Shown in pieces: positions 1 through 61,653 of a stretch of DNA of 61,653 bases. Under the pieces are notes generated by a model, which had not been told where the DNA came from, ran no database searches, and worked only from the letters and a program-made list of their open reading frames with translations. Origin of the DNA: Bacteroidales bacterium (GTDB taxonomy: Bacteria > Bacteroidota > Bacteroidia > Bacteroidales > ML635J-15). Location of the stretch: NCBI GenBank assembly GCA_003249955.1, contig QKHS01000075.1, forward strand, positions 1 through 61,653. The letters run 5' to 3'. The position numbers were made by a program, and so were the translations under genes. The first letter of the stretch is position 1, and each line of letters begins with the position of its first letter.

Positions 1-1
1 T

Positions 2-805
2 AAAGGCGGGATAATCTTCGGAGCGACAAGCGAAAACTCCTTCTTCTGGATAAATCCGGAAGTAGGTCCGGCTCCAGGTCCTGTAACCGAGGTTTATAAC
101 CTTCCGGCGGGAACCTACGACATACGTGCATCCTATCTGACCCCAAACATAACCCACTATTCCTATTACATAAACACGTTCGGAACTGCTAACTGCGTAG
201 ATACCGTACAATACGATATAGAGACAATCGGAATGATAGAAGCAGGTATTTCAATATCTGCCGATGTTATACTGGAAGACCTTGTAGCACCGAATGCCAA
301 TGTAATATTCCTGAACACCTCCGATTATGACAACGTAAGCAAACGCTGCGAATGGCATTTTGATGACGGAACCATAGTAAAGAACTGCGACGAATTAGTA
401 GAGCACGTATATACCGAAGCCGGCTGCTACGAGCCCTTCCTGATAGTAATGAACAGAGATCTTCCCGAGTGTAGAGATACTGCCTATCTTGATGCCTGCG
501 TAAAAGTGGACAATGCCAGCAAGCTGGAGATCCCGAACGTATTCTCCCCTAACGGCGACGGAATCAACGACTTCTTCCAGGTAAAAGCCAGAACACTCAG
601 GACATTCAGCGGAATCATAGTAAACCGTTGGGGACGAACCGTCTATGAATGGACCAACTGGGAAGATTACGAAGCCGGTTGGGACGGAAAACTCGATGGC
701 GGCACTGAAGCTTCCCCCGGAGTATATTTCTATATCATCAAAGCCGAAGGTATGGATGAAGCCCTGTATGACGAGCAGGGAGCTTTCCATCTGATGAGGG
801 AATAA
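2..805 (+). CDS. T9SS type B sorting (gliding motility-associated C-terminal) protein, 5' truncated
   Basis: The reading frame is open from base 2, so this is the C-terminal end of a gene that starts before the window. Its last ~90 residues are a CHU_C / type B sorting domain: the hallmark NVFSPNGDGIND, then VNRWGRTVYEW and GWDGKLDGG, ending near the stop. Such domains send a protein through the type IX secretion system to the cell surface or medium. A PKD-like stretch with WHFDDGT lies before it. The DNA is clearly richer in G+C and in C-ending codons than the next gene, as often seen in large, strongly expressed adhesins. The substrate and full size are unknown. An ECF sigma gene follows 66 bp later on the same strand. 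Confidence 0.9.
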   Translation, partial: KGGIIFGATSENSFFWINPEVGPAPGPVTEVYNLPAGTYDIRASYLTPNITHYSYYINTFGTANCVDTVQYDIETIGMIEAGISISADVILEDLVAPNANVIFLNTSDYDNVSKRCEWHFDDGTIVKNCDELVEHVYTEAGCYEPFLIVMNRDLPECRDTAYLDACVKVDNASKLEIPNVFSPNGDGINDFFQVKARTLRTFSGIIVNRWGRTVYEWTNWEDYEAGWDGKLDGGTEASPGVYFYIIKAEGMDEALYDEQGAFHLMRE

Positions 806-871
806 ATCAGTATTTTCTTTTGTCTTATACAACGTTTTGGAATGTAATATTGTCTTAAAAACAGTTAACAA

Positions 872-1405
872 ATGACGGATAATGAAAAATTAATAAAGCA
901 ATGTCAGAAAAAGTCAGCAAGGGCTTTCGATGAGCTTTATAAAAATTATTCTTCATTAGTTTACGGGATTTGTATAAGATACACTAAAGACAGAGCAGAG
1001 GCTGAAGATTTAATGCAGGAGTGTTTTATAAAAATCCTTAATAAGATAGGCGATTACGAATTTAAAGGTTCTTTTGAAGGTTGGTTGAGACGATTAACGG
1101 TTAATAATGCTATTAACTTCCTGAAGTCAAAAAAGAGTTTTATGTCGGAAGATGTAGGAGAATATGAAATTCAGGATGATAATTTTGGTTCAGATGTTAT
1201 AAGCGACTTGAGTGCCAAAGAAATAATAAGCATAATAAACCGGCTTCCGGCAGGGTACAGGACAGTTTTTAATCTTCATGTAATTGAGGGATATAAACAT
1301 ACTGAAATTGCCGAATTACTGGAGATAAGTGATATTACATGCCGGACCCAATACAAAAAAGCACGCGAAGCATTAATCGCCTTAATAAATGAAAATTATA
1401 AATGA
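872..1405 (+). CDS. ECF-type RNA polymerase sigma factor (sigma-70 family)
   Basis: This 177-residue protein has the two-domain plan of extracytoplasmic-function sigma factors. Region 2 (about residues 22-90) holds the DRAEAEDLMQECFIKI motif used for core binding and -10 recognition. Region 4 (about 125-172) holds LPAGYRTVFNLHVIEGYKHTEIAELL, the -35-binding helix-turn-helix. The ATG is followed by the usual early lysine-rich stretch. The stop overlaps the start of the next gene (ATGA, 1402-1405), so the two are probably translationally coupled. That is the normal layout for an ECF sigma factor and its anti-sigma factor. Its regulon cannot be read from this window. Confidence 0.95.
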   Translation: MTDNEKLIKQCQKKSARAFDELYKNYSSLVYGICIRYTKDRAEAEDLMQECFIKILNKIGDYEFKGSFEGWLRRLTVNNAINFLKSKKSFMSEDVGEYEIQDDNFGSDVISDLSAKEIISIINRLPAGYRTVFNLHVIEGYKHTEIAELLEISDITCRTQYKKAREALIALINENYK

Positions 1406-3027
1406 ACGATTTTAACGACATATTAAAAAACAAACTTGAAGATTTCAGAGAAACCCCTTCTCAGGAAGTCTTTAATAATATCCGTTCTAATTATCCTAAG
1501 AGAACATTTCTTGACTTTTTGAATAATAATAAATATTATTTTATTGCTGCATCAGCAGTACTAATAACTACAGCGATTATTATTTTAAGCTCGTCTGTTA
1601 ATACCCCCGAAAACAAAAATAATGTTACATCTGATGACAGAAATACTGAAATTCAGGATAATACCGAAATAACTGTTGTTACACAGAATGATGCCACTGA
1701 AAATACCGTGAAAACAAATAACGGGAATAACAACATTACAAGTGATAATTTGCCTGTCATAGAGAAATCTGATGCTATGGAAATTATAACAATAAATGTT
1801 TTTAACTCTGATGATACATTGGTGTGTGGAAGTGTTTACGAAACTACAATTAAAGGTTCTGCAGAAAATTTAATTGTTCCGGCAGGCTTAAAACTTATCT
1901 CACTTAATGACAGGCTTAGGATAGTATGTTCAAAAGCCGGCAATTATAAGATATTGTATTCGGAAAAAAACAGCAGCAGAGTTTTATCTGACAGCATGAC
2001 AATATCTTTTAATAATTTATTACCTGCCGATGTAAGTGTCTCTAAAGAAAATTTATGTCCGGAAGAAGATATGACTTTAATAATAAAGAATATTAATGTT
2101 ACCCCTGACTGGACCAACAGAGACCTTAGCTACAGACAATTATCAGCAGGTAAATATATTGTTAGTGGTTTTGCCCCGGGAAAGAATAATCTTACATTTA
2201 CGTTGTCAGATAATAATTGTAAGACGGAATATGCCAGAGAGATTAATGTGGCAGAAACCCCTGATTACAAATATGCATCAACACCAAGTGTGTGTGCAGG
2301 ATCAAATGCAAGCCTGACCATAAACTGCACTAATTTCGCTCCGGTATCTTATATACTCAATAATGAATTAATAAGCAAAGACGGTAAATTTGAAAATCTG
2401 AATTCAGGTATATATTGTCTGGCAATAAACTATGCTTATGGTTGCAGGTTAAACGATACTTTATTAATAAGGGACAGCCTTAATATCAGTCCGTTCTTTA
2501 TCAGCGAACGGGATCTGGTTAATAAGAATAAATATTATTTCAGAAATCTAACCAATGTTGATGATTACGGCTATGAAAGAAATCAGAATATTGAATTTAT
2601 CTGGAAGGTAAATGGAGAAGAATTGCCGCAAAGCGATAATCCTACCTATGAATTTACAGCCGAAGGAAATAATGTTGTGGAATTGATAGCAGTTCTTAGC
2701 GAAACATGTCAGAGCACATATTCTGAAACAATTCTGATTTCAGGTTCAAACTTCAGGATCCCAAATATTTTTACTCCTAACGGAGATGGGATCGGTGATG
2801 AGTTTAAAGTTATTTACGAAGGCGATCTGGCAAATTACGGAATTACAATTATCAACAGATTGGGCGAGATTGTTTATGAAACCAACGACATTAATCGTTC
2901 ATGGGACGGAAAGATTAATGGAAATAACGATGCAAGCGAGGGCTTATATTATTATATTATCAGAGGAGAGGATAAGTTCGGAAACAAAATTGAGCAGAAA
3001 GGTGGTTTACAACTCGTAAGACATTAG
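1402..3027 (+). CDS. Membrane-anchored putative anti-sigma factor with a C-terminal T9SS type B domain
   Basis: A 541-residue protein in three parts. Residues 1-45 are a short cytoplasmic segment (KNKLEDFRETPSQEVFNNI) like the sigma-binding tails of Bacteroidota anti-sigma proteins. Residues 46-66 form one transmembrane helix. The rest is predicted periplasmic: a low-complexity Asn/Thr linker (70-120), Ig- or PKD-like repeats with paired cysteines, and a C-terminal type B sorting domain (IPNIFTPNGDGIGDEF, RLGEIVYET, SWDGKING) ending six residues after KGGLQL. The start overlaps the ECF sigma stop by 4 bp. The anti-sigma role is inferred from context and topology. The odd feature is a secretion signal on a protein that looks tethered to the inner membrane. 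The alternative is that the helix is a late signal peptide and the protein is simply secreted. Confidence 0.8.
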   Translation: MNDFNDILKNKLEDFRETPSQEVFNNIRSNYPKRTFLDFLNNNKYYFIAASAVLITTAIIILSSSVNTPENKNNVTSDDRNTEIQDNTEITVVTQNDATENTVKTNNGNNNITSDNLPVIEKSDAMEIITINVFNSDDTLVCGSVYETTIKGSAENLIVPAGLKLISLNDRLRIVCSKAGNYKILYSEKNSSRVLSDSMTISFNNLLPADVSVSKENLCPEEDMTLIIKNINVTPDWTNRDLSYRQLSAGKYIVSGFAPGKNNLTFTLSDNNCKTEYAREINVAETPDYKYASTPSVCAGSNASLTINCTNFAPVSYILNNELISKDGKFENLNSGIYCLAINYAYGCRLNDTLLIRDSLNISPFFISERDLVNKNKYYFRNLTNVDDYGYERNQNIEFIWKVNGEELPQSDNPTYEFTAEGNNVVELIAVLSETCQSTYSETILISGSNFRIPNIFTPNGDGIGDEFKVIYEGDLANYGITIINRLGEIVYETNDINRSWDGKINGNNDASEGLYYYIIRGEDKFGNKIEQKGGLQLVRH

Positions 3028-3053
3028 TATTTTTGTTCAGAATTGTGTCAGAA

Positions 3054-3081
3054 AAAAGGGTGGAAATATTTCCACCCTTTT
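3054..3081. terminator. Bidirectional intrinsic terminator
   Basis: A perfect 28-bp palindrome (AAAAGGGTGGAAAT and its complement) with an A run on one side and a T run on the other. It lies between the convergent anti-sigma-like gene (ends 3027) and the EF-G paralogue (ends 3104) and can serve both. Confidence 0.85.
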
Positions 3082-3103
3082 GTTATTAATCTTTTTGATA
3101 ATA

Positions 3104-5254
3104 TTAATCTTCTTCCTGTTCTGCTTCGTATTCTTTGAGCAATTGTTCCTGAACATCCGGCGGAACCTGCTGATACTCGAAGAACGACATTTCGTACATT
3201 GCGCGACCGGCAGTATTTGATCTTAATGCAGTTGAGTAGTTTGACATTTCTGCCAGCGGAACTCTTGCCATGATTTTCTCAAATCCTTTTTCGCTGCTCA
3301 TACCCATTACAATTGCACGACGTCCCTGTAAATCACTCATAACATCACCCATTCTGTCACCGGGAACGAGAATTTCAACATTGTAAATAGGTTCCATAAT
3401 TTTAGGACCGGCATTTTTAAATGCTTTGCTGAATGCGTTACGACCTGCAAGTTTAAATGAGATTTCATTTGAATCAACAGGGTGCATTTTACCATCAACA
3501 ATACAAACACGAATGTCACGGGCATAAGAACCTGTAAGCGGACCAACTTCAAGTTTTTCCATAATACCTTTTAAAATAGCAGGTAAGAATCTGGCTTCGA
3601 TAGAACCACCAACAATACAGTTATAGTAAACTAGTTTTCCGCCCCAATCCAGATTGTACTCATCTTTTCCGCGAACAGAAATTTTGAATTCTTTACCATC
3701 AATTTTATACATTGTCGGATCCGGCATACCTTCGGTATAAGGTTCCATAATCATATGAACTTCACCAAACTGGCCTGCTCCGCCTGATTGTTTTTTATGA
3801 CGATAGTCTGCAAAAGCAACTTTTGTTATTGTCTCGCGATATTGAATTCTTGGTTTCAGGAATTCTGTAGGAATTTTGAATTGATTGTCGAGGTGCCATT
3901 TCATGATATTAAGATGGTATTCGCCCTGACCCTGAACTAATAATTGTTTTAATTCTTTTGAATATTCAACAATAATTGTAGGATCTTCGTCTTTCATTCT
4001 GTTAAGAGCTTCGCCAAGTTTTTCTTCATCACCTTCACTCAAAGCTTTTACAGCAATTCTGTATTTCGGATTCGGCCAGTTTATTCCCTGAGCTTCCCAG
4101 TCCTGACCTGGAGAAACCAAAGTATGGCAGGTTTTTGTACTTTTTAATTTTACAGTAGCACCGATATCTCCGGCAAACATTTTGTCAACTTTAACCCTGT
4201 TTTTACCTGCACAAACGAACAAAGAAGAAAGTCTTTCCTTGGTGTTGTTCTTTGAGTTGTACATGTCAATACTTTCTGTGAGGGTTCCGCTCAGAACTTT
4301 AAAATAACAAATTTCTCCTATGTGTTCTTCTACAGATGTTTTGAAAACAAAAAGTGATGGTTTTGCCGATGAGTCACATTTTATTTCTTTACCTTCAAGA
4401 TCCTTTACCGGAGCAAATTTGTCAGGAGACGGAGTTACCTGAGCAATAAATTCCATTAAACGTTTTACGCCGAGATCGTTTCTTGCATTGGTACAGAAAA
4501 TAGGGAAGATACCTCTTAAAGGCAATCCTGCTGCAATACCACGCATCATTTCTTCTTCTGTCAATGTGTCATTTTCAAAGAAAAGTTCCATTAAAGACTC
4601 ATCAGCTTCAGCAGCTTTTTCGATTAACTGGGTTTTTACTTCTTCAGCCTGATCAGCATGTTCGGCAGGGATATCACTTATTTCGACATCATTACCTTTT
4701 AAAGTGTACATTTTATTGGTAATAACATCTATTATTGCATTGAACCCTGTTCCTGCATTTACCGGGAACTGAGCTAAAACAGCATTTCCGCCAAATGTTT
4801 CTTTAACCATTTCCACAGCTTTCTCGAAATTGGTTTTTTCATGATCAAGGTGGTTAATGGCGATAATCATAGGTTTCTCTGCTTTTTCAACATAGCGACC
4901 CTGAATTTCAGTACCTACTTCAACTCCGTTCTGAGCATTGATAAGCATTAAAGCAGTATCGGCAGCATATAGCGAAGAAACAAGACTCCCGATAAAATCA
5001 TCCATTCCCGGATTATCAAGTATATTGATTTTTGTATTGGCAATTTCTGTGTATAATACTGTAGAAAACAATGAGTTACCGTTTTCCTGTTCAATAGGAC
5101 GGTAATCTGATACAGTGTTTTTACTTGCTATATCACCTTTTCTATTAATTACTCCTCCGATTTGTAACATAGATTCGGCCATAATGGTTTTGCCAGAGCC
5201 TGAATTCCCTACCAAAGCTATGTTTCTGATCTGATCCGTTTGATAATTTTTCAT
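3104..5254 (-). CDS. Elongation factor G paralogue (EF-G2 type) with altered GTPase motifs
   Basis: At 716 residues this has the full EF-G length and all five EF-G domains, including the domain IV sequence RHKKQSGGAGQFGEVH and the domain V end. The G-domain departs from canonical EF-G. G1 is GNSGSGKT (16-23) instead of AHIDAGKT. Switch I lacks the ERGIT motif (EQENGNS here). G3 is DNPGMDD (80-86) instead of DTPGHVD, so the histidine that activates GTP hydrolysis is replaced by Met. G4 is NHLD (134-137) instead of NKMD. Bacteroides thetaiotaomicron has an EF-G2 reported to support translation without ribosome-dependent GTPase activity, and this protein fits that class by length and substitutions. 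It is probably not the housekeeping fusA, which normally sits with rpsL/rpsG. It stands alone with its own promoter. Confidence 0.9.
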   Translation of the reverse strand: MKNYQTDQIRNIALVGNSGSGKTIMAESMLQIGGVINRKGDIASKNTVSDYRPIEQENGNSLFSTVLYTEIANTKINILDNPGMDDFIGSLVSSLYAADTALMLINAQNGVEVGTEIQGRYVEKAEKPMIIAINHLDHEKTNFEKAVEMVKETFGGNAVLAQFPVNAGTGFNAIIDVITNKMYTLKGNDVEISDIPAEHADQAEEVKTQLIEKAAEADESLMELFFENDTLTEEEMMRGIAAGLPLRGIFPIFCTNARNDLGVKRLMEFIAQVTPSPDKFAPVKDLEGKEIKCDSSAKPSLFVFKTSVEEHIGEICYFKVLSGTLTESIDMYNSKNNTKERLSSLFVCAGKNRVKVDKMFAGDIGATVKLKSTKTCHTLVSPGQDWEAQGINWPNPKYRIAVKALSEGDEEKLGEALNRMKDEDPTIIVEYSKELKQLLVQGQGEYHLNIMKWHLDNQFKIPTEFLKPRIQYRETITKVAFADYRHKKQSGGAGQFGEVHMIMEPYTEGMPDPTMYKIDGKEFKISVRGKDEYNLDWGGKLVYYNCIVGGSIEARFLPAILKGIMEKLEVGPLTGSYARDIRVCIVDGKMHPVDSNEISFKLAGRNAFSKAFKNAGPKIMEPIYNVEILVPGDRMGDVMSDLQGRRAIVMGMSSEKGFEKIMARVPLAEMSNYSTALRSNTAGRAMYEMSFFEYQQVPPDVQEQLLKEYEAEQEED

Positions 5255-5318
5255 ATTATTCGTAAAAGTTAATTTAATTTATTTAATATCAATCTCTTAA
5301 CAATTTTAATTTGGCTGA

Positions 5319-5326
5319 CAAAAATA
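5319..5326 (-). promoter_or_regulatory. -7 promoter box for the EF-G paralogue
   Basis: TATTTTTG on the minus strand matches the Bacteroidota -7 consensus TAnnTTTG and lies about 65 bp upstream of the EF-G2 start. I do not see a convincing -33 box. Confidence 0.6.
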
Positions 5327-5459
5327 ATAAAAAATAAATAAGTACAAACCCTATACTATTAATAATTGAGAAATATTGTTTTTGAAAGACTGCTTTTAAA
5401 CATTGAGTTTAAAAGAAACAGCTTTAAATTATATTTTAAAAATAAAGCCGTCTTTTTTC

Positions 5460-5467
5460 TATCTTTG
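5460..5467 (+). promoter_or_regulatory. -7 promoter box for the flippase gene
   Basis: TATCTTTG matches TAnnTTTG exactly and lies 18 bp before the GTG at 5486. It argues that this GTG, and not the in-frame TTG at 5366 upstream of the promoter, is the real start. Confidence 0.7.
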
Positions 5468-5485
5468 CATTTAAATCAAAAAACA

Positions 5486-6946
5486 GTGAAGAAAAAATTT
5501 GTCATAAACTTAATTTTCCTGCTTTTCCTTAATGTTCTGGTAAAGCCTTTCTGGATTTTTGGGGTTGAAAGGTCTGTTCAGAATATTGTAGGAGCATCGG
5601 AATTTGGGTTCTACTTTTCTTTACTTAATTTTTCTCTTTTGTTAAATATTATCCTCGATTTTGGGATAACAAACTTTAACAACAGAAATATTTCCCAGAA
5701 TCATAATATTCTTAGCAAACATGTCTCAAATATTGTAGCATTAAAACTATTACTTGCTGTTGTATATGCCGTATTGTCTTTGACTGCAGCACTAATTATA
5801 GGTTATGATTTGCGTCAGTTGGGAATTTTGGCAATATTGATTTTTAATCAGTTTTTGCTGTCGCTTATTCTGTATTTGCGTTCAAATGTCAGCGGGTTAC
5901 AGATGTTTAAAACAGATAGCATGTTGTCTGTTTTGGATCGCCTTCTGATGATAATTATATGCAGTATTCTGATTTGGGGTAATATTACCGGCTTAACGTT
6001 GAAGATTGAATGGTTTGTGCTGGCCCAGACTATCGCCTATCTTATAACAGCTCTTGTGGCACTGGCTGTAGTTATCAGCAAAACCACATTCTTTAAACTT
6101 AACTTTGACTTCAGATTCTTCAGAGTATTTCTAAAGAGAAGTTATCCCTATGCGTTACTTATATTACTGATGGCGTTTTACAACAGGATTGACTCAGTAA
6201 TGCTTGAAAGACTTTTACCTGACGGGAAAGAGCAGGCCGGAATTTATGCACAGGCATTCAGAATTCTTGAAGCCGCGTCTATGTTTGCATTCCTGTTTTC
6301 GAGTCTTTTACTGCCCATGTTTGCAAAAATGCTCAAAAAACGGCAAAATATTGAAGATCTTGCAAAATTGTCATTTGTACTTATTATTGTACCTGCAATT
6401 CTGGGGATGAATATTTGTCATTTTTACAATGAAGAAATAATGTCTCTGATGTATTGGGATCATGTTGCTTCGAGTGCAACAACCTTAAGCTTGCTGATGA
6501 CAGGTTTTTTAGGTATATGTACTACATATATTTTCGGAACCCTGCTTACTTCAAACGGAAATATGAAGCACCTCAATATTATGGCGGCTTCAGGTATGCT
6601 TTTAAATATTATTCTTAATCTTATACTTATCCCGCATTTTCAGGTTGTAGGATCAGCAACGGCAAGTATGATTACACAGATACTTACAGGATTAAGCCAG
6701 TTGATTATAGCGTGGAAAATATTTGATTTTAAATTTAATTATAAACTGATAATATCACTGGGAATATTTATCCTGTTGAGCTTTTTCTTAACGGCATTTG
6801 TTTCAACATTAGAACTCAATTGGATTATTTCTGCTGTAGTGTCTCTGTGTGCAGGACTGTTACTTGCATTTGCTACAGGATTGTTTAAAGTAAAAGCTAT
6901 TGTAAATCTGGTTAAAGAGAGAGAATCAGAAGATTCCGATCAGTAA
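5486..6946 (+). CDS. Polysaccharide flippase of the MOP superfamily (Wzx-like)
   Basis: About 486 residues with 12 or more hydrophobic segments and almost no soluble domain. This is the plan of oligosaccharide flippases that move undecaprenyl-linked glycan units across the inner membrane. The N-terminal KPFWIFGVERSVQNIVG, the loop FGITNFNNRNIS and the central FYNRIDSVMLERLLPDGKEQAGIYAQAFRI (quoted in part) are typical. I start it at the GTG because a -7 box lies just upstream and the 40 extra residues of the longer frame do not look like protein. It comes before a set of glycosyltransferase genes but is separated from them by 400 bp with its own promoter, so it may be a separate unit. The glycan is unknown. 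Confidence 0.85.
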   Translation: MKKKFVINLIFLLFLNVLVKPFWIFGVERSVQNIVGASEFGFYFSLLNFSLLLNIILDFGITNFNNRNISQNHNILSKHVSNIVALKLLLAVVYAVLSLTAALIIGYDLRQLGILAILIFNQFLLSLILYLRSNVSGLQMFKTDSMLSVLDRLLMIIICSILIWGNITGLTLKIEWFVLAQTIAYLITALVALAVVISKTTFFKLNFDFRFFRVFLKRSYPYALLILLMAFYNRIDSVMLERLLPDGKEQAGIYAQAFRILEAASMFAFLFSSLLLPMFAKMLKKRQNIEDLAKLSFVLIIVPAILGMNICHFYNEEIMSLMYWDHVASSATTLSLLMTGFLGICTTYIFGTLLTSNGNMKHLNIMAASGMLLNIILNLILIPHFQVVGSATASMITQILTGLSQLIIAWKIFDFKFNYKLIISLGIFILLSFFLTAFVSTLELNWIISAVVSLCAGLLLAFATGLFKVKAIVNLVKERESEDSDQ

Positions 6947-7346
6947 AAATTGCTTAATCCTGTCCGTTTTACGGATTATCGGATGCCGACATGTTAATTG
7001 TTTTTTCATGTATGATAATACACTTCTTTTTCGAAATAAAACACCCGAAAAAACTAATAAAACAATTTACACAATTTCAATCATTTATTTTAGTTATTTT
7101 ATAATAAGATTAAGATAAATCTGTAACTCACATTATGGTTAAATATTGGCCGGTTATTTCAGGGAATACTTATTTGCTGTAATCAGAATGTGGCGATACA
7201 GCATGTGAAGGCTTTTCAGCATATTTTAAACTTTTTTGTGATATAAGGATAAGCACTTTATAACTTTTTAATAAAAAACCACGATGTCAATTATTTTAAA
7301 ATAATAATACGTATTTTTGTCATTATTAAAGTATATAACCTAAAAA
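6947..7346. other. 400-bp intergenic region with promoter
   Basis: No gene is visible. There is a small hairpin (TCCGT/ACGGA, about 6963-6975) just after the flippase stop, too weak to call a terminator. The rest is AT-rich. A TATTTTTG -7 box at 7312-7319 lies 27 bp before the gtrA-like start and is listed separately. Confidence 0.5.
7312..7319 (+). promoter_or_regulatory. -7 promoter box of the GtrA/GT2 genes
   Basis: TATTTTTG fits TAnnTTTG and is placed 27 bp before the ATG at 7347. Confidence 0.65.
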
Positions 7347-7754
7347 ATGGTATCATCTGTTATTAAATTATTAAAATCAAATATCAGTATGTTTAAATAC
7401 ATAGCTGTAGGAATTATTAATACTTTAATTTCACTTTTTACAATAATGTTGTGTATGTATGTGTTTAAGATTGCCTATGACATTTCTAATTTAATAGGAT
7501 ATATTGTGGGTTTGATTAATAGCTTTATCTGGAATAAATTGTGGGTTTTTAAAAAACGTGGAACCAGGCAAATTGTTAAAGAAATGAGTTTGTTCTTAGG
7601 TGTTTTTCTTATTTGCTACTTAATCCAATTTTTATGTTTGAAACTTTTTGTTGAGAAACTCAACTGGAACGAGTATTTATCGCAAATAACAGCAATGGTA
7701 ATATATACTGTTCCGGGATATTTACTTAATCGTTTTCTGACTTTTAAAAAATAA
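7347..7754 (+). CDS. GtrA-like four-helix membrane protein
   Basis: 135 residues with four predicted transmembrane helices. It has the GtrA signatures FKYIAVGIINTLISL (residues 17-31), NSFIWNKLWVFK (about 59-70) and the C-terminal PGYLLNRFLTFKK. GtrA proteins are thought to help move or present undecaprenyl-phosphate-linked sugars during O-antigen or cell-wall glycosylation. A GT2 glycosyltransferase follows 14 bp downstream, the classic GtrA/GtrB pairing. The start ATG is close to a -7 box. Confidence 0.9.
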   Translation: MVSSVIKLLKSNISMFKYIAVGIINTLISLFTIMLCMYVFKIAYDISNLIGYIVGLINSFIWNKLWVFKKRGTRQIVKEMSLFLGVFLICYLIQFLCLKLFVEKLNWNEYLSQITAMVIYTVPGYLLNRFLTFKK

Positions 7755-7768
7755 ATAAAAAAGCATAT

Positions 7769-8716
7769 ATGTTTAAATTAGCAATAGTTGTTCCTTGTTA
7801 TAATGAAGAAGAAGTTCTCGGGGAGACTTCTGCGAGGCTTAAAAATGTCATTGATAATATGGTGGGGAAAGATAAAATATCTTCTTCAAGTTACGTGTTA
7901 TTTGTAAATGACGGGAGCCGTGATTTAACATGGTCAATAATTACTGACTTACATGAAAACAATAAGGTTTTTAAAGGCCTTAATCTTGCAAGAAATGTAG
8001 GGCATCAGAATGCATTGGTTTCGGGGCTCGAATTTGTAGTAAATAAGTGTGATATCGCAGTTTCTATTGATGCAGACCTGCAGGATGATGTAGATGTTAT
8101 AGAACAAATGGTTGATCAATACTCGTTGGGAAATGATATTGTTTATGGAGTAAGAAGTTCCAGAGATAAGGATACCTTTTTTAAGAAAAACTCGGCATTG
8201 TTTTTTTATAAAGTAATGCGTTTTCTGGGAGTAGATACAGTATATAACCATGCCGATTACAGGCTGATGAGTTCCAGAGCATTAAAACAACTTTCATTAT
8301 TTCAGGAGAAAAATCTGTTTTTGAGAGGCATCGTCCCTCTGATAGGATATAAAACGGAGAAAGTTTATTATAAAAGAGAAAACAGATTTGCCGGCACATC
8401 AAAGTATCCGTTAAAAAAAATGCTGAATTTTGCCTTGGAAGGCATTACATCTTTCAGCGTTAAACCACTGAGGATAATTTCCATAATAGGGCTTATCAGC
8501 TTATTTGTAAGTTGTGTATCTTTTATTTATATCATTGTAACCTATTTCAGAGGATATAATATTCAGGGATGGACATCATTAATGAGTTCTTTATGGTTTA
8601 TAGGTTCTTTGACTTTGATCTCTCTGGGGATTATAGGAGAGTACATTGGAAAAATATACACAGAAGTTAAAGGCCGGCCCAGATATAATGTAGAGTCTGT
8701 ATTATTTGAAGATTAA
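7769..8716 (+). CDS. GT2 undecaprenyl-phosphate sugar transferase (GtrB/DPM1-like)
   Basis: 315 residues. An N-terminal GT-A domain has the opening VVPCYNEEEVLGET and the metal-binding SIDADLQDD (about residues 95-103). Two C-terminal transmembrane helices (about 233-258 and 268-290) are followed by the family tail EYIGKIYTEVKGRPRY. Such enzymes load a sugar from a nucleotide donor onto undecaprenyl phosphate on the cytoplasmic face. With the GtrA-like protein upstream and a GT39-type transferase downstream, the three could form a complete load, flip and transfer route. Sugar identity cannot be read from sequence. Confidence 0.92.
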   Translation: MFKLAIVVPCYNEEEVLGETSARLKNVIDNMVGKDKISSSSYVLFVNDGSRDLTWSIITDLHENNKVFKGLNLARNVGHQNALVSGLEFVVNKCDIAVSIDADLQDDVDVIEQMVDQYSLGNDIVYGVRSSRDKDTFFKKNSALFFYKVMRFLGVDTVYNHADYRLMSSRALKQLSLFQEKNLFLRGIVPLIGYKTEKVYYKRENRFAGTSKYPLKKMLNFALEGITSFSVKPLRIISIIGLISLFVSCVSFIYIIVTYFRGYNIQGWTSLMSSLWFIGSLTLISLGIIGEYIGKIYTEVKGRPRYNVESVLFED

Positions 8717-8766
8717 TATTCAATTGTTGTGAGTATTATTATAATCGTAATTATAAATCATGTAAA

Positions 8767-10413
8767 ATGAGTTTTAACCCGAAGTCCTTACAAAACCCTG
8801 CCTATATAGGCATATTGCTATTGTTTTGTTATTTTGCTTTCTTTTTTGCATTAGGAAATAAAACCCTTCACATATGGGATGAATCCAGAAATGGAATAAG
8901 TGCATATGAAGTGAGTAAAAACAATAGTTTTTTAATGCCAACATATAATGGAACAACAGACATGTGGAACACAAAGCCACCATTGCTCATTGATTGTCAG
9001 GCTGTTTGTATTAAGCTATTCGGCAATAATGAGACAGCAGTCAGGTTGCCAAGTGCTATTGTTTCGACCTTAACAGTTTTGCTTATTTTCCTGCTTATAT
9101 CAACACTTACAAAATCAAAGCCTCTTGGTTTTCTGGCAGCAGGAGTTTTTCTCGCTACTCCTGGACTACTTCCGTATCATGCTCTGAGGCAAGGTGATTT
9201 TGAGGCATTTATTTTGTTCTTTTCTGCTGCATACTCTTTAGCCTTCCTGTATTATACGGAAAGGAAAAATAACAGAACTTTATATTGGGCAATGTCTTTA
9301 TTTACGCTGGCTTTTCTCTCTAAAAGTTCAGCCTCGCTGTTCTTTCTTCCCGGTATCGGTATTTATATTCTGCTAAAAAAGGAACTTTTGCCGTTGCTGA
9401 AAAACAAGCATTTTTATTTTTCATTATTAATTCCTCTTATTGTATTGGGCGGATATTATTTATTACGGGAAAGTTATAATCCCGGTTATATTAAGGCTGT
9501 TTATGATAATGAATTCGGAGGCAGGGCATTCACCTCTATTGAAGGACATTCAAAACCATTTTTGTTTTATTTCAATTTCCTGACAGATTACGCTTTAGGT
9601 TGGTGGTATTGGCTTATTCCTGCAGGCTTGTTATTAACATTCTTTGAGAAGAATAAACAAGTGAAAAATATTTTTATTTTTTCATTATTGTTGGCTTTTA
9701 CTCACTTGTTGATTATTTCTGTAACAAAAACCAAACTGGAGTGGTATTGTTTTCCGGAAGTTACTTTCTGGGTTATTTTGTCAGCTATATCAATATATCA
9801 GATTATAAATATGCTGACATGGTTTGTGAAAAGACCTCAAATTAAGGAAATTGTAATGATTATTGCATTTATCGGGGTATTGTATTATCCGTTGCAGAAG
9901 CAGTTAAAACTTGTTAAGTTTCTTGCAATTGAGGAATCATGGCAAAAGAATGTTAAGGTTTTTCTCAGAGACAGAGTGGAAAAACTAATTCCCTCCGGGA
10001 TGGACCCCATTGTATTGATATCAGGTAATTATGAACAAAACTCACTTTTCTATATTTACAAATTGAGGGATAACGGATATAACATTGGTTTGGGTAATTT
10101 TCAGGAAGTTAAAGAAAATACATATGTTATTTTAGATATTGCAGACGACCAGAAAATGATGGAATCTTTCATTTTTTGTGCAAATATCGATACCGTTGAA
10201 ATTTTTTCAGAGAGTGTTAAAGCTTTTTATGTAGGAAAGTACAGGACAGAAGAAGAAGCGATATTATATGCCGAAAATTTTATACTCTCCAGTGCTGAAT
10301 ATAAAAACTATATCGCAGATAAGGCAGAGCAAAACGGAGTAGAATTTGAAGTCCAGTTGTTTAATGATGCAGATTATTTAGTTAAAAACGCCAGAAATAA
10401 ACTCGGAATTTAA
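8767..10413 (+). CDS. GT39-family (ArnT/PMT-like) membrane glycosyltransferase
   Basis: 548 residues with an N-terminal half of 10-12 transmembrane helices and a soluble C-terminal part (from about 385). The first periplasmic loop has HIWDESRNG, whose Asp-Glu is the expected catalytic site in ArnT/PMT enzymes, followed by the TKPPL motif. LRQGDFEAF and FLSKSSASLFFLPG are also typical. The enzyme should transfer a sugar from a lipid-phosphate donor to an acceptor on the periplasmic face. The preceding GtrA and GT2 genes would supply that donor. The acceptor (lipid A, glycan or protein) is not evident. It is 50 bp after the GT2 gene, probably in one operon. Confidence 0.88.
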   Translation: MSFNPKSLQNPAYIGILLLFCYFAFFFALGNKTLHIWDESRNGISAYEVSKNNSFLMPTYNGTTDMWNTKPPLLIDCQAVCIKLFGNNETAVRLPSAIVSTLTVLLIFLLISTLTKSKPLGFLAAGVFLATPGLLPYHALRQGDFEAFILFFSAAYSLAFLYYTERKNNRTLYWAMSLFTLAFLSKSSASLFFLPGIGIYILLKKELLPLLKNKHFYFSLLIPLIVLGGYYLLRESYNPGYIKAVYDNEFGGRAFTSIEGHSKPFLFYFNFLTDYALGWWYWLIPAGLLLTFFEKNKQVKNIFIFSLLLAFTHLLIISVTKTKLEWYCFPEVTFWVILSAISIYQIINMLTWFVKRPQIKEIVMIIAFIGVLYYPLQKQLKLVKFLAIEESWQKNVKVFLRDRVEKLIPSGMDPIVLISGNYEQNSLFYIYKLRDNGYNIGLGNFQEVKENTYVILDIADDQKMMESFIFCANIDTVEIFSESVKAFYVGKYRTEEEAILYAENFILSSAEYKNYIADKAEQNGVEFEVQLFNDADYLVKNARNKLGI

Positions 10414-10539
10414 AATGTCAGAAACTTTTCAGATTTAGGAAAGCCTCTGTTAGCAACAGTATTATAAATGTCAGTTATCCCGGAGATTTATAAGTTTCAG
10501 AATCTTTTCAAACCGATTTAAAAGTTAAAAAGTAATTTG

Positions 10540-10547
10540 TATTTTTG
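10540..10547 (+). promoter_or_regulatory. -7 promoter box of the lectin/GH16/MBOAT operon
   Basis: TATTTTTG matches TAnnTTTG and lies 46 bp upstream of the ATG at 10594, in the 180-bp gap after the GT39 gene. It suggests the next three genes have their own transcript. Confidence 0.65.
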
Positions 10548-10593
10548 AAAACTCAAAATTGTATAGCTATATAAAACCATTAAGGAAAGAAGG

Positions 10594-12711
10594 ATGACTA
10601 AAGAAATAAAAAAGATAAAATCAGGACGAACGTTTTTGATAATTTTTTCAATTATTTTTATTGTAATAACGCTATTTATTTTTTTTATCGGAAAGAAGTT
10701 GGATACCCCCCCCAAGGTTAGTGCTGTTGAAGACATTCAGGTTGTTAACGACTTTAAATATTTTATAGACTTTGAGACAGATAAATATCTTGGTCCCAAT
10801 AGTTTGCTTACATCTACAAAAGCATTATCGGGCAAGCAATGTGGACTTATAGATAAAAACGGCAAATATGGGCCGGCAGTAATTATTCCGGTTCCTACAA
10901 ATGATACCTCTGAAATATCTGATATCATTGTTAAATTCTGGCTTAATCCATCAACTCCGGGAATAGATGTTGCTATGGCTTTTTCTATTGTAGACCAAAA
11001 TAATAATCAGGTTCATTGGGAAGGATATCCTGTAAAAGGAAACTCTTTTGCAATAGATAATTGGTATTCGTTTACCTGCAGGTTCAAATATCCTAAGGAA
11101 TTTATAAATACTACATATTCTTTGAAATTGTATTTAATGAGCAACAATAAAGACTATACTCCTGTATATATTGATGATGTCTCAGTATCGTTAAAGGAAA
11201 ATGCAGACAACGGATCTCCCAGATCCAAATTAATAGACTTCGAAGAATCAAATGATAAGAGAATCAGCTCAAAATATGCCAAGTCCGGTTATTACAGCAC
11301 TTATGCAAAAGGCGAGAATGGTTTTTCTGAATCCGTAATTATCCCGTTTAAGGATTTGGATATAAGCAACATAAACAGTGTCTCACTTAGTTTTAATTAT
11401 CTGAGCGAAACATCAGATCTGAATGCCGTTTTTGTAGTTTCTGTTTGCGATTCAACCTCAAAGGACTTGCTGTGGCAGGGAATAGACTTGTCAAAAGCCG
11501 ACTTTAAAGAAAAGGTCTGGGAAACAGCAAATGGCAGCATCCTTATTCCTGAAGAAATTGCAAAACCAGAAAACAGCTTAAAGATTTATCTCTGGAACAG
11601 AAATGAAAATCAGGTGTTTCTGGATGATGTTTATATCGTTATTAAAGAAAACAGCAAGACAAACGATAGCGTACAACCAGCCTTTGATCTTATTGGCCAA
11701 AAGAAATTTCAACCGGGAGCAAACAGACCTCCGTATAATTCATATGTAGTTAATTTGCAGAAAGCTGATGCAGAAAGTGTTGTGTCTCTGAATAAAATAT
11801 TTACGAGAAAATCAAGGATTCTGACCGGGAAATTTGATGAAAGTACGGGGAAAGATCAGATCTTTTATGAAGAATCGGGGAAATATAATATTTTGTATCT
11901 TGAGAACGGATCTGTCGTTTCTAAAGAAGTTTCTTTTCATCCGGCAATAAGTAAAGATTCAAGATTATTTGCGGACAAAGAATTTTTGTTTTCAATCAAT
12001 CCTGTTGATGGTTTAATATGTGTACATAAATATCAGGCTAATCAAAATAAATTTATTGAAACGGGACGTATTAAATGTTCGGGAGTCGATAAAGTAATTG
12101 CAGTTACAGCTAATCCTGATAATTCTTTTTCGGTATTTGAAAATGACGGGAACATTTTAACTTATGCCCTTAAATCTGGATCTTATGCTCAGGTTTCCGG
12201 GAATAAACCGGTCAACCCGTATCAGGGGAATTTAAAATTCTTGAAAGCAGATTTTTTCGGAATTAATAAAGAAGATGTATTGCTGATTTATCTGGAAAAA
12301 AGTCAGGATAAGTATGTGCTCTTAACTTACAATGCAGGAATAAAAGGATGGGCATTGTCAGATAAATATAAAGGCAACTCAGTACAATCCTATGATCAGC
12401 TTGATTTTGCAAGTGACTATTCTGTAATTGATTATGATAAAACCGGGGAAAAGGAGTTGTTGCAGTTGAACAAGACAAAACGTTTCGACTTAAGGATAAT
12501 AAATTTTGATATCATGACTTATAATATTTTATTTAATGTGGAATTTAAAGGATTCCCTAAAAAGCAGAACCCGAAATATTATGAAGTCTCAAAAATTATA
12601 TGCGGGGATTTTTCAGGAGATGGCTGCAGCGAAATAATTATTTTCCAGGATAACATAAGCAAGGTTGACTGGTTAACACAAAAAACAGAAATGTATTCAT
12701 TCAGTAAATAA
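10594..12711 (+). CDS. Membrane-anchored protein with duplicated lectin-like domain and propeller-like C-terminus; function unknown
   Basis: 705 residues; I do not recognise a named family. Residues 13-33 are a single membrane anchor, so the rest should be periplasmic. Two copies of a ~150-residue beta-sandwich-like unit follow (about 50-205 and 210-352). Both open with an (I/F)DFE strand and end in VYIDDVSVSLKEN or VFLDDVYIVIKEN, and resemble carbohydrate-binding modules. From about 385 the sequence resembles a beta-propeller and ends with FG-GAP-like calcium loops (DYDKTGEKELL, GDFSGDGCSEIIIF). It is the first of three tightly packed genes (2-3 bp gaps) with a GH16-like lipoprotein and an MBOAT acyltransferase, so a role in polysaccharide handling is inferred. 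A run of eight C (10706-10713) lies near the start. Confidence 0.75.
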   Translation: MTKEIKKIKSGRTFLIIFSIIFIVITLFIFFIGKKLDTPPKVSAVEDIQVVNDFKYFIDFETDKYLGPNSLLTSTKALSGKQCGLIDKNGKYGPAVIIPVPTNDTSEISDIIVKFWLNPSTPGIDVAMAFSIVDQNNNQVHWEGYPVKGNSFAIDNWYSFTCRFKYPKEFINTTYSLKLYLMSNNKDYTPVYIDDVSVSLKENADNGSPRSKLIDFEESNDKRISSKYAKSGYYSTYAKGENGFSESVIIPFKDLDISNINSVSLSFNYLSETSDLNAVFVVSVCDSTSKDLLWQGIDLSKADFKEKVWETANGSILIPEEIAKPENSLKIYLWNRNENQVFLDDVYIVIKENSKTNDSVQPAFDLIGQKKFQPGANRPPYNSYVVNLQKADAESVVSLNKIFTRKSRILTGKFDESTGKDQIFYEESGKYNILYLENGSVVSKEVSFHPAISKDSRLFADKEFLFSINPVDGLICVHKYQANQNKFIETGRIKCSGVDKVIAVTANPDNSFSVFENDGNILTYALKSGSYAQVSGNKPVNPYQGNLKFLKADFFGINKEDVLLIYLEKSQDKYVLLTYNAGIKGWALSDKYKGNSVQSYDQLDFASDYSVIDYDKTGEKELLQLNKTKRFDLRIINFDIMTYNILFNVEFKGFPKKQNPKYYEVSKIICGDFSGDGCSEIIIFQDNISKVDWLTQKTEMYSFSK
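10706..10713 (+). repeat. C8 homopolymer tract inside the coding region
   Basis: Eight consecutive C bases encode the Thr-Pro-Pro just after the membrane anchor of the 705-residue protein. In an AT-rich genome such a run is rare, and slippage would shift the frame at about residue 38. Confidence 0.8.
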
Positions 12712-12713
12712 TT

Positions 12714-14633
12714 ATGAAAAAATATAGATTACTTATAATATTAATATTCCCGTTAATGTTTTCATGTAACGGCGAAAAAAAAGCGAAGATTAAAACTACA
12801 GATTTCAGTCTTACAGAGCTTAATTTGCTTACTAATTATCCGAAAGACGTACTTTATATGGACTATACAGGAGCAATGCATGGTTTCGTAATTCCTTCCG
12901 CTTCTCAGACTGCTGACGGCCGGTTCGATTTTAATTTTACCGTTAAAAATGAAAGTGAAACCCCTAAGAAACTTTTCTATAAGATATATTATCAGAATGA
13001 GTCATATAAGTTCCCTGACTTTGATGAAAATGACGAAACCAAACAAAACCAGTTTGCCCATGAGAACTTTTATGGTAGCTGGGAAGATACAGATACTTAT
13101 TTTAAACCATGCGGAGAAATTGCTCCCGGCGAAGAAAAACAGATAACAGATAATTTCAGAATTGTCGGAAATCCGCGCAACGAGGATAAGTATTTTTTCG
13201 AAGGAGAAAATGACAGATGGAAAAGAAATCCAAGGGTAGGAGATTATAGCTTCATGATTGTAATTATTGATGAGGAAGGTCTGAATAAAGTTCCTGAAAA
13301 CATAAAAAATATTAAGCTCGCAGAAAATGAAATGTTTGCTTCCCCGTTTTTTTATTTTTTACATGGAGAAGGAAAGTCATTTGATAATTGCATAGTTAGT
13401 TTTACTGATAAATTTATAAATATTAAGGCATCTCCCGATTTAGGAAAGGGAGTTTATATTGATGATTATAAATTTAAGAACTCTGAAGAGCCCGGCTACT
13501 CGGATTATTTCAATTGTAACTGCAACAACGACGAAAAATTAAACGAAGAAGCTCCTGTAGGGCAGTTTATTCATTATATCGATGAGTCTTCAAAATTTAA
13601 TAATGTCCCGGTTATTTCTGATTTTTTTGACGGAAGTTTTACTCAGGAAGAATATAACTGGCTTAGAGCATTCTACAAGACAGAAGACAGAATAGCTGTT
13701 TTACCTCAGGTTGCAAAGAAACCTTGCGAAACAATATATAGCGATACTATTGACAGAAAGATTGTTCTGAAAAATCCGAAATGCGAATACGGAGAATGGA
13801 AGAAGCAAAATGTAGGAATGATTACGCGAAATGGTTTTACCTATGGAAAATTCACGGTTAAGGCAAAATTAACCGAACTTCTCAATGAGGACTTTGTCTG
13901 GAACGGCATTACCAATGCTATATGGCTGATTTATCAGGGGGGCAGAGGTCAGAACGAAACCGGCTGGAATCTTCGCCGTCCGTGTAAAAAGAAAGGCTAC
14001 ATGAAAACATATTGGGGCGGTCGCGAAGATGAGCGTGTTGAACGTGTTGCTTATTCCGAGATTGATTTTGAAATTCTGAAAACTGTACCATATTGTCCAA
14101 GCGAAAAGTTTCCGCCGGTTTACGATAATTACGAAGCCCGTACAAACAAAGTAAATGCATGGAATACCCAAATGCCTGATGATGTTGATAAAGATAAAAA
14201 AAATATTGCTGTTTGTTGTACAAACTGGGATATGGCCTGTTGGGAGCCTAAAAACTTTTCAGCAGGATGCCATACCGTTACACATAACGGTAAAATATAT
14301 TATGCTCACAGATGGGAAGATTGCTACAGAGCTGTTACCACAAAACATATGGCTCCGGATGATGATTTGTTCGGAAGCGAGTATTATTATTTCCAGATTG
14401 ACTGGCAGCCCGATAAAATTATATGGCGTATAGGCCCGGAAAAAAACAAACTTTATGAAGTCGGGTACATTGACAATACTATTTCGGCAATACCCGATAA
14501 CCAGATGTTGCTTATAATCACACAGGAATTCCATAACACAAACTGGTGGCCCGGATCTCCTTATCTGCAGGAAAATATCCCGTTTCCGGCAAAAGATTAT
14601 GTAGGTGAAGTTTATGAAATAACAATTGAGTAA
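12714..14633 (+). CDS. GH16-like lipoprotein (glycoside hydrolase or transglycosylase fold)
   Basis: 639 residues. A lipoprotein signal ends in LMFSCNGE with the acylated Cys at residue 18. The N-terminal ~300 residues are unfamiliar. The C-terminal half looks like the GH16 jelly roll: GFTYGKFTVKAKL, NGITNAIWLIYQGG, the motif EIDFE (about 445-449, matching the E-x-D-x-E catalytic motif), then QIDWQPDKIIWRIG and a C-terminal NTNWWPGSPY. GH16 enzymes cut or transfer beta-1,3/1,4-linked glucans and galactans. Inserts around the catalytic motif (cysteine-rich CCTNWDMACW) make it divergent. It sits 2 bp after the lectin-like gene and 3 bp before an MBOAT gene. This suggests processing or release of a self-made polysaccharide more than food degradation, since no SusC/SusD pair is present. 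Confidence 0.8.
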   Translation: MKKYRLLIILIFPLMFSCNGEKKAKIKTTDFSLTELNLLTNYPKDVLYMDYTGAMHGFVIPSASQTADGRFDFNFTVKNESETPKKLFYKIYYQNESYKFPDFDENDETKQNQFAHENFYGSWEDTDTYFKPCGEIAPGEEKQITDNFRIVGNPRNEDKYFFEGENDRWKRNPRVGDYSFMIVIIDEEGLNKVPENIKNIKLAENEMFASPFFYFLHGEGKSFDNCIVSFTDKFINIKASPDLGKGVYIDDYKFKNSEEPGYSDYFNCNCNNDEKLNEEAPVGQFIHYIDESSKFNNVPVISDFFDGSFTQEEYNWLRAFYKTEDRIAVLPQVAKKPCETIYSDTIDRKIVLKNPKCEYGEWKKQNVGMITRNGFTYGKFTVKAKLTELLNEDFVWNGITNAIWLIYQGGRGQNETGWNLRRPCKKKGYMKTYWGGREDERVERVAYSEIDFEILKTVPYCPSEKFPPVYDNYEARTNKVNAWNTQMPDDVDKDKKNIAVCCTNWDMACWEPKNFSAGCHTVTHNGKIYYAHRWEDCYRAVTTKHMAPDDDLFGSEYYYFQIDWQPDKIIWRIGPEKNKLYEVGYIDNTISAIPDNQMLLIITQEFHNTNWWPGSPYLQENIPFPAKDYVGEVYEITIE

Positions 14634-14636
14634 GCC

Positions 14637-16058
14637 ATGGTATTCAGTAGTACTCTTTTTTTACTTTATTTTTTACCAGTATTTCTCACGGTTTACTATC
14701 TTTCAGATGTAAAATACAAGAATTATATCGCATTGGCGGCCAGCATTTTTTTCTATGCCTGGGGAGCTCCTGATTTTATATTCATAGTTCTTGGGTCTAT
14801 TATAGTTGATTTTTTCATTGTTCAGAAAATGTACGAATCAACAGGGCTAAAGAAAAAATTATTGCTTACCACCTCTGTTTTACTTAATTTAGGTCTGCTG
14901 GCATATTTTAAATATGCAAATTTCTTTGTTGATAACCTTAATGTTTTGCTTGGAATAACAGGTGCCGGAGCGATACAGATGACCAAAATCATAATGCCTA
15001 TAGGGATTTCGTTTTTTTCGTTTCAGAAATTTACTTACGGTATTGATGTTTTCAGAGGAAAACATAAACCACTTAAAAAAGTCACAGATCTGGCATTATA
15101 TATTTTGCTTTTCCCGCAGCTTATCGCGGGGCCTATTGTTCGTTACGGTGAAATAGCCGATCAACTTGAAGACAGGCAGCAAAACGAAACAATTGATAAT
15201 AAACTGACCGGCCTGTTCAGGTTTATTCTTGGTCTGTCAAAAAAAGTTCTTATTGCAAATGTGATGGGAGCAGAAGCTGATAAAATTTTTGCAATGAATC
15301 CTGACATGATGAATTCGTCAGTAGCATGGATAGGTATTCTGGCCTATACTTTCCAGATTTATTTCGATTTTTCAGGATATTCCGATATGGCTATTGGTTT
15401 GGGTAAAATGATAGGATTTAAATTTCCCGAGAATTTTGATAATCCTTATGTGTCACGCTCAATTTCAGAGTTCTGGAGACGTTGGCATATGACTCTTGGC
15501 CGTTGGATGAAAGACTATCTTTATATCCCGTTGGGAGGTAACAGGGTAAATTCAAAATTCAGGCTGTATTTTAATTTATGGTTTGTTTTTCTTGTGTCGG
15601 GATTATGGCATGGTGCAGCATGGACTTTCATCGCGTGGGGTGCATTTCATGGCTTATTCCTTATTCTTGACAGACTCTTTTTGCTTAAAGTCCTTGACAA
15701 AATAGGAAAATTACCTGCTATGATTTTTACCTTTATTGTAACTATGATAGGCTGGGTAATATTCAGGTCTGTTTCTCTGGACTTCGCTTTTGCTTATATC
15801 GGGAAATTGTTTTCATTTAACTTCGGACCCGCCGGATATCCCGACCTGGAATTTATCACAGTATTGATAATAGCAGTTATATTTAGTTTTATTACTGCGA
15901 TTAAACCGGGTAAAAAACTGGAGGATAAAATACTGTACCAGCAATATCCGGTAAGTAGATATCTGGTTATGAGTATTTGCTGTATGTTGTTACTTATTGT
16001 CTGTGTGGCAGATATAAGTTCTTCAGGATTTAATCCGTTTATTTATTTCAGATTTTGA
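14637..16058 (+). CDS. MBOAT-family O-acyltransferase (AlgI/DltB-like)
   Basis: 473 residues with about ten or more membrane helices. It opens with the family start MVFSSTLFLLYFLPVFLTVY. It has FFSFQKFTYGIDVFRG, FPQLIAGPIVRY, YFDFSGYSDMAIG and SRSISEFWRRWHMTLGRW, then the active-site region SGLWHGAAWTFIAWGAFHG with the conserved His. This family passes acyl groups, usually acetyl, across the membrane to a periplasmic partner that modifies a polysaccharide or teichoic acid. The usual partner (AlgJ/AlgX/DltD-like SGNH protein) is not encoded next to it. The GH16 and lectin-like genes occupy that position, 3 bp upstream. Confidence 0.93.
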   Translation: MVFSSTLFLLYFLPVFLTVYYLSDVKYKNYIALAASIFFYAWGAPDFIFIVLGSIIVDFFIVQKMYESTGLKKKLLLTTSVLLNLGLLAYFKYANFFVDNLNVLLGITGAGAIQMTKIIMPIGISFFSFQKFTYGIDVFRGKHKPLKKVTDLALYILLFPQLIAGPIVRYGEIADQLEDRQQNETIDNKLTGLFRFILGLSKKVLIANVMGAEADKIFAMNPDMMNSSVAWIGILAYTFQIYFDFSGYSDMAIGLGKMIGFKFPENFDNPYVSRSISEFWRRWHMTLGRWMKDYLYIPLGGNRVNSKFRLYFNLWFVFLVSGLWHGAAWTFIAWGAFHGLFLILDRLFLLKVLDKIGKLPAMIFTFIVTMIGWVIFRSVSLDFAFAYIGKLFSFNFGPAGYPDLEFITVLIIAVIFSFITAIKPGKKLEDKILYQQYPVSRYLVMSICCMLLLIVCVADISSSGFNPFIYFRF

Positions 16059-16126
16059 TTGTTTTTGCATTGTTAAGAAGTTTTTTTAACTTTAACTCCT
16101 GAACACAAACAATTTTAAATGATTTT

Positions 16127-16819
16127 ATGAAAGACAAAAATCAGATAAAAATCCTTTTGGTTGATGACGATCCGGACATCAGAGAATTTATGTCTTACAA
16201 TTTACGTAAAGAATCTTATGATGTCTATCTGGCCGAAAACGGAGAAAAAGCTATCAGCAAAGCAAAGAAACATTTGCCGGATTTGATAATTCTTGATGTT
16301 ATGATGCCCGGTATGGATGGCATAGAAGTTTGTGAAGCTCTGAGAAAAGAAAAACAAACCGAAAATATTTTAATATGTTTTCTCACTGCCCGTGGCGAAG
16401 ATTACTCGCACATAGCAGGTTTTAATGCCGGAGCCGATGACTATGTTACAAAACCTGTACAGCCCGCAGTGTTTATGAAGAAAATAGAAGCAATGTTACG
16501 CAGGGCAAACATGTTCAGGGAAGAACGGGAAACAGGTGATTTTAAATCCGGAAAACTTGAAATAGAGTTTAAATCCCACGATGTAAAAGTTGACGGAGTG
16601 CCGGTTATTCTTGCAAAAAAAGAATTCTTATTGTTAAAACTTCTGGTTTCGTCTCCCGGCAAGGTGTTTTCGAGAGACGATATTTATTCTGCCGTATGGG
16701 GAAATGAAGTCGTTGTAGGTGACAGAACAATAGATGTTCACATAAGAAAACTCCGTGAGAAAATAGGAGAAGATTTTATTGTTACACTCAAAGGTATTGG
16801 CTATAAATTTAATGTTTAA
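16127..16819 (+). CDS. OmpR/PhoB-family response regulator
   Basis: 230 residues. The receiver domain (8-122) has the acidic pocket VDDDPD, phospho-acceptor Asp57 in ILDVMMPGMDG, a Thr in FLTARG and the KP pair in DDYVTKPV. The C-terminal winged helix (about 140-230) contains AKKEFLLLKLLVSSPGKVF, VGDRTIDVHIRKLREKI and GIGYKF. It should bind DNA as a dimer when phosphorylated. The partner kinase gene follows directly and may overlap its end. The targets are unknown; the adjacent glycan genes are possible. Confidence 0.96.
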   Translation: MKDKNQIKILLVDDDPDIREFMSYNLRKESYDVYLAENGEKAISKAKKHLPDLIILDVMMPGMDGIEVCEALRKEKQTENILICFLTARGEDYSHIAGFNAGADDYVTKPVQPAVFMKKIEAMLRRANMFREERETGDFKSGKLEIEFKSHDVKVDGVPVILAKKEFLLLKLLVSSPGKVFSRDDIYSAVWGNEVVVGDRTIDVHIRKLREKIGEDFIVTLKGIGYKFNV

Positions 16820-16823
16820 AAAA

Positions 16824-17873
16824 ATGAAAAATTTCAGTGCTAATATTCTGGCAATTATTTATTCGGCAATAATAGCCGCGATAGTTTTGACTTTTATCGG
16901 CATATTCGATTTTTCGCTGGGGCTGAAAATAAACTGGGGAATAGTACTCGTTGTAACAGCCATTTGTTTGGTGGTTTCATTTTTAATGCTCAGGTTTTTA
17001 TTGTTTTCATTTATCTACAACCGCATTAAGCTTATTTACAAAACAATTCATAAAAGAAAAGAAGGCAGGAATATCAACCGTGAAAAATTTAATTATTCAA
17101 CCGACCTTATAAAACAGGTTGATGAGGATGTGCATAACTGGGCTTCGGAGCAGGAACAGCAGATGGAGCAGATTATAGAGACCAGCAATTACCGCAAGGA
17201 GTTTGTCGGAAATGTGTCTCATGAGCTTAAAACCCCTATATTTAATATTCAGGGATACACTCTTACCTTGCTTGAGGGAGGATTGCAGGATGAAAGCATA
17301 AATGAACGCTATCTCAGAAAAATTGAAAAAAACATTAACAGAATGATAAACATTGTTAATGATCTTGATGAAATTACAAGGCTTGAGGCCGGACAGCTCA
17401 AGCTAAGAATGAAAGTTTTTGATCCGGTTGAATTGTGCAAAGACTCATTTGAATCATCAGAAAAAATATCAAAAGAAAAAAATATCAGACTTGAAATTGT
17501 AAATCATCTCGAAAAACAATTTAATGTTAAAGCAGATAAAGAATTTATCCGTCAGGTCTTTTCAAATCTTATAATTAATGCCATACATTATAATAACCCG
17601 GGTGGAATGGTAAAAGCAGAGTTTTTTGAAATGGGAAAAAATATTCTTGTCGAAATTACCGATAACGGGGTTGGCATTCCGGAGGAAGATTTACCCAGAG
17701 TTTTCGAGAGGTTCTACCGTGTTGATAAAAGCCGCGCTTTAAACTCCGGTGGCTCGGGTCTGGGGCTTGCCATTGTTAAACATATTATCGAAGCCCACGG
17801 GCAAAAACTAAATGTGCGCAGTACAGTCGGAGTCGGAACCACAATTGCATTTACTCTGAAAAGGGAAGGGTAG
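16824..17873 (+). CDS. PhoR-like sensor histidine kinase
   Basis: About 349 residues from this ATG; an ATG at 16812 overlapping the regulator stop is the alternative, and the longer TTG frame is unlikely. Two transmembrane helices (about 7-27 and 34-60) leave almost no periplasmic loop, so an external ligand domain is missing. A short linker leads to the HisKA domain with the phospho-His in FVGNVSHELKTPIFNIQGY. The ATPase domain follows with N box (FSNLIINAIHYN), G1 (DNGVGIPEEDL), F box (FERFYRVD) and G2 (GGSGLGLAIVK). The gene is coupled to the response regulator upstream. Lack of a sensor domain suggests it responds to membrane state or a partner protein, as PhoR does. Confidence 0.94.
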   Translation: MKNFSANILAIIYSAIIAAIVLTFIGIFDFSLGLKINWGIVLVVTAICLVVSFLMLRFLLFSFIYNRIKLIYKTIHKRKEGRNINREKFNYSTDLIKQVDEDVHNWASEQEQQMEQIIETSNYRKEFVGNVSHELKTPIFNIQGYTLTLLEGGLQDESINERYLRKIEKNINRMINIVNDLDEITRLEAGQLKLRMKVFDPVELCKDSFESSEKISKEKNIRLEIVNHLEKQFNVKADKEFIRQVFSNLIINAIHYNNPGGMVKAEFFEMGKNILVEITDNGVGIPEEDLPRVFERFYRVDKSRALNSGGSGLGLAIVKHIIEAHGQKLNVRSTVGVGTTIAFTLKREG

Positions 17874-17948
17874 AGATTACGCAAATCAGGGACTTCAAAT
17901 AAGTTGTAAAAACTTTTTCATCATTACGTGTTAATAAATTTTGTCAAC

Positions 17949-17965
17949 AAAAGCGATGGCTTTTT
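17949..17965 (+). terminator. Weak intrinsic terminator candidate
   Basis: AAAAGC-GATG-GCTTTTT forms a 6-bp stem followed by T residues, 75 bp after the histidine kinase stop. The stem is short and mostly A:T, so this is tentative. Confidence 0.35.
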
Positions 17966-18075
17966 CGTTTTAGATGAGATTTTGCTATAATTTTATGGGT
18001 GAAAGAAATTTATTGAATACTGAATAACTTTCTTTTTATTGAGTAAGAGTATTTTGAATATTAATTATAGAGTAC

Positions 18076-19143
18076 ATGAGTGACAAAAAAATTACATACT
18101 TACTTGGTGCAGGTGCAAGTTATCAGGCGTGTCCAATTTTAAGTGAATTAGGAGAGAAAATGATTCTAATGTCTCGCAATTATTTAGGAGATAAGTATCA
18201 AGAGAATTATAATTTTATAAAAGATAGCGGAGATAACTCAGAAAACATTATGCAAAATATTGGCTATTTCGGAAGAAAGGCCATTGAATATGGAACAATA
18301 GATACTTATGCCAAGAAACTATATTTAAACAGAGACCATTCTGAAGAACTGCATCACTTGAAATTGTCTGTAAGTATTTTTTTTACAATTTGGGAAATTA
18401 CAAATGATTCAATTAGGTTCAGGACTAATAGTGCCAATAAACAAATTCCATTATCTTGTATTGATTTGCGTTACATATCTTTATTGGCAACATTTCTTGA
18501 AAAATCAGATAAATTTCCGGTAATAAATAATAGAATTCGGGTTGTTTCTTGGAATTATGATTTGCAGATTGAAAAAGCATATAAATCATTTTTACCAGAT
18601 AAATGGAAAATCAATATGGAAGATTTAAATAAGTATTTTAAATTCCGTTTTGATTTTAATGGCCAAGAATTAGATTTAAACATTATTCATTTAAATGGGT
18701 ATGGAGGATTCTTTTTTAGTAATAGAATTGCCGAAAAAAATGATGAATATTGTTTTTTCGATGTCTCTGAATCTAAACAAATTTCAGAAATTTTAGGTTC
18801 TATTGAATATGTTTATGATAAACTTACACATCGTGAGGTGCGCGTGAACGATCATATAAATTATGCATGGGAACAGTCAGAATTGGCTAAACAAAAGCGC
18901 GAATACGCAAAGAAAGTATTTAAAGAATCTGATGTTATTGTCGTTATAGGTTATTCCTTTCCTCCATTTAACCGGCAGGTTGATCAGATGCTTTTCAATG
19001 AGTTAAAAGGCCGAAAAACTAGGATTTATTATCAGGACCCGAATGCAAGTGAGAGTTTGATTAAGAATTATGTTGATGATGATTGTGAGGTGATTATTAT
19101 TAATGATAGGCTGGAGCAGTTTATGGTGCCTTATGAATTTTAA
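18076..19143 (+). CDS. SIR2-like (NAD-binding) protein, candidate NADase of a defence island
   Basis: 355 residues. The start ITYLLGAGASYQACPILSELGE is the GAGAS NAD-binding loop of SIR2-like proteins. VVSWNYDLQIEKAY (about 156-169) matches the position of the catalytic Asn of the TQNxD motif. IIHLNGYGG (about 197-205) lies where LHG is expected. VIVVIGYSFPPFNRQVDQ (about 288-305) is the C-terminal Rossmann strand and loop of the SIR2_2-type families. In bacteria such domains (Thoeris ThsA, DSR1/2, short-Ago-linked SIR2) hydrolyse NAD+ to stop phage growth. No zinc Cys motif of deacetylases is present. The gene is AT-richer than its left neighbours and is followed by a membrane protein and a HigA-type regulator. 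The specific function is inferred. Confidence 0.75.
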   Translation: MSDKKITYLLGAGASYQACPILSELGEKMILMSRNYLGDKYQENYNFIKDSGDNSENIMQNIGYFGRKAIEYGTIDTYAKKLYLNRDHSEELHHLKLSVSIFFTIWEITNDSIRFRTNSANKQIPLSCIDLRYISLLATFLEKSDKFPVINNRIRVVSWNYDLQIEKAYKSFLPDKWKINMEDLNKYFKFRFDFNGQELDLNIIHLNGYGGFFFSNRIAEKNDEYCFFDVSESKQISEILGSIEYVYDKLTHREVRVNDHINYAWEQSELAKQKREYAKKVFKESDVIVVIGYSFPPFNRQVDQMLFNELKGRKTRIYYQDPNASESLIKNYVDDDCEVIIINDRLEQFMVPYEF

Positions 19144-19153
19144 AATTTATTTT

Positions 19154-19774
19154 ATGGAGAATATATATATAAGTTTGTTGATAGTTCTTATTTTGATTGT
19201 TTTAACATGGTTTAATTTTAGATACTTAAGGTTTTTTAAAAATAAAGCAAAAGTTGGAAAGGAGATTGAAGAAAAAGAAAACTACTTTAAGCTTGATGCT
19301 AAGATTGAATTGCATAAGTTTATGGCAATAGCAGTGATTTCTGTAGCTGGGTTTTTTGGCTATTACCAATTTGCGGATTTTAGCAAAGAGTTTAATAAAA
19401 TGGAACAGACGGTTAAAAAGTTTGAAGAGTTGTCAGAAGATTATGATTCTTTGAAAAATTTAACAGATGAGCTAAAAGTTGAACTTAAACAGTTTGATAC
19501 TTTGGATTTTAGATTTAATGATGTTAATACAAAAATAAATAGAATAGAAAATAATATTCAACAGGATAAAATTCAGGAGCTATTAAAACAACTTGTGATG
19601 ATTAATTTTAGGTTTTTGGGTATTGAACCATTATTAGGAACAGTCCCTACTAATGCACAAATCATTGTGCAAACCGAAGAGTCTAAAAAGATGTTAAAGA
19701 ATGTTGGTTTTTCTGATGTCGAAATTGAAAAAATTATAGTGGAAGCAAAAAAGGGAAACAAGTATATAAAATAA
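19154..19774 (+). CDS. Two-helix membrane protein with cytoplasmic coiled coil; unknown function
   Basis: About 206 residues from ATG 19154, ten bases after the SIR2-like stop; an ATG at 19133 overlapping that stop is possible. I do not recognise a family. Residues 4-21 and about 53-70 are hydrophobic helices joined by a charged loop (KNKAKVGKEIEEKENYFKL). Residues 72-155 are rich in K/E/L with heptad-like spacing, predicting a long coiled coil. The last ~50 residues contain a short ordered-looking tail (GIEPLLGTVPTNAQIIV and a UBA-like FSDVEIEKIIVEA). Its position suggests it is the membrane partner of the SIR2-like protein, either a sensor or an anchor. This is inference from adjacency only. 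Confidence 0.7.
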   Translation: MENIYISLLIVLILIVLTWFNFRYLRFFKNKAKVGKEIEEKENYFKLDAKIELHKFMAIAVISVAGFFGYYQFADFSKEFNKMEQTVKKFEELSEDYDSLKNLTDELKVELKQFDTLDFRFNDVNTKINRIENNIQQDKIQELLKQLVMINFRFLGIEPLLGTVPTNAQIIVQTEESKKMLKNVGFSDVEIEKIIVEAKKGNKYIK

Positions 19775-19817
19775 GTTCTAATAGGTTAATATTGAATGGT
19801 CAAAAGAATTTATTAAA

Positions 19818-19860
19818 TTCACTAAAAAAGTGAATAATAATAAAATGCTTCATATCTTTG
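19818..19860 (+). promoter_or_regulatory. Promoter with overlapping palindromic operator of the higA-like gene
   Basis: A TATCTTTG -7 box (19853-19860) lies 60 bp before the higA-like start. The inverted repeat TTCACT-AAAAA-AGTGAA (19818-19834) covers where the -33 box should be. This layout suits autorepression by the HigA-like protein. Confidence 0.6.
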
Positions 19861-19919
19861 TAAAAATTTTGTAATGTGACTATTGGTTCAATACAGATTC
19901 AGATTAAACTTAAACTGGT

Positions 19920-20222
19920 ATGGACAAAACGCAACCAATCCCTTATAAGGCAACTCATCCTGGAACTCTGATAAGTGATGAAATTAAGGCAAGAGGCATA
20001 AGCCAGAAGGAACTCGCCGCGGAGCTGGGCGTGTTGCCAACATTTTTAAATGAAATATTAAAAGGAAAACGTGCTTTAACTGCCGACTTTGCAATTTTAC
20101 TGGAAAAAGCTTTGGGTGTTCCGGCAATTTATTGGATGAACTTTCAGACTCAGTTTGATGTTGATAGAGCCAGAGTAAAAGAAAAGAATATTCGGAAAAT
20201 TTCTTTTATAAAAAATATATGA
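19920..20222 (+). CDS. HigA-family XRE-type antitoxin/regulator without an adjacent higB
   Basis: 100 residues. It has the HigA/VapI start HPGTLISDEIKARGISQKELA, the XRE helix-turn-helix (LAAELGVLPTFLNEILKGKR) and LEKALGVPAIYWMNFQTQFD, typical of antitoxins of HigBA modules. HigB toxins are ~90-110 residues with a RelE fold and normally lie directly upstream, but the 145 bp upstream hold only a promoter and palindrome. The gene 1 bp downstream encodes an unrelated 100-residue protein. So this is either an orphan regulator or part of a module with a different partner. It may control the island through the palindrome at 19818-19834. Confidence 0.88.
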   Translation: MDKTQPIPYKATHPGTLISDEIKARGISQKELAAELGVLPTFLNEILKGKRALTADFAILLEKALGVPAIYWMNFQTQFDVDRARVKEKNIRKISFIKNI

Positions 20223-20223
20223 C

Positions 20224-20526
20224 ATGGCTTACGCAAATAATAATACAGATAATGAACTTTACAGGGGAACAATAATTCAGTTCTATAATCCTATTTCGTA
20301 CATTCCTGGTGTAGAAAAGTTTATATTAGCTCAGTGCTTCGAAACTGAATTTGAATTTCAGATAATAAGTATTGATAAATACTCTGCTGGTTCTGTCTGT
20401 GGATATATTTACAAAGATACTGCTATTGAAGGCAAAAGTGCAATAACATATCAGCATTTAACCTCGGAATTAAAGAGAAATTTCGGAGATTTTGATGTTA
20501 AAACTTTAAGAATCATAAATATATAA
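20224..20526 (+). CDS. Unknown 100-residue protein paired with the HigA-like gene
   Basis: I do not recognise this protein. It begins one base after the HigA-like stop, so the two are certainly co-transcribed. The sequence is mixed alpha/beta with no membrane helix, no signal peptide and one Cys pair (about residues 39 and 59). It has no RelE/HigB signature: few basic residues and no C-terminal catalytic Arg/Lys/His pattern. It could be a novel toxin, a second antitoxin or a small accessory protein. The codons and steady AT-rich composition support a real gene. Confidence 0.65.
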   Translation: MAYANNNTDNELYRGTIIQFYNPISYIPGVEKFILAQCFETEFEFQIISIDKYSAGSVCGYIYKDTAIEGKSAITYQHLTSELKRNFGDFDVKTLRIINI

Positions 20527-20733
20527 AGAACCTATTTGTAATAAGGGACTAACGGATCTTGATTACAACACTTCCGATAAAAATTGAAATGGTCACGATT
20601 CGTCCTATCCCCAAAATTGCCACATACATATTATAATCAATATAAAGCTCTGAACATAACTTTCTACAATTTTGTTGCATCTGAATTTCTCCGCATCCTT
20701 CCGGGATTTGAATCTAAGTTTTAGTTATTCCAA
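20527..20733. other. Convergent 207-bp intergenic spacer
   Basis: No gene, clear terminator or repeat is visible. It marks the right edge of the AT-rich SIR2/HigA island before the DUF58 operon on the other strand. Confidence 0.4.
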
Positions 20734-22059
20734 TTAAATTATCCCCCTCGACTTTATCTCCAGATATTTATTAATAACATTTATTGTAAGATTTTCGGGC
20801 TTTGTCAGTATCGGGAAAACACCTCTCTTTTCCAGTTCTTTTACAATCTGTCTTTTCTCGTAAGAGAACTTTTCGGCTATTGTTTTATTGTAAATTTCCT
20901 TAATGTTTGTCGCTTCTTTTACAATAAGTTCCTGTAATTCGGTGTTCTCGAAAAAGATAACAACCAGCACATGTTGTTTTGCAATAGCCAGAATGTAAGG
21001 CAACTGGCGTTCCAGGCCCTCCAGTGTTTCAAAGTTAGTGTATAAAAACAACAGGCTTCGCTGGTGTAAGCTATGCTTAATATCCGCGTATAAACGGCCG
21101 AAATCAGATTCCTTAAAGTCTGTTTTAATATTGTACAAAGCATTAATTATCAAGGCCATCTGACTTGTTCGTCTTTCGGCAACAACACGGTTTTCCACAA
21201 TTTTTGAAAAACAAAACAATCCGGTTTTATCGTGATTTTTTATGGTAACACTGCTCATTACAAGTGCAGCATTAATAGCATAATCCAATAAGCATAATCC
21301 GTCAAAAGGCATCTTCATTACCCTGCCTTTATCAATTACCGAGTAAATAGGCTGAGACTTCTCGTCCTGATACTTATTTACCATTAATTGATTGCGTTTT
21401 GCAGTAGCTTTCCAATTAATTGTGCGGATATCATCACCCGAAATATATTCTTTAATTTGTTCAAATTCCATGGTGTGGCCTATTCGCCTGACTTTTTTCA
21501 ATCCGAATTCATTTTTATATGCCAATGCAATAAGGTCAAATTTGCGTAATTGAACAAATGAAGGGTATGTGGGAATCATCTGATCCTGCGAAAATTCAAA
21601 TCTCCGGGACACAAGGTTTAGAGGACTTTGCACATATATTCTCAGCTTGCCGAAATAATATTCGCCTCTTTCGGTAGGACGTAACATATATTTAAAACCA
21701 AGGTCGGAATTTGCTGTGATTTTTTTGATGATTCCGAAATCTCTTTTTTGAAATTGAAAAGGAATCTCATCTATAACGGTTATTCTGACCTGAAAAGAGT
21801 ATTGATTTTTTATGTAAATTTCAACAGGATTGTCGTCACCATTGGAAAACTTTTCCGGTAAAATACGCTTTGCCGAAATACCTTTGTTTGTAAAAAACAA
21901 CACGAAAATATCCAGTAAAGTAGCCCCGGTCAATGCAAGAAAAAGTGCAATACTTAAATTATACATAGGTTCGTAGAAAAATGACAGCACGAACAAAACA
22001 ACCAGTGCAACTATAGCGTAGAAAAAATATAATTCAATATATAGATTTTTTATTTTCAA
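20734..22059 (-). CDS. DUF58-domain protein
   Basis: 441 residues. Two N-terminal membrane helices (about 10-55) are followed by an Ig-like stretch. The DUF58 core has FEQIKEYISGDDIRTINWKATAKR (about 196-219, quoted in part) and a von Willebrand A-like end. DUF58 proteins occur almost always next to MoxR AAA+ ATPases, and together they are thought to act in protein maturation or envelope stress. Here the MoxR gene is directly upstream with zero spacing (22059/22060). It is the last gene of a six-gene minus-strand cluster. Confidence 0.93.
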   Translation of the reverse strand: MKIKNLYIELYFFYAIVALVVLFVLSFFYEPMYNLSIALFLALTGATLLDIFVLFFTNKGISAKRILPEKFSNGDDNPVEIYIKNQYSFQVRITVIDEIPFQFQKRDFGIIKKITANSDLGFKYMLRPTERGEYYFGKLRIYVQSPLNLVSRRFEFSQDQMIPTYPSFVQLRKFDLIALAYKNEFGLKKVRRIGHTMEFEQIKEYISGDDIRTINWKATAKRNQLMVNKYQDEKSQPIYSVIDKGRVMKMPFDGLCLLDYAINAALVMSSVTIKNHDKTGLFCFSKIVENRVVAERRTSQMALIINALYNIKTDFKESDFGRLYADIKHSLHQRSLLFLYTNFETLEGLERQLPYILAIAKQHVLVVIFFENTELQELIVKEATNIKEIYNKTIAEKFSYEKRQIVKELEKRGVFPILTKPENLTINVINKYLEIKSRGII

Positions 22060-23076
22060 TTATCTTGGAATTTCTATGTTTTCAATCATTTGATCCAGTA
22101 TCTGTTTACCTGTTATTCCTTCCATTTCTCTTTCGGGAGTTACAATAATTCTGTGTTCGAGAACAGGGACAACACATTTCTTAATATCTTCGGGAGTTAC
22201 AAAGTCCCGTCCCTGCATAGCGGCAAAAGCTTTGGATGCATTCATTATTGCCAGCGATGCCCTTGGCGATGCCCCAAGATACAAAAACGGGTTCTCGCGG
22301 GTTTGAGTTACTATTTTGGCAATGTAGCTTATAAGTTGTTTTTCGATGATAATCTCCTGAACCTGTTTCTGGAAGTTTTTAATCTGAACAGCATTGATTA
22401 CAGGTTCAATTACCGAAGTTTTTTCAACATCTTTTCTCAGGTGATGAGTTTCAATAATCTGAACTTCTTCTTCAAGATCCGGATAGTCAACTTTTATCTT
22501 AAAAAGAAACCTGTCTAACTGAGCTTCCGGCAGACGGTATGTCCCTTCCTGTTCAATAGGGTTTTGGGTTGCAAATACCAGAAACGGAGATTCCATAATG
22601 TAGGTTTTTCCGTCTATTGTTATTTGTCGTTCTTCCATAACCTCGAACAAAGCAGCCTGGGTTTTCGCCGGAGAACGGTTAATCTCATCAATCAAAATAA
22701 TATTTGAAAAAACCGGGCCTTTTCTGAATTCAAACTCAGTAGTCTTGTTGTTAAAAACCGATGTCCCCAAAATGTCAGATGGCATTAAATCGGGTGTGAA
22801 TTGAATACGGCTGAAGTCAACATTCATTGTTTTTGCCAGTAATTTTGCACTTATGGTTTTAGCAACTCCCGGTACGCCTTCAATTAAGGAATGTCCGTTT
22901 GTAAGAATAGAAGCAATAAGCAAATCAATCATTTCCTTCTGTCCGATGATTACTTTATGTAATTCTTTACGGATGGCAATTACAGAATTTTGAAGTTCTG
23001 ATAAGTCTATACGGTTCTGAAAATGTATGCTTTCCGGTCTTTCTTCCCGGAAATTTAATTCTGTATTTTCATTCAT
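22060..23076 (-). CDS. MoxR-family AAA+ ATPase
   Basis: About 338 residues from the ATG at 23076; the frame is open 17 codons further, but the upstream residues look unlike protein. It has Walker A GVPGVAKT, Walker B with IDEINRSPAKTQAALFEVMEE (quoted in full, 21 residues split here: IDEINRSPAK then TQAALFEVMEE), sensor 1 in FATQNPIEQEG and the RLPEAQLDRFLFK motif. These are diagnostic for MoxR chaperone-like ATPases. It should act with the DUF58 protein encoded next to it and with the DUF4350/DUF4129 membrane proteins upstream. Confidence 0.96.
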   Translation of the reverse strand: MNENTELNFREERPESIHFQNRIDLSELQNSVIAIRKELHKVIIGQKEMIDLLIASILTNGHSLIEGVPGVAKTISAKLLAKTMNVDFSRIQFTPDLMPSDILGTSVFNNKTTEFEFRKGPVFSNIILIDEINRSPAKTQAALFEVMEERQITIDGKTYIMESPFLVFATQNPIEQEGTYRLPEAQLDRFLFKIKVDYPDLEEEVQIIETHHLRKDVEKTSVIEPVINAVQIKNFQKQVQEIIIEKQLISYIAKIVTQTRENPFLYLGASPRASLAIMNASKAFAAMQGRDFVTPEDIKKCVVPVLEHRIIVTPEREMEGITGKQILDQMIENIEIPR

Positions 23077-23098
23077 AATAGTCGTCTTTATAATTATT

Positions 23099-24289
23099 TT
23101 ATAATGTCTTACGGTTAAAATTATCAATTAATTTGTTCAGATCAATTAAATGTACTTCGTTAATTTCTGTCATGTTGTTCAGAAATACAATATAATTAAT
23201 CAGTTTGTTAATGTCTTTATCGGGAACACCGGTTTTTTGCTGCAGCCGTTTTTTAAAATCATCGTTAAGCACGCTGGTGTCAATTAAATAAGTATTTCTT
23301 ATTCTTTCAAGGAAGAAAGTGATTTTTTTCGTTACAATATCTTTTGCCATACCCTCCTGATAATACAAATTGCCGATAGTTTTGACAAAATCAACCGAAG
23401 TGTTCGGCAGTTTTTCAATTACAGGAACAATGCGTTGCCGTCTTCTGGCCATAAAAAATACGAAAATTAAAATCCCTGTAAGAGCGAGTCTCCATGCAAA
23501 GCGCAATGAGGGTTCTCTTAAAATAAAATCTAAGTTGCCGGTGCCTTCTTCACCTGAATTTATTTTACTGTCCCATAATATAGTCTCGTTATCCAGATAT
23601 GAAAAGACATCGCTTACATAACCGGCATGATTATCTTTAAGAAGGTGATAATTTGTAAATGCAAAAGGTTGAGTGTGTAAAAAGAAATTTCCTTTTCCGT
23701 AATTTACTTTAATGTAATTAACGTATTCTTCATTATCAAAACTATGAAAGCCAAGTGCCTGTGTCGTTTTGGTATTATATTTCCTGAAATAACTGCGACT
23801 GAACCCAAAGTCAAACTCATATTTCGTTGTTAGTTTTTTGTTGGAAAAATATAGCGGTTTTTTTATTGAATCATTATTTAAATCATAATCGTGTTGCTCT
23901 TTAATGCTTACATCCAGCGTATCAAGTAAATAATAAGGCATGGAACAGGCAGAAATAAATACCTTATTCCCTTCGTAAACAAAATTCAGTAACTGGTCAA
24001 TTGATTCCGTATCCAGAGAATTGTCTCCATCAATAAACAAATAAGTAGTGTTGTGACAATTATTCTCATAAGAAAGTTTTTCGTACGGAGTTTTAAAAAC
24101 ATCCTCATTGGAAGAGCCCGGAAACAGGTTTTGTAATTCGGAGTGCAAAACAAATGTGCCGAAAGGTTTTTTATGAGTTTCGTTAAATGTGGGACTCCAG
24201 TCAATTGGTTTTGGTATGCTGCTTTCGATAATAAACAATGCTACTATAAGCAGAATAAAAACACCGGTATATAAATAGACTTTCTTCAT
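23099..24289 (-). CDS. DUF4350-domain membrane protein
   Basis: 396 residues. An N-terminal membrane helix (5-22) is followed by a periplasmic domain with NETHKKPFGTFVLHSELQ and LFIDGDNSLDTESIDQLLNF, typical of DUF4350. A second membrane helix (about 268-285) is followed by RRRQRIVPVIEKLPNTSVDF and a helical cytoplasmic tail. DUF4350 proteins are regular neighbours of MoxR/DUF58 operons and resemble gliding/ABC-type auxiliary domains. The start codon overlaps the DUF4129 stop (24289), suggesting coupling. Confidence 0.85.
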   Translation of the reverse strand: MKKVYLYTGVFILLIVALFIIESSIPKPIDWSPTFNETHKKPFGTFVLHSELQNLFPGSSNEDVFKTPYEKLSYENNCHNTTYLFIDGDNSLDTESIDQLLNFVYEGNKVFISACSMPYYLLDTLDVSIKEQHDYDLNNDSIKKPLYFSNKKLTTKYEFDFGFSRSYFRKYNTKTTQALGFHSFDNEEYVNYIKVNYGKGNFFLHTQPFAFTNYHLLKDNHAGYVSDVFSYLDNETILWDSKINSGEEGTGNLDFILREPSLRFAWRLALTGILIFVFFMARRRQRIVPVIEKLPNTSVDFVKTIGNLYYQEGMAKDIVTKKITFFLERIRNTYLIDTSVLNDDFKKRLQQKTGVPDKDINKLINYIVFLNNMTEINEVHLIDLNKLIDNFNRKTL

Positions 24290-25020
24290 TATATAACGGA
24301 TTTTAATAACGACTTAAAACCGGTTTCTGCTTCACGATATGAATCTGCATCCAGCATAAACTCCCCGTACCAGCAATAATCATATATGTACGATATATAC
24401 CGAAACTGCTTTTGCAACGGAATGCTTTTTATCTCCATTAAATAATCGGTATTTGTTTTTTCTGTATCCCAGACTATGATTTCTTTTTCGTTAAGAGTTT
24501 TTAAGATTTTAAGATAATAATAGCGGGTTGCCAGATTATATTTTTTGTTGTTTACTGCATCGTTTATTAATACATCAAAATCGGTTTCCAACAAATTGAT
24601 TTCAATATCTTCCGTGAGAATATCAAGTTTTTCAGTTTTTTTACCGAATACCCAGTAGCCTTCTTTGCGTACTATTGCCCTTACAATAAAAAAGATTATC
24701 GTAACCAGAGCAATATAATATAAAGCCTTAATGATATAACCGGTTACTTTTAGTCCTTGCTGAGTTGGTTTAAAATCAAAAATTCTTAATAATAAGTTGT
24801 AAAACCAGCGGGACAGACGTTCGCTCCAGCTTAATTCATCGCTTTGATTATATTCGTAAATAAATTCCCTGCCGTCGTATTTTTCTTTAAAATTTTCAGG
24901 TAAGCGGTGAATAGTGATTTGGCCGTTTGTGTCCACATTAAGGCTGTCTCTTTGCAATGAGAATGCTTTTTGCGAAAAGAGGCAGAGAATTAGTATTATA
25001 TAAAGATACTTTTTATTCAC
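24289..25020 (-). CDS. DUF4129-domain membrane protein
   Basis: 243 residues with an N-terminal signal peptide (about 1-22), a periplasmic segment, one membrane helix (about 93-113) and a cytoplasmic C-terminal domain. The last ~80 residues (ATRYYYLKILKTLNEKEI, then FRYISYIYDYCWYGEFML) are the DUF4129 pattern. It overlaps the gene upstream by 8 bp and shares a base with the gene downstream, so it lies within the MoxR operon. The function is unknown apart from this association. Confidence 0.85.
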   Translation of the reverse strand: MNKKYLYIILILCLFSQKAFSLQRDSLNVDTNGQITIHRLPENFKEKYDGREFIYEYNQSDELSWSERLSRWFYNLLLRIFDFKPTQQGLKVTGYIIKALYYIALVTIIFFIVRAIVRKEGYWVFGKKTEKLDILTEDIEINLLETDFDVLINDAVNNKKYNLATRYYYLKILKTLNEKEIIVWDTEKTNTDYLMEIKSIPLQKQFRYISYIYDYCWYGEFMLDADSYREAETGFKSLLKSVI

Positions 25021-25918
25021 CTAAGCCTATTTTGTCAATTTCTTCAATGCTTGCTTCGTTCTCAGTGTCTTCTACCAGGCTGAAGAATACAATTCCCTGC
25101 ATCAATTGCAGAAAAACCTGTAAGAAAAAACTTACCATTTGCGTTAAAGCCGTGGTACCAACAAGAATTATTACTGCCAGAATACTGCCGGCATTGTTAT
25201 CTGATCCAAGAGTTGCAAGGCTCGAAAACAGTGACATAATCATGTTAAATCCCCAGTTTATTAATAATACCATCAGCATAAAAATAGCAACAGCACCTAC
25301 GTTCTTCCAAAATTTATGAAACATAAGGTTCCATGCGTATGAGAAACTTTCGCCAACTCTTTTGTCATCTTTTAAGTATGCCATTAATGCCATGCTATAC
25401 CATAGAGTTACTCCTGCTATCGGGATAAAGACCCCTACAATGGTAATCAGAAAAACTAAAGCTACCAGCCCTACCAGGATGTAAACAGGAATTGATATCA
25501 GCATTGAGAACAGAAAGAAGATTATAATTTTTTTTATCTTTTCTTTAAAAATAAATCTTAAAATATCTTTATGTGTGAAATCAGATCCTCTTTGCTGGTA
25601 CAATATTAAATAAGCAGGATTATAAGTGTATTGAATAATTGAGAAGATGATTGCAACAATAGAAAACAAAATAGCAATGAAAATAAAAAGTATCAGATTA
25701 TTATGCATGTAATTTTCAATGACCTGGCCGAATCCTCCTCGAAAAGAAGAAAGACTGTAAACTGAAGTAGCTACAAAGAATCCGATCAGTATCATAATAG
25801 CAATAGGAATTCCGCATAAGATAAAGTAGTTTTTAAAATAATGTTTACCGTTTTCTCTGATAAACCCGAATGTGTCATTAAAGTAATCTCCGAATGTTCT
25901 TTTTCTCAGTAGCTGCAT
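25013..25918 (-). CDS. Multi-spanning membrane protein of the MoxR cluster
   Basis: 301 residues with about six hydrophobic helices and a short acidic C-terminal tail. The N-terminal TFGDYFNDTFGFIRENGKHYF and the later LWYSMALMAYLKDDKRVGES resemble the DUF-type membrane proteins that accompany SpoIIM/RDD genes in Bacteroidota. No enzyme motif is visible. It overlaps the DUF4129 gene by 8 bp and lies 71 bp after the SpoIIM-like gene, so it belongs to the same operon. Confidence 0.8.
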   Translation of the reverse strand: MQLLRKRTFGDYFNDTFGFIRENGKHYFKNYFILCGIPIAIMILIGFFVATSVYSLSSFRGGFGQVIENYMHNNLILFIFIAILFSIVAIIFSIIQYTYNPAYLILYQQRGSDFTHKDILRFIFKEKIKKIIIFFLFSMLISIPVYILVGLVALVFLITIVGVFIPIAGVTLWYSMALMAYLKDDKRVGESFSYAWNLMFHKFWKNVGAVAIFMLMVLLINWGFNMIMSLFSSLATLGSDNNAGSILAVIILVGTTALTQMVSFFLQVFLQLMQGIVFFSLVEDTENEASIEEIDKIGLGE

Positions 25919-25989
25919 AAATTCTGTCTTTTCTAATTTTAATCAATAACTCAGGAACTATTTATAAAAATATTTTTCTGTTTGCGTTC

Positions 25990-27021
25990 TTACTTATCCG
26001 ATCTTCCGGCAACAATAAAATTGTTATCTCCGGAGAACTTTATTTTATACTCGTTTTCTTTTTTTGCCAGATCAGCATATACCATTTTAGGATATATGAA
26101 ATAATAAAAACTTATTATCCCGAGAGTCAGTAATATTATTCCCACAGATAACCAATTGGGCATTATGTTGCTGTATCTGGTGACATAACCTTCCAGAAAA
26201 CCGGCTATAATTGTAAACGGAATAGTGCTTATAAAAATCTTTAAAGATATTTTCATACCTCTTTTAAATGACTCATAACGTGAATATGTTTTAGGGAACA
26301 GAATACTCGCTCCCAGAATAAGACCGGCCATAGCCTCGATAACAATCGCGAATATCTCCATCGTTCCGTGAATCCATATGCCTCTTACGCTTTCCCAGAA
26401 CACATCGTATTTAAAAAACATGTACTGAAATGCCCCAAGCATAAGACAGTTCTGAAACAGGATGTATATAGTTCCCAAACCTCCGAATACACCTCCGATA
26501 AAGTTAAAAAGGCCTACTCTGAGATTGTTAATAGTAATTCCTATATGGCTGCCCCAGTTTGAACCGCTCTTGTATATGGCCACCGGGTCTCCGTCTTTTA
26601 TGTTTTCTATTGTTGTGTTAACATACGAGTCCCCAAGAACCAGCCGGATAAAATTATTGTCGTATCTGGCAGAAATAACGCCGATAAAGACAAAGACAAA
26701 AAAGAACGCAAACGCGTAATACATATATCGCCGGTATTCATGAACCAATAACGGAACTTCCGTCTTAAAAAACGATACAAGTCTGTTACTTTCTTCTTTT
26801 TTTGTTTTATAAATTCTTTGAAAAGCCCGTGCTGCCAAATCATTCAGATACAGAATGGTTTTGCTTTTAGGATAATAAGTCTGGGCATAAGCTAAGTCAT
26901 TCATTAACTGAATGTATAGCTTGGATAAATCGTCAGGATTTGTTTTGGAATTTTTGAAAATTTTTGTTTCAAATTCTAACCATTTTTCTTTATTTTGTTT
27001 TATGAAAGCTGCTTCCCGCAT
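25990..27021 (-). CDS. SpoIIM-like (DUF95) membrane protein
   Basis: 343 residues. The soluble N-terminus MREAAFIKQNKEKWLEFE and LNDLAARAFQRIY are typical of the stage II sporulation protein M-like family in non-sporulating Bacteroidota. About six membrane helices follow, with NNLRVGLFNFIGGVFGGLGT and WIHGTMEIFAIVIEAMAG being conserved loops. These proteins are paired with RDD proteins; here the RDD gene is divergent, only 23 bp away. It is the first gene of the minus-strand MoxR cluster. Confidence 0.92.
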   Translation of the reverse strand: MREAAFIKQNKEKWLEFETKIFKNSKTNPDDLSKLYIQLMNDLAYAQTYYPKSKTILYLNDLAARAFQRIYKTKKEESNRLVSFFKTEVPLLVHEYRRYMYYAFAFFFVFVFIGVISARYDNNFIRLVLGDSYVNTTIENIKDGDPVAIYKSGSNWGSHIGITINNLRVGLFNFIGGVFGGLGTIYILFQNCLMLGAFQYMFFKYDVFWESVRGIWIHGTMEIFAIVIEAMAGLILGASILFPKTYSRYESFKRGMKISLKIFISTIPFTIIAGFLEGYVTRYSNIMPNWLSVGIILLTLGIISFYYFIYPKMVYADLAKKENEYKIKFSGDNNFIVAGRSDK

Positions 27022-27044
27022 ATAGCGACTAAAATAAGAATAAT

Positions 27045-27779
27045 ATGAGTACTGTACAAATAAATACTACACAAAATGTTAACATTAATTTTGAACTTGC
27101 GGGCTTTGGCGAAAGACTGCTTGCGTCACTGATAGACCTGTTTGTTATTATCAGTTACATGTATATTGTTTCGTATTTGTTAAGCATTTTTAATATCTCT
27201 TTTTTAAGTACGGACAGATGGTCAGAAATTGCTGTCCAGAGTATTCTGGGATTGCCTGCAGGATTATATACCTTTCTTTCGGAGCTGTTTTTCAGAGGAC
27301 AGACTCTGGGTAAGATGATTTTAAAAATAAAAGTTGTTAAAGTTGATGGTTACTCGGCTTCTTTTGCAGATTATTTTATAAGATGGATCATGCGTATTGT
27401 TGATATCTGGTTTGGTTTTGCAGTTGTCGGAATAGTAAGCGTAATTGTTTCAAAAAATAATCAGCGTCTGGGCGGACTGGCATCGGGGACTGCTGTAATC
27501 AGCATAAAAAACAAGCACAGAATAAGCTCATCAATACTGGAAACCACAGGAGAAAATTATGTCGCAACATATCCTTCCGTTATAAGCCTTACAGACAGAG
27601 ATATGCAGATAATAAAAGATTTATTTCAGACTGCTGTAAAATCAAACGACAATCATATGCTGGAAAAACTCAGAATAAAAGTTGAAAATGTTACCAAAAC
27701 TTCCAAACAGAATTACTCTGATTATACTTACCTTACAACTATTATCAGGGATTATACACATATCACTCAGGATATGTGA
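27045..27779 (+). CDS. RDD-family membrane protein
   Basis: 244 residues. The RDD signature lies in GFGERLLASLIDLFVIISYM (residues 19-38) and in helix 3-4 (FFRGQTLGKMILKIKVV and DYFIRWIMRIVD). Three to four membrane helices span residues 28-150. A ~70-residue hydrophilic C-terminal tail (SLTDRDMQIIKDLFQTAV onward) is an extra also seen in other Bacteroidota members. It is divergent from the SpoIIM-like gene across 23 bp, so the two probably share a control region. Confidence 0.93.
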   Translation: MSTVQINTTQNVNINFELAGFGERLLASLIDLFVIISYMYIVSYLLSIFNISFLSTDRWSEIAVQSILGLPAGLYTFLSELFFRGQTLGKMILKIKVVKVDGYSASFADYFIRWIMRIVDIWFGFAVVGIVSVIVSKNNQRLGGLASGTAVISIKNKHRISSSILETTGENYVATYPSVISLTDRDMQIIKDLFQTAVKSNDNHMLEKLRIKVENVTKTSKQNYSDYTYLTTIIRDYTHITQDM

Positions 27780-27804
27780 TTGTAAGTTCTGAGTTTTACA
27801 ATAT

Positions 27805-29592
27805 TTAATCCAGTTTCAGAACAGCTAAAAACGCAGATTGCGGCACTTCAACATTGCCAACCTGTCTCATACGTTTTTTACCTGCTTTTTGTTTTTCGAG
27901 CAGTTTGCGTTTACGGGTAATATCACCACCGTAACATTTTGCAGTTACGTCTTTGCGGACAGCTTTAACGGTTTCGCGCGATATAATTTTACTTCCTATT
28001 GCAGCCTGAATTGCAACATCAAACTGCTGGCGCGGGATAAGTTCTTTAAGCTTTTCACACATTCTTCGTCCCAAAGAAATGGCATTGTTTACGTGAGTTA
28101 ATGTTGACAATGCATCGACCATTTCGCCGTTAAGTAAAATATCCATGCGTACCAGCTTCGATACTTTATATCCTGTCTGGTGATAGTCGAACGAAGCATA
28201 TCCTTTTGAAATGCTTTTTAATTTATCATAGAAATCAAACACAATTTCTCCGAGAGGTAAATCAAATGTAAGCTCAACCCTGTCAGGGGCAAGATATATC
28301 TGATTCAGCAAAGACCCTCGTTTGTCCATGCAAAGTTTTATTATTGACCCTACATATTCGGCTCTGGTAATAACAGACCCTTTTATAAAAGGCTCTTCTA
28401 CATAATCCAGATGGTTAGGTCCCGGCATACCGGAAGGATTGTGCACTTCCACACATTCTCCTTTTGTGGTATAAGCAAGATATTGAACGTTGGGAACGGT
28501 TGTGATAACGTCCATGTTAAATTCGCGGTCAAGACGTTCCTGAACAATTTCCATGTGCAGTAATCCCAGAAAGCCGCATCTGAATCCAAATCCCAAAGCT
28601 GCTGAAGATTCCAGAGTATATGAAAGCGATGCATCATTTAGTTGCAATCTTTCAATAGAAGCTCTGAGTTCTTCGTAATCATCTGCATCAACAGGATAAA
28701 TACCTGCAAAAAGCATAGGTTTTACTTCTGAAAACCCGGCAATTACATTTGTACACGGACGTGTAACATGTGTAATTGTGTCGCCGACTTTAACTTCGGC
28801 AGCGGTTTTAATTCCGGAAATAATATATCCCACATCCCCGGCCGAAAGCATATTTCTCGGAGACATAGTCATCTTTAAAACGCCGATTTCATCCGCATAA
28901 TATTCTTTATTGGTGTTAACGAATTTTACAAAGTCCTTGGTTTTAACGGTTCCGTTCAAAACTCTGAAATAAGCAATAATTCCACGGAAAGAATTAAATA
29001 CAGAATCAAAGATGAGAGCCTGAAGAGGTGCATCCGGATCTCCTACGGGAGCAGGAATTTTGTGAATAATTGAATCAAGGATTTTATCTACCCCATAACC
29101 GGTTTTTCCGCTGGCGTGAATTATATCTTCGCGATTGCATCCTATAAGGTCAATAATCTGATCTTCAACTTCGTCCGGCATTGCAGCATCCAGATCCATT
29201 TTGTTGAGGATAGGTATTATTTCAAGATTGTTATCTATTGCCTGATAAAGTACAGAAATTGTCTGGGCCTGAACTCCCTGGGTTGCATCAACAATAAGCA
29301 GAGCTCCTTCGCAGGCAGCAATAGAGCGGCTTACTTCGTACGAAAAGTCAACATGGCCGGGAGTGTCAATAAGATTAAGCAGGTATTTTTGCCCGTCTTC
29401 TTCGTATTCCATCTGAATCGCGTGACTTTTTATTGTTATCCCTCTTTCTCTTTCAAGATCCATATCATCAAGCACCTGGTTCTGGAATTCTCTGTCAGTA
29501 ACTGAACCGGTCATTTGTAAAAGTCTGTCTGCCAATGTGCTTTTACCGTGATCAATGTGTGCTATAATGCAAAAATTACGCGTATTCTTCAT
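27805..29592 (-). CDS. lepA: Elongation factor 4 (LepA), back-translocating GTPase
   Basis: 595 residues, normal for LepA. G motifs are canonical: AHIDHGKST (G1), ERERGITI (G2), DTPGHVDF (G3) and NKMD (G4). The LepA-specific C-terminal domain is present ([24 protein letters not shown]). LepA acts on stalled or assembling ribosomes under stress. A -7 box lies 27 bp upstream of the start. The intact DTPGH motif contrasts with the DNPGM of the EF-G paralogue at 3104-5254. Confidence 0.98.
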
Positions 29593-29618
29593 TTAAAATC
29601 ATATTTCAAAATCCGGCG

Positions 29619-29626
29619 CAAAGATA
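29619..29626 (-). promoter_or_regulatory. -7 promoter box of lepA
   Basis: TATCTTTG on the minus strand, an exact TAnnTTTG match, 27 bp before the lepA ATG. Confidence 0.7.
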
Positions 29627-29640
29627 CAATAAAATATGAA

Positions 29641-29682
29641 AAAAAAGAGGCTCTCCGAAAAGTATCGGGAAGCCTCTTTTTT
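29641..29682 (-). terminator. Intrinsic terminator after the cDPG-synthetase-like gene
   Basis: AAAAAAGAGGCT (29641-29652) pairs with AGCCTCTTTTTT (29671-29682). The inner CCGA/TCGG extends the stem. On the minus strand the stem is followed by a T run, 20 bp after the stop of the gene ending at 29702. Confidence 0.85.
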
Positions 29683-29701
29683 GTAAGATATTTAATAAAT
29701 A

Positions 29702-31054
29702 TTATTTCTTAAGATTGTGTTTTTTTACGAAGTCTTCCAAAACACCTTCTAAAGTAGGTTGTCCGATTTCCTGTAATTCGTAACCTATTTTTACAACAGG
29801 TTGTTTAATGTTTACGAAGCGTGGAAGATCAATCGGAGTTCCGATAACTACTGCATCACAAGGAGTGTTTGCGATAGTGTTTTCAAGGTCTTTCATCTGA
29901 GCTTCGCCATATCCCATTGCAGGTAATAATGTGCCGATGTTTGGATAAGTTACGAAAGTGTCTTTCAAAGAACCAACAGTGTAAGGTCTTGGGTCGATAA
30001 GTTCAGAAGCACCGTATTTCATTGCAGCAACAGTTCCTGCACCGATTTTCATTTCACCGTGTGTTAATGTTGGTCCGTCTTCAACTACCAATACTTTTTT
30101 ACCTTTGATTAACTCAGGTTTGTCTATTGTTAAAATAGAAGCAGCATCAATAATCATTGCGTTAGGATTGATCTTAACAAGGTTTTGTCTTACAGTATTG
30201 ATGTTTTCCAATGAAGCAGAGTCAATTTTATTGATAACAATAACGTCTGCCATACGTGCAACTACTTCACCCGGATAATAGCTGACTTCAGCACCCGGAC
30301 GGAGAGGGTCAGCAACACCTACAAATAAATCCGGAGAATAGAACGGGAAGTCGTTGTTTCCACCGTCCCATAAAACGATATCGCATCCGTCAGGATCTTT
30401 TTCAGCTTCGCGAAGAATTGCTTCATAATCAACACCTGCATAAATTACATTACGTTTTGAAACTACGTGTGGTTCGTATTCTTCCATTTCTTCGATTGTA
30501 CAGTTGTGTTTTTTCAAATCTTCAACTGTAGCAAAACGCTGAACTTTTTGTTTGTTAAGGTCTGCATCATAAGGCATAGGGTGACGAACTGCAACAACTT
30601 TTAATCCCATTCCTACAAGATATTCAATAATTTTTCTTGAAGTCTGAGATTTTCCGCAACCTGTACGGGTAGCACCAACTGCGATAACCGGTTTGGTTGA
30701 TTTAATCATTGTGTCTTTCGGGCCCATTAAAATAAAATTAGCTCCGGCAGCATTAACAATAGCGCTGATTCCCATTACATAAGCGTATGGTTTATCACTA
30801 TATGCGAAAACGCAATCATCAACATTGTATTTTTTTATGAGAGAAGGAAGTTCAGATTCTTTAAAAATCGGAATACCATTAGGATAAAGGTCTTCACCTG
30901 CTAATTCCTTAGGGTAAGGTCTTCCGTCAATACCAGGGATTTGTTCTGCTGTAAATGCAACTACATTGTAATTTGCATTGCCTCTGTAATAAGTGTTGAA
31001 GTTGTGGAAGTCTCTTCCTGCAGCTCCGATAATAATAACATTTTTCTTTGCCAT
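29702..31054 (-). CDS. Cyclic 2,3-diphosphoglycerate synthetase-like P-loop GTPase/ATPase
   Basis: About 450 residues from the ATG at 31054. A longer frame to 31186 is rejected because a -7 box lies between. It opens with KKNVIIIGAAGRDFHNFNTYYRG and has a P-loop AVGATRTGCGKSQTSRKIIEYL (split: GATRTGCGKSQTSRK), then DIVLWDGGNNDFPFY and VADVIVINKIDSA. This matches the family named after archaeal cyclic 2,3-diphosphoglycerate synthetase. Its bacterial members often sit near carbamoyl-phosphate genes. Ornithine carbamoyltransferase and carbamate kinase are in this window, 12 kb away. The bacterial substrate is not established. Confidence 0.85.
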   Translation of the reverse strand: MAKKNVIIIGAAGRDFHNFNTYYRGNANYNVVAFTAEQIPGIDGRPYPKELAGEDLYPNGIPIFKESELPSLIKKYNVDDCVFAYSDKPYAYVMGISAIVNAAGANFILMGPKDTMIKSTKPVIAVGATRTGCGKSQTSRKIIEYLVGMGLKVVAVRHPMPYDADLNKQKVQRFATVEDLKKHNCTIEEMEEYEPHVVSKRNVIYAGVDYEAILREAEKDPDGCDIVLWDGGNNDFPFYSPDLFVGVADPLRPGAEVSYYPGEVVARMADVIVINKIDSASLENINTVRQNLVKINPNAMIIDAASILTIDKPELIKGKKVLVVEDGPTLTHGEMKIGAGTVAAMKYGASELIDPRPYTVGSLKDTFVTYPNIGTLLPAMGYGEAQMKDLENTIANTPCDAVVIGTPIDLPRFVNIKQPVVKIGYELQEIGQPTLEGVLEDFVKKHNLKK

Positions 31055-31102
31055 AACTAACAATTTTACATTTATTTGTTGTTGAACATTAATCAATTGC
31101 AA

Positions 31103-31110
31103 CAAAGATA
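31103..31110 (-). promoter_or_regulatory. -7 promoter box of the cDPG-synthetase-like gene
   Basis: TATCTTTG on the minus strand, 48 bp before the ATG at 31054. It fixes the start, as the longer frame would begin upstream of the transcript. Confidence 0.7.
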
Positions 31111-31234
31111 TGAGATTAAAACTCAAATAAAGAATGATTTGAATCCGGTTTTTTATGTTAAGTAACATGTTTTGGGAGAAAGCCACCCTCTTATTGACTT
31201 AATTATTAGCAAATTAAAAGAAATTGTATTTAAA

Positions 31235-31287
31235 TAAAAAAGCCCCGTGACAAACCATACATTAAAGAATGGCTTTTACACGGGGCT
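31235..31287 (-). terminator. Intrinsic terminator after the T9SS type A gene
   Basis: AGCCCCGTG (31241-31249) and CACGGGGCT (31279-31287) form a 9-bp GC-rich stem with a 29-nt loop, followed on the minus strand by TTTTTTA. It lies 26 bp after the stop at 31313. Confidence 0.85.
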
Positions 31288-31312
31288 GAATATTAATTTG
31301 CTGTTTTTTCTG

Positions 31313-34300
31313 CTATTGCTTTACAATGCGTTGGTTTAGTGTTTTGTCTCCGCTTGATATTTTTACAAAATAAACACCCGATGCATAGGAACTGATGTCA
31401 AACTCTTTTGTTACAGTACCATTGCAATTAACAACTTCGGAATGTATGAGTTTTCCGTCTATTCCCAGTATCTGAATTGATGCCGTTTCTGCATTTTGAG
31501 AAACTATTTCGACATTGAATCTTCCCTGATTAGGATTCGGATATACATTTACAGATGTTTCAGTGTTTATTGAAGGGGCTGAAACAAATAGTTTTATATA
31601 CACAGAATCTTCTGTATAACATCCTTCGGTGTTTAAAATCAGACTGTACCATCCTTCGGCATTAACAGACTGTTCGCCGGTTGTACTTCCTGCAAGCCAT
31701 GTCCAGACAGGAGTAAGATAAGATGAATCCGGAGTGTATGTAACTTCTGCTGTAATTAAATAAGGGAAACTTCCGGTAATGATAGTATCATTCATGTCAT
31801 CATCTGCAGGGAAAGATATTGCCTGATCAAAATGAACAATAAATCCGTTTATTGTGTCATTATTCAGATTTTCATCATGCTCATAATCAATGTATGCTTT
31901 GAAAACAACAGTTCCGATTGCAGATAAATCTACGGTGTTGGTAGTAAATCCGAATTGAGTGGTGCCCGGAGACATGTCTTCGGAAACTGTAATATCTTCA
32001 TTCAGCATTATAACAGATTCAGATTCAAGATATAATGTAAACATTGTTCCGGCAGTAATAGTTGAAGTACCGGTGTTTTCGACCATGTAAGGAACACTTG
32101 TTGTCTCGTTTAATTCGCAGTTGTATCCTGAGCTGGGCTCAATAAGAGCTAAATCGGATGTAAGTGTGACATCGGTATAATTTATATCTATTGATAAATA
32201 GTTGTTTAATACGGCATCTGCATTGTTGCTCACAAAAGCACTGTTTGAAAAGTTAAAATCGAAACTGGTATTGTCTGCAGCAGTGTGAGAGTCTGCATAA
32301 CCTGTATATGATAGCATAACCTGAGTGGTGGAAAGAACAAGTGCCTCAAATGTAAGCCCTGATGGGACATAAGAAACATAATAGTCACTACCTGCTGTAA
32401 GTAAATTACCAACGTTGGTAAACTCATCATTTTCAAGTGTTATTGTTATTGCATTTGATATAGCTCCGTCATTATCGTTTGATTCATAAAAATCTAATCC
32501 GGAAGCAGTCAGGGTCGGTAAGGAATTATCGCTGCTGATTTCGAGAGTATAATCGCCGTATTCATCTGAATCATATCCGTAAACCATTACATAATAAACA
32601 CCTGCAGGTAAGCTTTCATAGAAAACAGTTGAATTTAAATCATTAGTGCAAAGGTAGTAGTTATCATCGTCATTATACCCGATTTGAGTGCTACAATCAC
32701 TGTACACATTTATTTTTGTGTCAAAATCGGAGTTGCAGGTAGAAAACAATACTCCGTCATAATTTTGATCCAGAGTAACCGAGTACCAGTGATATCCTGA
32801 TGATTCTATCGTGTTAAAACTTGCAGCATCGTTTATTGTTCCGTAGTTAAAGGCTGTAGCACAATTACTTCCTTCAACCAGACTAAAACTAAACGGACCT
32901 GTCCATGATGACGATTCTGTAGGACTGCAAACTGCCAGAATATAGTAATCATATTCTCCTTCTGTTAATTCAGTAATTAAATATTCCGGTGTTGTGATAT
33001 TATTTATCATAGTTCCTGCCCCGGGAGTAAAACCGGAGTCGCCGTATTCCAGATTAAATTCTGCTCCGGAATTGAGGCTTTGCCAGTTTATTAAAACACT
33101 TGAACCGCTTAAAGTTGTTGCATATGCACCAAAAGGATCTACACACCCTGTTAATTCGGAAATACTTAAGTTATCCACAAAAATTTCAATATCCTGACCA
33201 CCATCAATTGTGCTTTCACCGTAGAATGCAAATTTAGCAACTCCTGTATAGGCTGTCAAATCAACCAGATAATGAGCTCCTGATGCCGGAATATCATCGC
33301 TTTCGGAATCGATTGTCTTTATCGTGTTTGCCGGGTTCCAGCTAATTCCTCCGTCTGTGGAGATTAAAATTGCATAATAATCGTCAGCCTCAAAATTACC
33401 ATGGCTTGTTGATTCATAATCTGTTAGTGCCATGTCAAAAGACAATGCGTAGTGTACAGAGCCGTCGCCCAAATCAAAAGCAGGGCTTATCATCCAATCG
33501 ACTGCAGATTCGTCATATAAATTTATAACTAAAGCATTATCTCCTGTATTTGCAAAAGATGAAAAATAGAAATAAAAATAATCATCATAATCCACATCAT
33601 AGAACATTGTCTGTGCAGATAAAATTCCTGTTTTGTACTGCCAGCAGTAGTCAACCATATTGTATACTTCTGAATAAGATTCAAAATCTTCTGTCCATGG
33701 AAAAGTTGCTATCGGAGAGCAATCTTCCATTGCATCAGCGAACAGAATAATATCAATATCATCAATGGCAATTTCATCTCTTTCGCCTGTTCCGCCGGCA
33801 TCGTCTGTTGACCATTTTAAATAAAGAAATCCTCCTGCAGGAATGGTAATGTTGGCTTTTATTATTCTGTTGTATTCCTGCCATTCCGGGGTTGTTTCAG
33901 ATTCTGCAATACTGCTGAATAAGTGTTCTGAGTCATTAATAAAAGTTATATTGTCAGTTGACCAGCTACAGTTAAAACTTGTTGATCTGTCTGCATTGTT
34001 CAACATGTAAATTTTATATTGAACTCCAAAACTGTTTATATCTGCACCTGTATTGTTCTCAACTTTCAGAGTAATGGAGCCAGGTGTCATGTCATCATCA
34101 GAACTCTGAAATCCCAAACATTCAGATAATGATGTGTAAGAGTACAATCCACCGGTTGTAACGCCTCCACCACTTGTTCCCATAGCATAATCTCCGGTTG
34201 TCGCTTCTGTTCCGAAATCCTTTACCCCCGACAAATCGCTCATCCCTTTAATTTCCCATGCATCTGCGTCCAGATATCCATCGGTAGGATCTGTTAAAAA

Positions 34301-34453
34301 ACCCAGGCCTGTAAAAGTCCCGAAGTTGACCCCGTTCACAGTGCTGTTGAAGTCAATAACATTCTCCGAACCGGCAGAATTAATAACCAGTTGTGCAAAT
34401 GATGCCACCGGAATGACTATCATTATAAATAATAGTAATCTCATTTTTTTCAT
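31313..34453 (-). CDS. Large secreted T9SS type A (Por_Secre_tail) multidomain protein
   Basis: About 1046 residues from the ATG at 34453. The signal peptide is MKKMRLLLFIMIVIPVASFAQ (cleaved after SFAQ). The first ~240 residues are a jelly-roll-like region common in Bacteroidota exoproteins. Next comes a choice-of-anchor or cleaved-adhesin-like domain (about 245-440, FPWTEDFESY and FVDNLSI), a fibronectin type III unit, a pre-peptidase-like domain (about 535-655), a CARDB-like region and a short PKD-like part. The end NVYPNPNQGRFNVEI to LNQRIVKQ is the type A sorting domain, so the protein crosses the outer membrane by T9SS and is usually anchored through A-LPS. No catalytic domain is visible; adhesion is possible. 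Confidence 0.92.
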   Translation of the reverse strand: MKKMRLLLFIMIVIPVASFAQLVINSAGSENVIDFNSTVNGVNFGTFTGLGFLTDPTDGYLDADAWEIKGMSDLSGVKDFGTEATTGDYAMGTSGGGVTTGGLYSYTSLSECLGFQSSDDDMTPGSITLKVENNTGADINSFGVQYKIYMLNNADRSTSFNCSWSTDNITFINDSEHLFSSIAESETTPEWQEYNRIIKANITIPAGGFLYLKWSTDDAGGTGERDEIAIDDIDIILFADAMEDCSPIATFPWTEDFESYSEVYNMVDYCWQYKTGILSAQTMFYDVDYDDYFYFYFSSFANTGDNALVINLYDESAVDWMISPAFDLGDGSVHYALSFDMALTDYESTSHGNFEADDYYAILISTDGGISWNPANTIKTIDSESDDIPASGAHYLVDLTAYTGVAKFAFYGESTIDGGQDIEIFVDNLSISELTGCVDPFGAYATTLSGSSVLINWQSLNSGAEFNLEYGDSGFTPGAGTMINNITTPEYLITELTEGEYDYYILAVCSPTESSSWTGPFSFSLVEGSNCATAFNYGTINDAASFNTIESSGYHWYSVTLDQNYDGVLFSTCNSDFDTKINVYSDCSTQIGYNDDDNYYLCTNDLNSTVFYESLPAGVYYVMVYGYDSDEYGDYTLEISSDNSLPTLTASGLDFYESNDNDGAISNAITITLENDEFTNVGNLLTAGSDYYVSYVPSGLTFEALVLSTTQVMLSYTGYADSHTAADNTSFDFNFSNSAFVSNNADAVLNNYLSIDINYTDVTLTSDLALIEPSSGYNCELNETTSVPYMVENTGTSTITAGTMFTLYLESESVIMLNEDITVSEDMSPGTTQFGFTTNTVDLSAIGTVVFKAYIDYEHDENLNNDTINGFIVHFDQAISFPADDDMNDTIITGSFPYLITAEVTYTPDSSYLTPVWTWLAGSTTGEQSVNAEGWYSLILNTEGCYTEDSVYIKLFVSAPSINTETSVNVYPNPNQGRFNVEIVSQNAETASIQILGIDGKLIHSEVVNCNGTVTKEFDISSYASGVYFVKISSGDKTLNQRIVKQ

Positions 34454-34480
34454 GCTTCTATGTTTTAAATTAATTATTGA

Positions 34481-34488
34481 CAAAGGTA
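34481..34488 (-). promoter_or_regulatory. -7 promoter box of the T9SS type A gene
   Basis: TACCTTTG on the minus strand fits TAnnTTTG. It overlaps the first in-frame ATG (34483), which supports the downstream ATG at 34453 as the start. Confidence 0.65.
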
Positions 34489-34767
34489 TGGATATATGGT
34501 GCTTTAATTATTAAGTTTTATAAATTTTTTCAACAACAAAAAGTGAAGATCATTTGAAAAAAATGTCGTTTTATAGAAAAACCGGGTGTGAGAGATTGCT
34601 TTTTTGATAAATGTTAACGGAAGGATTAAAATCGGAATGGGTGCAATAATTGAGTAATGTCCTGACAATATCTTCAATAACAGATTAACACAGATACCGG
34701 AAATTGTGGACAACTATTTCTGATTCCATACCATTATTTTGAATATCTGATTAATCATACTTTTTTT
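34489..34767. other. Divergent intergenic region
   Basis: Between the type A gene and the DegT-like gene (337 bp in total from 34454 to 34790). It holds the two divergent -7 boxes listed separately and nothing else I can name. Confidence 0.4.
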
Positions 34768-34775
34768 TATTTTTG
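34768..34775 (+). promoter_or_regulatory. -7 promoter box of the aminotransferase gene
   Basis: TATTTTTG, 15 bp before the ATG at 34791. Confidence 0.6.
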
Positions 34776-34790
34776 TAAAAATTTTACTGT

Positions 34791-35915
34791 ATGAATATTC
34801 CGATGGTTGATTTGAAATCTCAGTATCTGAAAATTAAGTCTGAGATTGATGCACGTATAGCTGCTGTAATTGATAACACAGAGTTTATTAATGGTACGGA
34901 AGTTAAAGAGTTTAAGAAAGAACTCTCTTCATACCTTAATGTTAAACATGTAATTCCGTGCGGTAACGGTACCGATGCTTTGCAGATAGCTATGATGGCT
35001 CTGGGATTACAACCCGGTGATGAGGTGATTTCGACCGACTTTACTTTTATTGCAACTGTCGAAACAATAGCATTGCTAAAGCTTACTCCTGTTATGGTGG
35101 ATGTAGATCCTCATACATATATTATTGATCCTGATAAAGTCGAAAAAGCAATTACTCCAAGAACAAAGGCGATTATTCCGGTTCACCTGTTTGGTCAAAC
35201 TGCAGATATGGACAGAATAATGGAAATTGCAGAAAAATATAATTTGTTTGTAATTGAAGATACCGCTCAGGCAATAGGCTGCGATTTTAAATCAGAAAAA
35301 GGCTGGACTAAAAAAGCCGGAACAATAGGGCATGTCGGATGTACATCTTTTTTTCCTTCAAAAAATCTGGGATGCTATGGCGACGGTGGTGCAATCTTTA
35401 CAAATGATGATGAAATTGCAGAAAAAATATCTTCAATTGTAAATCATGGGATGAAAGTAAGATATTATCACGACAATATTGGCGTTAATTCAAGATTGGA
35501 TACAATTCAGGCTGCCGTGTTAAGAGTGAAATTACCACATCTTGATGATTACAGTGCTGCAAGAAGAAGTGCTGCCGATTATTATGACAAAGCATTTGCA
35601 AATTGCGATAAAATAACAACTCCTGCAAGATCAGAAAAGTCAACACATACATTTCATCAATATACTTTAGTGCTTGACGGAGTTGACAGAAAAGCACTTA
35701 TGGAGCATCTTGCGTCAAAAGGAGTTGCGTCTGCCGTTTATTATCCGGTGGCGTTGCACAACCAAAAAGCATTTCAGGAATTCAGCTACAACCCTACAGA
35801 TTTTCCGGTAACAGACAAACTTTGCGAAACGGTTATGTCTCTGCCGATGAATACCGAACTTGACGAAAAAACATTGAAATATATTACAGACAGTGTTCTG
35901 GAATTTTTTGTTTAA
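34791..35915 (+). CDS. DegT/DnrJ/EryC1/StrS-family PLP-dependent sugar aminotransferase
   Basis: 374 residues. It begins IPMVDLKSQYLKIK and has the PLP-phosphate binding GNGTDALQIAMMALG, the DTAQAIG strand and the Schiff-base Lys in TSFFPSKNLGCYGDGGAI (about residue 190). NSRLDTIQAAVLRVKLPHL and YYPVALHNQKAF are also family signatures. These enzymes transaminate keto-sugars of nucleotide sugars (for example to 3- or 4-amino sugars) for surface glycans. No sugar dehydratase or epimerase lies beside it, so the substrate is open. It has its own -7 box. Confidence 0.95.
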   Translation: MNIPMVDLKSQYLKIKSEIDARIAAVIDNTEFINGTEVKEFKKELSSYLNVKHVIPCGNGTDALQIAMMALGLQPGDEVISTDFTFIATVETIALLKLTPVMVDVDPHTYIIDPDKVEKAITPRTKAIIPVHLFGQTADMDRIMEIAEKYNLFVIEDTAQAIGCDFKSEKGWTKKAGTIGHVGCTSFFPSKNLGCYGDGGAIFTNDDEIAEKISSIVNHGMKVRYYHDNIGVNSRLDTIQAAVLRVKLPHLDDYSAARRSAADYYDKAFANCDKITTPARSEKSTHTFHQYTLVLDGVDRKALMEHLASKGVASAVYYPVALHNQKAFQEFSYNPTDFPVTDKLCETVMSLPMNTELDEKTLKYITDSVLEFFV

Positions 35916-36085
35916 ATGATTGTTGGTGACAGTTCTTTGGTTAAGCGGGTCATTAGCTCTCGCTTTAATTGATATGTCCTCCGGATTTAATCGACAACAA
36001 ACGAATAATAAACGAAACTAAGCGATTATAATTTTGTTGCAAATCCTGACCTCTTTTTCTTTGTCGGAATTTAATAATAATTAAT

Positions 36086-36475
36086 ATGACAACAATTAAA
36101 AGATTTGAAGATCTTGCTATATGGTCAGGTTCACGAAATTTATGTTTTATGGTATTTAAGCTTACCTATAAAGAAAATTTTTCCGGAGACTTCTCATTAA
36201 AAGATCAAATCAGACGATCTTCAGGTTCTGTAATAGATAATATAGCAGAAGGCTTTGGACGGGACGGTAATAAAGAATTCATTCATTTCCTTTCAATTGC
36301 AAAATCATCATTAAACTAGGTTAAATCACAGTTGTACCTGGCAGCAGATTTTGCTTATATTTCCAATGAGGAATTTGATGAAACATACAAAAAATGCGAT
36401 GACCTAGCTGCAGGAATATCTAAATTGATGTATTATATGATTAATTCAAATTTCAAAGGATCAAAATTCAAATAG
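36086..36475 (+). pseudogene. Four-helix-bundle (23S rRNA IVP-like) protein gene interrupted by an amber codon
   Basis: The frame from 36086 starts [13 protein letters not shown], has [20 protein letters not shown] and [10 protein letters not shown], then TAG at 36317-36319. It continues in the same frame (VKSQLYLAADFAYI, LAAGISKLMYYMI) to a second TAG at 36473. Intact family members have Glu at the position of the first stop (LNEVKSQL), so a single GAG-to-TAG change explains the break. The full product would be 129 residues, the usual family length. These proteins occur as ORFs inside 23S rRNA intervening sequences and as solitary genes; their job is not settled. It is followed by a tandem octamer repeat. 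Confidence 0.88.
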
Positions 36476-36496
36476 CCCACACAACAGCCGAATCTT

Positions 36497-36579
36497 CTAA
36501 CCGATAAACCGATAAACCGATAAACCGATGAACTGAAGAACTGATAAACTGAAGAACCGAATAACTGATAACCCGATAA
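36497..36579. repeat. Short tandem repeat of 8-bp units
   Basis: Four copies of CCGATAAA-type octamers are followed by degenerate CTGAAGAA and CTGATAAA units. The tract fills the space between the broken four-helix-bundle gene and the PEGA gene. Confidence 0.85.
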
Positions 36580-36583
36580 TTAT

Positions 36584-38407
36584 TCAATATATAACAAACC
36601 TTATCCCTAATTCCCAGTTCGCAGAGTTTCTGTCAGGGAAAATAGTCTGGTAATAATATCTTGTCCCCAGAATTTCGGCTTGAGAATTAAAAATATCGTA
36701 AGCAGGTCCGTCGGTAAGATTTATGTTATATGCTCCGAAAAGCTCTGCATGCGGAGAGATTCTTACCCCGGCTCTTAACCCGAATTTGATGAACTTCGTG
36801 TAAACCTCATCCGGAGGAAAATCCCACATGTCGTAATTTTTCCACTTTAGTCCCATTGCATACTCGCGGCCCATAGCTCCGTATAATTCAATTACAGCAA
36901 AACTCCTTAGCCATAAGTTATATTGAATTCCAAAGTCAAATCTCGGGAAATTTACGACTCCGTCAATACAGTAATTATTGTAATTGTTAACCTGGTAAGC
37001 TCCTTCAAAGAATGCTCCGTACTGAGATTTGTTACCAAAATCAACATATACAGAACTGGAAATACCTCCGGGTCTTGCATTTAATCCTGAAAGAGACCAT
37101 CCCAGAATACTGCGTTCTTTAAGATAATCTTTATTTTTTATTTTGATGGTTTTATTTACAGTTACACTTTTATGTTGTTTTTCCATTCTGTAAGTCTTTT
37201 CTTTAAGCAGGCTGCCTTGAGGAATTTCATCATAAACTGTATGGTACCCGCTTTTACTGATTTTTATTTTGTTGTTTTTTGTATAGTCCAGATTAAAAGA
37301 TACAGGGCTGGTTCCAAGCAACACTTCATTAAGGTAAACATCAGCTTCTCCGGGTTCAGATTTAATTGTTACCAAACGGCCCGGATTTAGTTCAAAATTA
37401 TACTCGGCTGTCTTATCATACAATACATCAATTGTTCTTGTACTGCTTGCATAACCTTCTTTTTCCAGAGTAATCTGACGCTTCCCGGTTTTAATTTCCC
37501 TTACAAATTTTGGAGTAGTTCCGGCAAATTCTCCGTCAATAAATATCGATGCTCCCATTGGAGATGATTGTATGGAAATAGTTCCGAGTTTTGCTTCCAG
37601 ATTACGTTCAAGATTGTAATCACGATTTGCAACAACAAGAATTTCTTTTGTAAATGTTTTGTAGTTTTCTGCTCTTATTTCTACAATATGAACCCCTTCA
37701 ATAATTCGCTCCGAATAATTTCCTGTCCCGGTTTTTTTATTGTCAATAAAAATATCTGCAAATTTATCGGTTGTAATATTGATGCTGCCGTAAATGTCCA
37801 GTTCAGACAGAGTTTTATTTACACTGATTGTATTGCCGGCTTTTACATCAAGGTCAAATTCTGCTGCTTTATAAAGTGCTTTTTCAATTCTTACAGAATA
37901 TATTCCTTCCGTTAACGGAACTGTTAACGGAGATATTCCGCGAAGTTTATCATTTATAAAAATCTGAGCCTCAGACGGAGTCGTTTCAAATACAACAAAT
38001 TCGGTTTTTGCTTCAGGTGTTTCAATAACAGATTGTGTACTACCCGTAAGAGTCAGTTTATATACTTTTGATTCTTCGATGTTTAAAGGGATTGCATATT
38101 CGAGTGGGATAAAACCGTTTTTAATAACTTTTATCTGTTTTTCACGGGGAGAAACATATACCCAAAATTCTCCGGTTTTTGCTACAATATCTCCTTCTAT
38201 ACCCAGACGTGTTTCAAAAAATAACCCGTCAAGATTGGTATAGACCTTAATAATTGCACATTTTTGGTCGTTTACATCTGAACGGGAATACTTAACTGCA
38301 GATAAATCACTTTGATCCTCTTCAAACGATATAACTCTGAAACTTTGTGCTGAAGCTACAGAAATTGTTAAAATAAAAACTGCAATATAAGTGTAAATGT
38401 GTTTCAA
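36584..38407 (-). CDS. PEGA-repeat protein with a C-terminal beta-barrel-like domain
   Basis: 607 residues. A signal peptide (1-20, ending ASAQS) is followed by a ~95-residue N-terminal domain and four PEGA domains at about 120-200, 205-265, 270-340 and 343-415. Typical strands are FVVFETTPSEAQIFINDK, ISIQSSPMGASIFIDGE and VTIKSEPGEADVYLNE. From about 430 the sequence alternates aromatic and polar residues and ends in GIRFVIY, as in outer-membrane barrels. PEGA domains are surface-associated beta modules whose role is uncertain. The mix suggests a periplasmic PEGA stalk joined to an outer-membrane barrel. Confidence 0.85.
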   Translation of the reverse strand: MKHIYTYIAVFILTISVASAQSFRVISFEEDQSDLSAVKYSRSDVNDQKCAIIKVYTNLDGLFFETRLGIEGDIVAKTGEFWVYVSPREKQIKVIKNGFIPLEYAIPLNIEESKVYKLTLTGSTQSVIETPEAKTEFVVFETTPSEAQIFINDKLRGISPLTVPLTEGIYSVRIEKALYKAAEFDLDVKAGNTISVNKTLSELDIYGSINITTDKFADIFIDNKKTGTGNYSERIIEGVHIVEIRAENYKTFTKEILVVANRDYNLERNLEAKLGTISIQSSPMGASIFIDGEFAGTTPKFVREIKTGKRQITLEKEGYASSTRTIDVLYDKTAEYNFELNPGRLVTIKSEPGEADVYLNEVLLGTSPVSFNLDYTKNNKIKISKSGYHTVYDEIPQGSLLKEKTYRMEKQHKSVTVNKTIKIKNKDYLKERSILGWSLSGLNARPGGISSSVYVDFGNKSQYGAFFEGAYQVNNYNNYCIDGVVNFPRFDFGIQYNLWLRSFAVIELYGAMGREYAMGLKWKNYDMWDFPPDEVYTKFIKFGLRAGVRISPHAELFGAYNINLTDGPAYDIFNSQAEILGTRYYYQTIFPDRNSANWELGIRFVIY

Positions 38408-38558
38408 AGTAACAGGATTTTATTGTTTTTTGCAAAGCAAAATGTACGCCAGAATTGAGCCACTGAAGCAAATATTTTTAGTGTAAAATTCAAACAGGAA
38501 TGTTTCTTAAATAAAACCGGAGCATAAAAATTGAAGTATAATTTTTAATTTTGCCTTC

Positions 38559-40190
38559 ATGAAATATCTGACAATTATTATTGGCTTATTGATTGCTTTA
38601 AGCAATTCTCCTAAAAAGGAAGCAGACCTTATTATTACAAATGCCAATGTCTTGGGCATCGATAATGTTATAATTGAAAATTGTTGTATTGTTGTTGAAA
38701 AAGGGAAAATTGCTGCGGTGGGTGATTCTGAAAGTATTTTGAAACAATATGATGCGAAAAATTTTTACGATGCAAAATCTGCATATGTTTATCCCGGTTT
38801 TAATGATGCGCATTGTCATTTTTTCGGATATGCGTTCAATCTTGCTCAATATGTAGATTTAAAAGATACCGGTTCTATCGATGAAATTATTGAAATTCTT
38901 AAAGAATATGATAAAAAGTATTCTCCCGTATTTATATGTGGTCGCGGGTGGGATCAAAACAACTGGCAAATAAAAGATATGCCTGACTGGAGTAAATTAA
39001 ATGCTGAATTCCCGGATAAACCTGTTTTTTTGCTTAGAGTTGACGGTCATGCTGCTTTATGTAACAAAAAATCTTTTGAAATGGCAGAATTAACAGAAAG
39101 ATCTGTTGTTGCAGGCGGGGAAATAAAATTAATAAACGGAGAACCGACAGGTTTACTCATTGACAATGCGATAGAATTGGTTAGTGCAATTATTCCTGAA
39201 CCCGGAATTCCTCAAATGTCTGAGGCTTTGTTGCAGGCTCAGGACACATGTCTGAAATATGGTATTACTTCGCTCACCGATGCCGGGCTTGGTAAAAATG
39301 AAATAAAACTTATAAATTTTTTGCAAAAAACCGGCAAATTAAAAATCCGCATAAATGCAATGTTAAATCCTTCGGATGACAATTTTGATTTTCTGAAAAA
39401 CAAATTCTCAGAAACGGAATTGTTGAAAGTTGTTTCTGTAAAACTTTATGCCGATGGAGCTTTGGGCTCGCGCGGAGCATGTTTACTTAAAGAATATTCT
39501 GATGATTCTGGTAATAAAGGACTTATAATAACCGATTATGAGGATCTGCGCAAAATCTGCAAATATGCTTATGAAAACAATCTTCAGGTCTGCACTCATT
39601 GTATCGGCGACTCGGCAAACAGAGTAATGCTTGATATTTATTCAGAATTTTTAAAATATGGAAATGACAGGCGCTGGAGAATTGAACATGCCCAGGTTGT
39701 GAACGATGATGATATAGGAAAATTTTCTCAATATTCTGTTATCCCATCGGTTCAATCAACTCATGCAACAAGCGATATGGATTGGGCCGGAATAAGATTA
39801 GGTGACCAAAGAATTAAAGATGCATACAGAACAAAGGAACTACTTGAGCAAAATGGCTGGCTGCCAAACGGAACAGATTTTCCGGTAGAAAATATCAATC
39901 CTGTGGAGACATTTTATGCATCTGTATTTCGTGAAGATAAATCAGGATTCCCGGACGGAGGATTTTTACCTGATCAGAAATTAAACAGAGAGCAGGCATT
40001 GATGTCAATAACTTATTGGCCGGCAAAAGCCTGTTTTGATGAAAAAGTCAAAGGTAAAATTGAACCCGGAATGTATGCCGATTTTGTTTTTATGGACATA
40101 AATATTCTTGATTGTAAGAAGGAAGATATCCTGAAAAGCAAGGTTTTAAGTGTGTGGATAAATGGGGAAGCAGAACTTGTTGTACATTAG
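38559..40190 (+). CDS. Exported amidohydrolase of the YtcJ/Nfd type
   Basis: 543 residues with a hydrophobic signal-like N-terminus (1-17). The metal-dependent hydrolase fold is clear: ADLIITNANVLGIDN, the first metal motif PGFNDAHCHFFG (HxH), FICGRGWDQNNW, RVDGHAALCNKKS, KLYADGALGSRGA, the later His sites in CTHCIGDSANR and RIEHAQVV, and NGTDFPVE. YtcJ-like enzymes are annotated as N-substituted formamide deformylases, but most have unknown substrates. A SUMF1-domain gene follows 12 bp downstream, perhaps in the same unit. Confidence 0.93.
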   Translation: MKYLTIIIGLLIALSNSPKKEADLIITNANVLGIDNVIIENCCIVVEKGKIAAVGDSESILKQYDAKNFYDAKSAYVYPGFNDAHCHFFGYAFNLAQYVDLKDTGSIDEIIEILKEYDKKYSPVFICGRGWDQNNWQIKDMPDWSKLNAEFPDKPVFLLRVDGHAALCNKKSFEMAELTERSVVAGGEIKLINGEPTGLLIDNAIELVSAIIPEPGIPQMSEALLQAQDTCLKYGITSLTDAGLGKNEIKLINFLQKTGKLKIRINAMLNPSDDNFDFLKNKFSETELLKVVSVKLYADGALGSRGACLLKEYSDDSGNKGLIITDYEDLRKICKYAYENNLQVCTHCIGDSANRVMLDIYSEFLKYGNDRRWRIEHAQVVNDDDIGKFSQYSVIPSVQSTHATSDMDWAGIRLGDQRIKDAYRTKELLEQNGWLPNGTDFPVENINPVETFYASVFREDKSGFPDGGFLPDQKLNREQALMSITYWPAKACFDEKVKGKIEPGMYADFVFMDINILDCKKEDILKSKVLSVWINGEAELVVH

Positions 40191-40202
40191 CGCCTGATTA
40201 TT

Positions 40203-41021
40203 ATGAAACTAATAAAATACAGAAGGAAATTTGTTGGTTTGGCATTGATTTTTCTATTCATCAATGTAGTATTATTTATTGTGTTTTTCGGAGAACATGA
40301 ACAGAAGAAAATAACATCAGAAAGATATGTTGAAATCGTTAATGGAGTCGAATTTGAAATGATAAGGGTTGATGGCGGTATTTTTAAGATGGGATGTCCT
40401 GATGAAAGAACAGGAGATTGCGAAAATGATGAGTTACCGGAACATATTGTAAGAGTGAAAAGTTTTTACATAGGTAAATTTGAAGCTACTCAAGCTTTAT
40501 GGAGAGCTGTAATGTTTGATTTTCCTTCATATTACGGTAATTGTCCTGATTGTCCTGTTGAAATGGTAAGCTGGAATGATGTTAATGTGTTTATAAATAG
40601 GCTTAATAAGCAAACCGGTAAAAATTATCGTCTCCCTACTGAAGCAGAATGGGAATTTGCTGCCCGCGGAGGCAGGGAAGGTAATAACTACAAATATAGT
40701 GGTAGCAGCAATATAGATAGTGTTGCCTGGTATTGGAAAAATGCTTCTAATAATACACATCCTGTTGGAGAGAAAAATCCAAACGAACTGGGAATCTATG
40801 ATATGTCCGGTAATGTTTGGGAATGGTGTAGCGATTGGTATGGTGAATATAAAGTCTCTTTTATAACTGGGCATGCCTTCCCAATATGTGGCAATGATAA
40901 AATATTAAGGGGTGGTTGTATTGTCGCGAGTTCAAAATCTTGTAGTGTTTGGGAACGTGGTTTTAGTGTGCAGAATTTTCAAAATCCTTTCAATGGTTTT
41001 AGATTAGTATTGGATCAGTAG
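40203..41021 (+). CDS. SUMF1/FGE-sulfatase-domain protein
   Basis: 272 residues with one N-terminal membrane anchor (about 10-29), so the domain is periplasmic. The SUMF1 fold shows in MIRVDGGIFKMGCPDE, YIGKFEATQALWRAV, PVEMVSWNDVNVFINRLN, NYRLPTEAEWEFAARGG, YDMSGNVWEWCSDWYG and ILRGGCIV. True formylglycine-generating enzymes need a Cys pair near the C-terminus. Here I see Cys in RGGCIVASSKSC but not the standard arrangement, and no sulfatase is nearby. It is more likely one of the many non-FGE members with a binding or unknown role. Confidence 0.88.
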   Translation: MKLIKYRRKFVGLALIFLFINVVLFIVFFGEHEQKKITSERYVEIVNGVEFEMIRVDGGIFKMGCPDERTGDCENDELPEHIVRVKSFYIGKFEATQALWRAVMFDFPSYYGNCPDCPVEMVSWNDVNVFINRLNKQTGKNYRLPTEAEWEFAARGGREGNNYKYSGSSNIDSVAWYWKNASNNTHPVGEKNPNELGIYDMSGNVWEWCSDWYGEYKVSFITGHAFPICGNDKILRGGCIVASSKSCSVWERGFSVQNFQNPFNGFRLVLDQ

Positions 41022-41111
41022 TTGTTTTTTGAAATTAAAATGAGGATAAAATATTTTTATTTAATATTACGAATAGGTGAAATTTCTTGTTTTTTTATAT
41101 AATTTTGAATT

Positions 41112-41984
41112 ATGATTTTTAGTGAAAAGAAAATATTAATTACAACAATTCTTGCTTTGATGTTACTAGGTTTTGCCTGTAAAAAAGAAGCAGATAGTGG
41201 TGTTGATTATGAGGTTCTAAAAGCTGAAATTACAGAAAAATATAAAAATCATCCCAGATTTACATGGGATCAGTATAAGGCGATACTCACAGAATTATCA
41301 AAAGATAAGTACGTTGTACTGCCGGTTTATCAGATGAAGGATTATTACGATGACAATAAAGTTGTTGTCTGTCTCAGGCATGATGTTGATGCTCAGATAT
41401 TTAAGGCTCAGGAAATGGCTGAAATAGAATATTTTATGGGGATAAAAACTACTTACTATATTCTGGCAACTTCGCCATATTACGGAAGATTCATAAATGG
41501 TAAAATGGTCCGAAATAAATGCATGGAAGGGGCTTATCTTAAACTTAAATATTTCGGGCACGAAATAGGAATACATAACGATATGCTGACTGCAATGATT
41601 AAGTATCATTATGACCCTTTGGTTTTTAATCAGGAAGAGCTTGACTTTTATTCTTCAATAGGAATCCCGATATACGGAACGGCTTCACATGGTTCATATA
41701 TAGCACAACAAACGGTTGCAAATTATCAGATATTTTCAGATTTTGCCCGAAAGGCCAATGTGGAATACAATGGGGAGACTTATCAATTAGGACAGCACAG
41801 CCTTGCTGATTTCGGATTTACATATGAAGCATATTTTATTGATCACAACAAATATTATTCAGAGGCAGGAGGAGACTGGAACTTTGATGATGATTATGAC
41901 GGAATGATGAATGCATTGAGAAACAGTGTTCCCGGGGATAGAATTGAGATTTTAACCCATCCGGCATATTGGGGAAAAGAGTAA
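41112..41984 (+). CDS. Lipoprotein with polysaccharide-deacetylase-like (NodB) fold
   Basis: 290 residues. A lipoprotein signal ends in LLGFACKKE (Cys at residue 23). VVVCLRHDVDAQIFKA (about 87) gives the D-[VD] metal motif. HEIGIHND (about 152) gives the H-x(3)-H-like second motif. IEILTHPAYWG near the C-terminus supplies the catalytic His region. These resemble NodB-type carbohydrate esterases, which remove acetyl or other groups from surface sugars. The spacing is not textbook, so the activity is uncertain. Confidence 0.75.
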   Translation: MIFSEKKILITTILALMLLGFACKKEADSGVDYEVLKAEITEKYKNHPRFTWDQYKAILTELSKDKYVVLPVYQMKDYYDDNKVVVCLRHDVDAQIFKAQEMAEIEYFMGIKTTYYILATSPYYGRFINGKMVRNKCMEGAYLKLKYFGHEIGIHNDMLTAMIKYHYDPLVFNQEELDFYSSIGIPIYGTASHGSYIAQQTVANYQIFSDFARKANVEYNGETYQLGQHSLADFGFTYEAYFIDHNKYYSEAGGDWNFDDDYDGMMNALRNSVPGDRIEILTHPAYWGKE

Positions 41985-42049
41985 AATCACAATCAAAAAT
42001 CTTTTTACGCTGCCTGCATTGTAAATATGTATTTTAATTTTTTTGACTT

Positions 42050-42724
42050 TCAGATTAAGTTTTCAAAATATTTCATCCCATTAACGGCTGTTTCTTTTAT
42101 GTGCATAAAGCCTGAACTTAATGAAAAATTATTTCCGGGATCAATAAGAAATTTTTGTGCTTTTTGCGGTACATAATCTATTAATCCGGCAGCGGGATAT
42201 ACTTGTAAACCTGTGCCTGTTACCAGAAAAATATCGGCACCGCGAACAATATTTATCGCTTCCTGAATAGCCGGTACCGCTTCGCCGAACCAAACTATGT
42301 GAGGTCTTAGTTGTGAACCTTTTGGGCATAAATCGCCGGTATTAAGTTCTGCTCCCTTAATGTTAACCACAATCTTTTCGTCAAATGTACTGCGTGCTTT
42401 ACGGATTTCACCATGTAAATGTAAGATGTTTTTTGAACCAGCTCTTTCATGCAAATCATCCACATTTTGAGTTATAATCTGTACTTCGAATTTTTCTTCA
42501 AGCCGTTTTAATGCCAGATGAGCTTCGTTTGGCTTTGCTTCGATTACTGCTTTACGACGGAAGTTGTAAAAATCCAGAACAAGTTCAGGGTCTCTCTGCC
42601 ATGCAAGGGGAGAGGCAACATCCTCAAACAGGTATGTTTTCCATAACCCGTCATTGTCTCTGAATGTCGGAATCCCGCTTTCCTTACTTATTCCGGCACC
42701 TGATAGCACTACGAGCTTTTTCAT
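42050..42724 (-). CDS. Sir2-family NAD-dependent protein deacylase (CobB-like)
   Basis: 224 residues. It starts LVVLSGAGISKESGIPTFRD, has the catalytic ITQNVDDLHERAG and HLHGE, and then PHIVWFGEAVP. FYNFRR (about 52-57) carries the Tyr-x-x-Arg pair of SIRT5/CobB-type enzymes that prefer succinyl or malonyl-lysine. The nucleotide loop reads VTGTGLQVYPAA, where most have GTSL. The zinc ribbon is reduced to one visible Cys (CPKG). It is a metabolic sirtuin, unrelated in role to the SIR2-like gene at 18076. Confidence 0.94.
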   Translation of the reverse strand: MKKLVVLSGAGISKESGIPTFRDNDGLWKTYLFEDVASPLAWQRDPELVLDFYNFRRKAVIEAKPNEAHLALKRLEEKFEVQIITQNVDDLHERAGSKNILHLHGEIRKARSTFDEKIVVNIKGAELNTGDLCPKGSQLRPHIVWFGEAVPAIQEAINIVRGADIFLVTGTGLQVYPAAGLIDYVPQKAQKFLIDPGNNFSLSSGFMHIKETAVNGMKYFENLI

Positions 42725-42812
42725 TGTAATCTTTATTTATATGTTGTTTTGGCCGATCAATCAGATTCTGACTACCCATGAGATATCTTTCCATGATTCC
42801 TGATGCAAAAAT

Positions 42813-42852
42813 AAAAAGACTGCATAACTTTTAAAAGTCAGGCAGTCTTTTT
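42813..42852 (-). terminator. Intrinsic terminator of the ornithine carbamoyltransferase gene
   Basis: AAAAAGACTGC (42813-42823) and GCAGTCTTTTT (42842-42852) form an 11-bp stem, with a T run on the minus strand, 22 bp after the stop. Confidence 0.85.
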
Positions 42853-42873
42853 ATTTTATCTTAAAACTGATAA

Positions 42874-43878
42874 TTATGCTCCCAGAGTAGCAACCATAAC
42901 AGCTTTAATTGTATGCATACGGTTTTCAGCCTGATCAAAAGCCAATGAATTTTTGCCTTCGAAAACTTCTTCTGTTACTTCGATACCGTCTTTTAATCCG
43001 AATTCTTCAGATACCTGTTTACCTACTTTTGTGTCGGCATTGTGGAATGCTGGCAGGCAATGCATGAATTTAACATCAGGATTTCCTGATTTTTTCATAA
43101 TTTCAGCGTTTACCTGATAAGGAGTTAATAATTTGATGCGCTCAGCCCAAACTTCTTTTGCTTCGCCCATTGAAACCCAAACGTCAGTATGAACATACTC
43201 AACACCTTTAACAGCAACAGCAGGATCTTCAGTTATTGTAATTCTTGCACCTGAAGTTTTTGCAATTTCGTTACATGTTTTAATTAATGATTCTTCCGGC
43301 CATAACTGTTTTGGAGCACCAATACGAACGTCCATTCCAAGAATTGCACCTATAACCAATAATGAGCGACCCATGTTAAAACGTGCATCTCCCAAATAAG
43401 CATAGGCTATTTTTTCCATCGGGCTGTCAGAGTGCTCAATCATTGTTAAAACGTCTGCCAACATCTGTGTAGGGTGCCATTCGTTTGTCAATCCGTTCCA
43501 TACCGGGACACCTGCATATTGAGCAAGTTCTTCAACTATTGCCTGTCCGAAACCGCGGTACTCAATACCATCATACATTCTGCCCAGTACACGTGCTGTA
43601 TCTTTTACAGTTTCTTTATGGCCCATCTGGCTTCCTGTCGGCTCAAGATAAGTCACATGTGCTCCCTGGTCGTGAGCAGCAACTTCAAATGCACAACGTG
43701 TACGTGTTGAGGTTTTTTCGAAAATCAAAGCAATATTTTTGCCTTTAAGTCTCTGTTGCTCAGTACCTGCATATTTTGCATTTTTAAGATCTTTGGATAA
43801 TTTCAGTAAGAATACTAATTCTTCTTTAGTAAAATCAAGCTCTTTTAAAAAATTCCTGTTTCTTAAATTGAATCCCAT
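42874..43878 (-). CDS. Ornithine carbamoyltransferase
   Basis: 334 residues. Carbamoyl-phosphate binding motif STRTRC (about 56-61), [23 protein letters not shown], ornithine-site [18 protein letters not shown] and the catalytic HCLPAFHN are all canonical. This is true OTC, not the succinyl- or acetylornithine enzyme often found in Bacteroidota arginine biosynthesis. It resembles the catabolic ArcB form. A carbamate kinase gene is 121 bp upstream on the same strand, so in this setting it probably works in citrulline breakdown: ornithine plus carbamoyl phosphate, then ATP. No arginine deiminase is in the window. Confidence 0.95.
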
Positions 43879-43999
43879 AATACTTTGTTTTATTTGTTTA
43901 ATACTATTAAAAATTTCAAATTTTCAAATCACATTTGCCGCGTAACAAATCGCAAAATTTTCTTTGGATCTGTTATTTAGAATTTGTGATTTATTTTAT

Positions 44000-44953
44000 T
44001 TAACCCATTATAATCCTTGTTCCGGCTTCAGGATTTCCTAACTGTCCTGCTTCTGTTATAATACATGTTTTACCACCATTTTCAACAAAATTTAAAGCAG
44101 CCCTGATTTTAGGAGCCATACTTCCTTCTGTAAAATGACCTTCGGCCAGATATTTTTTTGCTTCGGCAACAGTTACTGTACTTAATCTGATTTCGTCCGG
44201 AGTATTAAAATTAAGACATACTTTAGGGACATCAGTTAAAATGTAGAATTCATCAGCTTTTATCTGAATTGCCAGCATTGACGATGCCAGATCTTTGTCA
44301 ATTACAGCATCAATACCCTGTAACTTCAGGGGCTCTGTATAAAATACCGGAATTCCTCCGCCACCAACGGTAACAACGATATTGCCTTCGCGTGCCAGTC
44401 TTTCTATGGTTTTTTTATTATTAATTTCAACAGGACGGGGAGAAGCAACAACTTTTCTCCAGCCTTTGCCTTTAGGATCTTTTGCAAATGAATCTTCAGG
44501 AGTTCTGGCTTTCAAAACCTCAACTTCTTCTTCGGTATAATAAGGCCCGATTGGTTTTGTAGGGTTCTGAAATGCCGGGTCGTTCTTGTCAACAATAACC
44601 TGAGTTACAAGAGTAATGATATCTTTATTATATCCGTGTTTTTTCAGAACATTCATGAACTGTTGTTCGATAATATAACCGATAAGTCCCTGTGAATATG
44701 CTCCGCAAATATCCATAGGCATTTCAGGAATACCATAAACTTTTTCGCCGGCATTTACCTGAAGTAATATATTTCCTACCTGAGGACCGTTGCCATGTCC
44801 TATTACGAGGTTGTAATCATTTTCGATAAGGCCTAATAAACTTTCGCATGTTTCGTAAACATTAGCTTCCTGTTCGTCTATGGTTCCACGTTGTCCTGCT
44901 CTCAAAAGTGCGTTTCCGCCAAAGGCTACTACTGCTAATTTCTTTTCTGCCAT
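44000..44953 (-). CDS. arcC: Carbamate kinase
   Basis: 317 residues, the family length. It opens KKLAVVAFGGNALLRAGQRG and has VIGHGNGPQVGNILLQ, RKVVASPRPVEI, VVTVGGGGIPVFY, the DKDLASSMLAIQI motif and KVCLNF. It makes ATP from carbamoyl phosphate and ADP. With the OTC gene downstream it forms the ATP-yielding half of the arginine deiminase route or of another citrulline or carbamoyl-compound fermentation. A -7 box lies 25 bp upstream. Confidence 0.96.
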   Translation of the reverse strand: MAEKKLAVVAFGGNALLRAGQRGTIDEQEANVYETCESLLGLIENDYNLVIGHGNGPQVGNILLQVNAGEKVYGIPEMPMDICGAYSQGLIGYIIEQQFMNVLKKHGYNKDIITLVTQVIVDKNDPAFQNPTKPIGPYYTEEEVEVLKARTPEDSFAKDPKGKGWRKVVASPRPVEINNKKTIERLAREGNIVVTVGGGGIPVFYTEPLKLQGIDAVIDKDLASSMLAIQIKADEFYILTDVPKVCLNFNTPDEIRLSTVTVAEAKKYLAEGHFTEGSMAPKIRAALNFVENGGKTCIITEAGQLGNPEAGTRIIMG

Positions 44954-44978
44954 ACATTTATATTTTTACGTTAAGTCG

Positions 44979-44986
44979 CAAATCTA
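44979..44986 (-). promoter_or_regulatory. -7 promoter box of the carbamate kinase gene
   Basis: TAGATTTG on the minus strand fits TAnnTTTG and is 25 bp before the start. It may drive both carbamate kinase and OTC. Confidence 0.65.
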
Positions 44987-45412
44987 AATTATTTTTATGA
45001 TATAAAAATGAAAACATGTTCTTTAGCAGATTATTTAAATGACATAAGTTTGGTTTTAAGCAAATCCATGCTTGTATTATCCGTCTGAATCAGAAAAAAT
45101 TCTTTGTAAGATTTTTAAGAATTTTGTCTGATCAGTAATTTTATATAATTATTTACCTGATGGCATGTTTTAAACCCATGTTTACTTTACTCTTTTTATT
45201 TGTTTTTATGACTGTGAATATCTTTGCTTATTGTTTAATGTGATGATTTCCAGTGTATTGTAAAAAAGAAATTCCGACCCTGGGATCTAAGAAGGATTAC
45301 GGTTTTTATTTTGTAAATAATTATATTATTATTTCCCCTGATATAAGCAGAATGTTTGTATCTTAGTAGCAAAATTTGATTGCATTATATAAGCTATAGT
45401 ATTTGTAAAAGA
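44987..45412. other. Divergent 426-bp intergenic region
   Basis: No gene, RNA or strong repeat is visible between the carbamate kinase promoter and the repeat-protein gene. No clear TAnnTTTG box was found for the plus-strand gene. Confidence 0.4.
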
Positions 45413-48340
45413 ATGATTTTGAATAAGTTGCGCATACTGTTATACATACAGTGTATTACTCTGGTTTTTAAAGCATATCCGGCTTATTCAAACGAAAGCC
45501 GGGAAACTTTAATTTCTGAAAACTTTAAAAAAGAATTAATTGGTCTGAACAATTTTCAGAGGACTAACGGAGATGTTTTATTCGGATCTTCAGATTATCT
45601 GTCACCGGTTATGGGAGAGAGAACTGATAGTTCAATGAACAGGAATGTCTTGCAAATAATTTTTCAAACGACTAATTCAAACTGTAACAATAGTATTAGT
45701 GATGGCTCGGTTAATATTACAGTGATTGGAGGAACGGAACCATATACATATAGCTGGTCAGAAGGTAGTACAGGACAGAATATCAGTAATTTATCTGCAG
45801 GATGGTATATAGTAACCGTTACAGATAGTTCTGTACCTGCTGTTACTGAGACAGACAGTGTCGAAGTACATTCGGATATTATTCCTGATGTAAGCCTTGG
45901 AAATGATACTACAATCTGTGCCGGCAGCAATATAATATTGAATGCCGGTAATCCGGATTGTAATTACTTATGGTCAACCGGAGAAAGTACCCAAACAATA
46001 AATGTGAATTCCGGCGGGACATATATTGTAAGCGTAACCAATTCATGCGGAACTGTTACTGATGCAATTTCTGTCGGCTTTGTTTTTCCTTTATCCTATC
46101 ACAATATCGGGAATGATACTACAATATGCTCCGCCAATCCTTTATCTGTAAGCGCCGGAAATCAGGCTGCCGCGTATTTGTGGTCAACCGGAGAAACAAA
46201 TCATAGTATAAGTGTAAATGCTACCGGAATATATAGTGTTATTATCACCAATGCCTGCGGAAGTGTTTATGATACAATTAATGTGGTCGCTCAACCTCCG
46301 CTTACGCCTGTTAATCTTGGTAATGATACGACAATATGTGTTAGAATTCCACGCGATCTTGACGCCGGTAATCCGGGGGCCCAATACTTATGGTCAACAG
46401 GTGAAACCACACAGATTGTTTCGGTCGGACTTGCAACTACTTACAGTGTTACAGTTACAAATTCGTGCGATACGGTCACAGACGAGATTAATGTGTTTGT
46501 TGATTATCCTATACCAACGGTGTATTTGCCCGAAGACACCGTTACATTATGTTCGGGCGAAGAACTCTTGTTAAACTCCGGTAATCCGGGAGCAAATCAT
46601 TTATGGTCAACCGGTGAAACAACCACCCAAATAAGTGTCAGCTCTGCCGGAACATATTATTATACAGTATCAAATGCCTGCACATCTTACAGCGATACTC
46701 TTGTTTTTCAAACCATTGATCCGCTACCTCCGGTTGATTTTGGTAATGATACAACAATTTGCAGCTCAGTTTCTTTGATACTTGATGCCGGTTTCTCAGG
46801 AGCAGATTATTTATGGTCAACCGGAGAAATAACACAATCTGTAGTTGTAAATTCTGCCGGAACCTATAGCTTGGTTGCTTCAAACCTGTGTGGTTCTGTG
46901 GGTGACACAATTGCAATTTCAGCAGAGCAGCCTTTGGTTCCTGTTGATTTCGGTCCTGATGCCCGTTTATGTGAAGGTACACCACTTTTCCTTAATGCAG
47001 GAAATAACGGAGCAACTTATTTATGGTCAACCGGCGAAACAGCGCAAATAATAGCAGTCAGCACAAATGGGATCTATAGTGTTGTAGCTACAAATGCCTG
47101 CGGGTCTTCTTCAGATACAATAGAACTGAGAGTTGATCCTGTTTTAGCACCTGTAAATCTTGGTGATGACAGAATTATTTGTGATTACAGTTCTGTTGTG
47201 CTTGATGCCGGCACCCAGATAGCTGACTATTTATGGTCAACCGGCGAAACCACACAAACTATAACTGTTAACGAAAGCGGAGTTTATGCTGTATATTTAA
47301 CCAATTCATGCGGAACAGTTTCTGATGAAATTACAGTGATTTATGAAGATCCTTTACCGGAAATTTCATTGGGGCCGGATATTTTTATATGTCCGGGATC
47401 AGATGTTTTGTTGAGTCCGGGATATCTTCCGGGGACATATATCTGGTCCACTTCGGCTACAACACAAATAATAAGTGTAAGTAATCCGCAGGCATATTCC
47501 GTGACTATATCAAATGCCTGTGGTAGTGTAACTGATGAAATTTATATTTTTCAAAGAGATATTCTCAGGGTTGGTGCGAATGCAACTTGTGTCGGAGATG
47601 ACATGTTTATACATTGTGCTAATGATGGATTATCCTCATATAGCTGGATTATTCCGGGTGGAGACACTGTCCCGGGACAGACGATACGAATTGAAAACGT
47701 TACTGAAGCAAATAACGGGTATTATCAGTTTATTCTGGTCGATACTGTATTATGCGGTAGTGGCATTTTTTATTATGAGGTTCATGTCCCGCCTGTTCTG
47801 GGAGTTAGTCATCTTGATGAAACCTGTATATCGGCACGTGACGGTATTGCTGAGTTTGTTTTTCCTGCAAAAACACCGGATCAGGAGATGGATCCGGATT
47901 TTAAATATTACATATACTTTGATAACAGCTGGCATTCGACATCGTCTGAAGATATTACATTTGACTTATTACATCCACGTGTATATAATTATTTTTTTAC
48001 GATAGATAATGTCTGTTATGTCTCAGATAGTATAAAGATTGAGCCTGCCGAATTTATCTGCACAGACCACACACTATATATTCCCGATGCTTTTACTCCG
48101 AACGGGGATGGCATTAATGACACGTTATTTGTTTTTGGAAGTAATATTTATTATTTCAATATGGTAATTTATGACAGATGGACAGAAAAAATGTTTGAGT
48201 ATCAGGATATTTCATATGGTTGGGACGGTACTTATGGTGGGCAGCCATGCAAACAGGATACATATGTTTATGTACTGCAGGTGTTTTTTACAGATGGTTG
48301 TCATGAAACCAGAAAAGGACGTATTAACTTATTGCGGTAG
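45413..48340 (+). CDS. T9SS type B surface protein with eight ~70-residue repeats
   Basis: About 975 residues from ATG 45413 (the longer TTG frame is less likely). A hydrophobic N-terminus (to about KAYPAYS) serves as signal. A SprB-type repeat (about 90-165, GGTEPYTYSWSEGSTGQNI) comes first. Eight tandem units then follow, each with LGNDTTIC, LDAGN, YLWSTGETTQ and a second Cys in NSCG or NACG, so each is probably a disulfide-bonded Ig-like module. After a PKD-like region the end (YIPDAFTPNGDGINDTLF, YDRWTEKMFEY, GWDGTYGG) is the type B sorting domain. Such proteins act as surface adhesins or matrix. The repeats differ enough to be old duplications. Confidence 0.92.
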   Translation: MILNKLRILLYIQCITLVFKAYPAYSNESRETLISENFKKELIGLNNFQRTNGDVLFGSSDYLSPVMGERTDSSMNRNVLQIIFQTTNSNCNNSISDGSVNITVIGGTEPYTYSWSEGSTGQNISNLSAGWYIVTVTDSSVPAVTETDSVEVHSDIIPDVSLGNDTTICAGSNIILNAGNPDCNYLWSTGESTQTINVNSGGTYIVSVTNSCGTVTDAISVGFVFPLSYHNIGNDTTICSANPLSVSAGNQAAAYLWSTGETNHSISVNATGIYSVIITNACGSVYDTINVVAQPPLTPVNLGNDTTICVRIPRDLDAGNPGAQYLWSTGETTQIVSVGLATTYSVTVTNSCDTVTDEINVFVDYPIPTVYLPEDTVTLCSGEELLLNSGNPGANHLWSTGETTTQISVSSAGTYYYTVSNACTSYSDTLVFQTIDPLPPVDFGNDTTICSSVSLILDAGFSGADYLWSTGEITQSVVVNSAGTYSLVASNLCGSVGDTIAISAEQPLVPVDFGPDARLCEGTPLFLNAGNNGATYLWSTGETAQIIAVSTNGIYSVVATNACGSSSDTIELRVDPVLAPVNLGDDRIICDYSSVVLDAGTQIADYLWSTGETTQTITVNESGVYAVYLTNSCGTVSDEITVIYEDPLPEISLGPDIFICPGSDVLLSPGYLPGTYIWSTSATTQIISVSNPQAYSVTISNACGSVTDEIYIFQRDILRVGANATCVGDDMFIHCANDGLSSYSWIIPGGDTVPGQTIRIENVTEANNGYYQFILVDTVLCGSGIFYYEVHVPPVLGVSHLDETCISARDGIAEFVFPAKTPDQEMDPDFKYYIYFDNSWHSTSSEDITFDLLHPRVYNYFFTIDNVCYVSDSIKIEPAEFICTDHTLYIPDAFTPNGDGINDTLFVFGSNIYYFNMVIYDRWTEKMFEYQDISYGWDGTYGGQPCKQDTYVYVLQVFFTDGCHETRKGRINLLR
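45884..47568 (+). repeat. Eight tandem ~210-bp coding repeats
   Basis: Each unit contains a nearly identical DNA core for LWSTGET (TTATGGTCAACCGG). Unit starts are spaced about 207-216 bp. The last unit is the most diverged (IWSTSATTQ). Confidence 0.88.
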
Positions 48341-48517
48341 CTTTTATTGAAAATTTGCTGTTGAAAAATGTATTGAATATGTCGAAAAAATAAACGCTTT
48401 TTGAGAAAAACAGGAAACTTTATTTGTTTTTAAAGTGAATTTTGAAATATCTTTTACACAAATACTTTAATGATTTGTTAAAAATTCCAAAAAAAATTAA
48501 ATGTTAAAATATTTATT

Positions 48518-48525
48518 TATTTTTG
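48518..48525 (+). promoter_or_regulatory. -7 promoter box of the DUF4412-like gene
   Basis: TATTTTTG, 50 bp before the ATG at 48576, in a 235-bp AT-rich gap. Confidence 0.6.
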
Positions 48526-48575
48526 TGGTATGTTAATTGCAAATTTTACGAACCTTAAACAATAAAATTTAAATT

Positions 48576-49253
48576 ATGAAGACAACAATCAAATTATTAT
48601 TTGTACTTGTGGCGTTAAGCTTGTCATTCTCAAGTCAGGCCCAAAAGGCAAAAAAAGTTAAAACATTTGCAGGTATCATTACTTATGATATTACTTATGA
48701 CGGAGACGAAATTGACGAAACAACAAAAGCCCAGTTGCCTACACAGATAGTTGTAAGCATGAGCGGAAATAAGGTTCGTAACGAACAGGTTTCAGCTTTT
48801 TATTCAATGGCTTCTATTTCCGATCTGGAAAAAGGTTCTGCTATTATTTTAATTGATGCTATGGGAATGAAAATTGCCGTAAATCAGACTAAAGAGGACA
48901 TTGAGAAAAACAAAGCAGAAGCAGATCTTACTGATCCTACAATTAAATTTGTTGACGAATCAAAGGTAATTGCAGGTTACAAATGTAAAAAAGCTGAGGT
49001 TACTCAGGGAGAAGACATTATTGAGGTTTATTACACAGATGAAATTGCTGTTCCTGCAGGGATGAACGATAACAATGGTTTTAAAGGAATTAATGGTATG
49101 TTAATGCAATATACTGTAGTTCAACAGGGACTGACAATGACAATGACCGTTAAGGAAGTTAAAAAAGCTAAAGTTAAAGGTGGTTTATTCGTAATTCCTG
49201 ATGATTATGAAGTAAAAACTATGGAAGAACTTGGTGGTATGTTTGGTGGATAA
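48576..49253 (+). CDS. Periplasmic DUF4412-like protein
   Basis: 225 residues with a signal peptide (1-22, ending SSQAQ). The mature part has FAGIITYDITYDGDE, IVVSMSGNKVRNEQ, VDESKVIAGYKCKKAEVTQ and FVIPDDYEVKTMEEL. This pattern is that of DUF4412/GLPGLI-like periplasmic proteins of Bacteroidota, whose fold is LolA/LppX-like. The function is unknown. LolA is encoded two genes downstream, which may or may not be relevant. A strong terminator separates it from ftsK. Confidence 0.75.
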   Translation: MKTTIKLLFVLVALSLSFSSQAQKAKKVKTFAGIITYDITYDGDEIDETTKAQLPTQIVVSMSGNKVRNEQVSAFYSMASISDLEKGSAIILIDAMGMKIAVNQTKEDIEKNKAEADLTDPTIKFVDESKVIAGYKCKKAEVTQGEDIIEVYYTDEIAVPAGMNDNNGFKGINGMLMQYTVVQQGLTMTMTVKEVKKAKVKGGLFVIPDDYEVKTMEELGGMFGG

Positions 49254-49263
49254 GATATTGAAT

Positions 49264-49287
49264 TTGTCAATAATTATCTGTTGACAA
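49264..49287. repeat. Inverted repeat after the DUF4412-like gene
   Basis: TTGTCAA and TTGACAA arms of 7 bp with a 10-nt loop, 10 bp after the stop. There is no T run; it may protect the 3' end of the mRNA. Confidence 0.5.
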
Positions 49288-49313
49288 TTACGATGATAAA
49301 ATATTTTTAAAAG

Positions 49314-49338
49314 AATCCTCAACTCGGGGATTTTTTTT
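49314..49338 (+). terminator. Intrinsic terminator before ftsK
   Basis: AATCCTC-AACTC-GGGGATT stem (one G:T pair) followed by eight T. It ends the DUF4412-like transcript just before the ftsK start at 49350. Confidence 0.75.
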
Positions 49339-49349
49339 ATTTTTACACG

Positions 49350-51824
49350 ATGGTAAAAAAGAAAGATAAATCAGAAGCTGCAAAACCCCCGAAGAAAGGT
49401 AAAAAACCTCTGGGATCAAGGTTTGAAAATCTTACGGGCTTTTTCCGGGATGAAAGAGTCAGAGTAAGTTTCGGACTTTTTTTGCTGGCTTCGGCTTTGG
49501 TATTATGCCTTTCTTTTACTTCTTATCTGTTTACATGGAAGGCTGACCAAAGTATTCTGGACATGGGGATTTCGGGATTGTTCTCGAATAGTACCTATCA
49601 GGTAGAAAACTGGATGGGTAAATTGGGAGCATTGTTATCAAATGTTTTTATTCACGATTGGTTTGGACTGCCATCCTATGCATTTGTACTTATTTTTGGA
49701 GTGTTCGGTTTTAATTCCCTTAATGTTAAATTTGTAAACCCGTGGAAGTTCTTGTTTATAAGCATGGTTTTCTGTATCTGGTTCAGCATTGCTCTGGCTT
49801 CTGTGTTTTCCGACAGGTTTTTTATGGTAGGAGGGGCACACGGATACTTTATATTTAACTGGATAAGCGGAGTTATCGGAAAATTAGGAGCTTATACGGC
49901 AATTTTATTTTCGGCATTTATTATAATCGTATTTACTTTTAAAAATTCACTTGGATGGTTTAAAAAAAGCGTTACAAGGATCTCAAAAGTTAAAAAAGAG
50001 GATTTTGACGAACTGGCAAGTGATAGCTTTGATGAAGTAAAAAAAGAGAAAAAACCGGAAGTTAAACAGGAACCCAAAGAGGAAAATGCCGAAAACAACG
50101 GAGTGGTTTTACTGGAAGATATTTTTAGTCCTGACAATCAACCGGAAGAAATGGAGCTTGAAAATGTCGTTGGAGATGTTAAGGAAGAGATATTTGAAGA
50201 GGAACAGGAAAAGGTTGATATGTCGGATTTAAGCGGGCTCTCTCTTGCTGTAAATGAGGTAATAGAAGAAGAAGCACTTACCGACGATGAAATAAATTCA
50301 GATTTTCTTCAGGATTATGATCCTACTAAAGATCTGGAATATTATAAAATGCCGCCTATTGAAATATTAACTGACTATCCGGCACGAAAGGCAGATGTTA
50401 CCCGTGATGAGTTAAATGCAAATAAAGACAAAATTGTAAGAACACTCAGGGATTATAAAATTGAAATTTCCAGAATTACAGCAACCATAGGCCCTACGGT
50501 TACATTATACGAAATTGTTCCGGCTCCAGGAGTCAGAATTTCAAAAATAAAAAATCTGGAAGATGATATTGCCCTTAGTTTATCTGCGTTAGGCATACGT
50601 ATTATTGCCCCGATTCCCGGCAAAGGAACCATTGGTATTGAGGTGCCGAACTCCAAGCCCGAGACAGTATCCATGAGATCTGTTATAAAATCTGCAAAAT
50701 TCCAGGAATCTACTTTTGAATTACCTGTTGCAATGGGAAAAACAATCTCTAATGAAACTTATGTCTTTAATCTCGCAAAAACACCTCACCTGCTTGTCGC
50801 CGGAGCAACCGGACAGGGTAAATCTGTAGGAGTAAATGCAATAATTACTTCATTGCTTTATAAAAAGCATCCTTCGCAGTTGAAGTTTGTATTTGTTGAC
50901 CCTAAAATGGTAGAGCTTTCCATTTACAGCAGAATAGAAAAACACTATCTGGCAAAATTACCTGGCGAAGATTCTCCTATTATTACCGATGTAACCAAGG
51001 TTGTTCCCGTTATGAATTCATTGTGTATTGAGATGGATAACCGTTACACATTATTAACCCAGGCAGGGGTAAGAAATATCACTGAATATAATACCAAGTT
51101 CGTTTCCCGTAAATTAAATCCTAATAAAGGGCATTACTATATGCCATATATTGTGGTTATTATCGATGAATTTGCAGACATTATTGTTCAGGAAGGAAAG
51201 CAGGTTGAAGCTCCTATTTCCAGACTGGCAGCAAAGGCCAGAGCTATCGGGATTCACCTGATTGTTGCAACACAGCGTCCGTCAACAGATGTAATTACCG
51301 GTGTCATAAAAGCAAACTTCCCTACCCGAATAGCTTTTAAGGTTACAAATATGCACGATTCAAAAACTATTCTCGATACTACCGGAGCAAATCAGCTTAT
51401 AGGCCGCGGGGATATGCTTATTTCAGAAACCGGGCATATAAATCGTGTACAGTGTGCTTTTGTTGACACTCCCGAAGTAGAATTGTTAGTCGATCATATC
51501 AGTTCTCAACAGGGATATCCTCATGCATTGGAGCTTCCCGAACCGGAAGTTGCAGAGGCCGGTGGGGGCGGTGGCGGACTTGACACAAACGATAAAGATG
51601 AATTATTTGATGAGGCTGCCCGTATTGTTGTGCGTCATCAGCAAGGATCAACATCTTTAATACAGAGGAAAATGAGTATTGGCTACAATCGTGCAGGCAG
51701 AATTATTGACCAGTTGGAAGCAGCAGGAATTGTAGGTCCATATGAAGGATCAAAAGCAAGACAGGTATTTTATCCCGATGAATTATCTTTGGAACAGTAT
51801 TTGATTAGCCTCAACCAAAAATAA
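49350..51824 (+). CDS. ftsK: DNA translocase FtsK/SpoIIIE
   Basis: 824 residues. Four to five N-terminal membrane helices (about 35-205) anchor it at the septum. An acidic and lysine-rich linker (about 215-325) is followed by the alpha domain (PGVRISKIKNLEDDIALSLS), the RecA-like motor with Walker A GATGQGKSVG and Walker B VVIIDEFAD, ATQRPSTDVITG, and the C-terminal gamma winged helix (about 760-824, RIVVRHQQGSTSLIQRKMSIGYNRAGRIID, quoted only in part). It pumps DNA toward dif and activates XerCD at division. lolA follows 26 bp later, a common Bacteroidota pairing. Confidence 0.97.
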   Translation: MVKKKDKSEAAKPPKKGKKPLGSRFENLTGFFRDERVRVSFGLFLLASALVLCLSFTSYLFTWKADQSILDMGISGLFSNSTYQVENWMGKLGALLSNVFIHDWFGLPSYAFVLIFGVFGFNSLNVKFVNPWKFLFISMVFCIWFSIALASVFSDRFFMVGGAHGYFIFNWISGVIGKLGAYTAILFSAFIIIVFTFKNSLGWFKKSVTRISKVKKEDFDELASDSFDEVKKEKKPEVKQEPKEENAENNGVVLLEDIFSPDNQPEEMELENVVGDVKEEIFEEEQEKVDMSDLSGLSLAVNEVIEEEALTDDEINSDFLQDYDPTKDLEYYKMPPIEILTDYPARKADVTRDELNANKDKIVRTLRDYKIEISRITATIGPTVTLYEIVPAPGVRISKIKNLEDDIALSLSALGIRIIAPIPGKGTIGIEVPNSKPETVSMRSVIKSAKFQESTFELPVAMGKTISNETYVFNLAKTPHLLVAGATGQGKSVGVNAIITSLLYKKHPSQLKFVFVDPKMVELSIYSRIEKHYLAKLPGEDSPIITDVTKVVPVMNSLCIEMDNRYTLLTQAGVRNITEYNTKFVSRKLNPNKGHYYMPYIVVIIDEFADIIVQEGKQVEAPISRLAAKARAIGIHLIVATQRPSTDVITGVIKANFPTRIAFKVTNMHDSKTILDTTGANQLIGRGDMLISETGHINRVQCAFVDTPEVELLVDHISSQQGYPHALELPEPEVAEAGGGGGGLDTNDKDELFDEAARIVVRHQQGSTSLIQRKMSIGYNRAGRIIDQLEAAGIVGPYEGSKARQVFYPDELSLEQYLISLNQK

Positions 51825-51850
51825 ATTAATTACAAAAAATAATAAGTAAA

Positions 51851-52498
51851 ATGAAACAAAATTTTCTGATTATCGGCCTGCTGTTATTATCATTTGCAGG
51901 CTTTTCGCAAACAGATGCTGCAGCAATTGCCTTATTGGATGAAGTTTCTGCAAAGACCGAGAAATATTCAAGTTTAAAAATTGATTTCTCAATGTATGTA
52001 GAGAATCTGCAAACCAAGAAACGCGATACGTATTTTGGTAATGCCAGCTATAAAGCAGGTTTTTACAAACTTGATATTATGGGACAGATAGTTTTCTCCG
52101 ATGGCAAAACAAACTGGACATATCTTAAAGATGCAGAAGAGATAAACATTACAGATAATGCTGAAAATCAGACGGTAATGATGAATCCGCAATCTTTACT
52201 CAAGGATTATAAAAACACTTACAAAGTAAAGTATATTGCAGATAAGTTTGAAGCTAACCGACCTCTGGTTGAAATAGACCTGGTTCCTAAGGTAATTGAG
52301 AATAAGAAGTATTCTAAGATTACTGTAAAAATTGACAAAACAAAAAAACAGATTTATTCTGTTCGCTATGTAGGAAAAGATGGAGTCAGCTATTTAATAG
52401 AGATTTCCAAATTTACAGAAAACCCTTCAATTCCTGATGCTGAAATTAAATACAGTAAATCTTTATTCCCTGATGCAGAGGTAATAGATATGAGATAA
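51851..52498 (+). CDS. lolA: Outer-membrane lipoprotein carrier protein LolA-like
   Basis: 215 residues with a signal peptide (1-20, ending AGFSQ). The mature protein has LLDEVSAKTEKYSSLKIDFS, YKAGFYKLDIMGQIVFSDGKTNWTYL and MMNPQSLLKDYKNTYKVKYI, the half-barrel pattern of LolA. It ferries lipoproteins from LolCDE across the periplasm. It lies 26 bp after ftsK and is followed by a strong terminator. Confidence 0.9.
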   Translation: MKQNFLIIGLLLLSFAGFSQTDAAAIALLDEVSAKTEKYSSLKIDFSMYVENLQTKKRDTYFGNASYKAGFYKLDIMGQIVFSDGKTNWTYLKDAEEINITDNAENQTVMMNPQSLLKDYKNTYKVKYIADKFEANRPLVEIDLVPKVIENKKYSKITVKIDKTKKQIYSVRYVGKDGVSYLIEISKFTENPSIPDAEIKYSKSLFPDAEVIDMR

Positions 52499-52505
52499 AA
52501 ACAGG

Positions 52506-52528
52506 AGAGGCGAAAGCCTCTTTTTTTT
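52506..52528 (+). terminator. Intrinsic terminator of ftsK-lolA
   Basis: AGAGGC-GAAA-GCCTCT, a perfect 6-bp stem with a stable GNRA loop followed by T8, 8 bp after the lolA stop. Confidence 0.9.
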
Positions 52529-52547
52529 ATTTGTTTCAGGTTGTCTC

Positions 52548-52624
52548 TGTATGGGGTTTCCATATTACAGAATCATATAAAAACAAAAGCACCGGTAAAA
52601 CCAGTGCTTCTTTTTTGGCGGAGA
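52548..52624. repeat. 77-bp att-like direct repeat, distal copy
   Basis: Identical over all 77 bp to 59553-59629. It contains the tRNA-Ser terminator hairpin and, at 52616-52624, the last 9 nt of the tRNA including CCA on the minus strand. It marks the far end of the integrated element. Confidence 0.93.
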
Positions 52625-52640
52625 TACAGGCTCTTGTATC
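52623..52640. repeat. Short inverted repeat at the element edge
   Basis: GATACA-GGCTCT-TGTATC, 6-bp perfect arms, straddling the end of the distal att copy. It could be a recombinase site, but this is not shown. Confidence 0.5.
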
Positions 52641-52922
52641 CGCTAAAAGTATGATGTATACCAGTAAGTTAGACCTGTAAAAAAGCTGGGTATCCGATTT
52701 TTCACCCTTAAAATTTGACTGTCAAAATAGTAATTTTTAGGTTGAAAATCTTCTATACGAAAATGTACATTCCCCTTTGATTATCAATGAAAAGAGGACT
52801 GTTTTTTGATATGTTTTTCATGTGATAAATTCTTGATAAGTACTGATGTTTCAAAACAAAATATGTAATTAAGGCATTTTGAGAACTTGTGGAGTACTCA
52901 TTATTTTAGCAACGTGTTTGGA
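52625..52922. other. Non-coding left end of the element
   Basis: About 300 bp between the att copy and the first AraC gene. Apart from the small inverted repeat at 52623-52640 I see no gene or structure. Confidence 0.4.
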
Positions 52923-53726
52923 TTAAGTTTTTAATAATTTAGACGGAGAGTATCCGTATTCTTTTTTAAATGCGTAAGAGAAGTGCGACAAGTTTTCGAA
53001 TCCAACCTCCAAATACACGTCAGAAACTGTTTTTCTTTGTTCCGCCAGCAAAGAATATGCTTGTTGCAGACGTCTTTGTTGTAACCAGTTGCGTGGCGAT
53101 GTATTGAATGTTTTTTGAAAATCTCTTTTGAATGCCGCCAAACTTCTGCCCGTTAAATACGCAAATCTGTCAAGATTTACATTGAAGTGAAAGTTATTGT
53201 TCATAAAACTTTCCAGATCTATTTTGTATGGTTCGGAAAAATCAAACAAAACGTCCTTTAATGTAATGTCATATTTGAGCAACAAGAGCAACGCTTCTTT
53301 TTGTTTCAGTCGGATAAGTTCCATATCGCTGTTGTTGTTCAATATTTCTTCATAGTCCAGCAATGATTGCATAAACGAAGTGAGCGTTTTATTTGGCCGA
53401 AATGATATGTATGCAGATGATTTTTGTTTTGTTTCCGTTTTGTACCCATATTCTTTGCTAAAATCATGCAACAATTCCTCATCAAAAGACATTGTCAATG
53501 CTTTAAACTCGCCATTTGTTGGTGGGTATTTTACGAATTTCATCAAATGATTTTTCCTCACTGAATATAAATCACCTGGCTTGAATTCTTTTTTTCTCTG
53601 CCCGTCATTCAACTCCATAACACCAGAAAGAACGATACCCAAACTATGGAAGGCGTTAAAATGTTCGCCTTCACGATAGTTTGAAATATGGCAGGAAAAA
53701 CTTATTAGTTCTGTCGTACTATTCAT
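52923..53726 (-). CDS. AraC-family transcriptional regulator (cupin-type N-terminus)
   Basis: 267 residues. The N-terminal ~150 residues look like a cupin sensor domain (GIVLSGVMELNDGQRK, FKPGDLYSVRKNH). The C-terminal pair of helix-turn-helix motifs spans about 165-265: LDRFAYLTGRSLAAFKRDF, then SDVYLEVGFENLSHFSYAFKKEYGYSP, the usual AraC signature (quoted in part). It is the last gene of a minus-strand unit after an SDR gene and an NTF2-like gene, 27 bp from the latter. The 18-bp direct repeats upstream of that unit (55293-55333) are plausible sites for it. Confidence 0.94.
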   Translation of the reverse strand: MNSTTELISFSCHISNYREGEHFNAFHSLGIVLSGVMELNDGQRKKEFKPGDLYSVRKNHLMKFVKYPPTNGEFKALTMSFDEELLHDFSKEYGYKTETKQKSSAYISFRPNKTLTSFMQSLLDYEEILNNNSDMELIRLKQKEALLLLLKYDITLKDVLFDFSEPYKIDLESFMNNNFHFNVNLDRFAYLTGRSLAAFKRDFQKTFNTSPRNWLQQRRLQQAYSLLAEQRKTVSDVYLEVGFENLSHFSYAFKKEYGYSPSKLLKT

Positions 53727-53753
53727 ATTTATCAGACCGGAGTAATCCGCTTT

Positions 53754-54251
53754 TTATTGTTTAAGTTCTCTGCTGTCTGTCCAATCAATAAACAAATCTC
53801 TTTCAGCAAACAACCATTTGTTGTTTTGTTTTACGAGTTTGTCCCGATAGCGAATACTCATAATCAGCAACGATTTTTCGGCGTATTTGATGTGATGCGC
53901 CAAACAATAACTTTCATTTGTGGCTGTATCGCCATTGATTGAAACGATACTTTGTCCATTGAAATGCGTTGTTACGTCATATTGGTTCAATGTTTGAAAT
54001 GCTTCGGCGAGTTCTTTACGTCCATTCAAGGTTTGCACGGGTTGTTTTTCTTTTCCGCTAAAAACTTTTACTACTGCATTTTCTGTAAACAGTTCTGCCT
54101 GTTTTTGTGCTTCCCGATTGTCTGCACAATGAGCATAAACATTTATTAAGTCTTGTATTTCCGTTCTATCTGTCATATTTGTTCTATTGTTTTTGCATGA
54201 ATATACAATTGATAATATCAATATTGCCAATAAAATTAAATTCTTTTTCAT
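53754..54251 (-). CDS. NTF2/SnoaL-like lipoprotein
   Basis: 165 residues from ATG 54251; a longer open frame to 54359 adds residues with no protein character. A lipoprotein signal ends in VYSCKNN (Cys about 19). The rest is a SnoaL-like alpha+beta cone: DRTEIQDLINVYAHCADN, AELFTENAVVKVF, GRKELAEAFQTLNQYDVTTHF, and WLFAERDLFIDW at the end. Such folds are ketosteroid isomerase-like or simply bind small hydrophobic ligands. It lies between an SDR gene and its likely AraC regulator. Confidence 0.85.
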   Translation of the reverse strand: MKKNLILLAILILSIVYSCKNNRTNMTDRTEIQDLINVYAHCADNREAQKQAELFTENAVVKVFSGKEKQPVQTLNGRKELAEAFQTLNQYDVTTHFNGQSIVSINGDTATNESYCLAHHIKYAEKSLLIMSIRYRDKLVKQNNKWLFAERDLFIDWTDSRELKQ

Positions 54252-54361
54252 TACGAACATTTTTTTGTTGAGTTTTTTAACGCATAAGGATTTTAGTATC
54301 AATGAAAATTGGTTGCAACACTGCGGACCCATTTCCAATGTTCTGTTTTGAGTGTTCATTT

Positions 54362-55243
54362 TTACTTGTTTTTTCTAAGAATATTTTGTTTACTTTCTTC
54401 GGACGCATAGAAATTTTCCGCATCATAAAAATCGGTAGAAGTGCTTACTGTTTTCCATTTCTCAAACTCTGCTTTTCGGTCTGCATCAACCGTTTCCAAA
54501 ACAGTAACAGCGTCTGAACCTAATACCAGGTGAACAGGCGGTTCGGAATGTTCAACCAAATCAAGCATTACTTTTGCCGCCTTGTCGGGGTTGCCCAATG
54601 GTTTAATTGTTGCCAAATAACCTTTCAACGGGTCTAAAACCGGTTTGTAATCTTCAATTTCTTTAGCATAGCTCATTGAATCACCACCCCAATCGGTGCG
54701 GAAACCGCCCGGTTCAACAGATGTGACTTTTATGCCCAATGCTGCTACTTCTTTGCTCAGCACTTCGGTAAAACCCTGCAAGCCGAATTTTGCGGCCTGA
54801 TACATGGAAAGCCCAGCTGTTCCAACCCTGCCGCCAATGGAACTTATATTGAAAATGTAACCTGAACGCTGTTTGCGCAAATGAGGCAAAACGGCTCTTG
54901 TGATTTCAATGGGTGCATACAAGTTTACTTCTAACTGGTTTTTTACCTGTTCGTCTGTAAATTCTTCAATTGCGCCTGTAATACCGAAACCTGCATTGTT
55001 CACCAGAATGTCAATTCTTCCGAAGTGCTTTATAGTCTGTTCAACTGCCGAATGAATTTGTGCTTTGTCCGCGACATCTAATTGTAACGTAAGAATTTGA
55101 TTTGGGTATTTATCCGCCAAATCATTTAATTGTTTTGGATTTCTTGCTGTGGCGGCAACATTGTCGCCATTTGCTAAAACTGCTTCTGTAATACTTTTGC
55201 CCAATCCTCGTGAGCTTCCTGTGATAAACCAAACTTTTGCCAT
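54362..55243 (-). CDS. SDR-family NAD(P)-dependent oxidoreductase (first SDR of the element)
   Basis: 293 residues. Cofactor motif TGSSRGLG (8-15) with an ARNPKQ segment after strand 2 that suggests NADPH. The structural NNAG is at about 86-89. The catalytic triad Ser-Tyr-Lys appears in NISSIGGRVGTAGLSMYQAAK. The sequence GGFRTDWGG and the longer C-terminus are typical of the classical SDR subgroup with extended tail. The substrate is unknown. Its promoter has a -7 box and two operator-like repeats upstream. Confidence 0.93.
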   Translation of the reverse strand: MAKVWFITGSSRGLGKSITEAVLANGDNVAATARNPKQLNDLADKYPNQILTLQLDVADKAQIHSAVEQTIKHFGRIDILVNNAGFGITGAIEEFTDEQVKNQLEVNLYAPIEITRAVLPHLRKQRSGYIFNISSIGGRVGTAGLSMYQAAKFGLQGFTEVLSKEVAALGIKVTSVEPGGFRTDWGGDSMSYAKEIEDYKPVLDPLKGYLATIKPLGNPDKAAKVMLDLVEHSEPPVHLVLGSDAVTVLETVDADRKAEFEKWKTVSTSTDFYDAENFYASEESKQNILRKNK

Positions 55244-55264
55244 TATTTTTTATTTTGGATACTG

Positions 55265-55333
55265 CAAAAGTACAATGGAAATAAATTGAGCGTTTTGTTG
55301 AATGGCTCAATTTTCTTTTGTTGAATGGCTCAA
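55265..55333 (-). promoter_or_regulatory. AraC-type promoter: -7 box plus two 18-bp direct repeats
   Basis: On the minus strand TACTTTTG (55265-55272) is a -7 box, 21 bp before the SDR start. TTTTGTTGAATGGCTCAA occurs twice as written on the plus strand, at 55293-55310 and 55316-55333, a 23-bp period. The near copy begins 20 bp upstream of the -7 box. Two direct sites about two helical turns apart touching the -33 region are the usual layout for AraC activators. Confidence 0.75.
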
Positions 55334-55478
55334 GAAAACGAATGTGTGCACTTAGATACTATGCTTTACTATTGACTAAAACAAACATATCAAAATAAAA
55401 ATAAGCTTCGATAAGATTGCCCGCAAGCAACAAAGTTGCAAACGAACAATATAACTACTAAGAACTTCATTTTTAGCA

Positions 55479-56231
55479 TTATTGATTAGCTCCACCGTTT
55501 ACTAAAAGATGCTGACCGTTGACGAATGAAGCCAGGTCGCTTGCAAAAAACTCCGCAATATTGGCGACATCTTCCACCTCAGCTAAACGCCCCATCGGAC
55601 AGCTATCCAATAAGGATTTGCGTAATTCAGGATATGCATTCGGATCAACAAAAATTCCGGAATGGTCAACGGCAAAAGGAATAATGGAGTTGACAGTTAC
55701 GCCGCGATGCCCGATTTCTTTGGACAACACATCTACCACATAACGAGGGGTGGTTTTGCTTCCGCCGTACACTGCCATTCCTGGAACGGGAAAAGCAGTG
55801 GTACTTGAAGCGATATAAATGATTCGGCCATTATTTTCCACATTTAATGCTGCCTGCTGCATGGTAAAATATGCCCCTTTGGTATTGATAGAAAACAGTT
55901 GATCAAATTGTGCTTCGGTAAATTCGGTCACAGGTGTTTCCACCATTTCAATTCCGGCATTTGCCACCACAATATCAATTTTTCCAAAAGCATTTTTTGC
56001 TTCAGTGAATAAACGCTCAATATCTGCTACTTTACTTACATCTGCCTGTACCGAGAAGACATTGGCTCCCATAGCTTTAATATTGCTTTCCACTTCATCC
56101 ACAGAAACTTTGTCTTTGGAATAATTCAATACGATATTGGCACCTAAAGCAGCATAACGTTCAGCAATTGCTTTTCCCAACCCACGGGCAGAGCCTGTAA
56201 TTAAGGCTACCTTATTTTTAAGTGAGTTCAT
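55479..56231 (-). CDS. SDR-family oxidoreductase (second SDR)
   Basis: 250 residues, the classical SDR length. TGSARGLG (13-20), NAG in VVANAGIEM, and Ser-Tyr-Lys in IASSTTAFPVPGMAVYGGSK. The C-terminus FVNGQHLLVNGG is typical of 3-oxoacyl-ACP reductase or glucose-1-dehydrogenase-like SDRs. It lies 47 bp after the third SDR gene and is presumably co-transcribed with it and the AraC gene further upstream. Confidence 0.93.
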   Translation of the reverse strand: MNSLKNKVALITGSARGLGKAIAERYAALGANIVLNYSKDKVSVDEVESNIKAMGANVFSVQADVSKVADIERLFTEAKNAFGKIDIVVANAGIEMVETPVTEFTEAQFDQLFSINTKGAYFTMQQAALNVENNGRIIYIASSTTAFPVPGMAVYGGSKTTPRYVVDVLSKEIGHRGVTVNSIIPFAVDHSGIFVDPNAYPELRKSLLDSCPMGRLAEVEDVANIAEFFASDLASFVNGQHLLVNGGANQ

Positions 56232-56278
56232 TTTTCTAACTTTAAATTTGAATAATTGTTTTTACTGGACATTGTAAA

Positions 56279-57046
56279 TTAAAGGTTCATACCACCCGAA
56301 ACTTCAATGCGTTGTGCTGTAATCCAACGTGCTTCATCCGTACACAAAAATGCCACGACACCGCCTATATCATCCGGTTCGCCAACACGACCTAATGCTG
56401 TAACTGATTTAACGAATGAATTGTATTGCTCATTATCTCTAACTGCACCACCTCCAAAATCTGTTGCAATTGCTCCCGGGGCAACAGCATTTACTCTAAT
56501 GCCTCTTGCTCCCAACTCTTTTGCCTGATAGCGTGTAAGTGTTTCGATAGCTCCTTTCATAGAAGCATAAGCAGCAAAGCCGGGGCCACTGAAACGTGCC
56601 AAACCTGATGAAAGGTTCACAATGCCACCGCCATCGTTTAGATAAGCCAATGCTTTTTGTGTTAAGAAAAATACACCTTTATAATGCGTGTTAATCATGT
56701 CGTCCACTTGTGCTTCAGTGGTTGTTGCAAACGGAGCGTTAACACCTGTTCCTGCGTTGTTGATAAGGAAATCAAAATTCGGGCTGCCTGTGTGTTCTTG
56801 CAAATGTTCCGTTACTTGTTTAAAGAAACTGTCAAATGATTGAATGTTTCTTGTATCCAACTGCAATGCAAACGCATTTTGTCCGAGTGATTGAATTTCC
56901 AAAACAACTTTTTCCGCTTCTTCTTTTTTGGAATGATAAGTAAGAATTACGTCTATGCCTTTTTTCGCAAGTGCGATTGACATATTGCGGCCAAGTCCAC
57001 GACTTCCGCCTGTTACTACTGCAATTTTGCTGTTCAATGTGTTCAT
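56279..57046 (-). CDS. SDR-family oxidoreductase (third SDR)
   Basis: 255 residues. TGGSRGLG (12-19), LINNAGTG, and the triad in NLSSGLARFSGPGFAAYASMK. The end WITAQRIEVSGGMNL is typical of classical SDRs. It differs clearly from the other two, so the three are not recent tandem copies. The AraC-type gene is 86 bp upstream on the same strand. Confidence 0.93.
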   Translation of the reverse strand: MNTLNSKIAVVTGGSRGLGRNMSIALAKKGIDVILTYHSKKEEAEKVVLEIQSLGQNAFALQLDTRNIQSFDSFFKQVTEHLQEHTGSPNFDFLINNAGTGVNAPFATTTEAQVDDMINTHYKGVFFLTQKALAYLNDGGGIVNLSSGLARFSGPGFAAYASMKGAIETLTRYQAKELGARGIRVNAVAPGAIATDFGGGAVRDNEQYNSFVKSVTALGRVGEPDDIGGVVAFLCTDEARWITAQRIEVSGGMNL

Positions 57047-57132
57047 GACTTTTTGTTTTAAATTGATATGACAAAAGTCGTGAACATAAAGTCCCCGTAA
57101 CGTACAAGAAATACAGGAAGAGATGCAAAAAT

Positions 57133-58065
57133 CTAAGAAGTGTGATTAATATGCGTTTTTCTGTATTCCCCCGGACTTTGTGCAGTATTTTTCTTGAAGT
57201 AATTGCTGAAATGTGGAGCTTCACTAAAACCAAGCATAACGGCAATTTCTTTGATACTAAGCTGAGGATTCTGTAATAATACTTTGGCTTCTGTAATCGT
57301 TTTGTCGGCTATCCATGCACTAATTGTTTTACCTGTTTTAGTGCTGATAACATTGGAGAGATAGTTAACATGCAAAGCCTGTAATTCAGCGTAATCCTGT
57401 GCCCGGAATTGTTTGTCCGTCTTACCTGTTATAAGTTCTCTGAAATGGTTTTCAAGATTTCGTTTGAATGTTTTTACAATTAGTGAACTTCGGTTTCCTT
57501 CGTAAATGGGGTTATAATCCTGAAAGAAATACTCTTTTATTTTTAGCAATAGAGCAACTGTCAGGTTACCTGTGATTTGTGCTTTGAATGGAGAGTTTGA
57601 AATATGTTGTTCGTAAATTAATCGATACATTTTTTCGATTACCTCAAACTGATTTTCAGTAAGCGTTTGTGGTTCAACTATCTCTGTGAGCAGAAATGAA
57701 AATTGATTGAAAATATCCGCATGCACATATTCCTTCAGAAAAGCTTCATTGAAGGTGATAAGGCAAGTGTCAGTAAGTTTATGCCATTCAAAAACACGAT
57801 AGTTGCCAGGATTGGTAAAATAGACGGTTTTAGGCTCTACCGAAAAACTTTTGTCGTCAATGGTATATTTTCCAAAAGCATCCTTAATGAAAAGGAAACT
57901 GAAATAGTCCGGTCGAAAAGGTGGCGAGGTGTAAGGCAAGTCCTTAAAAGTATCCTGCAAATAGTGCACAGTAAAGCCGGTAGAACTTTCGGCCTCATGG
58001 ACAGACAGGCCTAAAATTTCATATAAATGGCGTAAATCTTCAACCATGAGGTCTTTTCTATGCAT
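57133..58065 (-). CDS. AraC-family transcriptional regulator (second AraC)
   Basis: 310 residues. The N-terminal ~200 residues are a cupin-like sensor (FLFIKDAFGKYTIDDKSF, KTVYFTNPGNYRVFEWHK). The C-terminal ~100 hold two helix-turn-helices: LHVNYLSNVISTKTGKTIS and KEIAVMLGFSEAPHFSNYFKK, ending SPGEYRK. It stands at the head of a minus-strand unit with two SDR genes and probably controls them. Its relation to the repeats at 55293-55333 is open. Confidence 0.93.
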   Translation of the reverse strand: MHRKDLMVEDLRHLYEILGLSVHEAESSTGFTVHYLQDTFKDLPYTSPPFRPDYFSFLFIKDAFGKYTIDDKSFSVEPKTVYFTNPGNYRVFEWHKLTDTCLITFNEAFLKEYVHADIFNQFSFLLTEIVEPQTLTENQFEVIEKMYRLIYEQHISNSPFKAQITGNLTVALLLKIKEYFFQDYNPIYEGNRSSLIVKTFKRNLENHFRELITGKTDKQFRAQDYAELQALHVNYLSNVISTKTGKTISAWIADKTITEAKVLLQNPQLSIKEIAVMLGFSEAPHFSNYFKKNTAQSPGEYRKTHINHTS

Positions 58066-58319
58066 ACCCGACTATTTATTGGATTGATTTAGTAAGCAAA
58101 TATATGTCTTTTTTCGGAATTAATTTTGAATATTATTTGTGTAACAACCTGATTATCCCCAAATGATACATTCACAGATAATCAACACAAAATCGCTAAT
58201 TTGAGAAAATTCTGCTTGAGGTAGTTTATTTTGTAGCCACATAATATACTATAAGTATAGCATGAGGGGTTAAAGTAAACCAATTGAAAAAATTATTCAG
58301 CAGATTGCTTGATTTTCAA
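58066..58319. other. Spacer between AraC and integrase remnant
   Basis: 254 bp, AT-rich, no gene seen. It contains the divergent flank of the AraC gene but no exact TAnnTTTG box that I could assign. Confidence 0.35.
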
Positions 58320-59146
58320 TTATGGTCCATTCCCAAACTTTTCTTTCAAAATCTGCATATCGTTACTCACTTTCAAATCAAGAATCTTGGCGTAATGTTG
58401 AGTTGTCTTTAGGTTTTTATGGCCCAGTATTTTGGATACGCTTTCAATAGGAACGCCGTTTGAAAGTGTGACAGTGGTAGCGAAGATATGTCTGGCTATA
58501 TGAAAGGTCAGCTCTTTATTGATTCCGCAAGCATCGGCTATTTCCTTCAGATAGGAATTCTTTTTCTGATTGCTAAGTAATGGTAAAAGCTTATCCTGAT
58601 TGACTACATTTGGATGATCTTGCCGAAGTTTTTGATATATTTAGAAGTGAAGTTTTGACAGTATTTGCAAACACTTTTCAGATAAAATTCATAGCTTGTA
58701 ATAAACTCATGGTCGATTTTTCGGATATCAATATCGGAAATCTTGTATTTCCATTTCATGAAATCGATAGTATGTTTGAGTGATGTTTCGTAGCGGACAA
58801 GCGTAGCAGCAGCGTAATCTTTGGCAATAAGCACCTTGATTTCGTCGTTATGTTGTTGGAAAATGGGAACAAGTATGTGTTTGCGTTTTTCAATGTCCAG
58901 GATTTTATTCCGCATGTTTTCGGCATTGACAATTTCATCTTCCCTGATAAGTTGCTGCTGATAATCGTACACTTTGGCTTTGAGTGCGTCAGGATAGGAA
59001 TTAGTGGATTTAGCTTCTGTAGTTGTGCCTTTCATACAACTATCCTCAATTGACCATTTGTCGGGGTGAGTGTATCGTTATGTGCTTAACTCGATATGTT
59101 CGCCATCGACTGTAAATAGTAAACCATCGGTTGTGGTTTTTTGGGA
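58320..59146 (-). pseudogene. Decayed tyrosine recombinase (phage-type integrase)
   Basis: Pieces of one Bacteroidota integrase can be followed along the minus strand. The arm-binding part (TVDGEHIELST, then an in-frame TAA where Lys is expected, then RYTHPDKWS) runs into the SAM-like domain (HNDEIKVLIAKDYAAATLVRY to KYIKNFGKII). A stop follows at 58604, and the frame shifts to the C-terminal catalytic end: LTFHIARHIFATTVTL (the H-x-x-R box) and KILGHKNLKTTQHYAKIL with the Tyr nucleophile, stop at 58320. About 120 residues with the first catalytic Arg are missing at the junction. So at least three lesions are visible and the protein cannot be active. Confidence 0.9.
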
Positions 59147-59266
59147 TCAAGCAAAATTTCTGGGGGAAAGTTTTGTGCGTTAAATAAAAAAAACATAGCG
59201 AAGAATATTCAGAAAAGCGACGCGGGCAGGCTATGGGAAAACGGCGGGCCAGCTCCGGAGGTGAAA

Positions 59267-59390
59267 ATCAAAACAACTAGAATTGAGGCAAGCTGACATT
59301 ATTATGTCATTTTCTAAAACAAAGTTTTAAAGGAATGTGTGATGGAACTTTGTTTTAGTCTTGGTTGCCTTACAATTCTGTTGTTTTGAT
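59267..59390. repeat. Long imperfect inverted repeat near the tRNA-proximal end
   Basis: Outer arms ATCAAAACAACtAGAATTG and its complement, middle AGGCAA/TTGCCT, inner perfect 13-bp arms CTAAAACAAAGTT (59314-59326) and AACTTTGTTTTAG (59346-59358) with a 19-nt loop. The whole could fold into one large hairpin. No gene overlaps it. Confidence 0.75.
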
Positions 59391-59520
59391 TGAGGCGGGG
59401 AGAAGCATTGTTTTCCCTAGCCCTTTTGTTTCTTTTGTGGCAATGACAAAAGAAAAAGATAATCCAGAATATTTTCTTGTTTTTCTAAATGCAAATATTC
59501 TTACTCCATGTTTTTGTAAT

Positions 59521-59528
59521 CCCCCCCC
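59521..59528 (+). repeat. C8 tract in the element's non-coding end
   Basis: Eight C in a row, 24 bp before the proximal att copy. No coding role is visible. Confidence 0.7.
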
Positions 59529-59552
59529 AGAAATTTTGCTTGAGCCGTTTTT

Positions 59553-59712
<160 letters not shown>

Positions 59713-59731
59713 GGGTGGTATTTTGAGAATG

Positions 59732-59739
59732 CAAAAATA
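59732..59739 (-). promoter_or_regulatory. -7 promoter box of tRNA-Ser
   Basis: TATTTTTG on the minus strand, 19 bp before the tRNA 5' end. Confidence 0.65.
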
Positions 59740-60062
59740 CACAATTTTTAATCCTGACAAAATAAATTTTTAAATATTTTTATACTTCAGGCAAAACCTG
59801 CAAATTTAATCCCCGAATCAGTAGTTGTCAATGTTATGCAATTGGATTGTGACTTTTTGTAAAATACTAAAGAACGTGTTATAGGCTAAATTTACAGAGA
59901 AACACACACCAGCATATGTAAATTATGGAATATACAAGTCTGTTTTGGAGGGATTAGTGATTTATTATTTTTTATTGGTAAAAAATATCCTTGATAAATA
60001 AACGTTGTTATATTGCATTTGTAAAAACATTGAAAGAGTTTATTTACCGGATAAATACCTTT
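59740..60062. other. Intergenic region
   Basis: 323 bp between the tRNA promoter and a small secreted-protein gene. No gene or terminator is evident. Confidence 0.4.
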
Positions 60063-60551
60063 ATGAAATTTTCTGTTTTTGTATTTTTAATTTTTATGTG
60101 TGCCGGAGTTTTTGCCCAAACAAAAGATTTCCCGGAAACTGTTATGACTGCTTATACAGAATTCGATACTTTGCGACAGGTTGGATATCCATACGTTTTC
60201 GGAGCAGATAATCCGGCGGAGTATTACAATGATATTGATTACGGCACATTGTCTTTTACCAGGGCAAAAGTTAATATTGTGTCTTATTGCATCTATGAAA
60301 CATATTTTGAAAATTCGGTTGTTAAAAGTCTGAAACTTTTCACAGATAATAAAAAAGCAACTTCTGAATTAAGATTGCTGGCAACTCTTATTTGTCCTGA
60401 ATTCACGGCATCTGCCGGGGATAAAGGTCTGATACGGTTTCAAACCAGTGTTTACCTTAATGATAAATTATGTCTGGTTTCGTACTTTGAGGACAAACAT
60501 TCAAAGAATGCTGTATTTGAAGTGAAACTGGAAAATGTTGTTTTAAATTAA
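60063..60551 (+). CDS. Small secreted protein of unknown function
   Basis: 162 residues from ATG 60063, which begins a good signal peptide (MKFSVFVFLIFMCAGVFAQ, cleaved after FAQ). The in-frame ATG-less extension upstream to 59991 would hide the signal. The mature part is alpha/beta with FPYVFGADNPAEYY-like and FTRAKVNIVSYCIYETYF segments; I do not recognise a family. It is probably periplasmic. It has no sorting domain. Confidence 0.75.
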   Translation: MKFSVFVFLIFMCAGVFAQTKDFPETVMTAYTEFDTLRQVGYPYVFGADNPAEYYNDIDYGTLSFTRAKVNIVSYCIYETYFENSVVKSLKLFTDNKKATSELRLLATLICPEFTASAGDKGLIRFQTSVYLNDKLCLVSYFEDKHSKNAVFEVKLENVVLN

Positions 60552-60678
60552 ATTCCATTGGTTAATCAGGCATAAGATAATCACCTTAAACTAATCAATT
60601 CCCGCCGTTCCCTAAAACTGCCTTGTGCTCACTTATTTTCTGCAGTATGTTTGCTCTGTAAACTAAAAACAGAAAATT

Positions 60679-61653
60679 ATGAAAACTTTAGCATTAACAA
60701 TAATCGCAATTGCAGTATCAGCAGTCTTGCTGGCCCAGAACGCCATGCCTTTTAAATATCAGGCAGTTTTAAGAAGCGAAACAGGGGATATTTTAGCAGA
60801 TCAGAATGTTTCACTGAGATTCAGTATTTTAACCGGAGAATTTTTCGACAATATCCAATATTCGGAGATATATGATATCAATACAAATGAGTATGGTATG
60901 GTGACATTAAATATCGGAGAAGGATATAGTGTTGAAGGATCTTTTGAGAATATTAGCTGGAATTCGGAGTTTATCTGGCTAAAAGTAGAAATCGATCAGG
61001 ATGCAGGTTTAAATTTTACAGAAATGGGAATTAGCCGTTTGCTTGCAGTTCCGTTTGCGAATTATGCTGCAAAGGCAGATTATAATAATCTTGATAACCT
61101 TCCGGTACTTTTTGACGGTAGTTACAATTCTCTGTCAAACACTCCGGATATCTTCGACGGAGATTACAACTCCCTTGTAAACAAACCCGAACTATTCAGC
61201 GGAGACTATAACGATTTGAATAATGCTCCGGCATTATTTGACGGAGAATGGAACAGTATTAATGGGAAACCTGATTTTTCGGCAGTAGCAACAAGTGGTA
61301 ATTACGATGATTTATCAAATCTTCCTGTATTGTTTGGCGGAGATTACTCAGAGCTGACAAACACTCCTGTTATGTTCAGCGGAAGTTATGAAGATCTTAC
61401 GAATAAACCAGCACTTTTTGATGGAACATGGGCGAGCCTGGGAGGAAAACCTATCTTCCAGACAGTAGCCTATTCAGGTTCATATCACGATCTTGAGGAT
61501 CTTCCCGTTTTATTCAGCGGTAATTACAATGATCTTACAAATAAACCTGTACTCTTCGACGGAACCTGGACAAGCTTAAGCGGGAAACCTGATTTCGCGA
61601 CAGTTGCAACCAGCGGAAGTTATGACGATTTAAGTTCAAAACCCGATTTAAAT
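60679..61653 (+). CDS. Secreted repeat protein, 3' truncated by the window
   Basis: 325 codons are visible and open at the right edge. A signal peptide (1-20, ending VLLAQ) is followed by a ~110-residue domain (PFKYQAVLRSETGDIL, SEIYDINTNEYGMVTLNIGEG, LLAVPFANYAAKA) common at the start of Bacteroidota surface proteins. From about residue 135 a ~19-residue repeat begins, NYDDLTNKPxLFDGxW in form, running to the end of the window. Similar repeats occur in phage tail fibres and in Bacteroidota proteins ending in collagen-like or S74-like parts. The C-terminus is outside the window. Confidence 0.88.
   Translation, partial: MKTLALTIIAIAVSAVLLAQNAMPFKYQAVLRSETGDILADQNVSLRFSILTGEFFDNIQYSEIYDINTNEYGMVTLNIGEGYSVEGSFENISWNSEFIWLKVEIDQDAGLNFTEMGISRLLAVPFANYAAKADYNNLDNLPVLFDGSYNSLSNTPDIFDGDYNSLVNKPELFSGDYNDLNNAPALFDGEWNSINGKPDFSAVATSGNYDDLSNLPVLFGGDYSELTNTPVMFSGSYEDLTNKPALFDGTWASLGGKPIFQTVAYSGSYHDLEDLPVLFSGNYNDLTNKPVLFDGTWTSLSGKPDFATVATSGSYDDLSSKPDLN
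61082..61653 (+). repeat. Tandem ~57-bp coding repeats (YxDLxNKPxLFxG)
   Basis: At least nine or ten imperfect units encode LPVLFDGSYNSLSNTP-like blocks. Every third or so carries a TWxSLxGKPDFxTVATSG variant. The tract continues past the window end. Confidence 0.85.

What the first reader, a model, noticed from the sequence alone, without database searches (positions are those of the whole stretch)
872..3027. An ECF anti-sigma factor candidate that ends in a T9SS type B sorting domain
Seen: an ECF sigma gene overlaps (ATGA) a gene for a protein with a short cytoplasmic tail, one membrane helix and a long outside region whose last ~90 residues are a full type B sorting domain. Known: type B domains direct proteins through T9SS; ECF sigma factors are usually held by the protein encoded next to them; in Porphyromonas gingivalis a sorting-domain protein (PorA) feeds a sigma pathway controlling T9SS genes. 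Inferred: the sorting domain, tethered in the periplasm, may report whether T9SS is working. If the domain is pulled on or cut by the secretion machine, the sigma factor would be freed. A type B client lies directly upstream (2-805).
Basis: partly seen in the sequence, partly recalled or inferred. Interest (0 to 1): 0.72.

Follow-up and report, generated by a model that had tools for sequence, protein, structure and literature searches.

The report
Anti-sigma factor tagged for type IX secretion
In a group of uncultured Bacteroidales, a gene switch (sigma factor) appears to be held by a membrane protein that ends in the same export tag as surface proteins the switch is predicted to turn on, so these cells could match the making of such proteins to their capacity to export them.

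Summary
Confirmed and extended. Window 872-1405 encodes an ECF sigma factor; 1402-3027 (ATGA overlap) a 541-aa protein with a 44-residue tail, one membrane helix, disordered linker, Ig/PKD-like domains and a full type B T9SS sorting domain (CTD). Orthologues occur in 21 of 26 congeneric genomes, and the same two-gene architecture in 16 genomes of eight other families. The tail is homologous to that of proteins beside other ECF genes of this genome, one of them Dma-like. CAAC(G)-N15-YTGTC precedes the sigma gene in 23 of 23 family loci. Of 117 other sites with the refined motif in genomes with the pair, 76 precede signal-peptide ORFs (reversed control 4 of 30); 33 of the 76 show a T9SS CTD in the first or second gene. 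The anti-sigma CTD groups with adhesin CTDs, including the one directly upstream. Best reading: an anti-sigma factor tagged as a T9SS client, whose sigma drives T9SS clients: membrane-anchored FlgM logic. Sigma binding, CTD engagement and release are inferred. Against exclusivity: five congeners lack the pair yet keep such promoters before secreted proteins. No precedent in the papers searched.

The parts
2..805 (+). C-terminal 267 residues of a type B T9SS client (adhesin cassette, cut by the contig end)
   Evidence: CHU_C 2e-18, TIGR04131 39.6 bits; in relative G006 the gene before the sigma gene is intact, 2,136 aa, behind a 148-aa secreted ORF (L199)
830..855 (+). predicted sigma promoter CAACG-N15-TTGTC(T), autoregulation
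   Evidence: footprint in 23 of 23 family loci (20 exact, 3 CAACN) and 8 of 11 loci of other families; 11-20 nt before the sigma start in family loci, start codons chosen by me among alternatives in some (L030 uses TTG)
872..1405 (+). ECF sigma factor, 177 aa
   Evidence: Pfam r2 and r4_2; orthologues at E<1e-60 in 21 of 26 congeneric genomes, the same 21 that have the anti-sigma gene
1402..3027 (+). candidate anti-sigma factor with type B CTD, 541 aa
1402..1533 (+). cytoplasmic tail (aa 1-44), PPxxV/W-type candidate sigma-binding segment
   Evidence: tail HMM built from A4 hits other ECF-adjacent proteins of the genome (E 1e-11 to 6.5e-6) and no other window ORF better than 0.5; helices 2-13 and 21-30 in the model, at low confidence
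1534..1599 (+). membrane helix (aa 45-66)
   Evidence: hydropathy, model helix 36-65
1600..1770 (+). disordered linker (aa 67-123)
   Evidence: pLDDT under 50 over 67-123; least conserved region
1771..2742 (+). about three Ig-like domains and a PKD-like domain (aa 124-447); boundaries mine
   Evidence: beta strands in the model; Foldseek hits to GhpA and other Ig-like chains, low TM-scores; PKD_3 E 0.012, below cut-off
2743..3024 (+). T9SS type B sorting domain (aa 448-541)
   Evidence: CHU_C, TIGR04131; 25 of 94 columns at least 90% conserved in A1, 15 of 94 in A4

Best explanation
An ECF sigma / membrane anti-sigma pair that couples transcription of T9SS clients to T9SS export. The cytoplasmic tail holds the sigma factor (inferred). 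The rest extends into the periplasm and presents a type B CTD of the same subtype as adhesins in the predicted regulon. When the T9SS (translocon and PorP/SprF-type shuttle) is free, it captures this CTD; pulling on, or cleavage of, the inner-membrane-anchored protein releases sigma, and clients (plus the pair itself) are made. When clients occupy the shuttles, the anti-sigma CTD is displaced and sigma is held again. Shown here: anatomy, conservation, promoter footprint, secreted and client-rich motif targets, CTD kinship. Inferred: sigma binding, sigma dependence of the targets, CTD engagement, the direction of the signal and the release step.
For: Pair conserved: 21 of 26 congeneric genomes have both genes, 5 have neither; same architecture in 16 of the 26 non-congeneric loci among L283-L310, from 8 further families. 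Tail homologous to tails of other ECF-adjacent proteins. Promoter footprint 23 of 23. Refined motif in the 21 genomes with the pair: 141 against 33 for the reversed motif; in the 5 without: 15 against 18 (Fisher p 8e-5). Of all 117 listed sites of the 141 that are not the sigma's own promoter, 95 lie outside long ORFs and 76 precede a signal-peptide ORF; of 30 of the 51 reversed sites, 4 and 4. Of the 76, 26 first genes and 7 second genes end in a T9SS CTD, 25 run off the contig or stretch, 18 show none. Anti-sigma CTD is sister (support 0.94) to five adhesin CTDs among 40 type B CTDs of the genome. CTD is the best conserved part. SprA in 16 of 17 genomes with the pair tested. Type B CTDs need specific PorP/SprF shuttles (PMC12618676, passages).
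Against: Five congeners without the pair still have 15 motif sites, 12 outside ORFs and 11 before signal-peptide ORFs, so either MAG gaps hide the pair or another sigma reads the motif. The signal-peptide rule is home-made and permissive: 19 of 48 window genes pass it. Sites in related genomes are not independent, so p-values are too small. Most type B clients of the genome are not among the exact motif sites. The targets also include type A clients, which use PorV rather than a PorP/SprF shuttle (PMC12618676). In nine genomes of other genera and families the motif gives 28 sites against 20 reversed, 16 outside ORFs and 10 before signal-peptide ORFs. Three of the five sister CTDs are identical copies. 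No wet evidence; no sigma complex was modelled.
Confidence: 0.5

Rival explanations
1. Static outer-membrane tether. The CTD docks on a PorP/SprF-like barrel without being exported, and the protein, like Dma proteins with their own barrel, reads outer-membrane or envelope state rather than T9SS traffic.
For: Tail homologous to that of the Dma-like protein in the same genome; same order of parts as Dma2 (PMC13088901, passages); the type B protein PG1035 keeps its CTD and is bound to PorP (PMC9143113, passages).
Against: Many motif targets are T9SS clients; the CTD subtype follows adhesin clients.
Confidence: 0.2
2. Surface sensor. The CTD only brings the Ig/PKD-like domains to the cell surface, where they sense a ligand or contact and signal inwards to induce adhesins.
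For: Ig-like and PKD-like domains resembling adhesin modules such as GhpA; adhesin genes among the targets.
Against: Linker and first two Ig-like regions are poorly conserved (0.23-0.27 majority fraction in A4) while PKD and CTD are kept; some homologues are only about 410 aa.
Confidence: 0.15
3. The pair is a sigma/anti-sigma pair, but the client promoters belong mainly to another sigma factor; the CTD then serves an unrelated role.
For: Motif sites before secreted proteins in five congeners without the pair; sigma paralogues up to 44-45% identical exist.
Against: The motif is the pair's own promoter; no exact match was found in the stretch scored upstream of the other 18 sigma-domain genes of the genome; motif excess tracks presence of the pair.
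Confidence: 0.12
4. Not an anti-sigma factor: a membrane-anchored client that merely sits beside a sigma gene.
For: No known anti-sigma domain hit in Pfam or NCBIfam.
Against: Gene pair conserved in nine families; tail shared with other ECF-adjacent proteins.
Confidence: 0.03

Closest known systems
[quoted passage not shown]
   Same: N-terminal anti-sigma part, one helix, disordered tether, adjacent ECF gene; tail homology shown only to a Dma-like protein of this genome, not to Dma1 itself
   Different: C-terminal beta-barrel replaced by Ig/PKD-like domains and a T9SS type B CTD; predicted targets are T9SS clients, while Dma1/Dma2 are reported to affect vesiculation and PULs
FlgM / sigma-28 of flagella (recalled, no call)
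   Same: Anti-sigma carries the export signal of the machine whose substrates its sigma drives (here by prediction)
   Different: FlgM is soluble and leaves through a type III apparatus; this one is anchored in the inner membrane and tagged for T9SS
PorA-PorXY-SigP of Porphyromonas gingivalis (PMC7712824: abstract, passages)
   Same: CTD-bearing protein feeding an ECF sigma factor linked to T9SS
   Different: PorA is a surface protein thought to act through a two-component system on T9SS component genes; here the CTD is on the candidate anti-sigma itself and the predicted targets are clients
SM6 ECF promoter class of Flavobacterium psychrophilum (PMC9723704: passages)
   Same: ECF-type promoter linked to T9SS, with a sigma/anti-sigma pair among its genes
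   Different: SM6 lies before T9SS machinery genes such as GldN and PorU and has a CGT box at -10
FecR-type cell-surface signalling (recalled)
   Same: Anti-sigma coupled to an outer-membrane transport event
   Different: No FecR-type domain among the Pfam hits of the protein

Membership tests
ECF sigma factors | sigma-70 regions 2 and 4 only, small protein | tested here: met
   Pfam r2 and r4_2, 177 aa
Dma anti-sigma factors | N-terminal anti-sigma domain and one membrane helix | tested here: inconclusive
   Helix present; tail HMM hits a Dma-like neighbour of another ECF gene; sigma binding not tested, the named Dma sequences not compared
Dma anti-sigma factors | disordered tether | tested here: met
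   residues 67-123 pLDDT under 50
Dma anti-sigma factors | C-terminal beta-barrel | tested here: not met
   Ig-like domains and CHU_C instead
Dma anti-sigma factors | adjacent ECF21 sigma factor | tested here: inconclusive
   ECF gene adjacent; ECF group models not available
T9SS type B clients | TIGR04131 / CHU_C domain over cut-off | tested here: met
   48.1 bits against 35; 65.6 against 27
T9SS type B clients | Sec signal peptide at the N-terminus | tested here: not met
   about 44 residues precede the helix; best hydrophobic stretch starts at residue 41-54 in 15 of the 16 homologues, the 16th (L287) having an unresolved start
T9SS type B clients | PorP/SprF-like shuttle gene directly alongside | tested here: not met
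   direct neighbours in the window are the client (2-805) and an EF-G-like gene; orphan type B clients are known (PMC12618676); shuttle genes elsewhere in the genome not searched
T9SS type B clients | actual secretion | not testable with these tools
   needs an experiment
FlgM-like exported anti-sigma | sigma drives substrates of the exporting machine | tested here: inconclusive
   promoter motif sites lie before T9SS clients, sigma dependence not shown
FlgM-like exported anti-sigma | soluble cytoplasmic protein | tested here: not met
   membrane helix
FecR / zinc anti-sigma (ZAS) / RskA families | the family's own domain | tested here: not met
   Pfam and NCBIfam hits up to E 1 are CHU_C, TIGR04131, PKD_3 (0.012) and a chance KH domain (0.099) only

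The most novel reading that the evidence does not exclude
The anti-sigma factor is a membrane-anchored decoy client: its CTD competes with real clients for one shuttle class, and its capture by a free T9SS is what switches the sigma on, a T9SS counterpart of FlgM that arose by swapping the barrel of a Dma-like protein for a secretion tag, and that is conserved over at least nine families of the order.
Probability: 0.35. Interest if true: 0.9.

Novelty: new variant of a known kind. Interest (0 to 1): 0.73.

Why it matters
How Bacteroidota match the output of type IX clients to export capacity is, as far as I know (recalled), open; the PorXY-SigP pathway concerns component genes. An anti-sigma carrying the clients' own sorting tag would give a direct feedback sensor, a ready reporter for T9SS activity, and a second case, after flagella, of an anti-sigma tied to the secretion route of its regulon. 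It also gives a testable promoter for adhesin genes in these Bacteroidales, several named relatives of which come from ruminants.

Tried and rejected
Accidental fusion: rejected, conserved over nine families. Signal-peptide client: rejected by tail length in homologues. Generic ECF motif: no exact match in the stretch scored upstream of the other 18 sigma-domain genes of the genome (spacers 14-17; best 9 of 10), and the second CTD-type pair has a CAAC(T/C)...CGTC-like promoter (read by eye). T9SS machinery as regulon: I recognised no machinery gene among the first genes printed; this is reading, not a scan. Small ~145-aa secreted proteins: no Pfam hit for the three tested. PADLOC: no hit. Solved structures for the CTD alone: an antifreeze-protein tandemer (5.7e-10) and GhpA (1.3e-4) rank first; the former looks to me like a resemblance of repeats. 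First genome-contig scan, with the single protein, found nothing; the alignment found 18 named loci. A class-wide survey gave no answer, so spread beyond the order is unknown.

Corrections made on checking: my first sample of motif sites (79) was complete for nine genomes, left out one in-ORF site of the own genome (C99), and in four genomes (G005, G016, G017, G022) was hand-picked towards promoter-like sites, which inflated it (59 of 79 before signal-peptide ORFs). I fetched the remaining listed sites and recounted all 117 listed sites other than the sigma's own promoters: 76 of 117. Six of the 141 sites (four of G022, two of G003) were never listed and are not in the count. A notebook entry that gives the promoter in 10 of 11 loci of other families is wrong; the scripted count is 8 of 11.

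Full report
Observation. The sigma gene (872-1405) and the second gene (1402-3027) overlap by ATGA. The sigma has regions 2 and 4. The second protein has a 44-residue tail, one hydrophobic helix, a linker, beta-rich domains and a type B CTD over the curated cut-offs. The AlphaFold2 model (17 sequences, mean pLDDT 72.2, pTM 0.41) shows helices 2-13 and 21-30, a helix 36-65, a disordered stretch 67-123 and successive beta domains; tail and parts of the CTD have low confidence and the placement of domains is not reliable. Foldseek's first PDB hit is GhpA, a bacterial grappling-hook protein, followed by mixed Ig-like chains, all with low TM-scores. The genome holds 42 TIGR04131 matches and at least 150 type A matches (capped at 150).

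Conservation. Among 61 genomes (own and 60 relatives), orthologues with 35-53% identity occur in 20 other congeneric genomes, so 21 of 26 with the own one; G011's has an internal stop and G009's is split over two contigs. They also occur in G028 and G029 of the same family and, more diverged, in G026, G030 and G039. The sigma gene lies directly upstream in 24 of the 26 loci L009-L034; the two exceptions (L017, L033) start at a contig end. A separate sigma search finds the orthologue (E<1e-60) in exactly the same 21 congeneric genomes. Named relatives are Bacteroidales, Bacteroidia or Bacteroidota MAGs, several with ruminant sources in the title. At order level (295 genomes, profile A1) I inspected loci L283-L310: 2 are congeneric; 16 have the same architecture with a sigma next door (37-48% identity over the main segment; in L298, L299, L301 and L308 the locus starts inside the sigma gene); 10 do not. 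The 16 come from 16 genomes in 8 further families. In 15 of the 16 the best hydrophobic stretch starts at residue 41-54; the start of L287 is unresolved. Many further matches were not inspected. SprA occurs in 16 of 17 genomes with the pair tested (the exception, G156, is an 82% complete MAG) and in 8 of 12 comparison genomes.

What is kept. In A1 (20 rows) the CTD has 25 of 94 columns at least 90% conserved, the PKD-like domain before it 10 of 87, the third Ig-like region 9 of 75, the tail 6 of 44, the linker 0 of 57; in A4 (22 diverse rows) the CTD again leads with 15 of 94. A tail profile from A4 scored over 162 ORFs (mostly from ECF loci and the window) ranks, after the window protein itself, the neighbour of the ECF gene on contig C66 (E 1.2e-11 and 3.2e-11 in two overlapping loci of one gene), another ECF neighbour (L342, 6.5e-6) and three second-type CTD proteins (1.8e-5 to 3.5e-4); other second-type loci did not score (E about 1 or worse), and no other window ORF scores better than 0.5. 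The C66 protein (L339, 581 aa) ends like an outer-membrane barrel (aromatic last residue, read by eye), but Pfam gave no hit, so 'Dma-like' is by architecture only. Dma proteins consist of an anti-sigma domain, a helix, a disordered tether and a barrel (PMC13088901; abstract, introduction and passages). The tail is therefore most simply a sigma-binding segment, and the present protein a Dma-like protein with the barrel replaced.

Promoter. Upstream of the sigma gene, CAAC(G)-N15-YTGTC occurs in 23 of 23 family loci (20 exact, 3 with CAACN) and in 8 of 11 loci of other families; start codons were chosen by me where several were possible. No exact match was found in the stretch scored upstream of the other 18 sigma-domain genes of the genome.

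Motif targets. The first, looser pattern shows no excess in the own genome (16 against 26 reversed). The refined CAACGWWW-N12-YTGTCW, chosen after seeing those hits, gives 10 against 3 there and, over the 26 congeneric genomes, 141 against 33 in the 21 with the pair and 15 against 18 in the 5 without (Fisher p 8e-5, or 4e-4 leaving out one site per genome with the pair). Of the 141, 135 are listed, 18 of them the sigma's own promoter; I fetched all other 117. Of these 95 lie outside long ORFs and 76 precede a signal-peptide ORF by a fixed rule, at a median of 42 nt; of 51 reversed sites, the 30 that came with loci give 4 and 4. Restricted to sites outside ORFs with room downstream, 72 of 89 against a window background of 19 of 48. 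The genomes are related, so sites are not independent and p-values are too small. Of the 76, 26 first genes (12 type A, 14 type B) and 7 second genes end in a CTD, 25 run off the contig or stretch, 18 show none; reversed sites had too little flank for a CTD comparison. Several small first genes (~145 aa, secreted, no Pfam hit for the three tested) sit directly before giant adhesins, some seen to end in a type B CTD; the window's contig begins inside such an adhesin.

Results against. The five congeners without the pair have 15 sites, 12 outside ORFs, 11 before signal-peptide ORFs, several from the same client families. They are MAGs of 89-95% completeness and the locus often lies near contig ends, so a gap is possible, but a second sigma reading the motif is not excluded. 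In nine genomes of other genera and families the motif gives 28 sites against 20 reversed, 16 outside ORFs, 10 before signal-peptide ORFs. Not every homologue keeps the promoter: L285, L286 and L303 lack it by the script.

CTD kinship. Of 40 type B CTDs of the genome (42 less two left out), the anti-sigma CTD is sister (support 0.944) to C45:4299, C13:119051, C84:527 (the upstream client), C86:4201 and C45:8104, at 39-41% identity; the last three are identical copies. One other client, C7:24299, is as similar (40%) but lies elsewhere in the tree. The C13 gene has the motif 64 nt before its start; contigs C45 and C86 carry a near-motif and a motif site before further adhesin cassettes. Type B CTDs are handled by specific PorP/SprF-like shuttles, five motifs being necessary (PMC12618676, passages), and PG1035 keeps its CTD and binds PorP (PMC9143113, passages). 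A shuttle shared by anti-sigma and adhesins is plausible but inferred; I did not search for shuttle genes in this genome.

Mechanism. I favour a feedback loop: free T9SS or shuttle captures the anti-sigma CTD, strain or cleavage of the anchored protein frees sigma, clients are made and refill the shuttles. The direction (free machine means sigma on) is borrowed from FlgM logic and from the usual release of anti-sigma factors by proteolysis (both recalled); the opposite sign is not excluded.

Literature. Searches for type B sorting domain with anti-sigma, gliding-motility CTD with ECF, T9SS with anti-sigma and ECF, CHU_C with anti-sigma and ECF, and FlgM with Bacteroidetes showed me no CTD-bearing anti-sigma factor in their listings; long listings were seen only in part. 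PorA-PorXY-SigP and the SM6 promoter class are the nearest T9SS-sigma links (passages). The library holds open-licence papers only, so precedent in subscription journals or sigma databases is possible.

Verdict. Observation confirmed; interpretation partly supported and sharpened by a predicted client-rich regulon. New variant of a known kind (Dma-like anti-sigma with a T9SS tag).

Noticed in passing
G000:C65:223436-225233 (L040, L090); also L037, L043-L045, L050, L051, L054: A second ECF / CTD-bearing anti-sigma pair (about 420 aa, divergent CTD, Pfam CHU_C 33 bits). By coordinates it is present in at least three of the five congeners that lack the first pair (G002, G004, G010).
   Followed up: partly
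L339 (G000:C66:68500-71600): Dma-like protein beside a 43% identical sigma, with the tail motif apparently present twice.
   Followed up: partly
L199, L176, L177, L172, L173, L183, L211, L212, L224: Repeated cassette: promoter, ~145-aa secreted orphan ORF, giant adhesin; identical CTD copies at several contig ends of the own genome, probably why assemblies break there.
   Followed up: partly
L186, L187 (G011:C10): Adhesin genes in this cassette family that read as successive separate ORFs; seen only in the ORF list.
   Followed up: no
L013 (G011): Anti-sigma orthologue interrupted by one in-frame TAA; the sigma frame next to it is open.
   Followed up: no
window 45380-48340: Second type B client in the window, 986 aa with one SprB repeat just under its cut-off; its CTD is not close to that of the anti-sigma.
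   Followed up: no
window 31313-34483: Type A T9SS client, 1056 aa.
   Followed up: no
window 3104-5254: EF-G-like protein convergent with the anti-sigma gene.
   Followed up: no
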